Below are positions 1-64,000 of a DNA stretch of 64,000 nucleotides, in pieces. This DNA comes from Deroplatys truncata (Eukaryota > Arthropoda > Insecta > Mantodea > Mantidae): contig CM060983.1 in NCBI GenBank assembly GCA_030765065.1, positions 49,846,067-49,910,066 on the forward strand, written 5' to 3'. Position 1 is the first letter of the stretch, and every line of letters begins with the position of its first letter. Position numbers and translations under genes: made by a program. Below the pieces are notes generated by a model. The model had not been told where the DNA came from and did not search any database. It saw only the letters and a list, made by a program, of their open reading frames with translations.

Positions 1-833
1 TTCTCCATCTACTTCATGTTAATCGAGATAAACATTTGCAGACTCTATCTTATTGCTAATTTTCTTGTAGATGTAAGGGGAATATATATTTACAAGGGCA
101 ATATAGAAATACAGTAGCCCTTAAGCAAATAGCTGGTTGCTAGGTGCAGCACCATTTACTTTGCCACAGATTAATACTCTTTGCATATCCAAGACAAAAA
201 AATGAATAACGAATTCCCATTTGAGAAAATAAGTATTGAAAAATTTAAGGGAAAACAAGTAATATCTCGAAAATGGTTCATTCAACAAAAAAATGTATAT
301 GACATAAGTTGTGTATTTTAACGCGTTCTACATTTTTTGTGTAGTAAAATTTTGTCTATCTCTTATGGTTTACCAGGTATGCAAAAGTCACTCACAATGA
401 AGAAACTTTTGGAGACATTCACAGAAAATTCAAGTTATACATTTTATTTGCCATAAAAATATCTTAAACATATGGTATTTTAATCAGAATCGTTACAGCC
501 GTTTTTGAGAAAATTAAAATTTTCGAAAACTCTTCCATGTAAAGGGTAATTTGGGGTGGGGAGATTTTCTTGAAAACCTTCGTGTCGCATCCTTGGAAGA
601 TACTGAACCTAAATACCAAGTTTGGTGTTTATCCGACTGTTCCTTTCTGAGTTATGCTGTTCACAGACAGACAGACAGACACACAGACACACACACACAC
701 ACGGACATGTTTCCAAAAATGCTTTTTTTGGATTTAGGGGATCTCAAAACATGTATTTCCGGTGAAATCTCGGTATCGAATTTTTGGGTGGAATACAATA
801 CTTCCCCTACTTACTATACGTAGTAGAGAAAGT
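1..833 (-). repeat. R element copy, truncated by window edge
   Basis: This is the first of about 35 R copies. It reads in reverse orientation: the right end is AGTAGAGAAAGT, preceded by the stretch that folds as CTACTTAC/GTAGTAG. An acag/acac microsatellite lies at about 665-703. The left end lies outside the window. It contains a 90-residue open frame (551-823) that recurs in other R copies. Confidence 0.9.
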
Positions 834-836
834 AAG

Positions 837-1664
837 AATTCGATACCGAGATTTCACCGGAAATACCTGAATCCAAAAAAAGCATTTTTGAAAACATGTC
901 CGTGTGTGTGTCTGTCTGTGAACAGCATAACTCAGAAACGAACAGTCGGATAAACACCAAACTTGGTATTTAGGTTCAGTATCCTCCAGAGATGCGACAC
1001 GAAGGTTTTCAAGAAAATCCCCCCATCCCAGATTACCCTTTACATAGAAGATTTTTCGAAAATTTTAATTTTCTCCAAAAATGGCTGTAACGATTTTGAT
1101 TAAAATATCATATGTTTAAGATATTTTTACGAAAAATAAAATGTATATCTTGAATTTCCTGGGAATGTCTCCAAAAGTATTCTTCATTGTGAACGACTTT
1201 TGCATAACTGGTAAACCATAAGAGATAGACAAAATTTTACTACACAAAAAATGTAGAACGCGTTAAAATACACAACTGATGTCATATACCTTTTTTTGAT
1301 GAATGAACCATTTTCGAGGTATTGCTTGTTATTCCCTTAAAATGTTCAATACTTTTTTTTCTCAAATGGGAATTCGTTATTCATTTTTTTTTGTCTTGGA
1401 TATGCAAAGAGTATTAATCTGTGGGAAAGGGGATGGTGCTGCACCTAGCAACCAGCTATTAAGAGATATGTATGTGCTTAAAGGCTACTGTATTTCTATA
1501 TTGCCCTTGTAAATATATATTCCCCTTACATCTACAAGAAAATTAGCAATAGGATAGACTCTGCAAATGTTTATCTCGATTAACATGAAGTAGATAGAGA
1601 ATAAGCGTTTGTAAAAATAGTTTTTACAAGAGTAGGGAAAGTCATGTGAGTGTAACACATCAGA
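837..1664 (+). repeat. R element copy, forward, start truncated
   Basis: This copy lies head to head with the preceding R copy, and the first 60 or so bases of the element are missing at the junction. It runs through the conserved internal blocks to the terminal ACACATCAGA, followed by a T run. The pair forms a large imperfect inverted repeat. Confidence 0.9.
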
Positions 1665-1671
1665 TTTTTTT

Positions 1672-1775
1672 ATACTCAGGGGGTCTCAAAACATGTGTTT
1701 CCGGTGAAATCCCGGTATCGAATTTTTGGGTGGAATACAATACTTCCCATACTTACTATACGTAGTAGAGAAAGT
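1672..1775 (-). repeat. R element terminal fragment
   Basis: About 100 bp of the R terminus (from the ggtctcaaaacatg block to GTAGTAGAGAAAGT) directly follow the previous copy and its T run. Confidence 0.85.
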
Positions 1776-2394
1776 AATCCCTGCTGTAAATAATGCGACA
1801 GAAAACCTCATTTTTGCTTACCATGCTTTGTCAATTTTCGTAATTAAAGATTTCTAATACTCCATATTTTGTATATTTTGAATGCATTCTTTGATAGCAA
1901 TTCTAATTAAGCTTTTGCTTGTTGGTATTATTGCGCTCTATTCCCTGACTATAAAAACACAGTTAATAAAATTGTTTTGTTCATGTTGACATGTTTTATA
2001 TTGAAATTTAGACCTACATAATACACTATCTCAAAATCCAGTAGTAATAATGTTTAGATAAGGAACACAGAGATCGATGTTATAGATTAAACTTAATGTT
2101 TCAGTGGCCCGCTGGCTTGTAGAAATCTTAAATTGGTCCAGAAACATAGTGGTCTATGGGCCGCCACGTACCGACAAGAATTGCATAAGGAGGGTCACAT
2201 GGCGCTTAACGCATTAACACTAGTGCGAAGTGGAAGAGATATCACTGTATATATGAGATGTGCCAGATGTCGCCTTGTTTTATGTCGATGAATTAACAGA
2301 CTCACTTCCTGCACTATGTTGAAGTATTCAAAATACTTCAGCGGCAGCGCTGCTGTCAGTGCATTCAAAATGGCAGGTGTGCTTAATATGTCCA
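1776..2394. other. AT-rich spacer, no feature recognised
   Basis: No RNA gene or known repeat is recognised. The last part (about 2,230-2,394) may be decayed 5' sequence of the mariner relic that follows, but I could not find its 5' terminal repeat. Confidence 0.4.
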
Positions 2395-3430
2395 CGACTT
2401 ACGAGCAACGAAGTGATAGATCCGTTTTCTATGGAGTAAGGGACGAAAGCCTATCGAGATCCACAGGGAAATGCAGCCATTATATGGGGAATGGTGTATT
2501 GTTTTGAGAAGTGTGAGATGGTGGTGTTCTGAGTCCGAAAATGGCCATGCAAATCTGCATGACAATGAGCGTGCGGGGAGAACGGTGTATCGGCGACTGA
2601 TGGCAATATTGCCCGCGTGGATGCGATGGTGAAAGCAGAGCGGCACGTGCACATTAGACATTGCTCAGGAGCTCGACATTTCTTTTGGGAGTGCTTTCGA
2701 CATCATTCACGAGTGCTTAGGGTACAGGAAGGTTTCATGTCGATGGGTTCCTAAACATTTGAATGACGTGATGAAAGGCAAGCGAATGATTGCTTCTTTG
2801 AATCATCTGCAACGATATGCCGAAGAGGGTGACAATTTCCTGGATCGCATTGTTACTGGCGATGTAGCGTGGGTACTGCATTACATGCCGGAATCAAAAC
2901 AGGCAGAGTATGGTGTGGAAACATCGCAGTCTCCTGCGAAAAAGAAATTCGTACTGCGCCATCTGTTTACAAAGTGACGTTAGCGGCATTCTGGGATTGC
3001 CGTGGACCGCTCGTGCTGGATTTCATGCCGCGAGGTGCCACCATCAATGCCGACAGATATTGTTCCACACTGTCACTTCTGCGAGCTGCGATCAGAAAGA
3101 AGCGCCGCGGGATTCTCGATGTTGACAACGTGATCATCCTCCACCACATGTGGCAAACCACACCGTCGGGAAGCTAAGAAACTTTCACTGGGAGTTTCTA
3201 GAGCATCCACGATACAGCCCGGATCTTTCCGCTAGTGATTTCCATCTTTTCAGTCCGCTGAAGAAGTTCTTGGCAGGACAGCGATTCACTTGCGACGACG
3301 AAGTCAAGACAACAGTGCGACAGTGGTTCCGTAGTCAGACGGCCGACTTCTACTGCAGCGGCATCGCAAAATTAGTGCTGCGATGGGACAAATGTCTGAA
3401 CCGGCGCGGGCACTATGTGGAAAAATAGTG
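2395..3430 (+). pseudogene. Decayed mariner-type transposase
   Basis: This is a relic of a mariner transposase, the DD34D enzyme that cuts and pastes its own element. Reading across frames, an N-terminal helix-turn-helix part is visible (LDISFGSAFDIIHECLGYRK, about 2,672-2,730). It is followed by RIVTGDVAWVLHYMPE (first Asp region), then FWDCRGPLVLDFMPRGATIN, and a C-terminal block with HPRYSPDLSASDFHLF and RWDKCLNRRGHYVEK. The usual LLHDNARPH segment holding the second catalytic Asp is damaged: around 3,136-3,165 it reads ILHHMWQTT. Several frameshifts and stops mean it is not functional. A Mos1-like or SETMAR-related branch is plausible from the C-terminal wording; the subfamily is inference. 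Confidence 0.88.
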
Positions 3431-3527
3431 AAAGGTACAAGGAATAATATCTACATGTTTAGTTGGCTGTATATATCTTATGTTACCAGAACAAAAATAG
3501 GGGCAAAGAGTTCTTGATTTGCCCTCG
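2395..3527 (+). mobile_element. Mariner element remnant with 3' terminal repeat
   Basis: Downstream of the transposase relic, the sequence ends in ATTTGCCCTCG followed by TA at 3,528-3,529. This matches the CGAGGG-type ends of mariners and the TA target rule. No matching 5' terminal repeat is seen upstream, so the element is probably 5'-truncated. Confidence 0.65.
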
Positions 3528-3540
3528 TACTTTATATGCA

Positions 3541-4040
3541 GGGTTATTCAAAAAGAAGGAACAGACTTTAAATATTTATTTTTGTAATGAACGACAATAG
3601 ATGCGACACATGCGATACCTCAGTGAGTAGAGAAAAGTTCAAAATTTTATTTTCTGTGCTCAAAATGAGCGCCATTTGTTATGCGAGGACGACCAGTGTT
3701 TTTCCGTTTGCATACGCAACCATCTTCTATGAATTTATTGCATCAATTGTAATTTTTTTATGACGAGGCGGCTCGTTGTTGAACTTACAACGAAATGCAC
3801 GCTGCAGTGAAACAATTGATTCACTCTTTGCATTATGCTGCACACAAAACTACTTTTTCCTGTAGCGTCGCCATTTTCTCGTAAACAAACACAACGCCGG
3901 TATAGGCACTGAATGGAACTAATTGGTGGGGCTTAAAAATTTGAACTTTCCGCTATTCAATGATGTATCGTATGTGTCACTATCTATTGTCGTTCATTAA
4001 AAATGAATATTTAAAATATGTTCCTTCTTTTTGAATAACC
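3541..4040 (-). mobile_element. Nonautonomous DNA transposon with ~100-bp inverted ends
   Basis: Both ends read GGTTATTCAAAAAGAAGGAA inward, and similarity continues for about 100 bp on each arm through AATGAACGACAATAGAT and GACACAT to AAAGTTCAAA. The middle carries a decayed helix-turn-helix start on the minus strand (separate entry). The body is about 500 bp, too short for a transposase, so it is an internally deleted derivative. It lies immediately downstream of the mariner 3' end. Confidence 0.85.
3661..3874 (-). pseudogene. Relic of DUF4817/HTH-type transposase N-terminus
   Basis: The minus strand begins ATGGCGACG at 3,874 and reads MATLQEKVVLCA. After a frame change it reads AKSESIVSLQRAFRCKF and NNEPPRHKK, and after a second change GCVCKRKNTGRPRI. 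This is the layout of the N-terminal helix-turn-helix domain (often labelled DUF4817) of a common insect DDE transposase family, including its closing GRPR motif. Everything after that motif is missing and the long inverted repeat follows. There are at least two frameshifts and one in-frame TAG, so it is not functional. The family name is from memory of the motif layout and needs a profile search. Confidence 0.72.
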
Positions 4041-4478
4041 TATATATAACCTATGCACACATATACTGGGATACAAGTGCTATCAGAGAACGAGGAAGAG
4101 ATACGAGACGAAGTCGAGTATTTTCTACTTCCGAATATATTTTTTTATGGATAGTGAACATTAGAAAATAAATAAAATGCGAAAATAAAATTAATAATTT
4201 ACTAATAGCTGTTGAACATGGTGGTTCTAGCAGCAAAGTCACCAACATTGGTGGCAAACTGGCGATCAAATGCCCACGCCTGGTTGTTGACCTTATAAAA
4301 ATCAGTCACTTGAGCGCATACTTAGCTGCTGTATGAATAAAATAATAAGTATACATTAACAAATATAAAGCAACCAAAGATCCAGGTAAAATTCAGCAAT
4401 CTAATATTATTATTTTACTAGTTGCTACAATAAATATACCCAAAGTTAGAGAATATAATATAGTTCAAGCACATACGT
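4041..4478. other. AT-rich spacer, no feature recognised
   Basis: The open frame on the minus strand (4,051-4,269) has no recognisable motif. No repeat family was assigned. Confidence 0.4.
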
Positions 4479-5440
4479 TGAGGAAGTATTTTTAACAATT
4501 AAATGATTTCAGTCTAATTATATAATATAAAAAATAATAGCCCACCTTAAAGCAATATATGTATAATATAATATATAAAATGTATGTAACAGTCATTGTA
4601 ATATGTTTATATTATTGTGTACATGTATAATAATGTTGTGTGAATATATTACGTATTTTAATAATGTAGGAGCTGTGAGAATAGAGGCCGAAAGTTGCTA
4701 ACAATGAGGTAACAATGAAATAACCTTGAGGCAATAATGAATTAGAAAGTTTAATAATGCTACTAGTAATTCTTTGAACAATAATGTAATATTTAAAACA
4801 GTTTATAAATAGCCAATCAAAAACTAGAAAAGCTGAAAGTTAAATAAAAGTATTCTATTGGAGTAAAATCAGCCAATCAGAGACTTGAAATAGAGAAATT
4901 TACAAATTTAAGTGGTAAACGCCAGTCGCTAGAAGGCAACGTACCTGAGCAGTTCATTCGCTCGGTACGTATTCAGTGTGAGACATAAAAAGTTAATTAC
5001 GGCGATAATATTATGAAGTTTACGTGTTAAAAAGTGCAAGTAATTAATAAATAATCTCACAGCTCTCTATATCAGTGAAGTGTTATTTAATCGTGTGAAG
5101 AGAAGCGAAGTAAAAATTATAATTTGTGTAAGCCTACATTCTTTAGCGGATCACTCCCTGCAAAGAGATACATGTTTCTACAAATTACTACTGACGCAGC
5201 CGAGGCAAACATATATATATATATATAATATTTAAAGAGACATTAAAATACAAAGTTGCTTCCTAAACGTTGGGGCGAAGGCCACCGGAAACTTTGTACT
5301 ATACGTGGGGCAGTTATTCATCAATACAACCTACTCCAAATTGACGCCCAAAACGTGGTGCAAATAACGTAAAGATATTCTACTTCAAATTGGCTTTCCA
5401 TACGTGGGGCAACAACAGTTCTACTTCAACGTGCAGTAAA
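4479..5440 (+). mobile_element. LTR-1 copy A with leader (solo LTR-like)
   Basis: This is one of nine copies of an ~0.75-0.8 kb LTR-like sequence plus leader. It starts TGAGGAAGTATTTTTAACA. It has CCAAT-type boxes (agccaatcag, about 4,872), a conserved CTCACAGCTCTCTATATCAG block (about 5,057) and a GACGCAGCCGAGGCAAACAT block. The leader contains primer-binding-site-like modules AAATTGACGCCC and AAATTGGC...ACGTGGGGC (5,337-5,413). That layout suggests a retrotransposon LTR followed by its leader. No gag or pol sequence follows. A different repeat class with a leader-like tail remains possible. Confidence 0.68.
5206..5227. repeat. (TA)n microsatellite
   Basis: A short run of alternating A and T lies inside LTR-1 copy A, where the other copies read catAAATATATAA. 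It is probably a local expansion. Confidence 0.8.
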
Positions 5441-5669
5441 ATGGACCAAACACGCAGGTGGCTTAGGTTAACACAGAAAGCAGGAAATTCAACTTTACAC
5501 TATGACAGCATGAACGGAAAGTGATCAAAAACACTACAACCGGAAAAAAATTATTGATCGAGTTGAACACACTGACCACGTAAATATGAGTAAGCATTGA
5601 TTAAATACATTTATTTGGGCAGATACCAATTTTGGCGCAATTAATTTACCCGAAATGCAACAAATTTTT

Positions 5670-6430
5670 ACTTTCTATACCACGTACATAGTAGGCAAAG
5701 AAGGTAGTGCAGTCCACCCAAAAATTGATATAGAGATTTCACTTAAAATGCATGTTTTGAGGCACCTTCAGTAAAAAAAAAGCATTCCACCTAAAACCTG
5801 ATTGGAGATTTCACTGGAAATACATGTTTTGAGGCACCTTGAACAAAACAAAGCATTTTACCCAAAAACAGATACAGAGATTTCACTTGAAATATATGTT
5901 TGAGTCACCTTGAATAAAAACAAGCATTCCATCTAAAGTTGATATAGAGATTTCACTTGAAATACATGTTTTAAAACCCATTGAACGAAACATTTAGAAA
6001 ATGGTCCATATAAGTCTGGCTGCATAATTCAAAAATGAAATTTTGGATAAATAGTAAATCTGGCATTTAAGTTCAACACGTTTCAAAGATGCGACTCAAA
6101 AGTTTACAAGAAAATTTCCCAGCCTAAACTACCCTTTACGGAACTTTTTTCGAAAATTTTTATTTTCTAAAAAATGGCTTTAACGATTATTATTAAAACA
6201 ACACATAGTAAAGGCATTTACATGACAAATAAAACGTACAGCTTTCTTGAATTTTCTGGGAATATCCTGTATAGTCCTCTTCATTCGGAAGAAATTTTGT
6301 ATAATTTTGTATAATTGGTAAACGTTAAGCGATAGATGAAAACATACTACACAAAAAATGTACATTTCCTTTAAACACAATTTATTTCAAATAAATTTTT
6401 ATGTGGCATAAGTCATTTCCAAGATACTTG
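5670..6430 (+). repeat. R2 element, first part (interrupted by SINE)
   Basis: This is a diverged relative of R. It starts ACTTTCTATACCACG after a T run and follows the R block order (TTTCAC, ACATGTTTTGAGG, CCCTTTACGGAAC, ACACAAAAAATGTA). It is interrupted at AAGATACTTG (6,421-6,430) by a SINE and resumes at 6,785. Confidence 0.85.
5714..5993 (+). repeat. Four tandem copies of a ~72-bp R2 module
   Basis: The 5' module (CCACCC-aaaa-GATAtaGAGATTTCAC...ATGTTTTGAGGCACCTTGA...AAGCATT) occurs four times, starting near 5,714, 5,787, 5,858 and 5,929. Other R/R2 copies have it once. The units have diverged, so the duplication is old. Confidence 0.8.
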
Positions 6431-6705
6431 TCGTCCTCCGTGGTCTAGGGGTACCATGCTAGCCTCTAGTTCCCGAGGTCTTGGGTTCAAACCCGACGCA
6501 GGGCGATGGATTTTTCGGGCGTAAACTTCCTTAGCATAGTTTTCCTTTGTAACGCAAGTAAAGCTACTGGTCCCATGTCGTAGAGTTTTGGTACGTAAAA
6601 GTACCTCAAGCCTCATAAAGAGGCCTATGAGCAAAATTTACGATCTTTCACGCCCAATATATAATGGGATGCTAAGAACCTTAGGTGTTAAAGTGTCCAA
6701 AAGAC

Positions 6706-6784
<79 letters not shown>
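6431..6784 (+). mobile_element. tRNA-derived SINE (family A) with (TTA)n tail
   Basis: The head resembles a tRNA gene with Pol III boxes: TGGTCTAGGGG (A box) and GGTTCAAACCC (B box, about 6,484). The body includes GGGCGATGGATTTTTCGGGCG and ACCTCAAGCC...AAAGAGGCC. It ends in a tail of about 26 TTA units. A near-perfect 10-base target duplication flanks it: AAGATACTTG at 6,421-6,430 and AAGATATCTG at 6,785-6,794. It is mobilised in trans by a LINE; no protein is encoded. Its host site is an R2 element. Confidence 0.92.
6705..6784. repeat. (TTA)n microsatellite tail of SINE
   Basis: About 26 uninterrupted TTA units form the 3' tail of the SINE. A poly-leucine reading frame across it is an artefact. 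Confidence 0.95.
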
Positions 6785-6786
<2 letters not shown>

Positions 6787-7077
6787 GATATCTGTTAATA
6801 ACGCTCAATTTATTTAATACTTTATTATTATTTTAAATCCTGTTGATTTTCAGTTGTTACTCCCAATGTCATGGAAAGAGTATGGAATTTAAGGCCAGCA
6901 TATAGCGTCCATTCTTAAACATTTGACTATCGCTGTTCTCTTTACATCTATAGCGAAATGTGTAATGTAGCTATATCTGTACAGGTTTATTTGGATTAAA
7001 ATAAAACTTTCGTAAGTATAATTTGTATAGTCACTAATAAACGATACAGAGCAGCGTAACTCTTGGGAATATAACAC

Positions 7078-7081
<4 letters not shown>
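6785..7081 (+). repeat. R2 element, second part
   Basis: This continues the R2 copy interrupted by the SINE. It includes the gccagcatatagcgtcc, acatttgactatcgctgtt and AAATGTGTAAT blocks shared with R2 copies at 52 kb and 61 kb, and ends at ATAACACAAGA before a long T run. Confidence 0.82.

Positions 7082-7113
<32 letters not shown>
7082..7113. repeat. 32-base T run at R2 end
   Basis: This is a pure T tract exactly at the R2 terminus, the position where R copies elsewhere are followed by 5-9 Ts. Confidence 0.95.
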
Positions 7114-7115
<2 letters not shown>

Positions 7116-7169
7116 AATACCACCATATTTCAAACTACCCCACAAGAGAACACTTACATTTTCCAACGC

Positions 7170-8180
7170 TGAGGCAGTATTTTTAACACTTAAAATGATT
7201 TCAGTCAAATTATATAATATATAAATTCAGTAACAGCCCGCCTTGAAGCAATGTGTATGTAATAATTTGTAAAATGTATGTAACAGTCGTTGCATATGCT
7301 TATATTATTGTATCCATGTATAATAATGTTATGTGAATGCATTACGTAATTTAATAATGTAGGAGCTGTGAGAATAATAAGTTAAAAGTTGCTAACAATG
7401 AGCTAACAATGAGGTAACCTTAAGTCAATAATGAGTAAGAAAGTTTAACAGTACTACTTGTGATTCTTGGAGTAACAATAATGTAAATTTTGAGACAGTT
7501 TAAAAATAGACAATCAACAACCAGAAAAAGCTTTAGTTACATGCAGGTATTCTGTTGGATTAGGATTAGCCAATCAGAGATTTGAAATACAGAAATTTAC
7601 AAGTTTAGACGGTTGAAATCAATTCCGTTGCCTCCAAAGAGTGCTCATAAACAGACGTGTTGCCTCCAAACAGTGTTCCTAACTAGACGCGAGATGTGTC
7701 CTCGAGAAATTAAATATGTATTCGTGTGAGACGAAAATAGTATACGTGTTAAAAAGTGCAAGTATTAAATAAAAGAACCTCACAGCTCTCTATGTCAGTG
7801 AAGTACTATTTAATTTGTGTCAAGGATTAATAAAAGGAGAGAATTAAAACTAAAAATCTGTGTAAGCCTACATTCTTGTCGCATCACGCCCTGCTAAGAT
7901 ATCCATGTCTCTAAAATAATACTAACGCAGCCGAGGCAAACATAAATATTAAATCTTTAAACAAACAGTTTAATTACAAAATTGTAAATGTTTGGACGAA
8001 GGCTACCGGGTACTATACGTGCGGGTGCAAACTACTATAAGTTCGGCTCCCCAATAGTTGAACTATAATACATCTCCTACTTCCATAAGTAGCAGCAACA
8101 AGCTAAAGAACAATACCTTTTCCATACGTGGAACTAAATAAATAATACAACTCCTACAACAAAATACTTACTTCAACGCA
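7170..8180 (+). mobile_element. LTR-1 copy B with leader
   Basis: It starts TGAGGCAGTATTTTTAACAC and carries the same ordered blocks as copy A: GGAGCTGTGAGAATAATA, CCAATCAGAGA, CCTCGAGAAATT, CTCACAGCTCTCTATGTCAG and GACGCAGCCGAGGCAAACAT. Leader modules follow (GGACGAAGGCTACCGG, GTTCGGCTCCCCAATAGTTG). It lies 2.7 kb from copy A in the same orientation, but the DNA between them is R2 plus SINE rather than gag/pol, so they are not the two ends of one element. Confidence 0.68.
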
Positions 8181-8570
8181 AACCTAATGAATGAATGAAA
8201 ATGTGTAACAAGCATCTTTGTCGCTAATTTAAGGACGACCATGTATCTTTAACAGAGAATGCAATGCATTCAATCAATCTCTCATTAATCCTAGCCGCGT
8301 CTGCAGGAAGGCAATTACTCTGCAATACCAGCGTGATTAACAGTGCAGGAGGCTTACTGCTAGCTGGCTTCAGGCGTACTGCTGAACCTGCATTCTCTAT
8401 TTGTGTATGTGGTGCATTTGCTGCTGTCTGCAGTCAAATATAATAACTATTTTATGCAATAGTTGCTATGCTGCACTTGCGTTTGCATATTAATACGGTC
8501 ATGTCAATTACCTGCATATATTATATAATAAAAGTAAAATAGAAATTGTATAGTATTTTTTTTTACTTTC
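8181..8570. other. Spacer, no feature recognised
   Basis: Mixed AT-rich sequence with no repeat family or coding signal that I can support. Confidence 0.4.
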
Positions 8571-8571
8571 T

Positions 8572-8598
8572 CTACTACTAAGGTATAGTAAAGCCGTA
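8572..8598 (+). repeat. R element 5' end fragment
   Basis: TACTTTCTCTACTAC follows a T run, matching the first bases of R, and the sequence then passes into SINE-B-like DNA. Confidence 0.6.
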
Positions 8599-9150
8599 TT
8601 CAAGAGATCTCGGGTTCGAGCCTTCCTAAAAGGTGTATTCTACCAGATTTCTCCTTTCCCTCGTTCCCTGTCATTTCATCTTTCTCCCTTTTATGTCTCC
8701 GGGTTCCGTAGTGCGTCTAGTGATGGTTAGATGGCGTGATTGCTGCGCTTTGGAAAGCTTTCTCCCCGCAAACGACAAGGCGCGTTAGCCTGCCTGCAAG
8801 GGCCGCTTCTTCGCCCTCCCGAGGGACTCCGCAACTACTGGCGAGAGCGGGTGTTTTGCACTGGAAATGATAGTGACTTCCGTGCGTCACTGGGTGCCCG
8901 TGTATCTAACGACTTGCGGCCTCTTATGGCTCCTTCACCTCATCCCTGCCCCGCGGGAGGGTGTAGCTACAATAGATCTAGTTGGTCGCAGCGGCGAGGT
9001 GTCCCCCTCCATAATTATCTCCTACATCCTACTATAGTAAAAGGTAAAGAAATATACAAGTCACGGAACGGCCCCCGGAATCAGAACAGAGCACCTACAG
9101 CAAGTAGGCTTTTTTCTTCCAAGGTGACCACTGGGAGGAAAGGATGAGGG
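8599..9150 (+). mobile_element. SINE-B-like tRNA-derived block with GC-rich body
   Basis: It begins with a tRNA-like segment ending in the B box GGGTTCGAGCC (about 8,621), then the CTCGTTCCCTGTCATTTCATC stretch found in the SINE-B copy at 23.5 kb. The remaining ~450 bp are much more GC-rich than the rest of the window and hold a 135-residue open frame (8,740-9,147). That frame has no motif I recognise. It may be a long SINE body or another GC-rich repeat; coding is unlikely but not excluded. Confidence 0.55.
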
Positions 9151-9164
9151 AAGAAATCCGAAGG

Positions 9165-9375
9165 GTGGTCAGATCCGGATGCCGTCGGGCGTAAGCATGC
9201 ACTGGGTCTCTAACGTTTCCAGATAGAAAGCATCCGCCGCCGCCCGATCCTGGAGTGTATAGCTTCGGCGTTTCGCCAAGCTGAAGGCAGCGGGTTCGAG
9301 TCCCGCCATGTGCATGGGTATTTGTGTGTGTGTTGTATGTGTAATTGCGGTAATAAACGGCAAAGTAAACACTAA
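9165..9375 (+). mobile_element. tRNA-derived SINE (family C)
   Basis: GGAGTGTATAGCTTCGGCG leads to the B box GGGTTCGAGTCCCG at about 9,292, then ATGGGTATTTGTGTGTG and TGTAATTGCGGTAATAAACG. A reverse-orientation relative occurs at 32,950-33,100 with the same order of blocks. It abuts LTR-2. Confidence 0.75.
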
Positions 9376-10180
9376 AACTGAGACAGTATTTTATATCATA
9401 ACATGCAGTGAATGCCAGAGTAATTGTAGCTTAAATCAATATTATTGTATGTACAGGATTTTAGATGTTTGTTAGCCATAAGTATTGTTAGGAAATAAGT
9501 TTACACGGCCTAATGAAACTGACAATAGAAGTGGGTAACAATAAACAGAGAGGGTGAGTTGTTTATCACTAAGAAGAGACAAACAAATGACGTCAGGGTA
9601 GCGTGCCTTTCTTTAGAAATGGAGGGAATATCTTCCCTAGAGCACATGTGTTAGTAGTAGTGATTGGCTGACAAAACAGACGCTAATGTTGGCGCGATTT
9701 GCTAACCAATAGCTCTATTATAATATTTAGGCATTTCGAGGTGAAGGAGTATATATTCTCGAGCCATAAGCATACGTCGCGCAGTTCTAAGGAATCTCTC
9801 GTGAGGTACACGTCATACAGTTTGGAAGAACCTCTCGCGTCGTAAAGTTAGTTACAAAATGTGAAGAACGCGGCAACTAATACGACAGTAATTACATTCG
9901 GAAATATAACAGTTTCAGTCAGGCGTGTATAAAGATTAAATATGTAAATTATTAATTGTGACGGCAATAAAAGTGCAAAAGGAAATTATTTTATAAGTGT
10001 TATTCTTTAGTAGCAACTCCTTTCCGTTTAATAGCTAGCCGGAGGACAAAGAACCCAAATTTCAAAATAATAACACTATAACAGGCGCCCAGCAAATAAG
10101 ATAACACGAGACGATTACCGCGACAAAACACAGTAAAAATAGTGCTTCGGTGCACCATGGAAGCGGAAAAGGATACTATC
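9376..10180 (+). mobile_element. LTR-2 copy 1
   Basis: It shares many ordered blocks with the copy at 14.6-15.5 kb: GATGTTTGTTagcc, TGAAACTGACAATA, CTTCCCTAGAGCA, GACGCTAATGTTGGCGCG, TTTAGGCAT, ACACGTC, AATAAAAGT and ATAGCTAGCCGGAGGACA. CCAAT-like and TATA-like (gtatatattc, about 9,750) sequences and an AATAAA signal fit an LTR. At about 10,159 a good start context (caccATGG) opens a 26-residue frame that stops quickly; it may be a broken gag start, but this is speculative. Confidence 0.62.
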
Positions 10181-10597
10181 TGTAACTCTCTACGTCCTTC
10201 GGCTTTCGACTGGCTGCCGGAGTATACGAACACTTGAGGGGCTTTGGACCCCCTCTGTGTCGGGCAGTCCCCGGTCGGCTTGTCCGTCTATTTCTGGAAA
10301 CTTAGCAACCCTGTCGTTGCTGTACTATTGCTCCTGGATCCGGCCTTATCCCTCCTCCATCTCGTGTGTTACAATATCCCCTTTGGATCGGTGCCGAGTC
10401 CCCTCCGTTACGGAAGATAAGATAGGCACTAGAGAAACTGAAATTTTAACTGCTCAAGAGACCGCTCACTTTTAGTTTGACCCATACAACGAAATGCGCG
10501 ATAAAACTAAGTTTCTGCAAAGTTTAAATTAACAAAATTAGATAGAAACATAAGATTTCATAAGAATATTCTGCATAAACTATATAAAGATAAGTAC
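10181..10597. other. Sequence downstream of LTR-2, unassigned
   Basis: This is moderately GC-rich, possibly internal retrotransposon sequence. The open frames on both strands (about 72-77 residues) have no recognisable domain. Confidence 0.35.
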
Positions 10598-10625
10598 TAG
10601 TCGGTAGAGAAAGTCATGTGAATCC
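10490..10625 (+). repeat. R2 3' end fragment
   Basis: GGTAGAGAAAGTCATGTGAA matches the R/R2 end region, preceded by a weak match to the aagaat...ctgcataaac block. Confidence 0.55.
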
Positions 10626-11110
10626 CATACATACACTATTTTAAAATAGAGATGAATACTCTCTGGAGTTATGCATGTATTTTCGTGCAGTTTGTTGATA
10701 CAAATAGTGTATTAGTGGTAATTTTAAAGAGCAGGTCTTTTGCATGTGGCTTCAGACTTTACTCTTTAATAGAACAACGCTGGCTGCTGGCCACATTTGG
10801 TATTCATTGCTTGTAGAGGAGTGTTAGAGACGAGACCTAGTAACAAAGATGTGAAGTATGCTTTAGTGGGGTAGCAAATATCAATAATCGATAGGTTGTT
10901 GGTTCACTTCTGGACTCTACTGGGATTATAAATGTCAGTGATGTGTAGGTCACAGGCTGGAATCTGGATACAGGCATTTTTTTGCTCGCCAACTGTTACA
11001 GGGAGATTTAGCACAGGAGCGCACACAGCCTGCAACCAAAACTTCTTCCCCAGCAAGGCATGATCCATTTTCAATATTCTTCTGCTCTTTGCTAGAGTAT
11101 AATTAAAAAA
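10626..11110. other. Spacer, no feature recognised
   Basis: No repeat family or coding signal is recognised in this interval. Confidence 0.35.
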
Positions 11111-11798
11111 AATGTTTTGAGGCCCCCTGAATCGAAAAAAAAGCATTTTTTGGAAACACGTCCGTATGTGTTCAGTATCTTCCAGAGATACGACACAAAG
11201 GTTTTCAAGAGAATCCCCCCACCCCAGACTACCCTTTAGATGGAACATTTTTCGAAAATTTTAATTTTCTCAAAAATGGCTCTAACGATATTGATTACAA
11301 TATCATATGTTTAAGATATTTTCATGAAAATAATGTATATCTCGAATTTTCTGGGAATGTCTCCAAAAGTATTCTTCATTGTGAACGACTTTTGCATAAC
11401 TGGTAAACCATAAGAGATAGAAAAAAATTTACTGCACAAAAAATGTAGATCGCGTTAAAATACACAATTTATGTGACAAACATTTTTTTTTTTTTGAGTG
11501 AACCATTTTCGAGATATTGCTTGTTATTCCCTTACGTTTTCCAATACTTTTCTCAAATGGGAATTCGTTATTCATTTTTTTCATGTCCTGGACATACAAA
11601 GAGAATGGAATGCGCCATATAGCAACCAGTTCTTAAAATATTTGACTATCGCTTAAAGCCTACCAATTCCCCTTGCACCTACAAGAAAATTAGCAATAAG
11701 ATTAACATCTCGATTAACGTGAAGCATATGGAGAATAAGCGTTTGTAAAAATAGTTTGCACAAGAGTAGAGAAAGTCATGCGAGTGTAACACATCAGA
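11111..11798 (+). repeat. R element, 5' truncated
   Basis: This copy starts within the ATGTTTTGAGGCCCCCTGAA block and has lost the CA microsatellite and the aacagcataactca block. It then follows R to ACACATCAGA. Confidence 0.88.
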
Positions 11799-11811
11799 TC
11801 TTTTGGAAGGT

Positions 11812-11998
11812 ACTGAAGCTAAATATCACGTTTAGTATTTATCTGAGATTTCGTTTTTGAGTTATGCTGTTCACTGACATGCATAAGGCCTTTTTATAAA
11901 AATTCTAAAAACGTGTATTTTTGGTGAAATCTCGGTATCAAATTTTTGGGTGTAATGTAATACCTTATCAACCTACTAGGTATGTTGTAGACCTGTTT
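11812..11998 (-). repeat. R2 terminal fragment
   Basis: Reverse orientation: TGAGTTATGCTGTTCAC, GGTGAAATCTCGGTATC and TTTTTGGGTG lead to a degraded terminus near 11,998. Confidence 0.75.
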
Positions 11999-12435
11999 AA
12001 AAGCGGTCTGTATGTATATGATAATCTTGAATTAAGTATTGAAAAATTCAAATTAATAATAATAGGATAGTTGATCTCACAAAAAGTTATGAAATAAATT
12101 AAGTCTTTTAAAGAGATCGAAGTTTTCTACATTTTTATCTAATGCGATTTTGCTTAACGTTTCGCAAGACTATTCCTAGAAGGTTTAAAATATACAATTT
12201 GTCATGTAAATTTCTTAAATAGAAGATATTTTAATAACAATTGATTGAACCACTTATGAGAATAATAATATAAACTTTTACATGTAAATCACAAAAGAGC
12301 CGCCTTAGGTCGACGTGAGCGAGTGTCCACCTCCGCTATCTTGTCGTAGTAATAGTCATTACTCTTGTACACTGGCTTCCATTTATGCCAGTACCGCAGC
12401 TTTGAGGGGCATTCTACTGGCTTTCAGAGATGAAG
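11999..12435. other. AT-rich spacer, possible very old R2 relic
   Basis: Short matches (aagtattgaaaaattcaaa, ctacatttttatctaatgcg) suggest a strongly decayed R2 copy. Nothing else is supported. Confidence 0.3.
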
Positions 12436-12437
12436 TA

Positions 12438-12928
12438 CACTACGTGATCAAAAGTATCCGTACATCTGGCTGAAAATGACGTACAAGTTCGTGGCGCCCT
12501 CCAGCGGTAATGCTGGAAGTCAATATGGTGTTGGCCCACCCTTAGCCTTGATGACAGCGTTCACTCTCGCAGGCATACTGTCAACCCTCTTCAAATGTCG
12601 GCGGTCTCTGTCAGTCAACAGACGAGGTCGGCCTGTACGCTTTTGTGCTGTACATGTCCCTTCACTATCACATCAGAAACAGTGGACCTAGGGATGTTTA
12701 GGGGTGTGGAAATCTCGCCTACAGACTTCTGACACAGGTGACACCCAATCACCTGACCACGTTCGAAGTCCGTGAGTTCCACGAAGTGTCCCATTCTGCT
12801 GTTTCACGATGTTTAATGACTACGGAGGTCGCGGATAATGAGTACCAGGCAATAGGTGGCAGCACAATGCACATAAGATGAAAAACGTATGTTTGTGGGG
12901 GTGTCCGGATACTTTTGATCACATAGTG
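12438..12928 (-). mobile_element. Internally deleted Tc1 element (491 bp)
   Basis: Both ends match the full Tc1 at 58.9 kb: CACTACGTGATCAAAAGTAT at one end and CACTATGTGATCAAAAGTAT (complement of the right end) at the other, flanked by TA at 12,436-12,437 and 12,929-12,930. Compared with that copy, one block of about 741 bp is missing (its 59,071-59,811), plus about 13 bp more. What remains encodes roughly residues 1-75 and 323-342 of the transposase, so all three catalytic residues are gone. It could move only if supplied with transposase in trans. Confidence 0.93.
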
Positions 12929-13014
12929 TATGTATCTATAACAAGGAGAGGCGTGTGTATCTATTTACCTTTTCGCGCATACTGTGGCGTCCTGTTTTAC
13001 GTGCTGAGAATAGG

Positions 13015-13984
13015 TGTTTTTTATTTCACGTATGGAAAAGCCGATTTGAAAGAGGGGTATTGAAGGAGCTGTATTATATTTCAACTGTTGGGGAGCAGAA
13101 CTTGTAGTAGTTGCAACCGCACGTACAGTAAACATTTTCCGGTAGCCTTCATCCCAAATGTACTTTCAGCTGGCATTTACCCCAAGTTTAAAAACATATT
13201 TACTTTGTAATTTGACTGTTTCTTTAAATATTATATATTTATGTTTGCCTCGGCTGCGTCAGTATTATTGTTAGAGACATATTTCTCTTGGTAGGGTTGT
13301 GGTGCGATTGAAGAATGCAGGCTTACACAGATTATAATTTTACTTCACTCTTTTTATTAATGCTTGACACGATTTAAATAACACTTCACTGATATAAAGA
13401 GAGAGTTGTGAGATGTTTTTATTAAATAGTTGTACTTTTAACACGTAAACTATTTTTGTCTCACACAAAATCTCTCGAGGACGCATCACGCATCCGGTTA
13501 CAATCACTGTCTGCAGGCAACTGACAAGATTTCTAGCGCCTAAACTTGTAAGTTTCTGTATTTCAAGTCTCTGATTGTCTATTCCTAATCCAATAGAATA
13601 CCTACATTTAACTAAAGCTTTTTCTGGTTGTTGATTGGCTATTTTTGTAAACTGTCACTAAAATTTAGATTATTGTTGCTCCAATAATGACTAGTAGCAT
13701 TATTAAACATTCTTACTCATTATTGCTTCCAACTTACCTCATTGTTACCTCATTGTTAGCAACCTTTAACCTATTATTCTAACAGCTCCTACGTTTTTAA
13801 ATTAGGTAATACATTCAAATAACATTATTACACATGGATACAATAATAGAAACATATACAATGACTGTAACATACACTTTTTATATATTGTTACATACAA
13901 ATATTGGTTTAAGGCGGGCTGTTATTGAATTTGTAAATTATATAATTAGACTGAAATCATTTGAATGTTAAAAACACTACCTCA
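13015..13984 (-). mobile_element. LTR-1 copy C
   Basis: The complement starts TGAGGTAGTGTTTTTAACA at 13,984. It runs through the CTCACAAC...CTTTATATCAG, CCTCGAGAGATTTTG and GACGCAGCCGAGGCAAACAT blocks and the GTTGGGGAGC leader module, to a CGTATGGAAAAGCCGATTTG module near 13,031. Confidence 0.68.
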
Positions 13985-14136
13985 GTGCACAACACCTGAT
14001 TATTCACATATGGATATATAACTCTGAGTAATACCTTTACTCATCATTTATAATAACCATGTTAAAATAATATATAACTAAATAAAACAGTTTTGCACGA
14101 CATCTCCATGAAAAAGTATTTTAATGACAATATAAT

Positions 14137-14412
14137 GTAAAACTGAAGTAACTTATGCTTTTTATTCTCAAAGACGACACATTTATTGGACATTACTTCA
14201 ATAATCTATCCAATCTCCATTCTTGTCCAAAACCTGATTTAGCTACCTACACACAAATGATCCCACATTTCAGGACAGTGTTCCCAGAGGGCAAGTGATT
14301 CTGTGCGGCTAAGTCAGGTATTGGACAAATATGCAGATTGGACATGTCATTTATATAATGTATAGTAAATGTGTCCTGTTTGAGAAAAACCTGTAATGTA
14401 TGTCAGTTTTAC
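14137..14412. mobile_element. Foldback (long inverted repeat) element
   Basis: Two ~106-base arms (14,137-14,243 and 14,308-14,412) are imperfect reverse complements around a 64-base loop. Both arms read GTAAAACTGA, then CTCAAA, GACACATTTA, ATCCAATCT/GTCCAATCT, TTGTCCAA and ACCTGA, to TTAGC. The whole can fold into one long hairpin. No coding capacity is seen. It may be a foldback MITE; the terminal target duplication is unclear. Confidence 0.75.
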
Positions 14413-14599
14413 ACCACATTCTCATTAATAACAGATTGTTATACAGGGGCTAAAAGTGGGGTTATTTTTCGTAATCCTACGAGCAAAATAAAACTACTTT
14501 AAACACGTGTGGCATATGCTATTTTCAGCGCTCGAATTTGTAAAACATCAATAATATTTGATGCAGTAATTTGTATCACAAATTATTTAAATGTAAAGA

Positions 14600-15545
14600 G
14601 TGATTATAGTATGAATATGCATTATTATGTGACATTGATTTGAGATGTTTGTTGATTGTAATTATTGTTGGAAAGTAAGTTTATACTGCCTTACTGAAAC
14701 TGACAATAATAGCGTGCAATAATGCAGCGAGGGGGTGAGCTCTTTATCATTATTGGAAACGAGGAAGTTACGTAATGTTGGCGCGTTTTCCTTTAGAATC
14801 TTCTGGAACACTTCCCTAGAGCATATGTATTCATAATTTTCATTGGATATAAAAATTGACGCTAATGTTGGCGCGTTTTATTAGCCAATTGCAGCTCAGT
14901 TATAATCTTTAGGCATATAGGGGTGTAGGAGTATAAAAGGTAGGTTAGAGATAGACCCCGTCAGTTCGTCGAAAATATTTGTATGATACACGTCGCCTTT
15001 AGTCCAGCAGAAATACTACACGTCGGCTATCGATTTGCAAGTTACCGTATAAGAGTTATGAAAAATCTCAAGTATGGTAAAGTTAATTATACAAAAGGTT
15101 GAAGTACGTGAATTAAAAGTGATCAGTAAGAAGTTGTTATAACAGTTTCAGTTTGGCGAGTGTCTAGATCAATGTGTAAATGTGATAGTGAAAGTGTTCG
15201 ACAATAAAAGTATAAAAGAAATTCTTTCATCACTGTTATCTTTGGATAAAAGATTCCTTTCCGTTTACACAACCTGTATAAAGAGAAGTGCTCGACCCAA
15301 AAAGATCATAGCTAGCCGGAGGACAGTTGAAACAAAATTAAATAAAATAAAAGTAGCATTCTTTCAAACAAACACTAATACTACCACAAACTGCTTACAC
15401 CAGATGGAGCTACAAACCTAACAAAGAATCACGTCACAAAATGGCATCACCACGTGAAGTAAACACACATACACAAATAACATTATAAATTTACCATCGC
15501 AAATTGGCTCCCAAACGTGGGGCTCAATAAATAAATAAATATAAC
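14600..15545 (+). mobile_element. LTR-2 copy 2 with leader and PBS-like site
   Basis: It shares the ordered blocks listed for LTR-2 copy 1. It has a better promoter (GTATAAAAGG at 14,931), an AATAAAAGT signal near 15,204 and the ATAGCTAGCCGGAGGACAG block. The leader ends with CAAATTGGCTCCCAAACGTG near 15,500, which resembles a retrotransposon primer-binding region. No gag/pol reading frame follows. Confidence 0.65.
14932..14939 (+). promoter_or_regulatory. TATA box of LTR-2
   Basis: TATAAAAG lies about 50 bases after a GCCAATTG box, in the position expected for the LTR promoter. Confidence 0.55.
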
Positions 15546-16186
15546 ATAAATACCGCCGCAAATTATATTAATTCCTGAAACTAACAGATATGAACGCGCT
15601 CTTGCAACAATAGAAACGACGTTAAAAAGCGAGATGTCAGATGTTTTGTTGATTCGCTAGCAGCATTTTAAGCGAAATTATTTCCAACATGTTTTGCCTT
15701 ACACTAGGCACTGAAGCAATTAAATGCTCTTATCAGATTGCTTTTTAATTTTTTTTTTTGGGGGGGGTAAGTTCTTCTAGCGTTGTTCTTTATGCTTTTT
15801 CTGTAATTTCACTTCCATTTCAGTTTCTTCTGAATTAATAATTTCCGCCATTATAACCTTTATGTAGGTTAGATAAAAGAATAGCCTTTCACATCAAAGA
15901 AAGCTGCCAATATAACGTGTAGGTTAACTCTACAGCGAATTGTGATAAATTGAAGAAAGACGATTTATATTGTGAATATAATGCGAGCGCCATGAGAAGT
16001 TAATTATGTAAAATACATAATGAAAAGTAAAACTTAATCAAACAAAGCCGATTTATTAAACATGTGCAAATGCAATGGTTAATTGACATGTGATTGAACT
16101 TGAAACTAAAGTTGGTCACTAGTGCTATAATCTACAGCTTTTATCTCGTGTGTACTATTTTAGAATAAAGGTTCTTCACAGGAAAT
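15546..16186. other. Spacer, no feature recognised
   Basis: The only distinctive item is a T run followed by eight G near 15,749-15,768. No coding or repeat signal is supported. Confidence 0.4.
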
Positions 16187-17170
16187 TGAGGCAGTATTTT
16201 TAACACTTGAATAATTTCAGTCTAATTATATAATATGTAAATTCAATAACAGACCGCCTTGAAACAATATGTATGTAACAAAAAGTGTATATTACAGTTA
16301 TTGTAGATGTTTATATTATTGTATACATGTTCAATAATGTTATCTGAATGTATTACATAATTTAATAATGTAGGAGCTGTGAGAATAATAGGTTAAAAGT
16401 AGCTAACAATGAGGTAACTTTGAGGCAATAATGAGTAAGAAAGTTTAATAATGCTACTAGTCATTATTGGAGCAACAATAATGTAAATTTTGAGACAGTT
16501 TATAAAATAGCCAATCAACAACCAGAAAAAAAGCTTAAGTTAAATAAAAGTATTCTATTGGATTAGGAATAGCCAATCAGAGACTCGAAATACAGAAATT
16601 TACAAATTTAGGCGTAGAAATCATGTCAGTTGCTTGTAGACAGCGCTCATAGCTGGACGTGTTGGTTGTAGACAGTGTTCCTAACCGGACGCGAGATGCG
16701 TCCTCGAGAAATTTAATACGCATTCGTGTGAGACGAAAAATAGTTGTACGTGTTAAAAAGTGTAAGTAATTAACAAAAGAATCTCACAGCTTTCTATATT
16801 AGTGAAGTGTTATTTAAATCGTGTCAAGGATTAATAAATGGAGTGAAAAAAAACTATAACCTGTGTAAGCCTACATTCTTCAGCATCACCACGCCTTGCA
16901 AAGAAATTCATGTCTCTAACAATAATACTGACGCAGCCGAGGCAAACATAAATATATAATATTTAAAGAAACAGACAATATTACAAAGTTAATATTTTTA
17001 AACATTTTGGGGGGGCAAAGACCAACGGAAAGTACATTTGGGGCGAAGGCTACCGGAAAGCGGGTACTATACGTGCGGTTGCAACGAACTTCAAGTTCGG
17101 CTCACCAACAGTTGAACTACAATACAACTCCCACTTCAAATTGGCTTTCCATACATGAAACAACAAAACT
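16187..17170 (+). mobile_element. LTR-1 copy D with leader
   Basis: This is one of the most complete LTR-1 copies. It has TGAGGCAGTATTTTTAACAC, GGAGCTGTGAGAATAATAGG, AGCCAATCAGAGACTCG, CCTCGAGAAATTTAATACG, CTCACAGCTTTCTATATTAG and GACGCAGCCGAGGCAAACAT, then repeated leader modules (GGGGGCAAAGACCAACGG, GGGGCGAAGGCTACCGG, GTTCGGCTCACCAACAGTTG, CAAATTGGCTTTCCATAC). Confidence 0.7.
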
Positions 17171-17214
17171 TCCTCAAAATTCAAGATTTACATTTTAATA
17201 ATCATGCAAATTGC

Positions 17215-17452
17215 TTAAATATATATAATTTTAACCAAAATCGTTATAATCTAGTTTGAGAAAATGAAGAATATAGAAAATTTTCCCTGTAAAGTCTAGT
17301 TTATGGGGGAGCGATTTTATTGAAACACATTTGGCTTGTTTCAACCATATATGACTCAAATACGAAATATTTAGTTGGATTCAGATTTATACGTCTATTT
17401 TCGGTGAAATATCCATGCAGAATTTTTGGACGGAACGCAATACTTCTCCTCC
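17215..17452 (-). repeat. R2 element, part 1 (interrupted by SINE-B)
   Basis: Reverse-orientation R2: AACCAAAATCGTTATAATC, CTGTAAAGTCTAGTTTATGG, and TTTTTGGACGGAACGCAATA, running to the SINE junction. The terminal bases resume after the SINE near 17,706. Confidence 0.75.
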
Positions 17453-17705
17453 TTCTTCTTTAACGGATTACCCTCGCTTTTGTAGGACTTATACCCCAAG
17501 GACTTACAAGCCAATGCCTGGGGTCAGTAGCCTGTCGAGGAGCAAGCAAACTCTGGATCATAGCTTATCCAGGATGCCTGGTATGGCGGTGAAGAAGAGG
17601 AAACCGCGAGAAAACCTTCGGTTACATTGGTCGGCCCCGTGGGTTTGAACCCGGGACCTTCCGAATGCCAGAGACGTTACCGCCTAAGCCATCCCGCTTG
17701 GTAGT
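17453..17705 (-). mobile_element. tRNA-derived SINE (family B)
   Basis: The complement starts CAAGCGGGATGGCTTAGGCG (A box region), then the B box GGGTTCAAACCC (about 17,640-17,652) and GGTTTTCTCGCGGTTTCCTC. It sits inside an R2 terminus: similar 10-base sequences (TACTTCTCCT and TACTTCCTCT) flank it and are a probable target duplication. Confidence 0.85.
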
Positions 17706-17748
17706 TGTACTTCCTCTACTTACTTTAGGTGGGTAGGTACCATAGACG

Positions 17749-18027
17749 GCCACGATATGAGTACGTGCGTTGTGAAGTGGAACCAAACAATTACAGAACA
17801 AGATGGTGGACCATCGGAAGAACAGTCAGATAAAGAAAACATTCGCAGTTCCCAGTTGCATATACTAGCGAGGCGGAGGTCTGCAAATGTAGTACTGTTT
17901 CCATTGAACAACGTTACATTCTCCTATCGCCTTGCCCCTCGTTCCCCTCTGATCCCTAGCTTTGATGACATTAGGCATTGTTAACAAACACAGTGGCGCC
18001 CTCCTACAAGCGCACTCATATCGTGGC
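17749..18027. mobile_element. Small MITE with ~20-bp inverted ends
   Basis: Both ends read GCCACGATATGAGT inward, and similarity continues a few bases (ACGTGCGTTG versus GCGCTTGTAG). The interior (about 279 bp in total) has open frames on both strands but no recognisable protein. The target duplication could not be defined. Confidence 0.6.
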
Positions 18028-18204
18028 TGACAGTAGTTGCGAAAGTAAAAGCGACTCTAGCTACAAGAAGGATATTGGACCTAAGCTGTATTTTTAATGA
18101 AATAATTAATTCATTGGTGTAATAAGCCTTTGTCTACTTTTTATTGTTTATCAGTTATTCCAGAAAATAAAAAATATATATGTTTATAACTTAATCTAGT
18201 TAAT

Positions 18205-18341
18205 AGCTTAATAAAATTGAGAAAATGAATATATCGAAAAGGTCTCCGTGTAAAGTACAGTTAGGGAGAGGGATTTTCTTGAAAATCATCGGTGGGTTTG
18301 TTTTTAAAGCACTTGGCTCAAATATGAAATGTTATGTTTTT
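18205..18341 (-). repeat. R2 fragment
   Basis: It contains GAGAAAATGAATATATCGAA, CGTGTAAAGTACAGTTAGGG and GATTTTCTTGAAAATC, equivalent to the middle of R2 in reverse orientation. It joins a forward R2 at 18,342. Confidence 0.7.
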
Positions 18342-18832
18342 ACTTTCTCTTCCACGTACATAGTAGGTATTGCAATTCAATACCGAGATTTCACTGAAAA
18401 TATTGGTTTTGAGAACCCTGAATCGAAAAAGGTACTTCAGTAAAATGTCCCTATGTGTGTGTGTTTGTGAAAAGCATAATTAAAATGAAAATGTCGAATA
18501 AATACCAAACTTGGCATTTAACTTCAGTACATTGCAAATATTAGACACATTTTCAAAAACTCCCTCTCTCCAAACTACCATTAAATTGAAACATTTTTCG
18601 AATTTTTTGATTCTCTAAAGAATGGCTCTAACGTTTTAATTAAAATAACATATATTAGGGATACTTACATTACAAATAAAATGTATATCTTGAATTTTCT
18701 GAGGGTAGCTAGTGAAGCCCTTTTCATTCGGAAGGAATTTTATGTAATATTGTTTAACTGGTAAAGTTAAGCGATAGACGAAAACGTACTACACAAAAAA
18801 TGTATTTCCCTTTAAAACATACAATTTATTTC
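18342..18832 (+). repeat. R2 element, part 1 (interrupted by SINE-A)
   Basis: It starts ACTTTCTCTTCCACGTACAT after a T run. It has the GATTTCACTGAAAAT, GAGAACCCTGAATCG and TGTGTGTGTTTGTG blocks and reaches AATTTATTTC at 18,823-18,832, which is duplicated on the other side of the SINE. Confidence 0.85.
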
Positions 18833-19095
18833 TAGTCGTTCTTCGTGGTAGTAGCCTCTAGTTCCCGAAGTCGCGACTTCAAACCCGGCGGGCGTAAAAA
18901 TCCTTAGCATGGCTTCCTTCGGAAAGGAAGTAAAGCCGGTGGTCCCGTGTCGTAGATTTACGGCACGTAAAAGAACCTCAAGCCTGATAAAGAGGCCTCT
19001 GAGCAAAATTACCGGTCTTTCACGACCAATATAGAATGGGACGCTAAGGACCACAGCAGTCAAACAGCTCCAAAAATAAAACTCAATTTAATTTT
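18833..19095 (+). mobile_element. tRNA-derived SINE (family A)
   Basis: It has the same head and body as the 6.4 kb copy but a damaged A box. The B-box equivalent is GACTTCAAACCC (about 18,877), then CCGGTGGTCCCGTGTCGTAG and AGAATGGGACGCTAAGGACC. A perfect 10-base target duplication AATTTATTTC flanks it (18,823-18,832 and 19,096-19,105). Confidence 0.93.
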
Positions 19096-19245
19096 AATTT
19101 ATTTCAATTTTTATGTGGTATCAGCTGTTTCTGAGGTATCTGTTTTTAATGGTTCGAATTGTTCAACTTTTAAAGTACTCTCGATTTTCAGTTATTTCTC
19201 GCGATGTCGCTGTTCTCTCTGTATCTATAACGAATGTTGTAATAC
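19096..19245 (+). repeat. R2 element, part 2 (interrupted by DDE transposon)
   Basis: R2 resumes with TTTTTATGTGGTATCAGC and runs to CTGTATCTATAACGAATG and TAATAC, where a 2 kb transposon is inserted. The third part resumes at 21,281. Confidence 0.85.
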
Positions 19246-19464
19246 TCGCGCAAAACTTCTGGAATCGTGACCTTGATTGCCATCCCAGCTGCCTAGCCTA
19301 GGAATGGTTTATTTTAGCTTAATCAACGAAAGCGATATAATACCTTTGTTTCCTCACAGTGCGTAATGCATACAGTCTGCATAGAAAGTGTCTGCATCTG
19401 GTTGTAATTTTAAAGAGAGCAGTATCTAAATAGTATTTACTTTATATTTGTTATATTTATAACC

Positions 19465-21076
19465 ATGGCTCCTATGTTTTCAAAGTTAAGTGGTAAGGTG
19501 TTACGTAGTCAAAGTAGGGAAATAATTGCAAATGTCCTCGACTTCATGAAGCAAGAAGCAGAGATGAAGGAAGAAAATATATGTTCATCCGAGTTCCATA
19601 AAAGCCTTAAGAGAGTGAAAGAAAGAGTAGTCAAAGCAACTGGTGTTTCACCGAGTTCCGATTCCAGCGTTCTCAAAAATAAGAAAAAAAAAACATATGG
19701 ATGAAAGAGTACCATTTGACACACCTGGGAAGAAACATAAGGTCCCTAAACGTATTACAGAAATAGACGATTTCGAATGCGTCATTCGGCGCACGATTCA
19801 CAATTCCGATGTGGAAGAAAAAAACTGTGCTAACAATAAGCAGATTGCTCATCAAGCTGAAAGACAGCAAAAACTTACAAGGTGGTGCTACAAATCTCAG
19901 TAAAATTATTAAAGATTTAGGGTTCAAGTGGAAGAAACCGAAATCAAATAGAAGAGCTCTAACAGAAAAGCAAAGCAAATAAATAAATAAATAAATAAAT
20001 AGAATAAAAAATAATAAAATAAAAAGTAAATGTTGCCATGATAGCTTAGTCGGTTAGAGCAACGGCACGGAAAGCCTAAGATCCGTGGTTCAAATCCCGG
20101 CTATGACATTGAATTTTTCAGTCTGATTCTACCTTTCCAAATGAGTATAATTTTATATGTACTTATATCAGCATCAATTTTAAAGGTGGTGCTACAAATT
20201 TCAGAAAAATACTATAGTGTATGAAGATGAGTCATACATACACAGCAGTCGTACAACATCTAAAAGTTGGAGTGACGATAGCGAATTAGGTTGCAGGTTG
20301 CTGTTGCTAAAGGGCAAATACTTATTATCGTTCATGCTGTTGGAAAGATCGGTTCGTTCCAAATGCCCTTCTTTTACAAGTTGCAAAAACAACAGGAGAT
20401 TTTCATCAAGAAATGAATACAGAAAAGTACATGAGGTGAATCAACGCCATGTTGATACCAATATGCCTGCTGGATCTGTTCTGGTCATCGACAATGCTTC
20501 ACAATGCGTCAACACTCAATTGACAAACAACCTACCTCAAATTCCTTGAAAGAAGAAATGAGAGCTTGATTACTTAGACATAATATAGCTTTAGATGAAA
20601 GCATGAGTAAAACAAAGCTAAATAACTTAATTAAAACCAACAAACAGCTTCAGACGTCATACATACTTGACCAGATAGTAATACAACATCGCCATAATGT
20701 ACTTAAGACTGCCATCGCATCGCCCAGATCTAAACCCAATCGAATTAATCTGGGCTGATATCAAAAAATGGGTGGCATGCATAAATATCACTTTTAAATT
20801 AAAATATGTGGAGCAGTTATAAGCCAGCAATTTGCTGAAATTGGAAGGCCAGAATGGGAAAATGTATGTCGACATGTTGAATAAATTAAGAATCATTATT
20901 TCGAAAAATACGGAATTTCAGAAAATCAAATAGAAAGAATTCTCATCCAAGATAATGGTGCAGAAAGTAGTGACAGCAGTGATGACGGCAATAATGTGAG
21001 TGATTCCGCAGAAGAGGAAGGGTTATTAGGTGTGGAAGAATTGGAGGCAATGATTGACAGCGTTTTTTTATATTAA
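19465..21076 (+). pseudogene. Broken DDE transposase (DESYIH type)
   Basis: The predicted start is ATG at 19,465 (context aaccATGG). The N-terminal part is interrupted by a frame change near 19,690, then reads TPGKKHKVPKRITEIDDFE and KIIKDLGFKWKKPKSNRRAL. After an insertion the catalytic core resumes as VYEDESYIHSSRTTSKSWSD (first Asp codon 20,226), SVLVIDNAS (second Asp codon 20,490) and PDLNPIELIWADIKKWV (Glu codon 20,742). About 83 residues separate the second Asp from the Glu. The C-terminus ends in an acidic stretch (ESSDSSDDGNNVSDSAEEEG). Several stops and a missing segment before the core show it is dead. The motif DESYIHSS is familiar from insect transposons with a DDE_3-type endonuclease; this is family knowledge, not a search result. 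Confidence 0.85.
19975..20175 (+). mobile_element. tRNA-like SINE (family D) with AAAT repeats
   Basis: An (AAAT)n stretch is followed by a tRNA-like fold at 20,036-20,108: D-arm GCTTAGTCGGTTAGAGC and B box GGTTCAAATCC. The acceptor stem pairs only partly and the T stem has mismatches, so it is not a normal tRNA gene. It interrupts the transposase. A related module (GTGGTTCAAGTTCCGGC on the minus strand) lies near 33,120. Confidence 0.6.
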
Positions 21077-21280
21077 GCGCTTTTTACAGCGTGGATTTTA
21101 ATATACTGTACATAACTAAGTTTATCAGCGCAGCGCATAACCGGTGTGCGGATATTTGACAATGACTGTCCCACACACTCCTGCAGCATGCAGACGACCG
21201 ATCACCTCCTGATCTGGTAAGCAACTCGCTTCATAGCTCTCATTAAGATTTTCACATGTCTAGAACTGTTGCGAAGATTA

Positions 21281-21395
21281 TAATACAGCTACTTTCTGAA
21301 AGGTTTATCTCGATTACAATAGGAAAATAAACTTTCCTAATAATAATTTGTATTCCCAGCAAAAACCGATAGGGGTAGAGATGGTCATGTGAATG
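21281..21395 (+). repeat. R2 element, part 3
   Basis: After the transposon R2 resumes with TAATACAGCTACTTTCTG, and runs through GGTAGAGATGGTCATGTGAA to ACACACCATA before a T run. Confidence 0.82.
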
Positions 21396-21404
21396 TAACA
21401 CACC

Positions 21405-21525
21405 ATATTTTTTCTTTGTGTTTGTTCTTTTAGTTGGATTTAGTGGACTTTAAAGCTCGATATCGAAGTTTTGGGTGGAATACAATACTCCCTCTACCTT
21501 ATATATGTAAGTAGTAGAGAAAGTA
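21405..21525 (-). repeat. R terminal fragment
   Basis: It contains TTTTGGGTGGAATACAATAC and AGTAGAGAAAGT in reverse orientation, directly after the preceding R2 end. Confidence 0.8.
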
Positions 21526-22197
21526 CAAATTAATTTATCCCACCATCATTGTGGTTTACAATAGCTACTGTAGAACAGCCCCTTTATGAAGTGAAAATGG
21601 GAGAGGACACACTGAACATTTTTCGTAACATGAGTTATTTTATGCAGGCTGCATGGCCAATCCATGCGGAATTATTAATGGCATCACCCTATCCTATCAG
21701 CACGCAAGTTGTGTTTGGTTGTATGTGATAAGAATGGTCAGGCTCGTATCACGTACTGCCGCGTATTATCATCCCTAATTAGGCATGCATCTGTGCTTCG
21801 TGGCTTGGTTTCGATTCCCGACCCCTCCATGTTTGCTTTCTGGTGACCGCATCCTCCCAACGTGCTCATCACCACGCGGGCGGGTCCCACACAACACAGG
21901 CTAACAGGTATTCAAGCGCCCTCCATGTCCCATTCATTCTCAAATAGCCTTAAGAAACAATAAGTAACGTGTTTTAACCTTAAGATGTCAGAGAGTTCTT
22001 TACGCAACCTACTCTAATCATGACCCATGTTCTGTGCATGCGCCATTTTGCAGTAACGAAAACGCCAGTAACGTAAAACGACATTATGATTTATTTATTT
22101 ATTCTTCTATTTATTTTACGCCGCTTTAACTACATGGCCATATCAAGACGGATCTATCAGTGGATAACTCTTAGATCGAAGTGTGACGGACACACCT
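21526..22197. other. Spacer with a possible tRNA-derived repeat
   Basis: A GGTTTCGATTCCCGACCC stretch near 21,807 resembles a Pol III B box and may belong to a SINE relic (about 21,690-21,930). The remainder is unassigned. Confidence 0.35.
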
Positions 22198-22790
22198 CCT
22201 TCTAGGTCTCATCCCTGTAATCTCCACTTCCTCGTGTTCAGAGAGACCTTAGTCGACAGCAACTGGACCTTCTGCTTCGTGCCGTGCAATGGCATTAGAT
22301 GCCGTCCAGTCTAACTGCTGCTTCCATATAGAAAGGCGGAAAGTTAGTCTTCTAGGTCTCATCCCTGTAACGATCTGCTTCGTCACGTGTCCACGGAGAC
22401 CTTAGTGCATAACAACTGGATCTTCTGCTTCGTGCCGTGCAGATGGTATTATGGTGTCGTCCAGTCTACCTGCTTCCATATAGGAGGTATTTAGCCTTCT
22501 AGGCCTCATCCCTGTAACCATGCTATCTTGCTTCGCACGTGTGCACAGAGACCCTAGTGCATAGCAACTGGATTTTCTGCTTCCTGCCGTGCAGATGGTA
22601 TTAAGGTGCCGTCCAGTGTACCTGCTTCCATATAGAGAGGTAGTTAGCTTCTAGGTTTCATCCCTGTAAGCATGCTATCTTGCTTCGTGACATGTCCACA
22701 GAGACCTTAGTGCGTAGCAACTGTATCTTCTGCTCCGTGCCGCGCAGATGACATTAGGGTGCCGTCCAGTCTATCTGCTGCTTTTATTGT
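22198..22790 (+). repeat. Tandem repeat, four ~150-bp units
   Basis: Four units start at TTCTAGG near 22,200, 22,350, 22,497 and 22,649. Each carries CTCATCCCTGTAA, a GAGACCTTAGTGC-type block, AGCAACTGGATCTTCTGCTT, CGTGCCGTGCAGATGG and GTGCCGTCCAGTCTACCTGC, closing with TTCCATATAGA in the first three. Units differ at many positions. No open frame runs across them. This is a minisatellite-like array, not part of any element I recognise. Confidence 0.9.
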
Positions 22791-22904
22791 CTGTGGATAG
22801 ATTTCACAGATTCGCTACTATCACCTATTTTTCATTTTTACTATTTTTCTAGACGTAAGGTGGAATTTTGCATCGTGATATTAAATATCCAATCCTGTAT
22901 TTAC

Positions 22905-23036
22905 CTTAGCGGCTGAGGGAAACCACGAGAAAACCTCAGTCAGATTGGTCAGCCCGCGGGTTTTGAACCCGGGACCTCCCGAAATCGGGTCACAGACGTT
23001 ATTATCGCCTGAGCCAACCCGCTCGGTAGACACGAT
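22905..23036 (-). mobile_element. SINE-B fragment
   Basis: The complement reads GAGCGGGTTGGCTCAGGCGA, then the B box GGGTTCAAAACCC and GGTTTTCTCGTGGTTTCCC. The 3' body is missing. Confidence 0.78.
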
Positions 23037-23510
23037 TTGTTTACGGTAAATACAGTGCTTCTCCATCACAATGCGGCCACCGTATGGCAGCTCGCGCCCC
23101 GGCGCCGCAGCTCGGATTCCCGCTGAGACAATTATATCTACGCATAGTTACAGCTACAGTTACAATGATAAAGCGCATATTTATCATAAGAAATGCTGGA
23201 AATGTTGTCCTCTTTTCATACGTTCCTGGCATCTAAGGGAATTTTTCTTTTACACTCCAGAGTTCAGTATCCGAAATTGAATGAATTTCTCGCTTGATGT
23301 TTTCCTTTAGTTCTTTCAATGCATGCGGGTTTTTGCGTAAACTTTATTTTTCAAATCGCATACAATTAAATCAAGAGATATTGAGGGCCATCATTCTTTA
23401 CTAATTGCAGTATCTTAAACATTTTTCTGAATTAAACGTAATGACTCATAAGCTGTATGTGCAGTAGGAAAAGTCTTGTTGGAAAAACCCAGACTGTCAT
23501 TCAATATCGA
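23037..23510. other. Spacer, no firm feature
   Basis: A GC-rich start (about 23,071-23,125, with GCTCGGATTCCCGC resembling a B box) is followed by AT-rich sequence. Nothing can be assigned. Confidence 0.35.
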
Positions 23511-23696
23511 TCAACCGAGCGGGATGGCTTAGGCCCGCATTCGGGAGCCCCGAGTTCGATTCCCGGTGAACGCGCACTGACCATGTGGTTTTCTTCTGGT
23601 CGTCTAGGCGAATGCTGGGGTGATACCATGATTTCTCCTTTTCCTCATTTCCTGTCATTTTATATCTCTCCCTTTCATCTTTCACGCAGTGTCTCT
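23511..23696 (+). mobile_element. SINE-B copy
   Basis: CAACCGAGCGGGATGGCTTA forms the A box region and CGAGTTCGATTCCCGG the B box (about 23,552). They are followed by ATGTGGTTTTCTTCTGGTCG and the CTCATTTCCTGTCATTTTAT tail region. A SINE-A follows immediately. Confidence 0.85.
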
Positions 23697-23921
23697 TGTC
23701 GTCCTCCGTGGACTAGTGCTAGCTCTAGTTTCCAAGGTCGCGCGTTCAAACCCGGCGGAGGGCGATGGATTTTTTCGGGCTTAAAAGTCCTTAGCATGGA
23801 TTCCTTCGGAAGGAAGTAAAGCCGGTGGTCCCTTTACGGCACGTAAAAGAACCTCAAGCCTGATAAAGAGGCCTTTGAGCAAAATTACCGGTCTTTCACG
23901 TCCTATATAGAATGGGACGCT
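23697..23921 (+). mobile_element. SINE-A copy
   Basis: GTCGTCCTCCGTGGACTAG starts the head; GCGTTCAAACCCGGCGG contains the B box. The body ends AGAATGGGACGC and joins an R sequence without a simple-repeat tail. Confidence 0.88.
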
Positions 23922-24049
23922 TTTTCTCAAATGGGAATTCGTTATTCATTTTTTTTCTTTATTTTTTGTCCTGGACATACAAAGAGAATGGAATACTGCA
24001 CATAGCAACCAGCTCTTAAAATATTTGACTATCACTTAAAGTCTACCAA
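23922..24049 (+). repeat. R element, part 1 (interrupted by Tc1)
   Basis: TTTCTCAAATGGGAATTCG to AAAGTCTACCAA belongs to the 3' half of R. It continues after the Tc1 at 25,283. Confidence 0.87.
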
Positions 24050-24051
24050 TA

Positions 24052-25280
24052 CACTATGTGATCAAAAGTATCCGGACATCCCCACAAACATACGTTTTTC
24101 ATCTTAGGTGCATTGTGCTGCCACCTACTGCCTGGTACTCATTATCTGCGACCTCAGTAGTCATTGGACATCGTGAAACAGCAGAATGGGACGCTCCGTG
24201 GAACTCACCGACTTCGAACGTGGTCAGATGATTCGGTGTCACTTGTGTCAGAAGTCTGTACGCGAGATTTCCACACTCCTAAACATCTCTAGGTCCAGTG
24301 TTTCCGGTGTGATAGTGAAGTGGAAACGTGAAGGGACATGTACAGCAAAAAAGCGTACAAGCCGACCTCGTCTGTTGACTGACAGAGACCACTGACATTT
24401 GAAGAGGGTCGTAAAGAGTAATAGGCAGACATCTATCCAGACCATCACTCAGGAATTCCAAACTGCATCAGGATCCACTCCAAGCACTGTGGCAGTTAGG
24501 CGTGAGGTGAGAAACATTGGATTCCATGGTCGAGCGGCTGCTCAAAAGCCACACATCACGCAGGAAAATGCCAAACAACGCCTCGCTTGGTGTAAGGAGC
24601 GTCAACATTACACGATTGAACAGTGGCAAAACATTGTGCGGAGTGACGAATCACGTTACACAATGTGGCGATCCGATGGCAGGGTGTAGGTGTGGTGAAT
24701 GCCCGGGAACGGCATCTGCCAGCGTGTGTAGTGCCAACAGTGAAATTCGGAGGTGTTGGTGTTATGGTGTGGTCGTGTTTCCCCTGGAGGGTCTTGCACC
24801 CCTTGTTGTTTTGCGTTTCACGATCACAGCGCAGACCTATATTGATATTTTAAGCTTTTTCTTGTTTCCCACTGTTGAAGAGCAATTCGGGGAGGCGATT
24901 GCATCTTTCAACACGATCGAGCACCTGTTCATACTGGAGTGGTTACACGAGAATAACATTCCTGTAATGGACTGGCCTGCACAGAGTCCTAACTTGAATC
25001 CTATAGAACACCTTTGGGATGTTTTGGAACGCCGACTTCGTGCCAGGCCTTACCCCTACATCGATACCTCTCCTCAGTTCCGCACTCCGTGAAGAATGGA
25101 CTGCCATTCCCCAAGAAACCTTCCAGCACCTGATTGAAAGTATGCCTGCGAGAGTGAATGCTGTCATCAAGGCTAAGGGTGGGCTAATGCCATATTGACT
25201 TCCAGCATTACCTATGGAGGGCGCCACGAACTTGTACGTCATTTTCAGCCAGGTGTCCGGATACTTTTGATCACGTAGTG
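24052..25280 (+). mobile_element. Decayed Tc1 element nested in R
   Basis: The ends CACTATGTGATCAAAAGTAT and the complement of the right end, CACTACGTGATCAAAAGTAT, are flanked by TA at 24,050-24,051 and 25,281-25,282. Length is 1,229 bp, close to the 1,246 bp of the copy at 58.9 kb. About nine bases of R expected at the junction (ttccccttg) are missing. Confidence 0.93.
24186..25198 (+). pseudogene. Tc1 transposase pseudogene
   Basis: The start MGRSVELTDFERGQMIRCHL aligns with the intact copy at 58.9 kb. Defects seen directly are: stop TGA at 24,393-24,395 (Arg position), stop TAG at 24,687-24,689 (Trp position), a one-base loss near 24,704, a further frame change near 24,790, and a deletion that destroys the segment carrying the second catalytic Asp (about 24,905-24,945). 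The ending retains DWPAQSPNLNPIEHLWDVLE with the catalytic Glu. The normal stop TGA is present at 25,196-25,198. Confidence 0.93.
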
Positions 25281-25282
25281 TA

Positions 25283-25394
25283 CATCTACAAGAAAATTAG
25301 CAATAAGATTAACATTTCGATTAACATGAAGCATATGGAGAATAAGCTTTTGTAAAAATAGTTTTTAGGAGAGTAGAAAAGTCATGTGAGTGTA
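25283..25394 (+). repeat. R element, part 2
   Basis: R resumes as CATCTACAAGAAAATTAGC and ends near GTGTAACACAT. Confidence 0.85.
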
Positions 25395-25404
25395 ACACAT
25401 GCGG

Positions 25405-25572
25405 TTTTTAGAGTTATGCAGATACACACACACACGGACATGTTTCCAAAAATGCTTTATTTGGATTCAGGGCACCTCAAAACATATATTTCCAATGAAA
25501 TCTCGGTATCAAATATTTGGGTGGAATACAATATCTTCCTAACTTACTGTTTACGTTGTAGAGAAAGTAAAA
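25405..25572 (-). repeat. R terminal fragment
   Basis: It contains GAGTTATGC, an acacac run, GGACATGTTTCCAAAAATGC and GTAGAGAAAGT in reverse orientation. Confidence 0.82.
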
Positions 25573-25599
25573 AGGTAATTTTTGCGCCTTTTTCAGATT

Positions 25600-25752
25600 T
25601 TCGTAGGTGCATTTGCCGTTTTGAGTTAGGTTGTTTACATACACACACATTCTGGGAGTCTCAATTCCGGTAATTCCGGTGAAATCTCTAAATTGAATTT
25701 TGAATGCAATACTTCAACTACCTACTATACTTAGGAAGCAGAGAAAATAATA
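25600..25752 (-). repeat. R2 terminal fragment, decayed
   Basis: It contains GAGTTAGGTTGTTTACAT, CCGGTGAAATCTC and TACCTACTATAC. It is a second, older end fragment next to the previous one. Confidence 0.6.
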
Positions 25753-26379
25753 AACCGTCTTTCGCGTACGTATATGCCATGCAAGTCGTTCTTCATGCCA
25801 GCGTTTCCATAGTTACGGCAGAAGTCTGATATTTTTCCTCGGCATTTCCATCAAACCCCGGCGAATCCCTTTCAACATGCTTTCCAATCCCCTTTTTTGA
25901 GTAATAATTCTCGCCGGGCTCCTTTTCATCCAGAGTGTTCGTTCTTTTGCTAATAGCACGGTCATTCCCTCACACTTCCCTCCGAACAAAGAAAAAAGGC
26001 TGGCTTTTTGTTGGTTATGTTGGCTTTGCCCTTTTTTGTTCCCAGTTGCTCTCTTGTTTTTTGTTCCGGAGGTTAACAAAACATCTTGCATGTCGTAGAA
26101 AGAAGCCCGTTTCCTCCTTTTTAACAAAGCTAGACGCTTCCTTCAATAAAAGCTTGAACTTTTCGAAATATTGCTTAATCGTTTTTCTATCAGATGAATC
26201 CGCTTTCAGCTTTGAGGCTGCCCCTTTTTAATTCTTATAGAGAAAATGAATTTATATAATACTAAAAGGACTACAAAAGAAAGAAGATAATGTTCACAAC
26301 CCCGACTTTGCATTTTTATTAATATTGCTCTTTGTTTGAACTTCTTTTGTTTTGAAGATTAAAAGAGCTTGTTTATAAG
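25753..26379. other. Unassigned segment with overlapping open frames
   Basis: A 104-residue frame (25,813-26,127, minus) and a 98-residue frame (25,935-26,231, plus) overlap on opposite strands. The minus frame is basic (KR-rich). Neither shows a domain I recognise, and overlap on both strands argues that one or both are chance. Confidence 0.35.
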
Positions 26380-26815
26380 CTATAGAATCATTTCTGTGTG
26401 TGTGTCTGTGCTCAGCTCAAAAATAAATTGCCTTATAAACACAACCTCGGTATTTAAAACGAGTATCTTATGAGGATTAAATATAAATATTTTCGAACGA
26501 ATTTTATGGAAGCTATATATCATAAATTATTAAATTTTCCAATGTTCTAATTTGTCACAAACGCGTTGTCGGCGTTCCTTATAAATGTATCCTTTTTTAC
26601 TACTTCCTTTTTTTGTCTCTATCACGTACCTATAGGAAACATTGTGTTCCAATAAAATTCGATATTGAAATTTCAGGAAAAATATATTTGATACCTTCTG
26701 TATAAAAATGATTTGTTTTAGAAAAACGTGCGCGCGCACGCGTATGTGAATAGCATAAATGTTCATCTTCCAGGGATACGACGCGGTTTTGAAGAATTCT
26801 TCTACCCCAAGCTAT
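26380..26815 (+). repeat. Decayed R2 fragments
   Basis: Two short forward pieces: 26,390-26,500 (tctgtgctcagctcaaaaat) and 26,610-26,790 (tatcacgtacctatagg, aattcgatattgaaatttca, atgtgaatagcataaatg). A gtgcgcgcgcac run at 26,729 occupies the microsatellite position. Confidence 0.55.
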
Positions 26816-26835
26816 AAAAAAAATGTTCGTTCTTT

Positions 26836-27018
26836 CTCTATTACGTTGTAGGGGAAGTATTGCATTCTGCCCAAAAATTCAAAACTGAGCTATCACCGTA
26901 AATACCTGCTTTGAGGCCACCTGAATCCAATAAAGCTTTTTTAGAAAAAGTTGTGTGTGTGTATTTGTGAACAACATAACTCAAAAACAAAACGCGGATA
27001 AATACCAAACTTGGTATT
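26836..27018 (+). repeat. R/R2 5' fragment
   Basis: TTCTCTATTACGTTGTAGGG to CAAACTTGGTATT lies in forward orientation and then fuses directly to an LTR-1 start. Confidence 0.75.
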
Positions 27019-27865
27019 TGAGGCAGTATTATTAACACTTAAATGTTTTCAGTCAAATTATATAATATGTAAATTCAATAACAGCCCGCCTTAAAGCAAT
27101 ATGTATGTAATAATTTGTAAAATGTATGTAACAGTCATTGCATAAGCTTATATTGTTGTAAACATATTTAATAATGTTATGTGAATGCATTACGTAATTT
27201 AATAATGTAGGAGCTGTGAGAAATAGGTAAAAAATTGCTAACAATGAGGTAACCTTGAGGCAGTAATCAATTAGTAAGTTTAAATGTTACTTGTGATTCT
27301 TGGAGTAACAATAATGTAATTTTAGTGACAGTGTATAAAATAGTCAATCAACAACCAGAAAAAGCTTCAGTTAAATCAAGGTATTCTATTGGAGTAGGAT
27401 TAGCCAATCAGAGACTTGAAATACAGAAATTTACAAGTTTAGACGGTTGAAATCAATTCAGTTGCTTCTAGACAGTGATCATAACCAGACGCGAGATGTG
27501 TCCTCGAGAAATAAATTACGTATTCGTGTGAGACGAAAATAGTATACTTGTTAGAAAGTGTAAGTATTAAATAAAATAATCTCACAGCTCTCTATATCAG
27601 TGAAGTGCTATTTAATTTGTGTCAAGGATTAATAAATAGGAGTGAATTGAAACTTAAAATCTGTGTAAGCCTACATTCTTCAGTCGCACCACAACCCTAC
27701 AAAGAAAAACATACAAATTATCAAGTTAATTTTTTTTAAACTTGGGGCAAAGGCCACCTGAAAATACATTTGGGGCGAAGGCTCCCGGAAGCGGGTACTA
27801 TACGTGCGGTTGCAACTACTACAAGTTTGCCTCCCCAACAGTTGAAATATAATACAACCCCTTCA
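27019..27865 (+). mobile_element. LTR-1 copy E
   Basis: It starts TGAGGCAGTATTATTAACAC. It has the GGAGCTGTGAG, AGCCAATCAGAGACTTG, CCTCGAGAAATAAATTACG and CTCACAGCTCTCTATATCAG blocks and two consecutive leader modules, CTTGGGGCAAAGGCCACCTG and TTTGGGGCGAAGGCTCCCGG. Confidence 0.68.
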
Positions 27866-27871
27866 AAACAA

Positions 27872-28285
27872 CCTTCTTCATATTTAGGTTCAGTATCTTT
27901 CATATATGCGACACGAGGATTTTCAAGAAAATCTCTCCACCCCAGATTACCTTTTACATAGATCATTTTTCGAAAATTTTGATTTTTTCAAAAATGGCTC
28001 TAACGATTTTGATTATAATATCATATATTTAAGATATTTTTACGACAAATAAAATGCATATCTTGAAGTTTCTCGGAATGTCCCCAAAAGTCCTCTTCTC
28101 TCTGAATGGATTTTGCATTACTGGTAAACCGTAAAGATATACAAACTTTTTCTACACAAATAATGTAGAGCTCGGTAAAACACACAACTTTGTCTTTCCA
28201 AGATATTCCGTTATTTGTTTGAATTTTCCAATACTTATACTTTTTGCAAATGGGAATTCGTTATTCTTTTTTTTATGTCCTGTAA
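27872..28285 (+). repeat. R element, middle part
   Basis: ATATTTAGGTTCAGTATCTT to GGGAATTCGTTATTC lies in forward orientation. Both ends of the element are missing. Confidence 0.82.
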
Positions 28286-28389
28286 CACAGATATGTTTTA
28301 CTTAACTGAATATGAAATTTTATTTTTAACATTTCTCCATTGTAGGAATACTCAGTAATATAACATACAGTTGTTAAAAGTGTAGTTAT

Positions 28390-28608
28390 AAAAATCTGAT
28401 AATGCATTCAGATGACTTTTTCTACTTAATCCTCTACAAACAATTCTTATAAAAGCTTCTTCTTTATATTTCTTGTTAACGAGATAAACTTTCATTACAC
28501 ATTTCGTTGTAGGTATAAAGATACATAGGCTAAACGATAGTTCAGGTTTTTAAAAAGCAAATCATTATGCTTTGAAACTCTATGCTCCTTGCATAACTAC
28601 GAGAAAAA
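28390..28608 (-). repeat. R2 fragment
   Basis: It begins AAATCTGATAATGCATTCAG and continues through TTAACGAGATAAAC, TTACACATTTCG and the taaacgatag block in reverse orientation. Confidence 0.7.
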
Positions 28609-28887
28609 TGTGATGTGTTACACTCACATGACTTTCTCTACTCTTGTACAAACTATTTATACAAACGCTTATTTTCCATATGCTTCATGTTAGTCGAGAT
28701 AAACATTTGCAGACTCTATCTTATTGCTAATTTTCTTGTAGATGTAAGGGGAATATATATTTACAAGGGCAATATAGAAATACAGTAGCCTTTAAGCACA
28801 TACATATCTCTTATTAGCTGGTTGCTAGGTGCAGCACCATTCGCTTTGCCACAGATTAATATTCTTTGCATATCGAAGACAAAAAAA
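28609..28887 (-). repeat. R element, outer part of a nest
   Basis: TGTGATGTGTTACACTCACA to GAAGACAAAAAAA. The copy breaks at its internal A run, where a full R is inserted. Its remaining part restarts at 29,801. Confidence 0.88.
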
Positions 28888-29592
28888 TCTGATGTGTTAC
28901 ACTCACATGACTTTCTCTACTCTTGTACAATCTAATTTTACAAACGCCTATTCTCCATATGCTTCATGTTAATCGAGATATCGAGATGTCAATCTTATTG
29001 GTAATTTTCTTGTAGATGCAAGGGAAGTATGGTAGCTTTTAAGCGATAGTAAAATATTTTAACGCTGGTTGCTATGTGGCGCATTCCATTCTGTTTGCAT
29101 GTCCAGGACATAAAAAAAATGAATAACGCATTTGGGAAAAAGTATAAGTATTGGAAAATTTAACGAAATAACAAGCAATATCTCGAAAACGGTTCACTCA
29201 ACAAAAGAAATGTATATGACATAAGTTGTGTATTTTAACGCGATCTACATTTTTTGTGTAGTAAAATTTTGTCTATCTCTTATGGTTTACCAGTTATGCA
29301 AAAGTCGTTCATAATGAAGAATACTTTTGGAGACATTCCCAGAAAATTCGAGAAATACATTTCATTTCTCATGACATCGTCTTAAACATATGATATTTTC
29401 ATCAAAATCGTTAGAGCCATTTTTGAGAAAATTAAAATTTTCGAAAAATCTTCCATGTAAAGGGTAGTCTGGGGTGGGGGGATTTCCTTGAAAACCTTTC
29501 TTGTCGCATCTCTGGAAGATACTGAACCTAAATACCAAGTTTGGTGCTTATCCGACTGTTCGTTTTTGAGTTATGCTGTTCAAAGACACACA

Positions 29593-29663
<71 letters not shown>

Positions 29664-29800
29664 ACACACGGACATGTTTCCAAAAATGCTTTTTTTGGAT
29701 TCAGGAGGTCTCAAAACATGTATTTCCGGCGAAATCTCGGTATCTAATTTTTGGGTGGAATGCAATACTTCCCCTACTTACTATACGTAGTAGAGAAAGT
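28888..29800 (-). repeat. Full-length R element (913 bp), nested
   Basis: Complete from TCTGATGTGTTACAC to GTAGTAGAGAAAGT, with A runs on both sides. It carries the longest microsatellite expansion (about 29,584-29,674) and a 100-residue open frame (29,488-29,790) of the type seen in many R copies. Confidence 0.93.
29584..29674. repeat. (CA)n microsatellite inside R
   Basis: About 90 bp of almost pure CA repeats fill the position that holds 8-60 bp of mixed CA/CAGA repeats in other R copies. Confidence 0.95.
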
Positions 29801-30456
29801 AAAAAACGAATAACGAATTTGAGAAAAAGTATAAGTATTGGAAAATTTAAGGGAATAACAAGCAATATCTTGAAAACGGTTCACTCAACAAAAGAAATGT
29901 GTATGACATAAATTGTGTATTTTAACGGGATCTACATTTTTTGTGTAGTAAAATTTTGTCTATCTCTTATGGTTTACCAGTTATGCAAAAGTCGTTCACA
30001 ATGAAGAATACTTTTGGAGACATTCTTAGAAAATTCGAGATATACATTTCATTTCTCATGACAATATCTTAAACATATGATATTTTAATCAAAATCGTTA
30101 GAGCCATTTTTGAGAAAATTAAAATTTTCGAAAAATGTTCCATGTAAAGGGTAGTCTGGGGTGGGGGGATTTTCTTGAAAACCTTCGTGTCGCATCTCTG
30201 GAAGATACTGAACCTAAATACCAAGTTTGGTGTTTATACGACTGTTCGTTTCTGAGTTATGCTGTTCACAGACACACAGACACACGGACACACGGACACA
30301 TAGACACACAGACAGACACACACACGGACATGTTTCCAAAAATGCTTTTTTTGGATTCAGTGAGTCTCAAAACATGTATTTCCGGTGAAATCTCAGTATC
30401 GAATTTTTGGGTGGAATGCAATACTTCCCCTACTTACTATACGTAGTAGAGAAAGT
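29801..30456 (-). repeat. R right part, array unit 1 (~655 bp)
   Basis: It starts at the internal A run (AAAAAACGAATAACGAATTT) and ends GTAGTAGAGAAAGT. It resumes the copy begun at 28,609. Confidence 0.9.
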
Positions 30457-31085
30457 AAAAATGAATAATGAATTCTCATTTGAGAAAAGTGTTGAAAAAT
30501 TTAAGGGAATAACAAGTAATATCTCGAAAATGGTTCACTCAACAAAAAAATGTATATGATATAAACTGTGTATTTTAGCGCGAACTACATTTTTTGTGTA
30601 GTAAAATTTTGTCTATCTCTTATGATTTACCAGTTATGCAAAAGTCGTTCACAACAAAGAATACTTTTGTAGACATTCCCAGGAAATTCAAGATATACAG
30701 TTTATTTGTCATAAAAATATCTTCAACATATGACATTTTAATCAAAATCGTTAGAGCCATTTTTGAGAATATTAAAATTTTCGAAAAATCTTCCATGTAA
30801 AGGGTACTCTGGGGTGGGGGGATTTTCTTGAAAACCTTCGTGTCGCATCCTTGGAAGATACTGAACCCAAATACTAAGTTTGGTGTTTATTTGACTGTTC
30901 GTTTCTGAGTTATGCTGTTCACAGACACACAGACACACACACAGACACACACACGGACATGTTTTCAAAAATGCTTTTTTTGGATTCAGGGTGTCTCAAA
31001 ACATGTATTTCCGGTGAAATCTCGGTATCGAAATTTTGGGTGGAATACAATACTTCCCCTACTTACTATACGTAGCAGAGAAAGT
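30457..31085 (-). repeat. R right part, array unit 2 (~629 bp)
   Basis: It has the same start point (AAAAATGAATAATGAATTC) and the same end as unit 1. It lacks the left ~280 bp of R. Confidence 0.9.
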
Positions 31086-31685
31086 AAAAAAGTGAATAAC
31101 GAATTTCCATTTGAGAAAAAGTATAAGTATTGGAAAATTTATCGGAATATCAAGCAATATCTCGAAAATGGTTCACTCAACAAAAAAATGTATATGACAT
31201 AAATTGTGTATTTTAACGCAATCTACATTTTTTGTGTAGTAACATTTTGTCTATCTCTTATGGTTTACCACTTATGCAAAAGTCGTTCACAATGAAGAAT
31301 ACTTTTGGAGACATTCCCAGAAAATTCAGATATACATTTCATTTGTCATAAAAATACCTTAAACACATGATATTTTAATTAAAATCGTTAGAGCCGTTTT
31401 TGAGAAAATTCTTGAAAACCTTAGAGTCGCATCCCTGGAACATACTGAACCTAAATACCAAGTTTGGTGTTAATCCGACTGTTCGTTTCTGAGTTATGCT
31501 GTTCACAGACACACAGACACACACACGGACATGTTTTCAAAAATGCTTTTTTTGAATTCAGGGGGTCTCAAAACATATATTTCCGGTGAAATCTCGGTAT
31601 TGAATTTTGGCGTTGAATACAATACTTCCCCTATTTACTATACGTAGTAAGTAAAACGCAGTAAAGTATACGTAGTAGAGAAAGT
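31086..31685 (-). repeat. R right part, array unit 3 (~600 bp)
   Basis: It has the same breakpoints as units 1 and 2. About 50 bp around the GTTCCATGTAAAGGG block are deleted. A short duplication of the terminus (cgcagtaaagtatacgtag) lies at its end. Confidence 0.88.
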
Positions 31686-32022
31686 AAAAGGAATAGGGGG
31701 TTATGACTTTAAACAGCAAGTGTAAGTATTTGAAAATTCAAACTAATAAATAATATTTCGGATACGGTTTACGTCACAGAAAGTGATTTCACATAAATTC
31801 TAGCTTTTATGAGAACTATGTATTTTTGTGTAGTAAAGCTTTGGTTATTTCTTGCAGTTTACCAGTTACACAAAATTCGTTTAGAATGAAGACGAATTTA
31901 TTGTTATGCGGAGATAATTCAAGATATTCATTTTATTTTATCATGCAAAAAGTCTTAAATATATAGTGTTTTAATAAACATCGTACAGCAACTTTTGAGG
32001 TAGTAAAACTAAAAGAAAAATA
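31686..32022 (-). repeat. R2 fragment, decayed
   Basis: GTGTAAGTATTTGAAAATTC, TTTTTGTGTAGTAAAGCTTT and GTTTACCAGTTACACAAAA show R2 in reverse orientation, without its terminus. Confidence 0.65.
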
Positions 32023-32084
32023 TGATGTGTTACACTCACATGACTTTCTCTGCCCAATAGGTGTAATTTACTGAAACCATGCTT
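32023..32084 (-). repeat. R start fragment
   Basis: TATGATGTGTTACACTCACA to ACTTTCTCTGCCC lies after an A run, and then breaks. Confidence 0.75.
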
Positions 32085-32088
32085 CATG

Positions 32089-32820
32089 TTTACTTTCTCT
32101 GCTACGTATAGTATGTACGGGAAGTATTATATTCCACCAAAAAATTCGATACCGAGATTTCAAAGAAAATACATGTTTTGACGTGCCTGAATCCAAATGA
32201 AGCATTTTTGGAAACATGTCTGTGTGCTTGTGAACAGCATAACTCAAAAACAAAAAGTCGGATAAATACCAAACTTGGTATTTTAGCTTAGTATGTTTCA
32301 AGGATGCCACACAGAGATTTTAAAGAAAATCCCCCCACTCCATACTACATTTTACATGGAACATAATTCTAACATTGATTTTCTCAAAAATGCCTTTAAC
32401 GATTTTGATTAAAGTGTCATATGTTTATAGATATTTTCATGGGAAATGAAATGTATATCTTGAATTTTCTGGGAGTGTCCCCAAAAGTCCTCTTCATTCT
32501 GTATGGCTTTCGCATAACTGGTTAACATAAGAGATGGGGAAAGTTTTGCTACACAAAAAATGTAGATCTCGTTAAAACACAATTTATGTCATGTGAATTT
32601 TGTTTTTGTCAAGTAAACCATTTCCGAGATATTCCTTTTTATTTGTTTGAATTTTTCAACACTTATACTTTTTCTTAAATGGGAATTCATTATTTGTTTT
32701 TTATGTCCTGGACAGCAAAAAGAATGGAATGCGCCACATAGTAACCAGCTCTTAAAATATTTGACTATCGCTTAAAGCCTACCATATTCCCCTTGCAAAA
32801 TTAGCAATAAGATAGCTTCT
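32089..32820 (+). repeat. R element, forward
   Basis: TACTTTCTCTGCTACGTATA to CCTTGCAAAATTAGC. It has most of the element, with only a short microsatellite, but lacks the last ~100 bases. Confidence 0.88.
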
Positions 32821-32945
32821 CTATAAACTATTGGTAATTAATTAATCTTTCACACAAACCGCGTGTAAGTCAAGTTGTAAAAGTAGAATATAACTTTTTT
32901 TTTAAAGTTGCCTTGTTTCACCCAGTTTATGATACTGTGTTTTTA
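32821..32945. other. Short spacer before SINE
   Basis: AT-rich, unassigned. Confidence 0.4.
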
Positions 32946-33170
32946 CTGTTTTCGTTACTGCTTATTTACGCAATTACAGAACACACAAACACCCATGACC
33001 ATAGCGGGACTCGAGCCCACGATTTTCAGCTTGGCGGAGCGCCGGAGCTATACACTCCAGCGACCACAGCTACGAGGGCCGGCGTCTGATGAAAAACTCA
33101 ATGCTATAGCCGGAACTTGAACCACAATGATCTGAGTTCCATGGCAACATGCCGGCACGACATTAAATTC
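32946..33170 (-). mobile_element. SINE family C joined to a second tRNA-like module
   Basis: The complement reads GGAGTGTATAGCTCCGGCG, then GGGCTCGAGTCCCGC (B box) and ATGGGTGTTTGTGTGTT, as in the 9.2 kb copy. Upstream on the same strand is a second B-box-like module, GTGGTTCAAGTTCCGGC, followed by GCATTGAGTTTTTCATC. This matches the family D module at 20,090. It may be a dimeric SINE or two adjacent insertions. Confidence 0.7.
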
Positions 33171-33469
33171 CCTGTTCACGAATTTCAATTAAACACGATA
33201 TGTTTAAGGTATTTGCGTGATAAATAAAATGCATATCTAGAATTTTTACGAGGGAAGTCCTCTTAATTTGAATGAAATTTACATACTTTTATATAGTTGA
33301 TAAACTGTGAGAGATGTTCAAAAACTTACTCTACTAACAATGTAGTTCTCGTTAAAACACGCAATTATGTATAGTGAACTTCTATGTGGTGTTAAACCTT
33401 TCAGAGATATTCCTATGTTATTTGTTTGAATTTGATATTTTTTTAAACTGCTGAGTTGTTATTTGTTCT
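33171..33469 (+). repeat. R2 middle fragment
   Basis: AATTAAACACGATATGTTTA, AATAAAATGCATATCTAGAA and AACTGTGAGAGATG follow the R2 order. It is truncated at both ends. Confidence 0.7.
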
Positions 33470-34437
33470 ATTCCCCCTCGTTTGAAGTAGGTTTGTTGCT
33501 GCCACTTATGGAAATTCAGTTTGAAGATGTATTATATTTCGACTGTTGGGGAGCCGAACTTGAAGTAGTTGCAACCGTACGTATCGTAAAATGTTTCCGG
33601 TAGCCTTCGTCCAAAAAATGTTTAAAAAAATATTAAATTTGTAATTTTGACTGTTTCTTTAAATATTATATATTTATGTTTGCCTCGGTTGCGTCAGTAT
33701 TAATTTTAGAGACATGAATTGCTTAACAGGGCGGAATGCGGCTGAAAAATGTAGGCTTACACAGATTATAATTTTTAATTAACTCCTTTTTGTTAATTCT
33801 TGACACGATTTTAATAACACTTCACTGATATAGAGAGCTGCGAGATTCTTTTGTTAATTACTTGCACCTTTTAACACGTAAACTATTTTCGTCTACACGA
33901 ATATGTATTAAATTTCTCGAGGACACATCTCGCGTCCGGTTAGGAACACTGTCTACAACCAACGCGTCCAGTTATGAGAACTGTCTACAAGCAACTGACT
34001 TGATTTCTACCGCCTAAATTTGTAAATTTCTGTATTTCAAGTCTCTGATTGGCTATTCCGTGCAATAGACTACTTCATTTAACTAAAGTTTTTTTCTGGT
34101 TGTTGATTGGCCATTTTATAAACTGTCACAACATTTACATTATTGTTGCTCCAACAATGACTAGTAGTATTAAACTTTCAAATTTATTATTGCCTCAAGG
34201 CTACCTCATTGTTAGCAACCTCCAACCTATCATTCTCACAGCTCCTACATTATTAAATTACGTAATACATTCAGATAGCATTATTACACTATACAATAAT
34301 ATAAACATATACAATGACTGTAATATACACTTTTTATAAATTGTTACGTACACATATTGCTTTAAGGCGGGCTGTTATTGAATTTATATATTATATAATT
34401 AGACTGAAATCATTTAAGTGTCAAAAACACTGCCTCA
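33470..34437 (-). mobile_element. LTR-1 copy F
   Basis: The complement starts TGAGGCAGTGTTTTTGACAC at 34,437. It contains GGAGCTGTGAGAATGATAGG, AGCCAATCAGAGACTTG, CTCGAGAAATTTAATACAT, CTCGCAGCTCTCTATATCAG and GACGCAACCGAGGCAAACAT, and the leader GTTCGGCTCCCCAACAGTCG. Confidence 0.7.
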
Positions 34438-34590
34438 TGTTCATGCAAGGAACGGAATGTGCAATGAAAGTTTATTTCTGTTAACAAGAAGTAAATATAA
34501 GAATAAGCTTTTATAAGAATTGTTTGTAGAAGAAAGGGTAGAGAAAGCCATGTGAATGTAGCACATCACAGTTTTTGTTTAAATAGGTAT
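34438..34590 (+). repeat. R2 3' end fragment
   Basis: GAACGGAATGTGCAATGAAAG, AGGGTAGAGAAAGCCATGTG and TAGCACATCACA are followed by T-rich DNA. Confidence 0.72.
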
Positions 34591-35245
34591 AGATACATAT
34601 GCAGCCAAATAAGAGCTGGACCCATTGATAATTAAGGAATATCTTGCTATTTTTGTGGTAAAAATTGACGATCGCTAAATCTGGAGCCGTAGTATCTAGG
34701 CAACAGGACTAGCATTTGTTCACAGCGTTGAACAAACCCGAAAGCATCCACACGTCCGCGCTTAAGAGGTCAAAAGTAGTCGTAAAATATTTTTCCCAAC
34801 TGCGTTTGGGCAACTCCTATATTTCAACGCATGCGCAAACACTTTTTGTTAGCCAAACGGCTCCCCTGGGGCCCAACAGTAATGGCAACTGGAGTAAAAC
34901 AAAATTCCCAGTATCACGCCTTCGGGAGTGCTGTGTTCGCACAAACAATACACACAACAAAGCAAACACTGACCTGTGTGGAGCTATCACTCAGGAGAAA
35001 CCGATTCGGTGTCCATTTGATGTTGTCTGTTGTCGTGGAAATCTGCGTGCCGCATTTGCAGCCTTCAAATAGGTCTTTGAATGGCATTTGGCATACAATC
35101 AACGTGTTATTAGCGTCTGCAGCTCTCTACTGCTTTGATTCTATTTGCTGTCGGGTGAAGCCAGGATTTCTTTCACAGCATTTTTACCTTCTGTTACAAA
35201 GGTGACAAACTTATGCGAACCCTGCAGTAAAATTGACACATAAAG
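34591..35245 (+). other. Unassigned segment with two overlapping plus-strand frames
   Basis: Two plus-strand open frames overlap in different frames: 34,716-35,072 (118 residues) and 34,831-35,205 (124 residues). The segment is less AT-rich than its surroundings and matches no repeat family seen here. I recognise no domain in either product. It could be a unique genomic fragment, a decayed element or an exon; splice signals cannot be judged by eye. Confidence 0.35.
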
Positions 35246-35275
35246 TTGATGTGTTACATTCACATGGTGTTTCAT
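35246..35275 (-). repeat. R start fragment
   Basis: GATGTGTTACATTCACATGG matches the outer end of R only. Confidence 0.6.
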
Positions 35276-35504
35276 ACCGTAATTATTTACGGGAATATAT
35301 ACATAATTAAATAAAGAAATTAAATAAACATAAACAAATAATTGCAATAAATAATTTACGTATATTATATCAAAGTAACTAGATATAATGCAATAAACCC
35401 GAGTTGCAAGATTTCTCAGGAAAGAAGAAGGTAATTAGGAAGTCAGGTTAACGAAAGTAATTCGTATCAACCGAAGTGGCGACAGCGTTAAGCACAACGC
35501 TTCT
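35276..35504. other. Spacer, no feature recognised
   Basis: AT-rich, unassigned. Confidence 0.4.
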
Positions 35505-35730
35505 GCGAATGCAATAATGAGTAACAAAGTTTAACAGTACTACTTGTGATTCTTGGAGTAACAATAATGTAATTTTTAGTGACAGTTTATAAAATGGTCA
35601 TTCAACAACCAGAAAAAGCTTAAGTTACATGAAAGTATTCTATCAGAGTAGGATTAGCCAATCAGAAACTGAAAAGGAGAAAATTTTACAAATTTACAGT
35701 TCAGCTGCCTGCGGACAGTGTTTGTAACAT
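35505..35730 (+). mobile_element. LTR-1 copy G, part 1 (split by R)
   Basis: GCAATAATGAGTAACAAAG to GACAGTGTTTGTAACA equals the central LTR-1 region. Copy H reads on from that point with CCGGATGCGAGATG, which here appears only after the R insertion. Confidence 0.75.
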
Positions 35731-35735
35731 TTTTA

Positions 35736-36599
35736 CTTTCTCTACTACGTATAGTAAGTAGGGGAAGTATTGCATTCCACCCAAAAATTCGATACCGAGA
35801 TTTCACCGGAAATACATGTTTTGAGACCTCCTGAATCCAAAAAAAGCATTTTTGGAAACATGTCCGTGTGTGTGTCTGTGTGTCTGTGTGTGTGTCTGTG
35901 TGTGTGTGAACAGCATAACTCAAAAACGAACAGTCGGATAAACACCAAACTTGGTATTTAGGTTCAGTATCTTCCAGAGATGCGACACGAAGGTTTTCAA
36001 GAAAATCCCCCCACCCCAGACTACCCTTTACATGGAACATTTTTCGAAAATTTTAATTTTCTCAAAAATGGCTCTAACGATTTTGTTTAAAATATCATAT
36101 GTTTAAGATAATGCCATGAGAAATGAAATGTATATCTCGAATTTTCTGGGAATGTCTCCAAAAGTATTCTTCATTGTGAACGACTTTTGCATAACTGGTA
36201 AACCATAAGAGATAGACAAAATTTTACTACACAAAAAATGTTGATCTCGTTAAAATACACAACTTATGTTATGTACATTTCTTTTGTTGAGTGAACCGTT
36301 TTCGAGATATTGCTTGTTATTCCCTTAAATTTTCCAATACTTATACTTTTTCTCAAATTCGTTATTCATTTTTTTATGTCCTGGACTTGCAAAGAGAATG
36401 GAATTCGACACATAGCAACCAGCGTTAAAATATTTGACCATCGCTTAAAAGCTACCATATTCCCCTTGCATCTACAAGAAAATTAGCAATAAGATTGACA
36501 TCTCGATATCTCGATTAACATAAAGCATATGGAGAATAGGCGTTTGTAAAAATAGATTGTACAAGAGTAGAGAAAGTCATGTGAGTGTCACACATCAGA
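35736..36599 (+). repeat. Full-length R element (864 bp) inside LTR-1 copy G
   Basis: ACTTTCTCTACTACGTATAG to ACACATCAGA, with T runs on both sides. It splits LTR-1 copy G, so this R insertion is younger than that LTR. Confidence 0.93.
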
Positions 36600-36654
36600 T
36601 TTTTTTTTAATTGCAATCATCTTTTTAATTTGTAATGTTGAAATTGCCTTGATT

Positions 36655-37140
36655 TTATGCGTGATGCGTCCTCGAGAAATATAACATGTATTCGTGTGAG
36701 ACGAAAAATAGTTTACGTGTTAAAAAGTGCAAGTAATTAATAAAAGAATCTCACAGCTCTATATCAGTGAAGTGTTATTTAAATCGTATCAAGTATTAAT
36801 AAAAAGGAGTGAATTAAAACTTAAAATCTGCTTGAGCCTACATTCTTAGTCGTATTACAACCCTACAAAGAGAATATTAAATACTTAAAGAAACTGTCAA
36901 ATTACAAAGATAATATTTTTTTTAAACTTGGGGCAAAGACCACCTGAAATTACACTTGGGGCGAAGGCTACCAGAAACCGGGTACCATACGTGCGGTTGC
37001 AAACAAGCTTAAAGTTCGGCTCCCCAACAGTTGAAATATAATATAACTCCTACTTCAAATCGGCTTTTCCATAACCTTCTCAAATTGACGCCCAAAGCGT
37101 GGTGCAAACAACGTAAGGACAATAACGTAACAAACCATCT
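36655..37140 (+). mobile_element. LTR-1 copy G, part 2 with leader
   Basis: GTGATGCGTCCTCGAGAAAT, CTCACAGCTCTATATCAG and leader modules CTTGGGGCAAAGACCACCTG, GGGCGAAGGCTACCAG, GTTCGGCTCCCCAACAGTTG and AAATTGACGCCCAAAGCGTG follow in order. Confidence 0.7.
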
Positions 37141-37337
37141 TCTCAATTGATTGGTGCAATTCTCAAGGCGGCACTTGAAATTTGGTTTGGAATATCGTTT
37201 CTGGTGATGAACCTTGGCCTTATTGTTATGATCCTAAAAAAAAAGTCAATCTGCTCAATGGGTCTCTCTAACAGAATCTAAGCCTACAAAGTCCGACAAA
37301 TTCGCAATGCTGGTAAGAAGATCGTTGCTAGTTTTTT

Positions 37338-37449
37338 ACTTTCTCTACTACGTATAGTAAGTAGGGGAAGTATTGTATTCCACCCAAAAATTCAATACCG
37401 AGATTTCACCGGAAATACGTGTTTTGAGACCCTCTGAATCCAAAAAAAA
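37338..37449 (+). repeat. R (outermost of nest), part 1
   Basis: ACTTTCTCTACTACGTATAG to CTGAATCCAAAAAAAA. It breaks at the internal A run next to the GCATTTTTGG block and resumes at 39,232. Confidence 0.92.
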
Positions 37450-37672
37450 TCTGATGTGTTACACTCACATGACTTTCTCTACTCTTGTACAAACTATTTA
37501 TACAAACGCTTATTCTCCATATGCTTCATGTTAATCGAGATGTTAATCTTATTCCTAACTTTCTTGTAGATGCAAGGGGGATATGGTAGCCTTAGGCGAT
37601 AGTCAAATATTTTAAGAAGTGGTTGCTATGTGGAGTATTCCATTCTTTTTGCATGTCCAGGACATAAATAAA
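37450..37672 (-). repeat. R (second level of nest), part 1
   Basis: TCTGATGTGTTACACTCACA to CCAGGACATAAATAAA, inserted in the A run of the outer copy. It breaks at its own internal A run. Confidence 0.92.
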
Positions 37673-38569
37673 TCTGATGTGTTACACTCACATGACTTTC
37701 TCTACTCTTGTACAATCTATTTTTACAAACGCCTATTCTCCATATGCTTCATATTAATCGAGATATCGAGATGTCAATCTTATTTGTAATTTTCTTGTAG
37801 ATGCAAGGGGAATATGGTAGCTTTTAAGCGATAGTCAAATATTTTAACGCTGGTTGCTATGTGGCGCATTCCATTCTCTTTGCATGTCCAGGATATAAAA
37901 AAATGAATAACGAATTTGAGAAAAAGTATAAGTATTGGAAAATTTAAGGGAATAACAAGCAATATCTCGCAAACGGTTCACTCAACAAAAGAAACCTATA
38001 TGACATAAGTTATGTATTTTAACGCGATCTACATTTTTTGTGTAGTAAAATTTTGTCTATCTCTTATGGTTTACCAGTTATGCAAAAGTCGTTCACAATG
38101 AAGAATACTTTTGGAGACATTCCCAGAAAATTCGAGATATACATTTTAATTATCATGACAATATCTTAAACATATGATATTTTAATCAAAATCGTTAGAG
38201 CCGTTTTTGAGAAAATTAAAATTTTCGAAAAATGTTCCATGTAAAGGGTAGTCTGGGGTGGGGGGATTTTCTTGAAAACCTTCGTGTCGCATCTCTGGAA
38301 GATACTGAACCTAAATACCAAGTTTGGTGTTTATCCGACTCTTCGTTTTTGAGTTATGCTGTTCACAGACACACAGACACACAGACAGACAGACACACAG
38401 ACACACAGACACACAGACACACAGACAGACACACACACGGACATGTTTCCAAAAATGCTTTTTTTGGATTCAGTGAGTCTCAAAACATGTATTTCCGGTG
38501 AAATCTCGGTATCGAATTTTTGGGTGGAATGCAATACTTCCCCTACGTACTATACGTAGTAGAGAAAGT
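37673..38569 (-). repeat. Full-length R (third level of nest, 897 bp)
   Basis: Complete from TCTGATGTGTTACAC to GTAGTAGAGAAAGT, inserted in the A run of the second-level copy. Confidence 0.94.
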
Positions 38570-39231
38570 AAAAATGAATAACGAATTGGAGAAAAAGTAT
38601 AAGTATTGGAAAATTTAAGGGAATAACAAGCAATATCTCGCAAACGGTTCACTCAACAAAAGAAATGTATATGACATAAATTGCGTATTTTAACGCGATC
38701 TACATTTTTTGTGTAGTAAAATTTTGTCTATCTCTTATGGTTTACCAGTTATGAAAAAGTCGTTCATAATGAAGAATACTTTTGGAGACATTCCCAGAAA
38801 ATTCGAGATATACATTTTAATTATCTGGCAATATCTTAAACATATGATATTTTAATCAAAATCGTTAGAGCCGTTTTAGAGAAAATTAAAATTTTCGAAA
38901 AATGTTCCATGTAAAGGGTAATCTGGGGTGGGGGGATTTTCTTGAAAACCTTCGTGTAGCATCTCTGGAAGATACTGAACCCAAATACCAAGTTTGGTGT
39001 TTATCCGACTCTTCGTTTTTGAGTTATGCTGTTCAAAGATACACAGACAGACACACAGACAGACACACAGACACACAGACACACAGACAGACACACACAC
39101 GGACATGTTTCCAAAAATGCTTTTTTTGGATTCAGTGATTCTCAAAACATGTATTTCCGGTGAAATCTCGGTATCGACATTTTGGGTGGAATACAATACT
39201 TCCCCTACTTACTATACGTAGTAGAGAAAGT
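38570..39231 (-). repeat. R (second level of nest), part 2
   Basis: AAAAATGAATAACGAATTGG to GTAGTAGAGAAAGT continues the copy begun at 37,450. Confidence 0.92.
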
Positions 39232-39762
39232 AAAAAGCATTTTTGGAAACATGTCCGTGTGTGTGTCTGTGTGTCTGTGTGTGTGTCTGTCTGTGAACAG
39301 CATAACTCAGAAACGAACAGTCGGATAAACACCAAACTTGGTATTTAGGTTCAGTATCGTCCAAGGATGCGACACGAAGGTTTTCAAGAAAATCCCCCCA
39401 CCCCATAGTACCCTTTACATGGAAGATTTTTCGAAAATTTTAATTTTCTCACAAATGGCTCTAACGATTCTGATTAAAATATCATAAGTTTAAAATATTT
39501 TTATGACAAATAAAATGTATATCTTGAATTTTCTGGGAATGTCTCCAAAAGTATTCTTTATTGTGAACGACTTTTGCATAACTCGTAAACCATAAGAGAT
39601 AGACAAAATGTTACTACACAAAAAATGTAGATCGCGTTAAAATACACACTTTATGTCATATACATTTGTTTTGTTGAGTGAACCATTTTCGAGATATTGC
39701 TTGTTATTCCCTTAAATCTTTCAATACTTATTTTCTCAAATGGGAATTCGTTATTCATTTTT
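39232..39762 (+). repeat. R (outermost of nest), part 2
   Basis: AAAAGCATTTTTGGAAACAT to GTTATTCATTTTT resumes the copy begun at 37,338. It breaks at the second internal A/T run, where another R starts. Confidence 0.92.
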
Positions 39763-40626
39763 ACTTTCTCTACTACGTATAGTAAGTAGGGGAAGTATTG
39801 CATTCCACCCAAAAATTCGATACCGAGATTTCACCGGAAATACATGTTTTGAGAATCACTGAATCCAAAAAAAGCATTTTTGGAAACATGTCCGTGTGTG
39901 TGTCTGTCTGTGTGTCTGTGTGTCTGTGTGTCTGTGAACAGCATAACTCAAAAACGAACAGTCGGATAAACACCAAACTTGGTATTTAGGTTCAGTATCT
40001 TCCAGAGATGCGACACGAAGGTTTTCAAGAAAATCCCCCCACCCCAGACTACCCTTTACATGGAACATTTTTCGAAAATTTTAATTTTCTCAAAAACGGC
40101 TCTAACGATTTTGATTAAAATATCATATGTTTAAGATATTGTCATGACAAATAAAATGTATATCTCGAATTTTCTGGGAATGTCTCCAAAAATATTCTTC
40201 ATTGTGAACGACTTTTGCATAACTGGTAAACCATAAGAGATAGACAAAATTTTACTACACAAAAAATGTAGATCGCGTTAAAATACACAGCTTATGTCAT
40301 ATACGTTTCTTTTGTTGAGTGAACCGTTTTCAAGATATTGCTTGTTATTTCCTTAAATTTTCCAATACTTATACTTTTTCTCAAATTCGTTATTCATTTT
40401 TTTTGTCCTGGACATGCAAAAAGAATGGAATGCGCCACATAGCAACCAGCGTTAAAATATTTGACTATCGCTCAAAGCCTACCATATTCCCTTTGCATCT
40501 ACAAGAAAATTACCAATAAGATTGACATATCGATATCTCGATTAACATGAAGCATATGGAGAATAAGCGTTTGTAAAAATAGTTTGTACAAGAGTAGAGA
40601 AAGTCATGTGAGTGTAACACATCAGA
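39763..40626 (+). repeat. Full-length R (864 bp) at second internal T run
   Basis: ACTTTCTCTACTACGTATAG to ACACATCAGA. The last ~220 bases of the outer R are not found after it, so either they were deleted or the two copies recombined. Confidence 0.92.
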
Positions 40627-40639
40627 TTTTTTCTATAAC

Positions 40640-41131
40640 GAACCATATTGCTACTATAGCATTAGAAGTTAGACATACTATTACTGCCGATTGATACACA
40701 AATGTCTATTTATCGAAAAGTTTTTAAAAAGTGCTGAAAAACGTCCAAAAGGGGAAAAAATATTAACATGACAGCGCAACGGCGCATACATCAAAACTAA
40801 CAACTAGGTACCTGGATGCCCTAAAGGTCAGCACTACGAATCCTGCACCATACAGCCCAGATCTAGCCCCTTGTGATTTCTTTTTGTTTCCATAAATTAA
40901 AGATAATATTCGTGGAATCACTTTTTTGTCATCAGATAAAGCAGTAGAACAGTATAAAACCTGGTTTCTGAAATGCCTCTGAAAGAGTGGCATCATTGTT
41001 TTAAGGACTGGTTTCATTGAATGCTACAATGTATTGATGTTAAAGGGGAATATTTTGTAAAGCAATAAAATTATTTATCTTTTTAAAACTAATCCTTGTT
41101 TGAATTTCGAAAATTTTTAGTGTCACCCTCG
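40640..41131 (+). mobile_element. Mariner 3' remnant with terminal repeat
   Basis: The pseudogene is followed by GTGTCACCCTCG and TA (41,132-41,133), the expected mariner 3' end. The 5' side joins R directly and no 5' terminal repeat is present. Confidence 0.65.
40755..41090 (+). pseudogene. 5'-truncated mariner transposase relic
   Basis: Reading across frame changes, HDSATAHTSKLTTRYLDALK carries the second catalytic Asp. Thirty-five residues further on, PYSPDLAPCDFFLFP carries the third (DD34D spacing). A stop follows, then IKDNIRGITF and the closing block ILRTGFIECYNVLMLKGNI. The N-terminal helix-turn-helix and the first Asp region are missing. The frame is interrupted by stops, so this is a dead fragment. 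Confidence 0.82.
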
Positions 41132-41133
41132 TA

Positions 41134-42224
41134 GTATATAATATACCCTTTGCAGATTAGGAAGTTTTTACTAGGTATCATATAAAATTTGTAGGTCTGG
41201 GAATATTCGTTGTGGGAACATTTCTGTTTTCTTTAATACGCATCCTTTAGATTTCAAGGACACATGTCCCCTACACGAAAATGGAGGACATTTCAGTGTC
41301 TGAAGAGAGAGGTGGACAGATTCGAGTGTCCAGGTGCTTCCATTGTCTGGTCAAGGTGGTGCTTGAAAATCCCAAGAAAACTTGTTTACCATCCGTTGCC
41401 TCACCATCTGCTCTGATGCTGTGACGTTTCGTCTTTTGTCCCTTCCTTTTTGTGGAGCACAAGAAAATCACGAGGCAGAGAGATTTCTCAATCTGTCGCA
41501 TGGAGCCTTTTATTTTTGTTTGGTTGCCTGCAAGACTGGCATTCTGAAACTGCTAATTACTGCAGCTAATCTGTTAGTTTTGTAAACAAAATATAAGAAA
41601 TTGGTTTTAATCAAGCACAGTTTTCTATCCAAGCGCAATTCATTCACTACAAACACAGTCTCATAGCTTAAATGAGATCGTTATCCTTTCTCTTTCTCTC
41701 TTTTTCCCCTGCTTCATTATCCCTTGGCTCGCTCTCACTCTGCTCTCCCTACGTCTCTCAACATATCTCCGTCGCATGCTATCTCTCCACGTATTATAGT
41801 GTGGAGAAGCCAGTATGAACTATTATTTTATAGTTTATTCGCATTTTCACGTTTCAAAATGTAAAACGATATTACATTTAACTTGAATAATTATGTCATA
41901 AAATCTTGAAAAGCTGTTTGTTCCTTTTTCGACGATAGTGTTTTTTATCCACGCTATCATGCATGGAAACTTGAAATTTTCTGCACTCCAGGCGTTTTGC
42001 ACTTTTTACGCACACGTTAATAAGATTAATTTAACCCTCCAACTATTTATATGTATATTTATTGTTGCAGACATACAATATAATCATATATGATAGTTGA
42101 ATTTCATCATTTAAACCTTACCTCTTTACTTCCCTTTATTTTTTAATTTATTTATTTTAAGTAGCTTTAACTCGCAAAGGTCTATTCCGACTCTTCCATT
42201 AATACTGTGATGGTTGAACATTAA
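41134..42224. other. Spacer, no feature recognised
   Basis: It includes a CT-rich stretch (41,690-41,790). Open frames of 67-76 residues lie on both strands without recognisable motifs. It is the longest stretch here with no assigned repeat and may be near-unique sequence. Confidence 0.45.
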
Positions 42225-42226
42225 TA

Positions 42227-43484
42227 CGAGGGGCACTACGTATATTTTGAGCCTAACAATTAAAACAAAGTAATTTCTGATTGAAAACTGCTTTATTGTT
42301 TTTCAAAATATTCTCCTTTAGGATCAATAAACTTTTGCATCCGTTTGAAGCATTTGTCAAAGTATTTATTCCAGTCTTCTTGAGACACCTCCAAAACGTA
42401 GTTTTTGAAGGCATCAACGACTTCTTCTGCCAACGAAAATCGTTGTTCATGCAATTTATTCTTGATGTTCGGGAACAAAAAGAAGTCATTGGGTGCCAAA
42501 TCAGGACTGTATGGCGGATGATCCATCAATTCGATTTTTAAGCCTTCAAATACTCTGTTTTTGACGAGATGTGTGTGCGCTCGCATTGTCTTGATGAAGA
42601 ACGGTCCTACGGTTCTTGTTGGTTTTCCTTACTTCGCCGAAGACTTCCGGCAAACAAATGGTTGTGTAACATTCGGCATTGATCGTTTTACGTTCCTCTA
42701 AAGTCACTGTTGCCACATGGCCAATTTTGCTGAAAAAGCAGGCGACCATTTGCTTCGAAGTGCTTCGAGTGAAAACAACTTTGTTGGATTTGCTTCATCT
42801 TGAAACAACCATACAGTCGACTGCTGTTTACGTTCCGGCTCATACGCATAGATCCATGATTCTTCACCTGTTATAATCTTATATACGTCTTTTGAGGCAG
42901 CGTCATTCTATTTCTTGAGCAGTTTTGTGCACTAATCGACACGAGCATCTTTTTGAGATTACGTCAAATTATGTGGGATCCAACGAGAGCAAACCTTTTT
43001 CATGCAATATTTTACATATGCTGGTGGAACTAATGCCTAGGGTTGCCTCAATCTCACAATATGTTGCATGACAATCTTTCAGTATCAGTTTTTGCACAGC
43101 ATCAATGTTCTCTGGCACAATAACTGACTTTGGACGATCTTCACGAACTTCATCATTGAGCGAACGGCGGTCACGATTAAATTCGTTATACCTGCGTTTC
43201 ACAGTGGCAAAGGATGGAGCTTCGTCGCACAAATGTGGAAGTTAGTTGATCAATGCACTCTTGTCTTGATAATCCACGTCGAAAGTCGTAATAATCCATT
43301 ACACGAACATTTTCACGAGTTAATTCCATGATTCAAGTTAGTGCAAACAAAACAAATGACGCTCTATTGAAAAAATGTTTGAAGTAGATTGTGGTAAAAA
43401 ATTTCAAACTTTCCATTGGAAACGTCAGATGGCACCTTCAACATTCAGGATTGCCAAGGCTCAAAATATAAATGGTGCCCCTCG
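42227..43484 (-). mobile_element. Mariner element (1,258 bp) with both ends
   Basis: The left end is CGAGGGGCACTACGTATAT and the complement of the right end is CGAGGGGCACCATTTATAT. Both continue with TTTGAGCC. TA flanks both ends (42,225-42,226 and 43,485-43,486). Length is typical of mariners. Confidence 0.95.
42293..43329 (-). pseudogene. Mariner transposase pseudogene
   Basis: The start ATG is at 43,329 (MELTRENVRVMDYYDFRRGL). A one-base insertion follows near 43,230. The helix-turn-helix part includes DEAPSFATVKRRYNEF and YCEIEATLGISSTSICKIL. The first catalytic region reads TGEESWIYAYEPE, where TGDESW is usual, so the Asp is replaced by Glu. The second Asp is in VLHQDNASAHTS (about 42,600) and the third in YSPDLAPNDFFLFP (about 42,485). 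The end KFIDPKGEYFEKQ is intact. Several frameshifts separate these parts. Function is lost both by frame and by the first-Asp change. Confidence 0.93.
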
Positions 43485-43639
43485 TAGATTTCTAGGAATA
43501 TACGTACATCATATTATTTGGAATAAACAGATACAGTTTTTCTTATGTGATCAATACAATTAAAGAACAGATATAATTATATTACAATTGTTTTAAATGT
43601 CATTATACAGTTGTATATTTTGTAAGAATATTATAATCT

Positions 43640-43893
43640 TTTTTGGGTTATAACGTTGGCATTCTGCGAGTACATGGGAAACTGTCAATGTAGTTTTGCA
43701 ATGCACTTGTAGTTGAACACTGCGGCTGAGTTTGTTTGCTGATCAGATTGGAGTGTGTCATTTTTGTATGTCCAATTCTTAAGCTGGTAATGATGACTGG
43801 ATGTTTCCTGTTTAAGTTTGTAAAAAATACATTTATTGTTTGAAGATCCTATTATAGTAAGTAGCTTGTTTCCCTGATTTTGAGACCATTATT
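43640..43893 (-). pseudogene. Non-LTR retrotransposon C-terminal tail (split by R)
   Basis: The minus strand reads WSQNQGNKL, then SLRIGHTKMTHSNLISK and, after a frame change, LTVSHVLAECQRYN-like sequence. This is the cysteine/histidine tail found after the RNase H domain in Jockey/I-type elements. Its upstream part lies at 44,797-45,400 on the same strand. The R element between them was inserted later. The match to the family is by motif layout only. Confidence 0.7.
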
Positions 43894-44782
43894 ACTTTCT
43901 CTACTACGTATAGTAAGTAGGGGAAGTATTGTATTCCACCCAAAAATTCGATACCGAGATTTCACCGGAAATACATGTTTTGAAACCCCCTGAATCCAAA
44001 AAAAGCATTTTTGGAAACATGTCCGTGTGTGTGTCTGTCTGTGAACAGCATAACTCAGAAACGAACATTCGCATAAACAGCAAACTTGGTATTTAGGTTC
44101 AGTATCGTCCAAGGATATGACACGAAGGTTTTCAAGAAAATCCCTTCACCCCAGACTACCCTTTACATGGAACATTTTTCGAAAATTTTAATTTTCTCAA
44201 ACATGGCTCTAACGATTTTGATTAAAATATCATATGTTTAAGATATTTTCATGACAAATAAAATGTATATCTTGAATTTTATAGAAATTTCTCCAAAAAT
44301 ATTCTTCATTGTGAACCACTTTTGCAAAACTGGTAAACCATAAGAGATAGACAAAATTTTACTACACAAAAAATGTAGATCGCGTTAAAATACACAATTT
44401 ATGTCATATACATTTCTTTGTCGAGTGAACCATTTTCTAGATATTACTTGTTATTCCCTTAAATTTTTCAATACTTATTTTCTCAAATAGGAATTCGTTA
44501 TTCATTTTTTTTGTCTTGGATATGCAAAGAGTATTAATCTGTGGCAAAGAGAATGGTGCTGCACCTAGCAACCAGCTATTAAGAGATATGTATGTGCTTA
44601 AAGGCTACTGTATTTCCAAATTGCCCTTGTAAATATATATTCCCCTTACATCTACAAGAAAATTAGCAATAAGATAGACTGCAAATGTTTATCTCGATTA
44701 ACATGAAGTAAATGGAGAATAATCGTTTGTATAAATAGTTTGTACAATAGTAGAGAAAGTCATGTGAGTGTAACACATCATA
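43894..44782 (+). repeat. Full-length R element inside non-LTR relic
   Basis: ACTTTCTCTACTACGTATAG to ACACATCATA with flanking T-rich DNA. It contains an 86-residue minus-strand frame of the usual R type. It interrupts a retrotransposon reading direction that continues on both sides. Confidence 0.93.
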
Positions 44783-44796
44783 TTTTTTCCCCCATG

Positions 44797-45400
44797 AAGT
44801 AATGAATTTGATTCGGATGTATAGGACTAAGTCTGAATGGCTTGTTGTTATCTCTGCATTAAATGTTGGTTTTTGGATGTCCGCTTTAGCTGCTTCGTCC
44901 GCTCTCTCGTTGTCTCGTATTTGTTGGTGCGATGGAATCCAAAACAATATCACTTGTTTTCCTTGTTCCATTGCGTGGTTATATGACAGCTGTGTTTCTT
45001 GTATAACTTTGCTTTCTGTGGTGTATATTTTGGGTGGCTAAGATAGCACTTCTTGAATCATAAAAAATTATGTATAGTTGTTTATGGGATTCTGTAATGT
45101 ATGAAAATGCTTGTTTCAGAGCATATAACTCACTAGAATAAATCGAGAAGTTATCAGGGAGCCTTTCTATATGAATTCCATTTGGTAGGATGGTTGCACT
45201 TTCATGTTGAGTTTTTGAACCATTTGTAAATATTTTTGCATAGTCATACTAGGTTCTAGAAATTTCGTTAAAGAGTTGTTGATAATCAGCGGTGGCTGTC
45301 TGTTCTTTTTTATATTGTTGCATCTCTAGATTCAAAGCAGATGTTTTAGGTTCCAAGGGGGAGTTTCATGATTGCCAACTGTAGGTTCATCTTAGGTAAA
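44797..45400 (-). pseudogene. Non-LTR retrotransposon RNase H domain
   Basis: RNase H removes the RNA strand after reverse transcription. The minus strand reads, in order, YQQLFNEISRT, then AKIFTNGSK (normally TDGSK; the first acidic residue is Asn here). Next come YSSELYALKQAFSYI (Glu), YIIFYDSRSAI (Asp) and, after a frame change, VILFWIPSHQQIRDNERADE (His and final Asp region). The last block lies inside the frame 44,663-44,971. An Asp-to-Asn change plus frameshifts show decay. Jockey- or I-clade is likely from the RNase H plus tail layout. Confidence 0.85.
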
Positions 45401-45822
45401 TATATTTATATTTTTATGTACTTTTCAATACGACATTGAAATGACTTCCCTTTATTTTTTAACATTTACTTATGATTTATTTCATCCAGCATTTAAATAT
45501 AACTTTTTACCGTGAAAGCAGCCATCTCACCTTCAATTGTTGACTGGCTTGATTTACACTACCAGACGTGACTAATCGATCACCAGTTCGCATAGGCTAA
45601 CTTGGTCGAACTTGATACGGCTTTTGAACAGCTGACAGTAGGTAATGTTGTTCTCGCGTAAATAGTTCTATGATTTACTACCTTAAAAAAAACTATGCAA
45701 TAATCACGCGTTTCCTTTGCAGAAACTTAGACTTCTTCCTCGCAGCAAAGCTGTAATTAACGCACTTGTATCGTAATATACCATTTTCCACGATAGTGTA
45801 TTTTGAAGTACATACAGAGTCT
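45401..45822. other. Spacer, no feature recognised
   Basis: AT-rich. It may include a few more bases of the retrotransposon upstream, but no motif is visible. Confidence 0.4.
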
Positions 45823-45824
45823 TT

Positions 45825-47081
45825 CAACAAGAGTGTCATATCTTTGAACTTAAATAAAACACGTTCTATAAATGATAAGAGGTTTATTTATTTCAAATTT
45901 TGGATCATAATTAATGTCATTACGTGTGGAAGAGAACATCATTAAGTGACCGCCGCAACTTCGTTGGGTTGCGCGTATACGTTGACCCAATTTTCAATGA
46001 CAGAAGAAGTAAATTAGGTCCAACTTCAAGAATAACACGCGTGATGTTATTCATAAGATCATTTACTGTTCCTGGCTTTTTGATATAAACTCGAGATTTA
46101 ACATAATCCCATTAGAAGTAATCCAAGGGCGTTAAATCACATGACCTCGGGGCCAGTTAACATCACCACCACCACGGCAAATGAAACCTCTGAATTTCTA
46201 CTTCAAAAGATCGATTGTTTAGAGAGCAGTATGACATGTGTCACCATCTTGCTGGAACCAGATGTTTCTGAGATCTATACCATCCATATTAGGCTTATAA
46301 GAGCCCGGTATCTTTCCCCATTGACAGAGCTTCTCCATCTTCAATTTGGAAAAAATATGGACCAATGATTCCACCAAACCAAAATCCATACCACACAAAT
46401 AACCTTTTGGAGATAAAGTGGTCGTGCTTGAATCTACATTGCATTTTGATTGCTCCAATAGCGGCAGTTTTGTTTGTTAACAACCATCCGTCCAAAAGTG
46501 GGCTTCGTCGCTGAAGATGATTTTTCGACAAAAATCCGGGTCAGCTTCCAATTGCTCCATAGCCCAGTCAGCGAATACACGGCGCAACCTATGGTCGTTG
46601 GGCTTTAGTTCTTGAGTTAACACCATTTTTAAGCCCGAAATTTCAAGTCCAGATGCAGAATTCGCAAGTTGTGGTCGGCGAAAGTCCCAATTCTTGCGCT
46701 CGACAAGCAATTGATTTGTTTCCGTACTCGCGTACACTCTCACGAACGGCGCTTATGTTTTCGTTGGAGCGCTTACGGCAATTACGTACAGGCATTCTTT
46801 GATCGCTGACAGAACCACTTCTTTCAAATTTATCGATCAAACGCCGAATTGTTCTCTCGCAGGGACGATTATACACACCGCAATACACGGAAGGTTTGAC
46901 GAACAGACGATCCATTTTGATAATAAATTTTCACAATTTCTACGCGTTGCTGTATGATGAAACGTTGCATAGATATTTTTCAATAACAACTGTAACCGCA
47001 TGAAAAAAATGACTGCTGTAACTCAATAAAAACGGTAGCTATCACATGTTAAAGATAGGACACTCTGGTAGAAAGACCCTT
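45825..47081 (-). mobile_element. HTH/DUF4817-type DDE transposon relic (1,257 bp)
   Basis: The left end is CAGAGTCTTTCAACAAGAGT; the complement of the right end is AAGGGTCTTTCTACCAGAGT. Both continue GTC-TATCTTT. TA occurs at both borders (45,823-45,824 and 47,082-47,083). The length and TA flanks fit the Tc1/mariner supergroup. Confidence 0.88.
45930..46915 (-). pseudogene. Decayed transposase of the HTH-DDE type
   Basis: The start is MDRLFVKPSVYCGVYNRPCE at 46,915. Then come TIRRLIDKFERSGSVSDQ (helix-turn-helix), SIACRAQELGLSPTTT, and KIIFSDEAHFWTDG with the first Asp (about 46,500). Further on are LFVWYGFWFGGIIGPYFFQ, and NIWFQQDGDTCHTA with the second Asp (about 46,230). After a break, WPRGHV and KSRVYIKKPGTVNDLMNNIT-like words appear in shifted frames. 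At least four frame changes. The wording (WFQQDGATCHTA, GGIIGPYFF) is typical of a widespread insect transposase whose N-terminus is usually labelled DUF4817. Confidence 0.85.
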
Positions 47082-47082
47082 T

Positions 47083-47684
47083 ACTTCCCGTTCATTCTGT
47101 CATGGTGGAGAATTGAACTTCCTGCATTCAGTGCTGGTAACTTAACCTACCTGCGTGTTTTGCCTATTTTACTTCACGATGTGCAAAAATTATATTAAAG
47201 CCTATAGCTTTTCATATATGTATCATTGCACGTATGAAATATAGTTATATTTGATAGGGTTTCTATATTCTCTCAAAACTGTGTAGCCTTTGTTATTAAA
47301 TAACTGCAGGACCAAAGACAAGGTACACGTTTAAAATTTTAACTAATTATGCTATCTAAAATTACGTAAATATTCCACTAATTATTTCACTGGTAAAACA
47401 TATTTTTTTAAAGGCTGTACCAAAAGTTGTAGAATTTGAAAGACAGACAGGGGGTGAGGTTAAAGAAATAAGAAATACCATATCTGTCGTTGCTTCACGT
47501 GGTTTTTTGTTAACATCGGGGAAATTTCGTTTATAATTAGGTTATCACCTGGATTTAGGAAACTGAATCTATAAAAGGTAAATCAGATGAGTTACCATAA
47601 ACATCTCTCATCATTTTTCAATAATTTCATAAAGCATATGGTATTTTCATACATCACGTAAATCAACGCACTTTTGAATTTCTC
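47083..47684. other. Spacer with possible tRNA-like relic
   Basis: The complement of 47,095-47,165 contains GGTAGGTTAAGTTACCAGC and GAAGTTCAATTCTCC, which resemble Pol III A and B boxes. Otherwise unassigned. Confidence 0.35.
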
Positions 47685-48012
47685 TACTATGAGGAGTAAG
47701 TAAGGGAAGTATTGTATTCCACCCAAAACTTCGATACCGATATTTCACAGGAAATACATGTTTTGAGACCCCTGAACCAAAATAAAGCATTTTTGGAAAC
47801 ACGTCCGTGTTCTATGTGTCTGCTGTGAACAGCATAACTCAAAAACGAAAAGTCGGATGAATACCAAACTTGGTATTTGAGTTTAGCATTTCCAAGAATG
47901 CGACGGAAAGATTTTCAAGAAAATGCCCTATCCCAGACTACCCTCTACATGGAACATTTTTCGAAAATTTTGATTTTCTAAAAAATGGCTCTTAGGAATT
48001 TGATTAAAATAT
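47685..48012 (+). repeat. R copy, forward half of a palindrome
   Basis: TTTCTCTACTATGAGGAGTA to AATTTGATTAAAATATATG. It turns directly into the reverse copy that follows. Confidence 0.85.
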
Positions 48013-48232
48013 ATGTTTAATCAAAATCGTCAGTCATTTTTTAAAAAATTAAAAATTTCGAAACATGTTCCATGTCAAGGGTAGTTGGGGATGGTAGGGA
48101 TTTCTTGAATTTCTTCGAGGCCGGTCTATGGAAGGTACTGAACCTAAATATCAAGTGTGACATTTATCTTTTTGGGTGGAATGCAATACTATCTCTCCCT
48201 ACATGTATGTAGTAGAGAAAATAATAAGAGTT
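48013..48232 (-). repeat. R copy, reverse half of a palindrome
   Basis: TTTAATCAAAATCGTCAGTC to GTAGTAGAGAAAATAAT. It lacks the microsatellite region that the forward half keeps. Confidence 0.85.
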
Positions 48233-48316
48233 TATAAAAATAGTTTTTATAAGTTGTATAAAAATAAACGGTAGTGGGTGGAGAATGTATGTGAATGTAA
48301 CATCAGAATTTTTTTA
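48233..48316 (+). repeat. R2 3' end fragment
   Basis: GGTGGAGAATGTATGTGAA and GTAACATCAGAA followed by a T run. Confidence 0.7.
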
Positions 48317-48369
48317 TATAATGCGGCGTGAAACAATGCTTTCGAAATGGTATAAAGTAAGTAAATGAG

Positions 48370-49215
48370 TCGTCCTTGAAGGAATATGTGTATGTCATAA
48401 TTTGTAAAATGTATTTAACAGTCATTGCATATGCTTATATTATTGTATCCATGTGTAATAATGTTATGTGAATATATTACGTAATTTAATAATGTAGGAG
48501 CTGTGAGAATAATAAGTTAAAAGTTGCTAACAATGAGGTAACAATGAGGTAACCTTGAGTCAATAATGAGTAAGAAAGTTTAACAGTACTACTTGTGATT
48601 CTTGGAGTAACAATAATGTAATTTTAGTGACAGTTTATAAAATAGCCAATCAACAACCAGAAAAAGCTTTAGTTAAATGAAGGTATTCTATCAGAGTAGG
48701 ATTAGCCAATCTGAAACTGAAATGGAGAAAATTTTACAAATTTAGAGTTCAGTTGCCTGCAGACTGTGTTTGTAACCGGATGCGAGATGTGTCCTCTAGA
48801 GATTTAATACGTATTCTTGTGGGACGAAAATAAGTTTACGTGTTAAAAATTACAAGTCGTTAATAAAAGAATCTCACAGCTCTATATCAGCGAAGTGTTA
48901 TTTAAATGGTATCAAGTATTAATAAAAGGAGTGAAGTAAAATTATAATCAGTGTAAGCCTACTTTCTTGTCGCATCACAACCCTACTAAGAGAAACGTGT
49001 CTCTAACAATAATACTGACGCAGCCGAGGCCAACATAAAAATATAAGATATAAAGAAACAGTCAAATTACAAAGCTAATATTTTTTTTAAACTTGGGGCA
49101 AAAGCCACCTGAAAATACATTTTTGGGGGCGAAGGCTACCGGAAACTGTTTACCGTACGTGAGGTTGCAACTACTACAAGTTCGGCTCACCAACAGCTGA
49201 GATACGATACAACTG
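48370..49215 (+). mobile_element. LTR-1 copy H, 5' truncated, with leader
   Basis: It joins LTR-1 inside the start region (ATATGTGTATGTCATAATTT). It has GGAGCTGTGAGAATAATAAG, CCAATCTGAAACTG, GTAACCGGATGCGAGATGTG, CTCACAGCTCTATATCAG, GACGCAGCCGAGGCCAACAT and leader modules to GTTCGGCTCACCAACAGCTG. Confidence 0.7.
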
Positions 49216-49232
49216 TTTCTAAAATACTCCTT

Positions 49233-49512
49233 TCTCATCCTTCGTGGTCTAGAGGTACCAAGCTAGCGTCTGGTTCCCAAAGTCGCGGGTTCAAACCTGG
49301 CGGAGGGCGATGGATTTTTTCAGGCGTAAAAATCCTTAGAATGGTTTCCTTCGGAAGGGAAGTAAAGCCGGTGGTCCCGTGTCGTAGATTTACAGTACAT
49401 AAAAGAACCTCAAGCCTGATAAAAAGACCTCTGAGCAAAATTTCCGATCTTTCACATCCAATATAGAATGGGACGCTGAGGGCTATAGTAGTTAAAGAGC
49501 GTCTATAAAAAA
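49233..49512 (+). mobile_element. SINE-A copy
   Basis: TTCGTGGTCTAGAGGTACC (A box) and GGGTTCAAACCTGG (B box, about 49,288), then GGCGATGGATTTTTTCAGGC, CCGGTGGTCCCGTGTCGTAG and AGAATGGGACGCTGAGGGC. A clear target duplication is not visible. Confidence 0.9.
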
Positions 49513-50348
49513 ACGTGATTAAATGAAAGAAAGATTACGACTCCCCCAATTTCTTTCCGTTTTAACCGATAACATTATTACACATATCACCTGTTTCAGA
49601 AACAAATTAAAATGACGTAAAGCAGACAGACACACAGCTTTATTTGAGCCCTCATGAAATACAGTAATTCAATTTGTGCAACCTTATAAACGTGTTAATT
49701 ATCAATAGCTTGCATTGGTCCCCCTCATTGATTTACTATAATAATCAGATATAACCAATCACACTATAATTGCATAATTCCTCCAGCATCGCTAGATCCC
49801 GCTAGCAAAAAAAGGTTTGATTAAAATCCGTGGACGAGATTATGTAGGCATTTAACGTGCAAAAGCGTTATGTGATTGTTTCGAAATAAACGTCGTTACC
49901 ATGGTAACACGCAGCTTTATAAATGCGATGCGCAAACGTTTCGAATGTGCGTTAAATAACGAAGCGTGTATTTTTACTTATAATGTCCAGCTGATCTGCG
50001 GTAATATCGGCATTTAAGTATCGGGAATGGACGCACATTTCATTTCATGTGAATCAGATATGGCTGGCTATATGTGGTGCAAGAAACGTGGACTGGAAAC
50101 TGCTATCCAGGTTAGGGGAAGTATGAGTGAAATAAGTTTTGTTTCTTTCGTATAACTTTTCTTTGATGCTTTGGGGTAACCATAGATGAAAATTAAAAAT
50201 CTCGCAGTTTTCACAATGTTGTCACATACTATTCTACGAGTAATTATTGGCTTATTTTGTATTTCATTCAGATATCTTCAATATTTTTTAGAAAAAATAT
50301 ATTTTTTTACTTCAATTATGAAAACGATGCAGAAATTGCAATTTTAAA
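49513..50348. other. Segment not matching local repeats
   Basis: Apart from the palindromic site at 49,895, I see no element or coding frame. It is slightly less AT-rich than its surroundings (49,850-50,120). Confidence 0.4.
49895..49908. promoter_or_regulatory. Perfect X-box-like palindrome
   Basis: GTTACCATGGTAAC is a perfect 14-base palindrome identical to the optimal RFX-factor X-box. Such sites occur upstream of cilia genes in animals, but chance is possible and no gene is visible next to it. Confidence 0.4.
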
Positions 50349-50349
50349 A

Positions 50350-50740
50350 AAAATCTGATGTGCTCCATTCAGATGACCTACTCTACCCTTATCGTTTATT
50401 AGTAGGTATACAAACCATTCTTACTAAAGCTTATTTTTATATGTATTACATTTTAATCCAAATAAACCTTTGCAGAAATAGCTACATTACACATTTCGTT
50501 ATAGATGCAGAGAACAGCGACAGTCAAATGTTTAAGAATTGAACACTATACGCTGGCCTTAAATTTCCATACTATTTCATGCAATCGTGAGAAACAACTG
50601 AATGTTGACAGGACTTTTAAGAAAATGGCTAAGAAATGAACAATTCGAACCTTTAATAACGAACATCTCAGAAATTCCTTATGCCACAAAGGATAATTTT
50701 AATAAATTGTGTTTTAAAGAGAACTATATTTACTTTATCT
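50350..50740 (-). repeat. R2 copy, reverse
   Basis: TCTGATGTGCTCCATTCAGA, AATCCAAATAAACCTTTGC, TTACACATTTCGTTATAGAT, ACTATACGCTGGCC and TGAAGAG-poor body to AAAGAGAACTATA. It lacks the far end and turns into a forward R2 start. Confidence 0.8.
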
Positions 50741-50848
50741 ACTACGTACATAGTGTAAGAGAAGGTATTGCAGGCCATCGAAAAATTGGATACCGAGATT
50801 TCACCGAAAATACATGTTTTGAGGCCCTCTGAATCAAACAAACATTTT
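50741..50848 (+). repeat. R2 5' fragment
   Basis: TTACTTTATCTACTACGTAC to TTTTGAGGCCCTCTGAATC, then a T run leading into R. Confidence 0.78.
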
Positions 50849-50850
50849 TT

Positions 50851-51673
50851 ACTTTCGGTACTACGTATAGTAAGTAGGGGAAGTATTGCATACCACCCAA
50901 AAATTCGATATCGAGATTTCACCTGAAAATCATGTTTTGAGGTCCCCTGAATCCAAGAAAAGTATTTTTGGAAACATGTCCGTGTGTGTCTGTGAACAGT
51001 ATAAGTCAAAAACGAACAGTCGGATAAACACTAAATCTGGTATTTATGTTCAGTATCTTCCAGAGGTGCGCCACAAGGGTTTTCAAGAAAATCCGCCCAC
51101 CCCAGATTACCCTTTACATGGAACATTTTTCGATAAATTTAATTTTCTCAAAAATGGCTATAACGATTTTGATTAAAGTATCATATATTTAAGATACTTT
51201 CATAACAAATAAAACGCATATCTTGAATTTTCTGGTAATGTCTCCAACAGTGTTCTTCATTGTGAACGACTTTTGCATAACTGGTAAACCATAAGAGATA
51301 GACAAAATTTTACTACACAAAAAATGTAGATCGCGTTAAAATACATAATTTATGTCAGATACATTTTTTTGTTGAGTGAACCATTTTCGAGATATTGGTC
51401 GTTATTCCCTTAAAGTTTCCAATACTTATACTTCTCAAATTCGTTATTCATTTTTTTTTGTCCTGGTAATGCAAAGAGAATGGAATGCGCCACATAGCAA
51501 CCAGCTCTTAAAATATTTGACTATCGCTTAAAGCCTACCAATTCCCCTTGCATCTACAAGAAAATTAGCAATAGGATTAACATCTCGATTAACATGAAGC
51601 ATATGGAGAATAAGCGTTTGTAAAAATAGTTTGTACAAGAGTAGAGAAAGGCATGTGCGTATAACACATCAGA
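50851..51673 (+). repeat. Full-length R element (823 bp)
   Basis: ACTTTCGGTACTACGTATAG to ACACATCAGA with T runs on both sides. It has a very short microsatellite (gtgtgtgtctgtg) and open frames on both strands. Confidence 0.92.
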
Positions 51674-51689
51674 TTTTTTAAAAAAGGAC

Positions 51690-52399
51690 CACGTTGTGTC
51701 TATGAACAGCATAACTGAAAAAGGAAAATTCGGTGGACACTAAGCTTGGTATTTAGGTTCAGATGCGACAGGAAGATTTTCAAGAGAATCCCCCACTCCA
51801 AATTAAACTTTACATGGAACATCATTAAAATTTTTGATTTTCCAAAAAAATGATGAAACCATTTTGATTAAATACCATATATTAAAGATATTTAAATAAA
51901 AAATTAACTATACATCTTGAATTTTCTGGGAATAACCTTTGAAGTCTTCGATCATAAGGAATTTTGTATAATATTGTATAAATGTTAAGCGATAGACGAA
52001 AACGTACTTCACAAGAAATGTAGATCTATTTAAAGCACACAATTTATTACAAATAACTTTTATGTGGCAAAGCCATTTCCGAGATATCCGTTATAAATGG
52101 TAGTAATTGCTCTTTACTTGATCGATGTTTAAAGTCCTTTCAAATTCAGTTGTTTCTAGCGATTGCATGGAAACAGTATGGAATTTTAAGGCCAGCATAT
52201 AGCGTCTAGTTCTTAAACATTTGACTATCGCTGTTCCCTTTGTATCCATAACAAAATGTGTAATTTAGTAATTTCTGCAAAGCTTTATTTGGATTAAAAT
52301 GAAGTAGATGGAAAAACAAGCTTTAGCAAGAAGGGTTTCTATGGCCACTAATAAAGATAGAGGGTAGAGTAAGTCATGTGAATGTCGCACATCAGATTT
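51690..52399 (+). repeat. R2 element, 5' truncated
   Basis: TGTGTCTATGAACAGCATAA to GTCGCACATCAGA. It includes GGCCAGCATATAGCGTC and AAATGTGTAATTTAG. One of the cleaner R2 copies. Confidence 0.85.
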
Positions 52400-52404
52400 T
52401 TTTA

Positions 52405-52585
52405 TTTAGTACGTCTTCGTCCATCGCTTAACGTTTACACATAACCACAGGAACATTTTTTTTAAAAATGCTTTACTGGAATTCAGGGAGCCTTAAAACA
52501 TGCATTTCCGGTAAAATTTCGATATCGAATTTTTGGGTGGAATGCAATACCTTCTCGATCTACTAGTTATACGGTAGAGAAGGTA
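52405..52585 (-). repeat. R2 terminal fragment
   Basis: TTAAAAATGCTTTACTGGAA, CATTTCCGGTAAAATTTCG and GGTAGAGAAGGT in reverse orientation. Confidence 0.8.
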
Positions 52586-52593
52586 AAAGAAAA

Positions 52594-53165
52594 TCTGACG
52601 TGTTACACTCACATGACTTTCTCTACTCTTGCACAAACTATTTTTACAAACGCTTATTCTCCATATGCTTCATGTTAATCGAGATGTTAATCTTATTGTA
52701 GGTGCAAGGGGAATTGCTAGGCTTTAAGCGATAGTCAAATATTTTAAGAGCTGGTTGCTATGTGGAGTATTTCATTCTCTTTTTATGTCCAGGACATAAA
52801 AAAAATCGAATAAGGAATTCCCAAAGTACTAGATAATTCAAACTAATAACAGGGAATATCTCGGAAATGGTTCACTCGACCAAAAAAAAAAAACATATAT
52901 GAGATAAATTGTGCACTATAACGAGTTTTGTCTACCTCTTACAATTTACCAATTATACGAAAGGAATGAAGAGGACTTTTGGGGACATTACAAGAAAATT
53001 TAAGATATACATTATTATTTGCCATGAAAATATCTTATATTAATTAAACAAAATTACTACAGCCAATTTTGAGAATATCATAATGTTCCATGTAAAGGGT
53101 AGTCTGGGGTATGGTTATTTTCTTGAAAATCTTTGTGCCCCATCTTTGGAAGATACTAAACTCTG
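52594..53165 (-). repeat. R element, 3' truncated
   Basis: TCTGACGTGTTACACTCACA to TTGGAAGATACTAAACTC in reverse orientation. It then joins LTR-1 copy I. Confidence 0.88.
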
Positions 53166-53167
53166 AG

Positions 53168-54100
53168 AATATATTGTTGCTTCACGTATGGAAAGCCAAT
53201 TTTAAGTAGGTTGTATTGAAGGAGGAGTTGTATTGTAGTTCAACTGTTGGGGAGCCGAACTTGAAGTAATTGCAACCGCGCGTATGATAAAAAGTTTCCG
53301 GTATCCTTCGACCCAAGTTAAAAAAATATTAACTTTGTAATTTGACTGTTTCTTTAAATATTATATATTTATGTTTGCCTCGGCTGTGTCAGTATTAATT
53401 TGTAGAGACCTGAATATCTTAACAAGGAATGGTGCGGCTGAAGAATGTAGGCTTACACAGATTATAATTTTACTTCACTCCTTTTATTAGTACTTGAGAC
53501 GATTTAAATAACACTTCACTGATATAGTGGGAGCTGTGAGATTATTTATTAATTACTTGCACTTTTTAAACACGTAAACTATTTTCGTCTCACACTGAAT
53601 ACGTATTAAACTTCTCGAGGACGCGTCTCGCGTCCGGTAGGAACGCTGTCCACAACCAACTGACTTTTGAATTTGTACAATTTGCCCTATTTCAGTTTCT
53701 GATTGGCTAATTCTACTCCAATAGAATACTTTCATTTAACTCAAGCTTTTTTCTGGTTGTTGATTGGCTATTTATAAACTATCTCAAAATTTACATTATT
53801 GTTGCTCCAATAATTACAAGTAGCATTATTAAACTTTCTTATTCATTATTGTCTCAAGGTTACCTCTTTGTTACCTCATTGTTAGGAATTTTTAACCTAT
53901 TATGCTTACAGCTCCTACATTATTAAATTACGTAATACATTCACATAACATTGTTAAACATGTACATAATAATATGAACATTAATACAATGACTGTTAAA
54001 TAATTTTAATATGTTACTTTATACACATATTGCTTTTAGGGTGGCTGTTATTATATTTAAATTATATAATTTGACTGAAATCATTTTAATGTTTAAAAAT
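53168..54100 (-). mobile_element. LTR-1 copy I
   Basis: The complement runs from near 54,097 through GGAGCTGTAAGCATAATAGG, AGCCAATCAGAAACTG, CCTCGAGAAGTTTAATACG, CTCACAGCTCCCACTATATC and GACACAGCCGAGGCAAACAT. The leader GTTCGGCTCCCCAACAGTTG and the CTTTCCATACGTGAAGC module follow. Confidence 0.7.
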
Positions 54101-54104
54101 ACGG

Positions 54105-54322
54105 GCTCAAATCAAATACCAAATTTGGTACTTATCCGAGATTTCGTTTTTGAGTTATGCTGCTCACAGAAAGACATACATACAGATAGAGAAACATACA
54201 CAAGGACATGTTTCCAAAAATGCTTTATTTGGATTCAGGGCACTTCAAAATATGTATTTCGATATCGAATTTTTGGGTGGAATGCAAACTTCCCCTACTT
54301 ACTATACGTAGTAAAGAAAGTA
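54105..54322 (-). repeat. R2 terminal fragment
   Basis: CAAATACCAAATTTGGTACT, GAGTTATGCTGCTCACAG and GTAGTAAAGAAAGT in reverse orientation. Confidence 0.8.
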
Positions 54323-54325
54323 AAA

Positions 54326-54570
54326 AAGCGTATTGTACAAAAAAGCGTAATCTCTTTAAAACCAACAATTTATTTCTAATAACTTTTTTGTGGTATTAGC
54401 ATTTCCAGAGACATCCGTTATTGTGGATTTAATTTTTCAATACTTTGTCATTTTTTAAGTGCTGTGGCTATTAACTTGCTTCTCGGGATATCAATAGAAG
54501 GTACGGAATGTCAAGGTCAGTATATAGCGACCCGCTTTTAAACATCTATGGATATGTTTAGCTATTTCTG
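54326..54570 (+). repeat. R2 middle fragment
   Basis: GTATTGTACAAAAAAGCGTA, ACCAACAATTTATTTCTAAT and GGTCAGTATATAGCGACC lie in forward orientation. Confidence 0.7.
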
Positions 54571-55104
54571 CAAAGATTGTCAAAGGTATCCACCGTTTTT
54601 TCTTTTACTACTGGCATTTAATTCCAACACAGTTACTTCAGGTATTAATATCGAAGTTTTTAATGTTAATACATTCAAGTAAAGCTGAAACAAACTTTCA
54701 AGCTTGGGTAAAAACGAAGGATAAGAAAAACCATGTTTTCATGGGGACAAGGTAGTCTTGAACAAATGGACATTTTACCTTAAGTGTGTTAAATTACCAA
54801 TGCTTTTAAACTTCTCAATGGTTTCTCCTGAAATTTTTATGAATTATTCTATAAATCATGGTAATTATTTAAAATGGTTGTTTGTATTGATAGCCTATGT
54901 AGTTGAGTCCTTAAAGGTATTTAATTCAGCAGAAAAATTATAAACTTTACTCTTAAAACATGTGAATTCATATTAACTTTTTCTCTGATACTACTTGCAA
55001 TACAGAATCCCACATTTGCATACTTGTTCTTAGTATAATCAGCCATCTTCTGTACCTCAATTATTTAGTTATGTATACCAGTTCACTAGAAATTGAAAAA
55101 AATA

Positions 55105-55787
55105 TCTCACGTGTTACACTCACATGGCTTTCCCCACTCTTTTACAAACTATTTTTACAAACGCTTATTCTCCATCTACTTCATGTTAATCGAGATGTTA
55201 ATCTTATTGCTAATTTTCTTGTAGATTCAAGGGGAATTGGTAGGCTTTAAGCGATAGTCAAATATTTTAAGAGCTGGTTGCTACGTGGAGTATTCCATTC
55301 TCTTGCATTACCAGGACAAAAAAAATTAATAACGAATTTGAGAAAAAAGTATAAGTATTGGAAAATTTAGGGGAATAACAAGCAATATCTCGAAAATGGT
55401 TTACTCAACGAAAAAATGTATATGGCATAAATTGTGTATTTTAACGCGATCTACATTTTTTGTGTAGTAAAATTTTGTCTATCTCTTATGCTTTAACGGT
55501 TATGCAAAAGTCATTCACAATGAAGAATACTTTTGGAGACATTCCCAGAAAATTCGAGATATACATTTCATTTGTCATGAAAATATCTTAAACATATGAC
55601 ATTTTAATCAAAATCGTTAGAGCCGTTTTTGAGAAAATTAAAATTTTTAAAAAACTTCCATGTAAAGGGTAATCTGTGATGGGGGATTTTCTTGAAAACC
55701 TTCGTGTCGCATCTGGAAGATACTGAACCTAAATACCAAGTTTGGTGTTTATCCGATTGTTCGTTTTTGAGTTATGCTTATCACAGA

Positions 55788-55818
<31 letters not shown>

Positions 55819-55952
55819 GCAAGGACATGTTTCCAAAAATAGTTTTTTGGATTCAGGAGGCAACAAAACATGTATTTCCGGTGAAATCTCGGTATCGAAT
55901 TTTTGGGTGGAATACAATACTTCCCCTACTTACTATACGTAGTAGAGAAAGT
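55105..55952 (-). repeat. Full-length R element (848 bp) inside repeat S
   Basis: TCTCACGTGTTACACTCACA to GTAGTAGAGAAAGT. The other S copy has an uninterrupted A/T run at this point, giving a natural empty site. The microsatellite here is (CA)n followed by (GC)n at about 55,790-55,820. Confidence 0.93.
55805..55821. repeat. (CG)n run inside R
   Basis: Alternating C and G replace part of the usual CA repeat; such a run can adopt left-handed DNA in principle. Confidence 0.85.
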
Positions 55953-56383
55953 AAAAATTTATTCACAAAGTCAAAAAGTAAAAATGTGGAAAATTTGCAA
56001 TGTTCTTGCTTTCATGTATTATAAAATTGTGATTGTGATTCAGAAAGTTTAACTATGTGTTGTATACATGTACTGAAAATTTCAGCTCTCTACCTCTCAG
56101 GCTTTCTGAGAAGAAGGTACATAAGTATCCAAAAATGTTGTTCTCAGAAAACTAAATTTAAAGATTGAACATTAAAATTCTGACACCTTCAGTACATTCC
56201 AGGGTCATAATAATCTGCACCTTCATTCCTCGATTGCTTCAGCTTTTTTGACTGCCATCTGTTGGTCCTGGCCTCTTTTGTTAATTCCTGAACTGTTCTT
56301 TGGGCATGATATCGTTTGTTGTTGAAAGATGCAAAAATGCTCTAAAAAGGGCGTTGTATGACAGCTTTAAAGGAATGTGGCCT

Positions 56384-57164
56384 AGCATTTAAAGATATTT
56401 AAATGTCTTAAAAACTTTTAATCCCCAAAAAGTATAAATTTTCTGGAACTGCAAATACTACATGTTATTTTTGACCATTTCAGAGTACCTTGTTCCCCTA
56501 AGCTGATACGACCTTTAAGAGAGTACTTGCTAACGTTACCGAAGCGCTTGATGCGGCCATAATTTTGGTGGATCCATTATAAATTTCACCACGTATTAAA
56601 TGTGTTAACCCAGACAGTTGAATGTCTAGCAGCGAGCAAGTGAAACAGGAAAAGCCCGGGCTAGAGGAAACGCGATGTGTCTCGGTATCTTATGCGTTCA
56701 TTTCCAAGTTAACTCCCAGGGCAAGACGACAGTCACATACGTCAACAAGTTCATGTGTCCCCATAGGAAACAATCAGCTGTGTAGAGCGAGACAGAGGGC
56801 GCAAGTATCTCCGGTACATTTCCGTTTGTGAGCTTACTGGATAAACCCCACCAACAACACTGGCGAGCCCAACACAGATTCTGTACTTGTGTTGGATTGG
56901 AAACAGAGAAGGCTACCTCTCTATATCAAGAATAAGCGATGACCCAGCATAATTGAATGTGTGTTAAAATTAGAGACGATAAATATCTATTTCTTCCAGA
57001 AGGAAATAGGCCTGTCGAAATCTTCCATCCTCAGTTAAGCGGACAAATACTCTGAAATGGTAAGAAATAACATTTTTTGTTTTAGGCACTAATAAAATCT
57101 CTATTCCTTCGGTTTCAGAAAATACATACTTTTGGGGGATAAGAGGTTTATAAGACATTTAAAT
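56384..57164. other. Spacer between the S arms, unassigned
   Basis: A 69-residue plus frame (56,622-56,831) has no recognisable motif. A GC-richer patch lies at 56,620-56,900. Confidence 0.4.
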
Positions 57165-57460
57165 ACTGAAAATCCCCCGGCCCTGACTAACCTTTACATG
57201 GAACGTTTCTCGAAAACTTTGATGTTCTCAAAAATGACTAACGATTTTGATTAATATATTACACGTTTAAGATATTTTCGTGACAAATGAAATGTAATTC
57301 TTGAATTTTCTATGAATGTCCCCAAAAGTCGTCTTCATTCTGAATGAGTTTTGCATAACTGGTAAACTGTAACAGATAGAGAAAAATTTACTACACAATA
57401 ATTTATGTTCATACTTTTTTTTTGTCGAGGGAACCATTTTCGAGATATTCCTTGTTCTTT
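57165..57460 (+). repeat. R middle fragment
   Basis: AATCCCCCGGCCCTGACTAA to CATTTTCGAGATATTCC lies in forward orientation and runs into a T run. Confidence 0.82.
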
Positions 57461-57462
57461 TT

Positions 57463-57768
57463 ACTTTCTCTACCACGTACATAAGTAGAGAAGGTATTAT
57501 ATTCCACCCAAAATTTCGATACCTAGATTTCACCGGAAATACATGTTTTGAGGTGCACTGAATGCATATAAAGCATTTTTGGAAACATGTCTGTGTGTGT
57601 GTCTGTGAGCAGCATAACTCAGAAACGAACAGTCGGACAAACACCAAACGTGGTATTTAGGTTTAGTATCTTCCAGAGATGTGACACGAAGGTTTTGAAG
57701 AAAATCACCCAACCCTGTCTACCCTTTACCTGGAACGTTTTTCGAAAATTTTAATTTTCTCAAACAGC
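57463..57768 (+). repeat. R 5' part
   Basis: ACTTTCTCTACCACGTACAT to AATTTTAATTTTCTCAAA, then abruptly Tc1 sequence. Confidence 0.87.
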
Positions 57769-58085
57769 GTGTGTAGTACCAACAGTGAAGTTCGGAGGTG
57801 GTGGTGTTATGGTGTGGTCGTGTTTTTGCTGGAGGAGCTTGCACCCATGTTGTTTTGCGTGACACGATCACAGCGCAGACCAACATTGATATTTTAAGCA
57901 CCTTCTTGCTTTCCACTGTTGAAGAGCAATTCGGGGATGGCGATTGCATCTTTCAACACGATTGAGCACCGGTTCATACTGCACGGGCTGTGGCGGAGTG
58001 GTTATACGACATTAACATCCCTGTAATGGACTGGTCTGCACAGAGTTCTGACTTGAATCCTATAGAACACCTTAGTAGCGTTTTC
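57769..58085 (+). pseudogene. Tc1 transposase fragment without ends
   Basis: It corresponds to residues about 180-281 of the copy at 58.9 kb. It starts at the CVV(S/P)TVKFGG region, continues through MVWSCF, ITAQTNIDILSTFLLS and EEQFGDGDCIFQHD (second catalytic Asp, followed by a stop, TGA), and ends at LNPIEHL with the Glu. Neither terminal repeat is present, and the left side joins R directly. It is therefore a rearrangement or deletion product rather than a fresh insertion. Confidence 0.88.
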
Positions 58086-58446
58086 TAGGATTAGTTCGAA
58101 ACTATCTATGCTGTTTTCCATGGTAACTGGTATACGTACACAAATAATGTTACCCTAAAATGATTGTGTAACTTCTTAAATATTCATCCTATTGAAATTT
58201 TGTTATAACACAAACCGCCAGAATCATCCTGCTTATAAGCTTTGATATTTGACATTTTTCATAAAATTCGATAATAAGCGAGATATTGGATTTTCGAATT
58301 TCGCGCCCCATTATAACCCCTCCACTTGGGTAAAATAATTAAGAAGTCATACAGTCTGTTCTCTAAGTGAGACCTAACGTATGTTAAATACCAAGTTTCA
58401 CAACAATAGGTTCGGCACACCTACACACAAACTGCTACTCTGCATT
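58086..58446. other. Spacer, no feature recognised
   Basis: Short words such as ATACCAAGTTTCACAACAAT recall old transposon DNA, but no family can be assigned. Confidence 0.35.
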
Positions 58447-58879
58447 CCTTTAAAGCTGTCATGCAACGTCCCTTTTAGAACCTTCTTGTATCTTTCAAAA
58501 ACGAACAACTATATCATGCCCAGCGAGCAGTCCAGCAATTAACAAAAGAGGCTAGGACCAAGAGAAGGCAATAAGAAAAGCTGAAGCAATCCAGGAATAA
58601 AGGTGCAGATGATTATGACCCTGGAATGTGCTGAAGTGTGTCAAAATTTTAATGTTCAAACTTAAATTAATTTTCTCAAAACAACATTTTTGGATACTTA
58701 TGTACCTTCTTCTCAGAAAGCCTGAGAGGTAGAGAGCTGAAATTTTCAGTACATGTATACAACACATAGTTAAACTTTCTGAACAACAATCATAATTTTA
58801 TAATTTATATTAGTGATATTAACAAAGCAAAAACATTGCAAAATTTCCACAGTTTTACCTTTCTGACTTTCTGAGTAAC

Positions 58880-58901
58880 TTTTTTTTTTTTTTTTTTTTT
58901 T
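58880..58901. repeat. 22-base T run
   Basis: It lies exactly where the other S copy carries an R insertion. Confidence 0.9.
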
Positions 58902-58923
58902 CAATTTCTAGTGAACCGATATA

Positions 58924-60169
58924 CACTGCGTGATCAAAAGAATCCAGACACCTGGCTGAAAATGACGTACAAGTTCGTGGCGCCCTCCATCGATAATGCC
59001 GGAAGTGAATATGGTGTTGGCCCACCCTTAGCCTTGATGACAGCGTTCACTCTCGCGGGCATACTTTCAATCAGGTGCTGGAAGGTTTCTTGGGGAATGG
59101 CAGCCCATTCTTCACGGAGTGCGTTGCTGAGGAGAGGTATCGGTGTAGGTCGGTTAGGCCTGGCACGTAGTTGGCGTTCCAAAATATTCCACAGGTGTTC
59201 TATAGGATTCAAATCAGGACTCTGTGCAGGCCAGTCCATTACAGGGATGTTATTGTCATGTAGCCACTCTGCCACAGCCCGTGAAGTATGAACAGGTGCT
59301 CGATCGTGTTGAAAGATGCAATCGCCATCCCCGAATTGCTCTTCAACAGGGGAAAGCAAGAAGGTGCTTAAAATATCAATGTAGGTCTGCGCTGTGATCG
59401 TTTCACGCAAAACAAGGGGTGCAAGCCCCCTCCAGGAAAAACACGACCACATCATTACACCACCACCTCCGAATTTCACTGTTGACACAACACACGCTGG
59501 CAGATGACGTTCACTGGGCATTCGCCATACCCACACCCTCCCATTGGATCGCCACATTGTATACCGTGATTCGTCACTCCACACAACGTTTTGCCACTTT
59601 TCAATCGTGTAATGCTGACGCTCCTTACACCAAGCGAGGCGTCGTTTGGCATTTTCCTGCGTGATGTGTGGCTTATGAGTAGCCGCTCGACCATGGAATC
59701 CAAGGTTTCTCACCTCACGCCTAACTGTCATAGTACTTGGAGTGGATCCTGATGCAGTTTGGAATTCCTGTGTGATGGTCTGGATAGATGTCTGCCTATT
59801 ACTCTTTACGACCCTCTTCAAATGTCGGCGGTCTCTGTCAGTCAACAGACGAGGTCGGCGTGTACACTTTTGTGCTGTACATGTCCCTTCACGTTTCCAC
59901 TTCACTATCACATCAGAAATAGTGGACCTAAGGATGTTTAGGAGTGTGGAAATCTCGCGTATAAACTTCTGACACAAGTGACACCTAATCACGTGACCAC
60001 GTTTGAAATCCGTGAGTTCCACGGTGCGTCCCATTCTGTTGTTTCACGATGTCTAATGACTAGTGTGGTTGCGGATAATGAGTACCAGGCAGTATGTGGC
60101 AGCACAATGCACCTAAAATGAAAAACGTATGTTTGTGGAGGTGTTCGGATAATTTTGATCACATAGTGT
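58924..60169 (-). mobile_element. Tc1 element (1,246 bp), best preserved
   Basis: The left end is CACTGCGTGATCAAAAGAAT; the complement of the right end is CACTATGTGATCAAAATTAT. TA is present at 58,922-58,923 and 60,170-60,171. The uninterrupted S copy at 55,070 has a single TA at the matching point (tatgTAtacc), confirming insertion at TA with duplication. Confidence 0.96.
58934..60034 (-). CDS. Tc1-type DD34E transposase, full-length frame
   Basis: This enzyme binds the terminal repeats of its element, excises it and inserts it at TA in the nucleus. The 366-residue frame starts MGRTVELTDF. Two helix-turn-helix units occupy roughly residues 1-115, with the basic TRRPR motif (58-62) between them. 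The catalytic triad is complete: D154 (WSDESRYTMW), D244 (FQHDRAPVHT) and E279 (SPDLNPIEHL), with 34 residues between D244 and E279. The two sister copies end at a TGA two codons after a Pro. Here that codon is TCA (59,006-59,008), so the frame runs 24 extra residues into the terminal repeat. The standard protein is thus 342 residues. No stop or frameshift interrupts the core. Whether it is active is unknown; the terminal repeats carry point differences. Confidence 0.93.
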   Translation of the reverse strand: MGRTVELTDFKRGHVIRCHLCQKFIREISTLLNILRSTISDVIVKWKREGTCTAQKCTRRPRLLTDRDRRHLKRVVKSNRQTSIQTITQEFQTASGSTPSTMTVRREVRNLGFHGRAATHKPHITQENAKRRLAWCKERQHYTIEKWQNVVWSDESRYTMWRSNGRVWVWRMPSERHLPACVVSTVKFGGGGVMMWSCFSWRGLAPLVLRETITAQTYIDILSTFLLSPVEEQFGDGDCIFQHDRAPVHTSRAVAEWLHDNNIPVMDWPAQSPDLNPIEHLWNILERQLRARPNRPTPIPLLSNALREEWAAIPQETFQHLIESMPARVNAVIKAKGGPTPYSLPALSMEGATNLYVIFSQVSGFF

Positions 60170-60626
60170 ACATAACTAAATAATTGAAGTTCCGAAGATA
60201 GCTGATTATACTAACAACAAGCATACAAAAGTGTTATTCTGTATTGCAAGTAGTATCAGAGAAAAAGGTACATGAATTGACATGTTTTAAGAGTAAATTT
60301 CATTATTTTTCTGCTGAATAACATAATTTTACGGACTCAACTACATAAGCTATCAATGCAAACAACCACTTGAAATAATTGTCATGATTTATAGAATAAT
60401 TTATAAAAATGTCAGGAAAAAACATTGAGAACTTTAAGATAAGTGGTAATTTAACACACTTAAGGTGTAATTTCCACGTGTTCCACCTTGTCCTCTTAAA
60501 CACTTAGTCCCATCTTATTCTTCCTTCCTGGCCGTATCCTCTAGATATATAATTTAACAAACCTTTTGGTATTCGTTCCTCTTTTATTCTTAATAAATAT
60601 CAGTTATTTTTGTTGTTGATAATTAC

Positions 60627-60656
60627 TTTCTCTACTACGTAAAGTAGGAGTAGGTA
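60627..60656 (+). repeat. R start fragment
   Basis: ACTTTCTCTACTACGTAAAG, then a switch into SINE-B-related sequence. Confidence 0.65.
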
Positions 60657-60659
60657 CGA

Positions 60660-61110
60660 GGTGGCCTTAAAACCTCGACTACAAGATCTTTAGTGCCTAA
60701 GGTACAACAGGGCAGAGGGCAGGGTCCCTACATTTACAGATTGTAACTCCCTGGATGGCACTTGTCAACCAGCTCTCTTCTCCCTGCAGGCTTGCATATC
60801 CTGGTGGGGGCCCGGAACTCGGAGACGCCCCCATTCCGGGGGAGAAAAGGTTAGATAGAGCATCATTTTACCGTGCCATGCAACGCCAAGACTCCCGTAG
60901 ACACTTTCAACCCTGAAAGAGACCAAGCCTATAAAAAGTGAAGTGAAATGAGAATGGAGATGAAATGGAGGGGCAGAAAATTCGGGGGATGTAATGAACC
61001 TTCGCAGCATTCGCCTAGCGACCCAGGGAAACCCCCGGCCGCGGGAATCGAACCAATAACCTCCCGACTGCGGGCCACAGATATTATCGCCTGAGTCATC
61101 CCGCTAGATA
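60660..61110 (-). mobile_element. Long SINE-B copy with GC-rich body
   Basis: The complement begins TCTAGCGGGATGACTCAGGC (A box) and has the B box TTGGTTCGATTCCCGC (about 61,045), then GGGTTTCCCTGGGTCGCTAG. The body contains TCATTTCACTTCACTTTTTA and a GC-rich block near 60,800-60,840. It is longer than the other family B copies, comparable with the 8.6-9.15 kb block. Confidence 0.75.
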
Positions 61111-61111
61111 C

Positions 61112-61793
61112 TAAAAAGTAGGCAAAGTATTAAATTCCACCAAAAATTAGATATCGATTATATGTTCTGAGGACCCCTAAACCAAAAAAAGGCATTTTTA
61201 GAAAAATATCCATGTGTGTTTCTGAACAGCATAACTCAAACATCGAATCTCTGGATAAAAACCCTCCAAGGATGCGAACGAAGAAATCCTCAAAATACCT
61301 TTTATATGGAACATTTTAATCTTACGATAAGTTAAAATACCATACATTAAAGACAATTAAATTAAGATAAAAGGTATATATTGAATTTTCTGAGAATAGC
61401 TTATGACGTCCTCTTCAAAACTGGTAAACGTTAAGTGATAGACGAAAGCGTACTACACAAAAAATGTAGATCTCTTTAAATCACGCAATTTGTTTTACAT
61501 AACTTTTTTGTGGCATCGGCCACTTCCGAGGTATTCGAGTCGATCGATTTTGAGTCTTTTCTCGCCATTGCAGGGAAAGAGTATGACAATTTTAAGACCA
61601 GTATATAGCGTCCAGTTCTTAAACATTTGACTATCGCTATTCCCTTTGTATCTATAACGAAATGTGTAATGTTGCTATTTCTGCAGAGGTTTATGTGGAT
61701 TAAAATGAAATAATAAAATAAAATGTTGTAAGAATAATTTGTATACTACTAATAAACAACCGAGGGTAGAGAAAACTATGTAAATGTAACACA
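61112..61793 (+). repeat. R2 element
   Basis: AAGTAGGCAAAGTATTAAAT to TGTAAATGTAACACAGA, followed by a T run. It includes CCAGTATATAGCGTCCAG and AACGAAATGTGTAATG. Confidence 0.83.
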
Positions 61794-62219
61794 GATTCTT
61801 TTTTTTTATTCGCAATGGATATGCAAAACTGAAACGCAGCTTTGTGTATGGTAAAAACATATTTTAGCGTTGGCATCCTTGAATAAGATGCCTCACGCTT
61901 TTAACCTCAAGTTCAAACACCGGCACAGACAGGACATTGTATTAAATACAATTGTTGCGTCGTATCATCTCCATACCTGCAGACCAGAAATCCTGCATAT
62001 TCTAGTATCTAATATCACGAGAAAGCAGTTAAAACAACATTAAATCCTTTATATCCTGCTCGGTTTCATTACCGTTACGTCTGACTCGACATGACTCATT
62101 AAATAACTCATTTGGAAATGTTTTCTGCGTATTCGCTTACAATCAAAGGAAATTCGTATCTCTCTGACCGTGTCAGCACGTAATCTCAAGAATCACTGGA
62201 TGTAATTACTGTGTTTTTT
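61794..62219. other. Spacer, no feature recognised
   Basis: Not matched to any repeat family here; no coding signal. Confidence 0.45.
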
Positions 62220-62321
62220 ACTTTCTCAACTATGTATAGTAGGTAGGGGAAAGTATTGTATTCCGCCCAAAATCTAGATACCGAGATTTCAACGGAAATA
62301 CATGTTTTGAGGCCTCCCGTG
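62220..62321 (+). repeat. R 5' fragment
   Basis: ACTTTCTCAACTATGTATAG to ACATGTTTTGAGGCCTCC. It ends abruptly where a reverse copy begins. Confidence 0.82.
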
Positions 62322-62409
62322 TCACATGACTTTCTTTACTCTTGTACAAACTATTTTTAAAAACGCTTATTCTCCATATGTTTCATGTTAATCGAGATAT
62401 CGAGATGTT
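62322..62409 (-). repeat. R element, part 1 (interrupted by non-LTR element)
   Basis: GTGTCACATGACTTTCTTTA to ATCGAGATGTT. It resumes at 63,773 after the retrotransposon; ATGTT is present on both sides. Confidence 0.88.
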
Positions 62410-63772
62410 CTAGTTCTAGTTTGAGAAGGGGTGGGTTTTATGCCCAAGCACTGCGACCTTAAGATCTATTGCGCATCCCCCCTTTCATCAGTTAAGTAGT
62501 CTGTTGCTCGATATGAACTTAACCAGACTGCTAACTGAGGCTTTCGATAGTTCATCTATCTTTGGAAAGTGTCTGCCAAAAGTACTTGCTCTTTGATTTG
62601 CAAGAGCAGGGCAATCACATAGTAGATGAGTAACAGTCTCATCTCCTTCTAGACATCTACTACATATAGGGTTGTTAAACAATTCCATTCTGTATAGAGT
62701 AAACTTTAGGGCACAGTGTCCTGTAATGAATCCTGTTGCCCATGCAAGTCTTCTTCTACTAAGACCGCGCAGGTACTTTGCCCGGCTGTTATCCAGGTCT
62801 GTAATAAACAACTTGGAATGTCTGCAACCCTCAATGGAGTTCCAGTAGTTCTTGTGTTCTGCTTGAGCCCAGCACTTAATAGCCTTTTTTCAGTGGTCTG
62901 TAGGACACTCCCAGTACAGGCTCCGGACGAAAAAATGGGATTTCACTGCTAGTCTTGGCTGCTTCATCTGCTTTCTCATTGCGTGGTATACCTATGTGTC
63001 CTGGCACCCACATAAGTTGAACCTTATTGTGTTCAGCCAGTGTCATTAAGGATTCCCGGCATTCTGAGACGAACTTTGATTTTATTCATGGTGATTCAAG
63101 TTCTTTAAGAGCAGCTTGGCTGTCTGAGCGGATAAGAACACTTCTATTCTTAAATCTCCTTTTAATGCTTACCATGACACTGGCTAGGATTGCATAAACC
63201 TCAGCCTGGAAAACTGTAGCTAAGGTGCCAAGACTATAAGAAATCTTGGTACCATTACCGTAAAGACCAGCCCCCGTTCCCGATTTGGTTCTAGAAGGCA
63301 GATTGGGCCTTTGTTATTATGAGGTTTTACCAGTCTTTCCCATTCACTCCGCTGTGGATAGGAGACCGTAAATTTCAAATCAAACTTGAATCTTGTTTCA
63401 AGAATGTCAGTCCTCATGTTGAGTATCTGTTGAACATTCTTATCCCAAGAAAGCTTGACATGATTAATATGTCCAATATTAGACACTTTAGTTTGGCGAC
63501 AAATACGGTGATACGCGATCATGGCTTCTGCCTTCATCCCTATGTGGAGAGGTGTGAGCCCAATCAGCATCTCCATTGCCGCAGTTGGAGTAGTTTTGAA
63601 GGCTCCCATAATTGAAATGCAGAAGGTCCTCTGTAATTTACAGAGTTCCTTTCTGCACACCTTTAAATTAACTCTAGGCCACCACATCAGTGCGGCATAA
63701 GAGAATATAGGTCTCACCATGGCAGTGTATATCCAATACACAATGCTAGGTTTCAGACCCCATGTCTTACCA
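62410..63772 (-). mobile_element. 5'-truncated non-LTR retrotransposon in R
   Basis: It splits an R copy with a 5-base duplication ATGTT (62,405-62,409 and 63,773-63,777). The minus-strand 3' end is GGGCATAAAACCCACCCC followed by a short TAGAAC-type repeat tail rather than poly(A). Only the last ~1.36 kb remain, which is typical 5' truncation during target-primed reverse transcription. Confidence 0.9.
62488..63772 (-). pseudogene. Reverse transcriptase end, RNase H and Cys/His tail
   Basis: Reading from 63,772 downward, GKTWGLKPSIVYWIYTAMVR and SYAALMWWPRV form the thumb region after the polymerase of a Jockey-related reverse transcriptase. KLQRTFCISIMGAFKTTPTA and MLIGLTPLHI follow. RNase H follows with VFQAEVYAIL (Glu), VLIRSDSQAALKELE (Asp) and MWVPGHIGIPRNEKADEAAK (His and final Asp region). 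The opening TDGS motif is damaged. A TGA stop lies at 63,086-63,088. The C-terminal tail has ICSRCLEGDETVTHLLCDCP (62,590-62,650). The 195-residue frame 63,220-63,807 begins inside R, so its first 11 or so residues do not belong to the retrotransposon. Not functional. Confidence 0.9.
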
Positions 63773-64000
63773 ATGTTAATCTTATTGTTGATTTTTTGTC
63801 GGTGCAAGGGGAATTGGTAGGATTTAAGCGATAGTCAAATATTTTAAGAGCTGGTTGCTATGTCGAGTATTCCATTCTCTTTACATTACCAGGACAAAAA
63901 AAAAAGAATAATAAATTCCCATTTTAGAAAAAGTATAAGTATTGAAATATTTAAGGGAATAACAAGCAATATCTGAAAATGGTTCACTCAACCCCAAAAA
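63773..64000 (-). repeat. R element, part 2, cut by window edge
   Basis: ATGTTAATCTTATTGTTGAT to GAAAATGGTTCACTCAAC resumes the copy begun at 62,322 and continues beyond the window. Confidence 0.9.

Follow-up and report, generated by a model that had tools for sequence, protein, structure and literature searches.

Nested copies of R, a probable non-autonomous Helentron, at A/T runs within its own sequence

Canonical Helitrons are inserted between A and T, with TC at the 5' end and CTRR at the 3' end (PMC4067079). HINE and DINE-1 elements feature subterminal inverted repeats (subTIRs) of 12-15 bp, a 3' palindrome and an internal microsatellite, which is GTCY-rich in DINE-1 (PMC4067079, PMC2374699). 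They have T-rich targets, a variable number of Ts at their ends, high copy numbers, and autonomous Helentron partners with which they hold their ends in common. The FoHeli elements of Fusarium, which are non-canonical Helitrons, have been observed to self-insert and to have several 5' termini with one 3' terminus; the explanation given is that an event initiated at the outer 5' end is terminated by the first 3' end (PMC5148889).

Described here is R, a very abundant, protein-less element of ca. 0.89 kb from a genome of 4.29 Gb (818 contigs). Each of the HINE/DINE-1 features named above has a counterpart in R. The favored reading, to which a probability of roughly 0.87 was assigned as a joint explanation, is that R is a non-autonomous Helentron (a HINE, similar to DINE-1) that lands in A/T runs and whose nests are re-mobilized. 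This kind of element is already known; the scale and the orderly stacking of the self-insertion are the noteworthy part.

The nest at 37338-40626 and the abundance of R

The window (the whole 64,000-nt stretch of DNA that was analyzed, C9:49846067-49910066) was mapped with R divided into three modules, namely m5, M and 3, with a microsatellite between M and module 3. Genome-wide junction and site counts were exact pattern matches on both strands. R modules occupied 27.7% of the window and, with 12-bp margins, 11.5% of a 200-kb random sample, being present in 18 of its 20 stretches. The R terminus followed by A5 had 219,782 exact occurrences genome-wide on both strands (reversed control: 13), and R makes up a large part of the genome. 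The exact terminus had 0 matches in viral contigs and 0 matches in prokaryote genomes (records near the source genome had possibly been left out of both collections), and no paper containing its letters was found in the literature searched. A solitary complete R is located near the nest (35735..36599, minus strand). Besides R, the window holds an unbroken 369-aa frame for a Tc1/Tc3-type transposase (58934-60043, minus strand; HTH_Tnp_Tc3_2 and DDE_3), a tRNA match at 20035-20108 (plus strand) that passes the Rfam gathering score with 37.5 bits but was not called by ARAGORN, and 3.6 copies of a 152-bp tandem repeat (22233-22779). The Tc-type transposase matches and the size of the genome suggest that the source is an animal.

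The earlier note, whose orientation of R is retained here and is the reverse of the Helentron orientation, described R copies nested at A/T runs, and this was reproduced by reading positions 36801-41400 and by module mapping. Downstream of a T run (37332-37337), the outermost R (minus strand) starts with a 5' Helentron unit (module 3, comprising the terminus, a subTIR and a hairpin; 37338..37449) that extends to an A7 run, termed the T-site. At this run, which adjoins GCATTTTTGG, the copy is split by an insert on the opposite strand (37450-39231; 1,782 bp). The insert is in turn split, at the A run before TGAATAACG (the A-site), by the R at 37673-38569. It opens with the m5 of a middle R (37450..37672, plus strand; type 5B, 6.6% from consensus), at the end of which is an A-rich run. 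The innermost R (37673..38569, plus strand) is complete, with m5, M, microsatellite and module 3 at 0.9-2.9% from the module consensuses. Thereafter, the middle R resumes at AAAAATGAATAACG with an M of the young “GG” type and module 3 (38570..39231, plus strand). The outermost R resumes with A5 GCATTTTTGG..., the microsatellite and an L-type M (7.5% from consensus), and continues to its second internal run (39232..39762, minus strand), where a fourth, complete R (39763..40626, minus strand) abuts its A-site. The fourth R is flanked by TTTTTT (40627-40632), after which no R module was mapped before 43889. All breakpoints fall at A runs, inside of which the exact base is indistinguishable; at the left junction at 37673, the A run is interrupted.

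The nest is genuine. Chance is not its source, as the exact right junction of the A-site occurs 15,252 times genome-wide with a reversed control of 0. Misassembly is a risk where near-identical repeats follow one another at length, but as an account of the nest it is very improbable: the same junctions were found thousands of times, in either orientation and with 0 matches to the reversed controls (the places listed are on C1), and stacks were also read on C5, C7, C8, C9, C13 and C14.

Both outer copies had been claimed to resume where they were broken. By position they do so, but the middle copy has halves of two subfamilies, an m5 of the 5B type and an M of the young “GAATTGG” type, which follows a 5A module in 5 of 5 complete copies (L002 and L004-L007, all retrieved with a query of the “GAATTGG” type). 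Given this difference, the halves, which match by position, may derive from different original copies; the halves at locus L003 are likewise from different subfamilies. Beyond the fourth R, the outermost copy is not continued. Module mapping placed no m5 of the outermost copy there, up to the next R module at 43889, and 39232-40626 is therefore a composite in which two 5' (Helentron) units are joined to a single 3' end. A second nest in the window (28611..31999, plus strand) starts with 5L and 5A, which are followed by M-3 units; the M divergences are 3.3, 1.7, 7.6 and 18.0%, with a fifth, partial M at 27.8%, and the only two m5 modules are at the head.

Ends of R and its autonomous partner

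In Helentron orientation, the 5' end was T-run|ACTTTCTCTACTACG... and the 3' end ...GTAGAGAAAGTCATGTGAGTGTAACACATCAGA|T-run. Read on the opposite strand, R starts with ACTTTCTCTACT after a T run and finishes with AGTAGAGAAAGTCATGTGAGTGTAACACATCAGA before a T run. A 12-bp subTIR is found as ACTTTCTCTACT at the R 5' end and as AGTAGAGAAAGT 22 nt from the 3' end. There is a hairpin at the R 5' end, and the 3' palindrome has a weak, 5-bp stem (ATGTG-7 nt-CACAT; computed at -2.3 kcal/mol for R and -2.6 kcal/mol for the autonomous copy described below). CA/CAGA microsatellite arrays were located inside R copies. Of 29 copies in which both ends were present, all had two or more flanking As (R strand) on the right and 27 had them on the left, i.e. 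the target is T-rich. The flanks of the 29 copies were also joined and matched locally to look for paralogous empty sites; the matches listed, for two copies, were to R-internal sequence. R was assigned to HINE/DINE-1 because its subTIR, 3' palindrome, microsatellite and flanking runs match features given in the excerpts of PMC4067079 and PMC2374699. A canonical Helitron was rejected on the ends of R, which in Helentron orientation read ACTTTCTC.. and ..CACATCAGA, each bordered by a T run. A MITE was set aside on the ends and on the partner.

A 10-kb autonomous element was located in the same genome (L039 828 to L038 8239), and all comparisons with R were made with this single copy. Its stop-to-stop frame in L038 (2324 aa) had Pfam matches to Helitron_like_N, PIF1 helicase and DUF6570. 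An HEH motif at aa 1146 and YIIKYISK at aa 1327 are what we take to be the two-histidine and two-tyrosine motifs of Rep. The helicase part matched Helraiser 7lcc (1.4e-22). A C-terminal match to Exo_endo_phos_2 (27.7 bits vs. a cut-off of 27.4) emerged only from a separate search of the C-terminal piece; Helitron2, a candidate after a first Pfam pass that returned no endonuclease, was rejected on this match. The N-terminal part was matched to Herpes_teg_N (Pfam). A search of the same genome with the Helitron_like_N profile (PF14214) scored 150 of 291 candidates and yielded 152 matches, many of which had open frames of more than 2,000 aa. Two groups of Helitron-type proteins were apparent: high scorers, mostly with stops, and a long-frame group that includes the Helentron studied here.

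The autonomous element and R have the 5' ca. 630 bp of R in common. The autonomous copy features two tandem 5' units, the first of which is 95.1, 94.2 and 89.2% identical to the R copies at 35735, 39758 and 37673, respectively; for the last 33 bp, the respective identities are 90.9, 93.9 and 93.9%. Its 3' end keeps 11 of the 12 bp of the subTIR. Much of the R m5 (about positions 34-130) had no match in the single autonomous copy examined. Judged from these alignments, R looks like a deletion derivative of the autonomous Helentron family. The earlier note had known of no named family for R; the features of R instead place it with the Helentrons as a DINE-1-like HINE, the autonomous partner of which resides in the same genome.

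These ends also bear on the idea that R is a SINE-like retroposon, with the A run as its poly-A tail and with nesting as in the A-rich linkers of Alu. In many copies A5 is indeed found downstream of the GAAAGT end, the orientation is fixed relative to the A run, and similar behavior is described for Alu in the excerpt of PMC2517846. However, A runs occur on both sides, subTIRs and terminal palindromes are present, and the autonomous Rep/helicase element has the same two ends, which strongly disfavors a retroposon. A SINE was accordingly rejected and is considered hardly credible.

Occupancy of the internal runs and order of insertion

At the A-site (A7 before TGAATAACG), 16,808 left junctions were counted vs. 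106,797 intact sites, so that 13.6% were filled (16,808/123,605). The T-site (the other A7 run) had 2,702 left junctions vs. 135,322 intact sites, or 2.0% filled (2,702/138,024), and 1,521 right junctions genome-wide. At an internal A6 control run, 1,281 filled sites (control: 1) vs. 119,267 intact ones gave 1.1% (1,281/120,548). Head-to-tail R-R junctions numbered 8,977 genome-wide. From the random sample, A/T runs outside R were estimated at about 2.8 million of at least 7 and 21.6 million of at least 5; if the ca. 194,000 remaining termini are spread over them, the share of runs filled is at most 6.5% for the former and about 0.9% for the latter. Because of this expectation, the filling of internal A6-A7 runs at 1-2% is, in rough terms, unremarkable, and that of 13.6% is not; these ratios are approximate, as the patterns were unequal in strictness and the run estimate was based on 200 kb. 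At equal run length, filling of the A-site exceeded that of the T-site about sevenfold. In random stretches, 1 of 17 scored termini was at the A-site. The junction classifier used for these termini and for the A-run lengths given below filed several variant A-site junctions under “other” (they include L029 3693, L032 2992 and 3651, L037 870 and 1501, and the left junction at 37673 in the window), and its own A-site counts are thus low.

It had been proposed that R makes itself a preferred landing site through breakpoints at the same two internal runs. That R lands in A/T runs in a fixed orientation, and that its own internal runs are used repeatedly, was borne out. That R as a whole is a preferred target was not supported, as only the run before TGAATAACG is over-represented; nor are breakpoints limited to two runs, since the A6 run and the R-end run (the head-to-tail junctions above) are also used. 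Compared genome-wide with other A runs, one A7 run is in excess and the second looks ordinary.

The intact A-site run had 6-8 As in 34 of 34 cases. At filled A-sites, 7 As were found upstream in 14 of 15 cases (8 in the other), and 5 As downstream in 19 of 24 (6 in four and 2 in one). The gain of about 5 As can be ascribed to the element's own Ts or to a duplication. Inserted copies have the same orientation as their host at the A-site and the opposite one at the T-site, as expected of a single fixed strand preference.

Pairing of junctions was assessed among the matches listed on C1. At the T-site, 28 of 56 right junctions had a same-strand left junction within 6 kb, and in 22 of these 28 pairs the distance was 838-907 bp, the size of one R. 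At the A-site, only 28 of 92 right junctions had a left partner within 6 kb (Fisher p=0.023 vs. the T-site), and one-to-one matching yielded 21 pairs, with 75 left and 71 right junctions unmatched. Because most of the listed A-site junctions are unpaired, the A-site counts are beyond what plain nesting alone supplies. Some unpaired junctions are mutated anchors, as the T-site shows. The unpaired surplus fits composites with one duplicated end, such as those postulated for FoHeli (PMC5148889) and the autonomous copy with its two 5' units, and part of the A-site excess looks like the copying of already nested composites.

The excess could alternatively mark the A-site as a true self-targeting hotspot, the flanks or structure of which attract the Helentron complex beyond the effect of A-run length. 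The disparity in filling among the A-site, the other A7 run and the A6 run argues for this reading, as do the similar left and right A-site counts (16,808 and 15,252). The lower pairing at the A-site argues against it, with many junctions apparently inherited in composites; moreover, the patterns counted were unequal in strictness, and some listed junctions lie within evenly spaced local arrays or a larger inverted element. On balance, a hotspot was considered doubtful. A related notion, that the A-site T7 is an evolved or structural landing pad that keeps new copies inside old ones, with nests as the regular route to duplicated-end composites including the autonomous element, is unlikely. R is therefore best described as a lander in A/T runs that also lands in itself, with re-mobilized nests in addition, rather than as a proven self-seeking element.

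The relative ages of stacked copies were compared in 28 pairs. In one pair the ages were tied; of the 27 others, the downstream (outer) M was the older in 20 and the younger in 7 (p=0.019). Most of these loci had been chosen for matching R or a junction, and pairs in which the start of the outer M was unaligned (including those at window positions 30487 and 31718) were left out. The autonomous copy is among the 7 contrary pairs (7.3 vs. 2.6%). Locus L037 has four m5 modules on one side and four M-3 units on the other, with M divergences of 5.2, 5.2, 7.7 and 9.0 going outward; the m5 divergences (3.2, 5.9, 2.2 and 7.5, each vs. its own type) are not strictly ordered. In the window nest, the outermost M diverges by 7.5% and the innermost copy by 0.9-2.9%. 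The outward age trend supports stepwise landing, and the contrary pairs, like the mixed subfamilies, suggest that exchange took place later or that composites moved. The possibility that the young GG-type M exists only behind another R was discarded, as m5 directly precedes it in 5 of 7 GG copies.

Stacks could also have arisen by tandem duplication or by unequal exchange between direct repeats, with no insertion involved. Such events are in keeping with the unbalanced stacks at L032 (two m5, four M-3), L034 and L035 (one m5, two M-3), with the evenly spaced junction arrays at C1:158335260-158342542 and C1:19824426-19831869, and with the subfamily mismatches in the window nest and at L003. They are at odds with the outward age trend, with the opposite-strand nesting at the T-site at single-R spacing, and with the separation of m5 and M-3 stacks to opposite sides that insertion predicts (L037). 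This origin was considered quite improbable.

Other arrangements of R were noted on C1. Between 20305 and 122563 there are 31 evenly spaced intact A-sites (about 3,409 bp), with T-sites at a similar spacing; this is a 3.4-kb satellite near the contig start, the unit of which contains R. Inverted pairs of A-site junctions, 4.7-9 kb apart, accounted for 12 of the first 100 places listed. Those at C1:13833736-13843058, 22028072-22033235 and 26123583-26132928 have a 443/451-bp spacing (one end was read as L040), and they suggest that R units are carried here by another, larger element whose ends are long and inverted. The two junction arrays cited in the preceding paragraph each have four junctions at about 2.4-2.5 kb, and there stretches of R nest seem to have been turned into units of short tandem arrays.

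Proposed mechanism and comparison with known systems

To the observed ends, partner, strand rule, counts and age trend we add a rolling-circle mechanism and re-mobilization of nests, both of which we infer. The Rep/PIF1-helicase/endonuclease protein of the autonomous Helentron would nick R and copy it by rolling-circle replication, and a single strand of R would be placed into a T run. The two A7/T7 runs inside R would on occasion let a new copy insert into an old one. If this happened repeatedly at the A-site, stacks of the form m5...m5 M-3...M-3 would result, with the oldest parts outside. A same-orientation nest that was re-mobilized from its outer 5' end to its inner 3' end would have one end duplicated; alternatively, re-mobilization that started at the inner 5' end and ran past the inner 3' end would presumably give two 3' ends.

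With thousands of ordered, datable Helentron self-insertions in one assembly, accompanied by long-frame autonomous relatives, target choice, orientation and the origin of multi-terminus composites become measurable from sequence. The stacks also illustrate that one element family is able to build such repeat structures in a 4.3-Gb genome. No account of Helentron self-nesting at this scale was found in the literature searched, which was partially covered.

In detail, R departs somewhat from the published HINEs. Its 3' subTIR, 22 nt from the end, is closer to the terminus than the 38-60 bp of mite HINEs, and its 5' subTIR begins at the terminus, whereas those of HINEs begin 2-4 nt inside. Large-scale, ordered self-nesting is a feature of R that is undescribed for HINE/DINE-1 in the excerpts of PMC4067079 and PMC2374699. 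Alu, like R, is inserted into its own internal A-rich run; unlike R, it is a retroposon that uses the L1 integration machinery (PMC2517846). Canonical Helitrons such as Helraiser resemble the partner of R in combining Rep with a PIF1-type helicase (that of the partner is similar to 7lcc) and in their rolling-circle logic. R and FoHeli are alike in self-insertion and in having several 5' termini with one 3' terminus. FoHeli1 and FoHeli2, however, show a target preference for TNAT|A, whereas R targets T runs, and the excerpt of PMC5148889 gives one nested example for FoHeli, compared to thousands for R.
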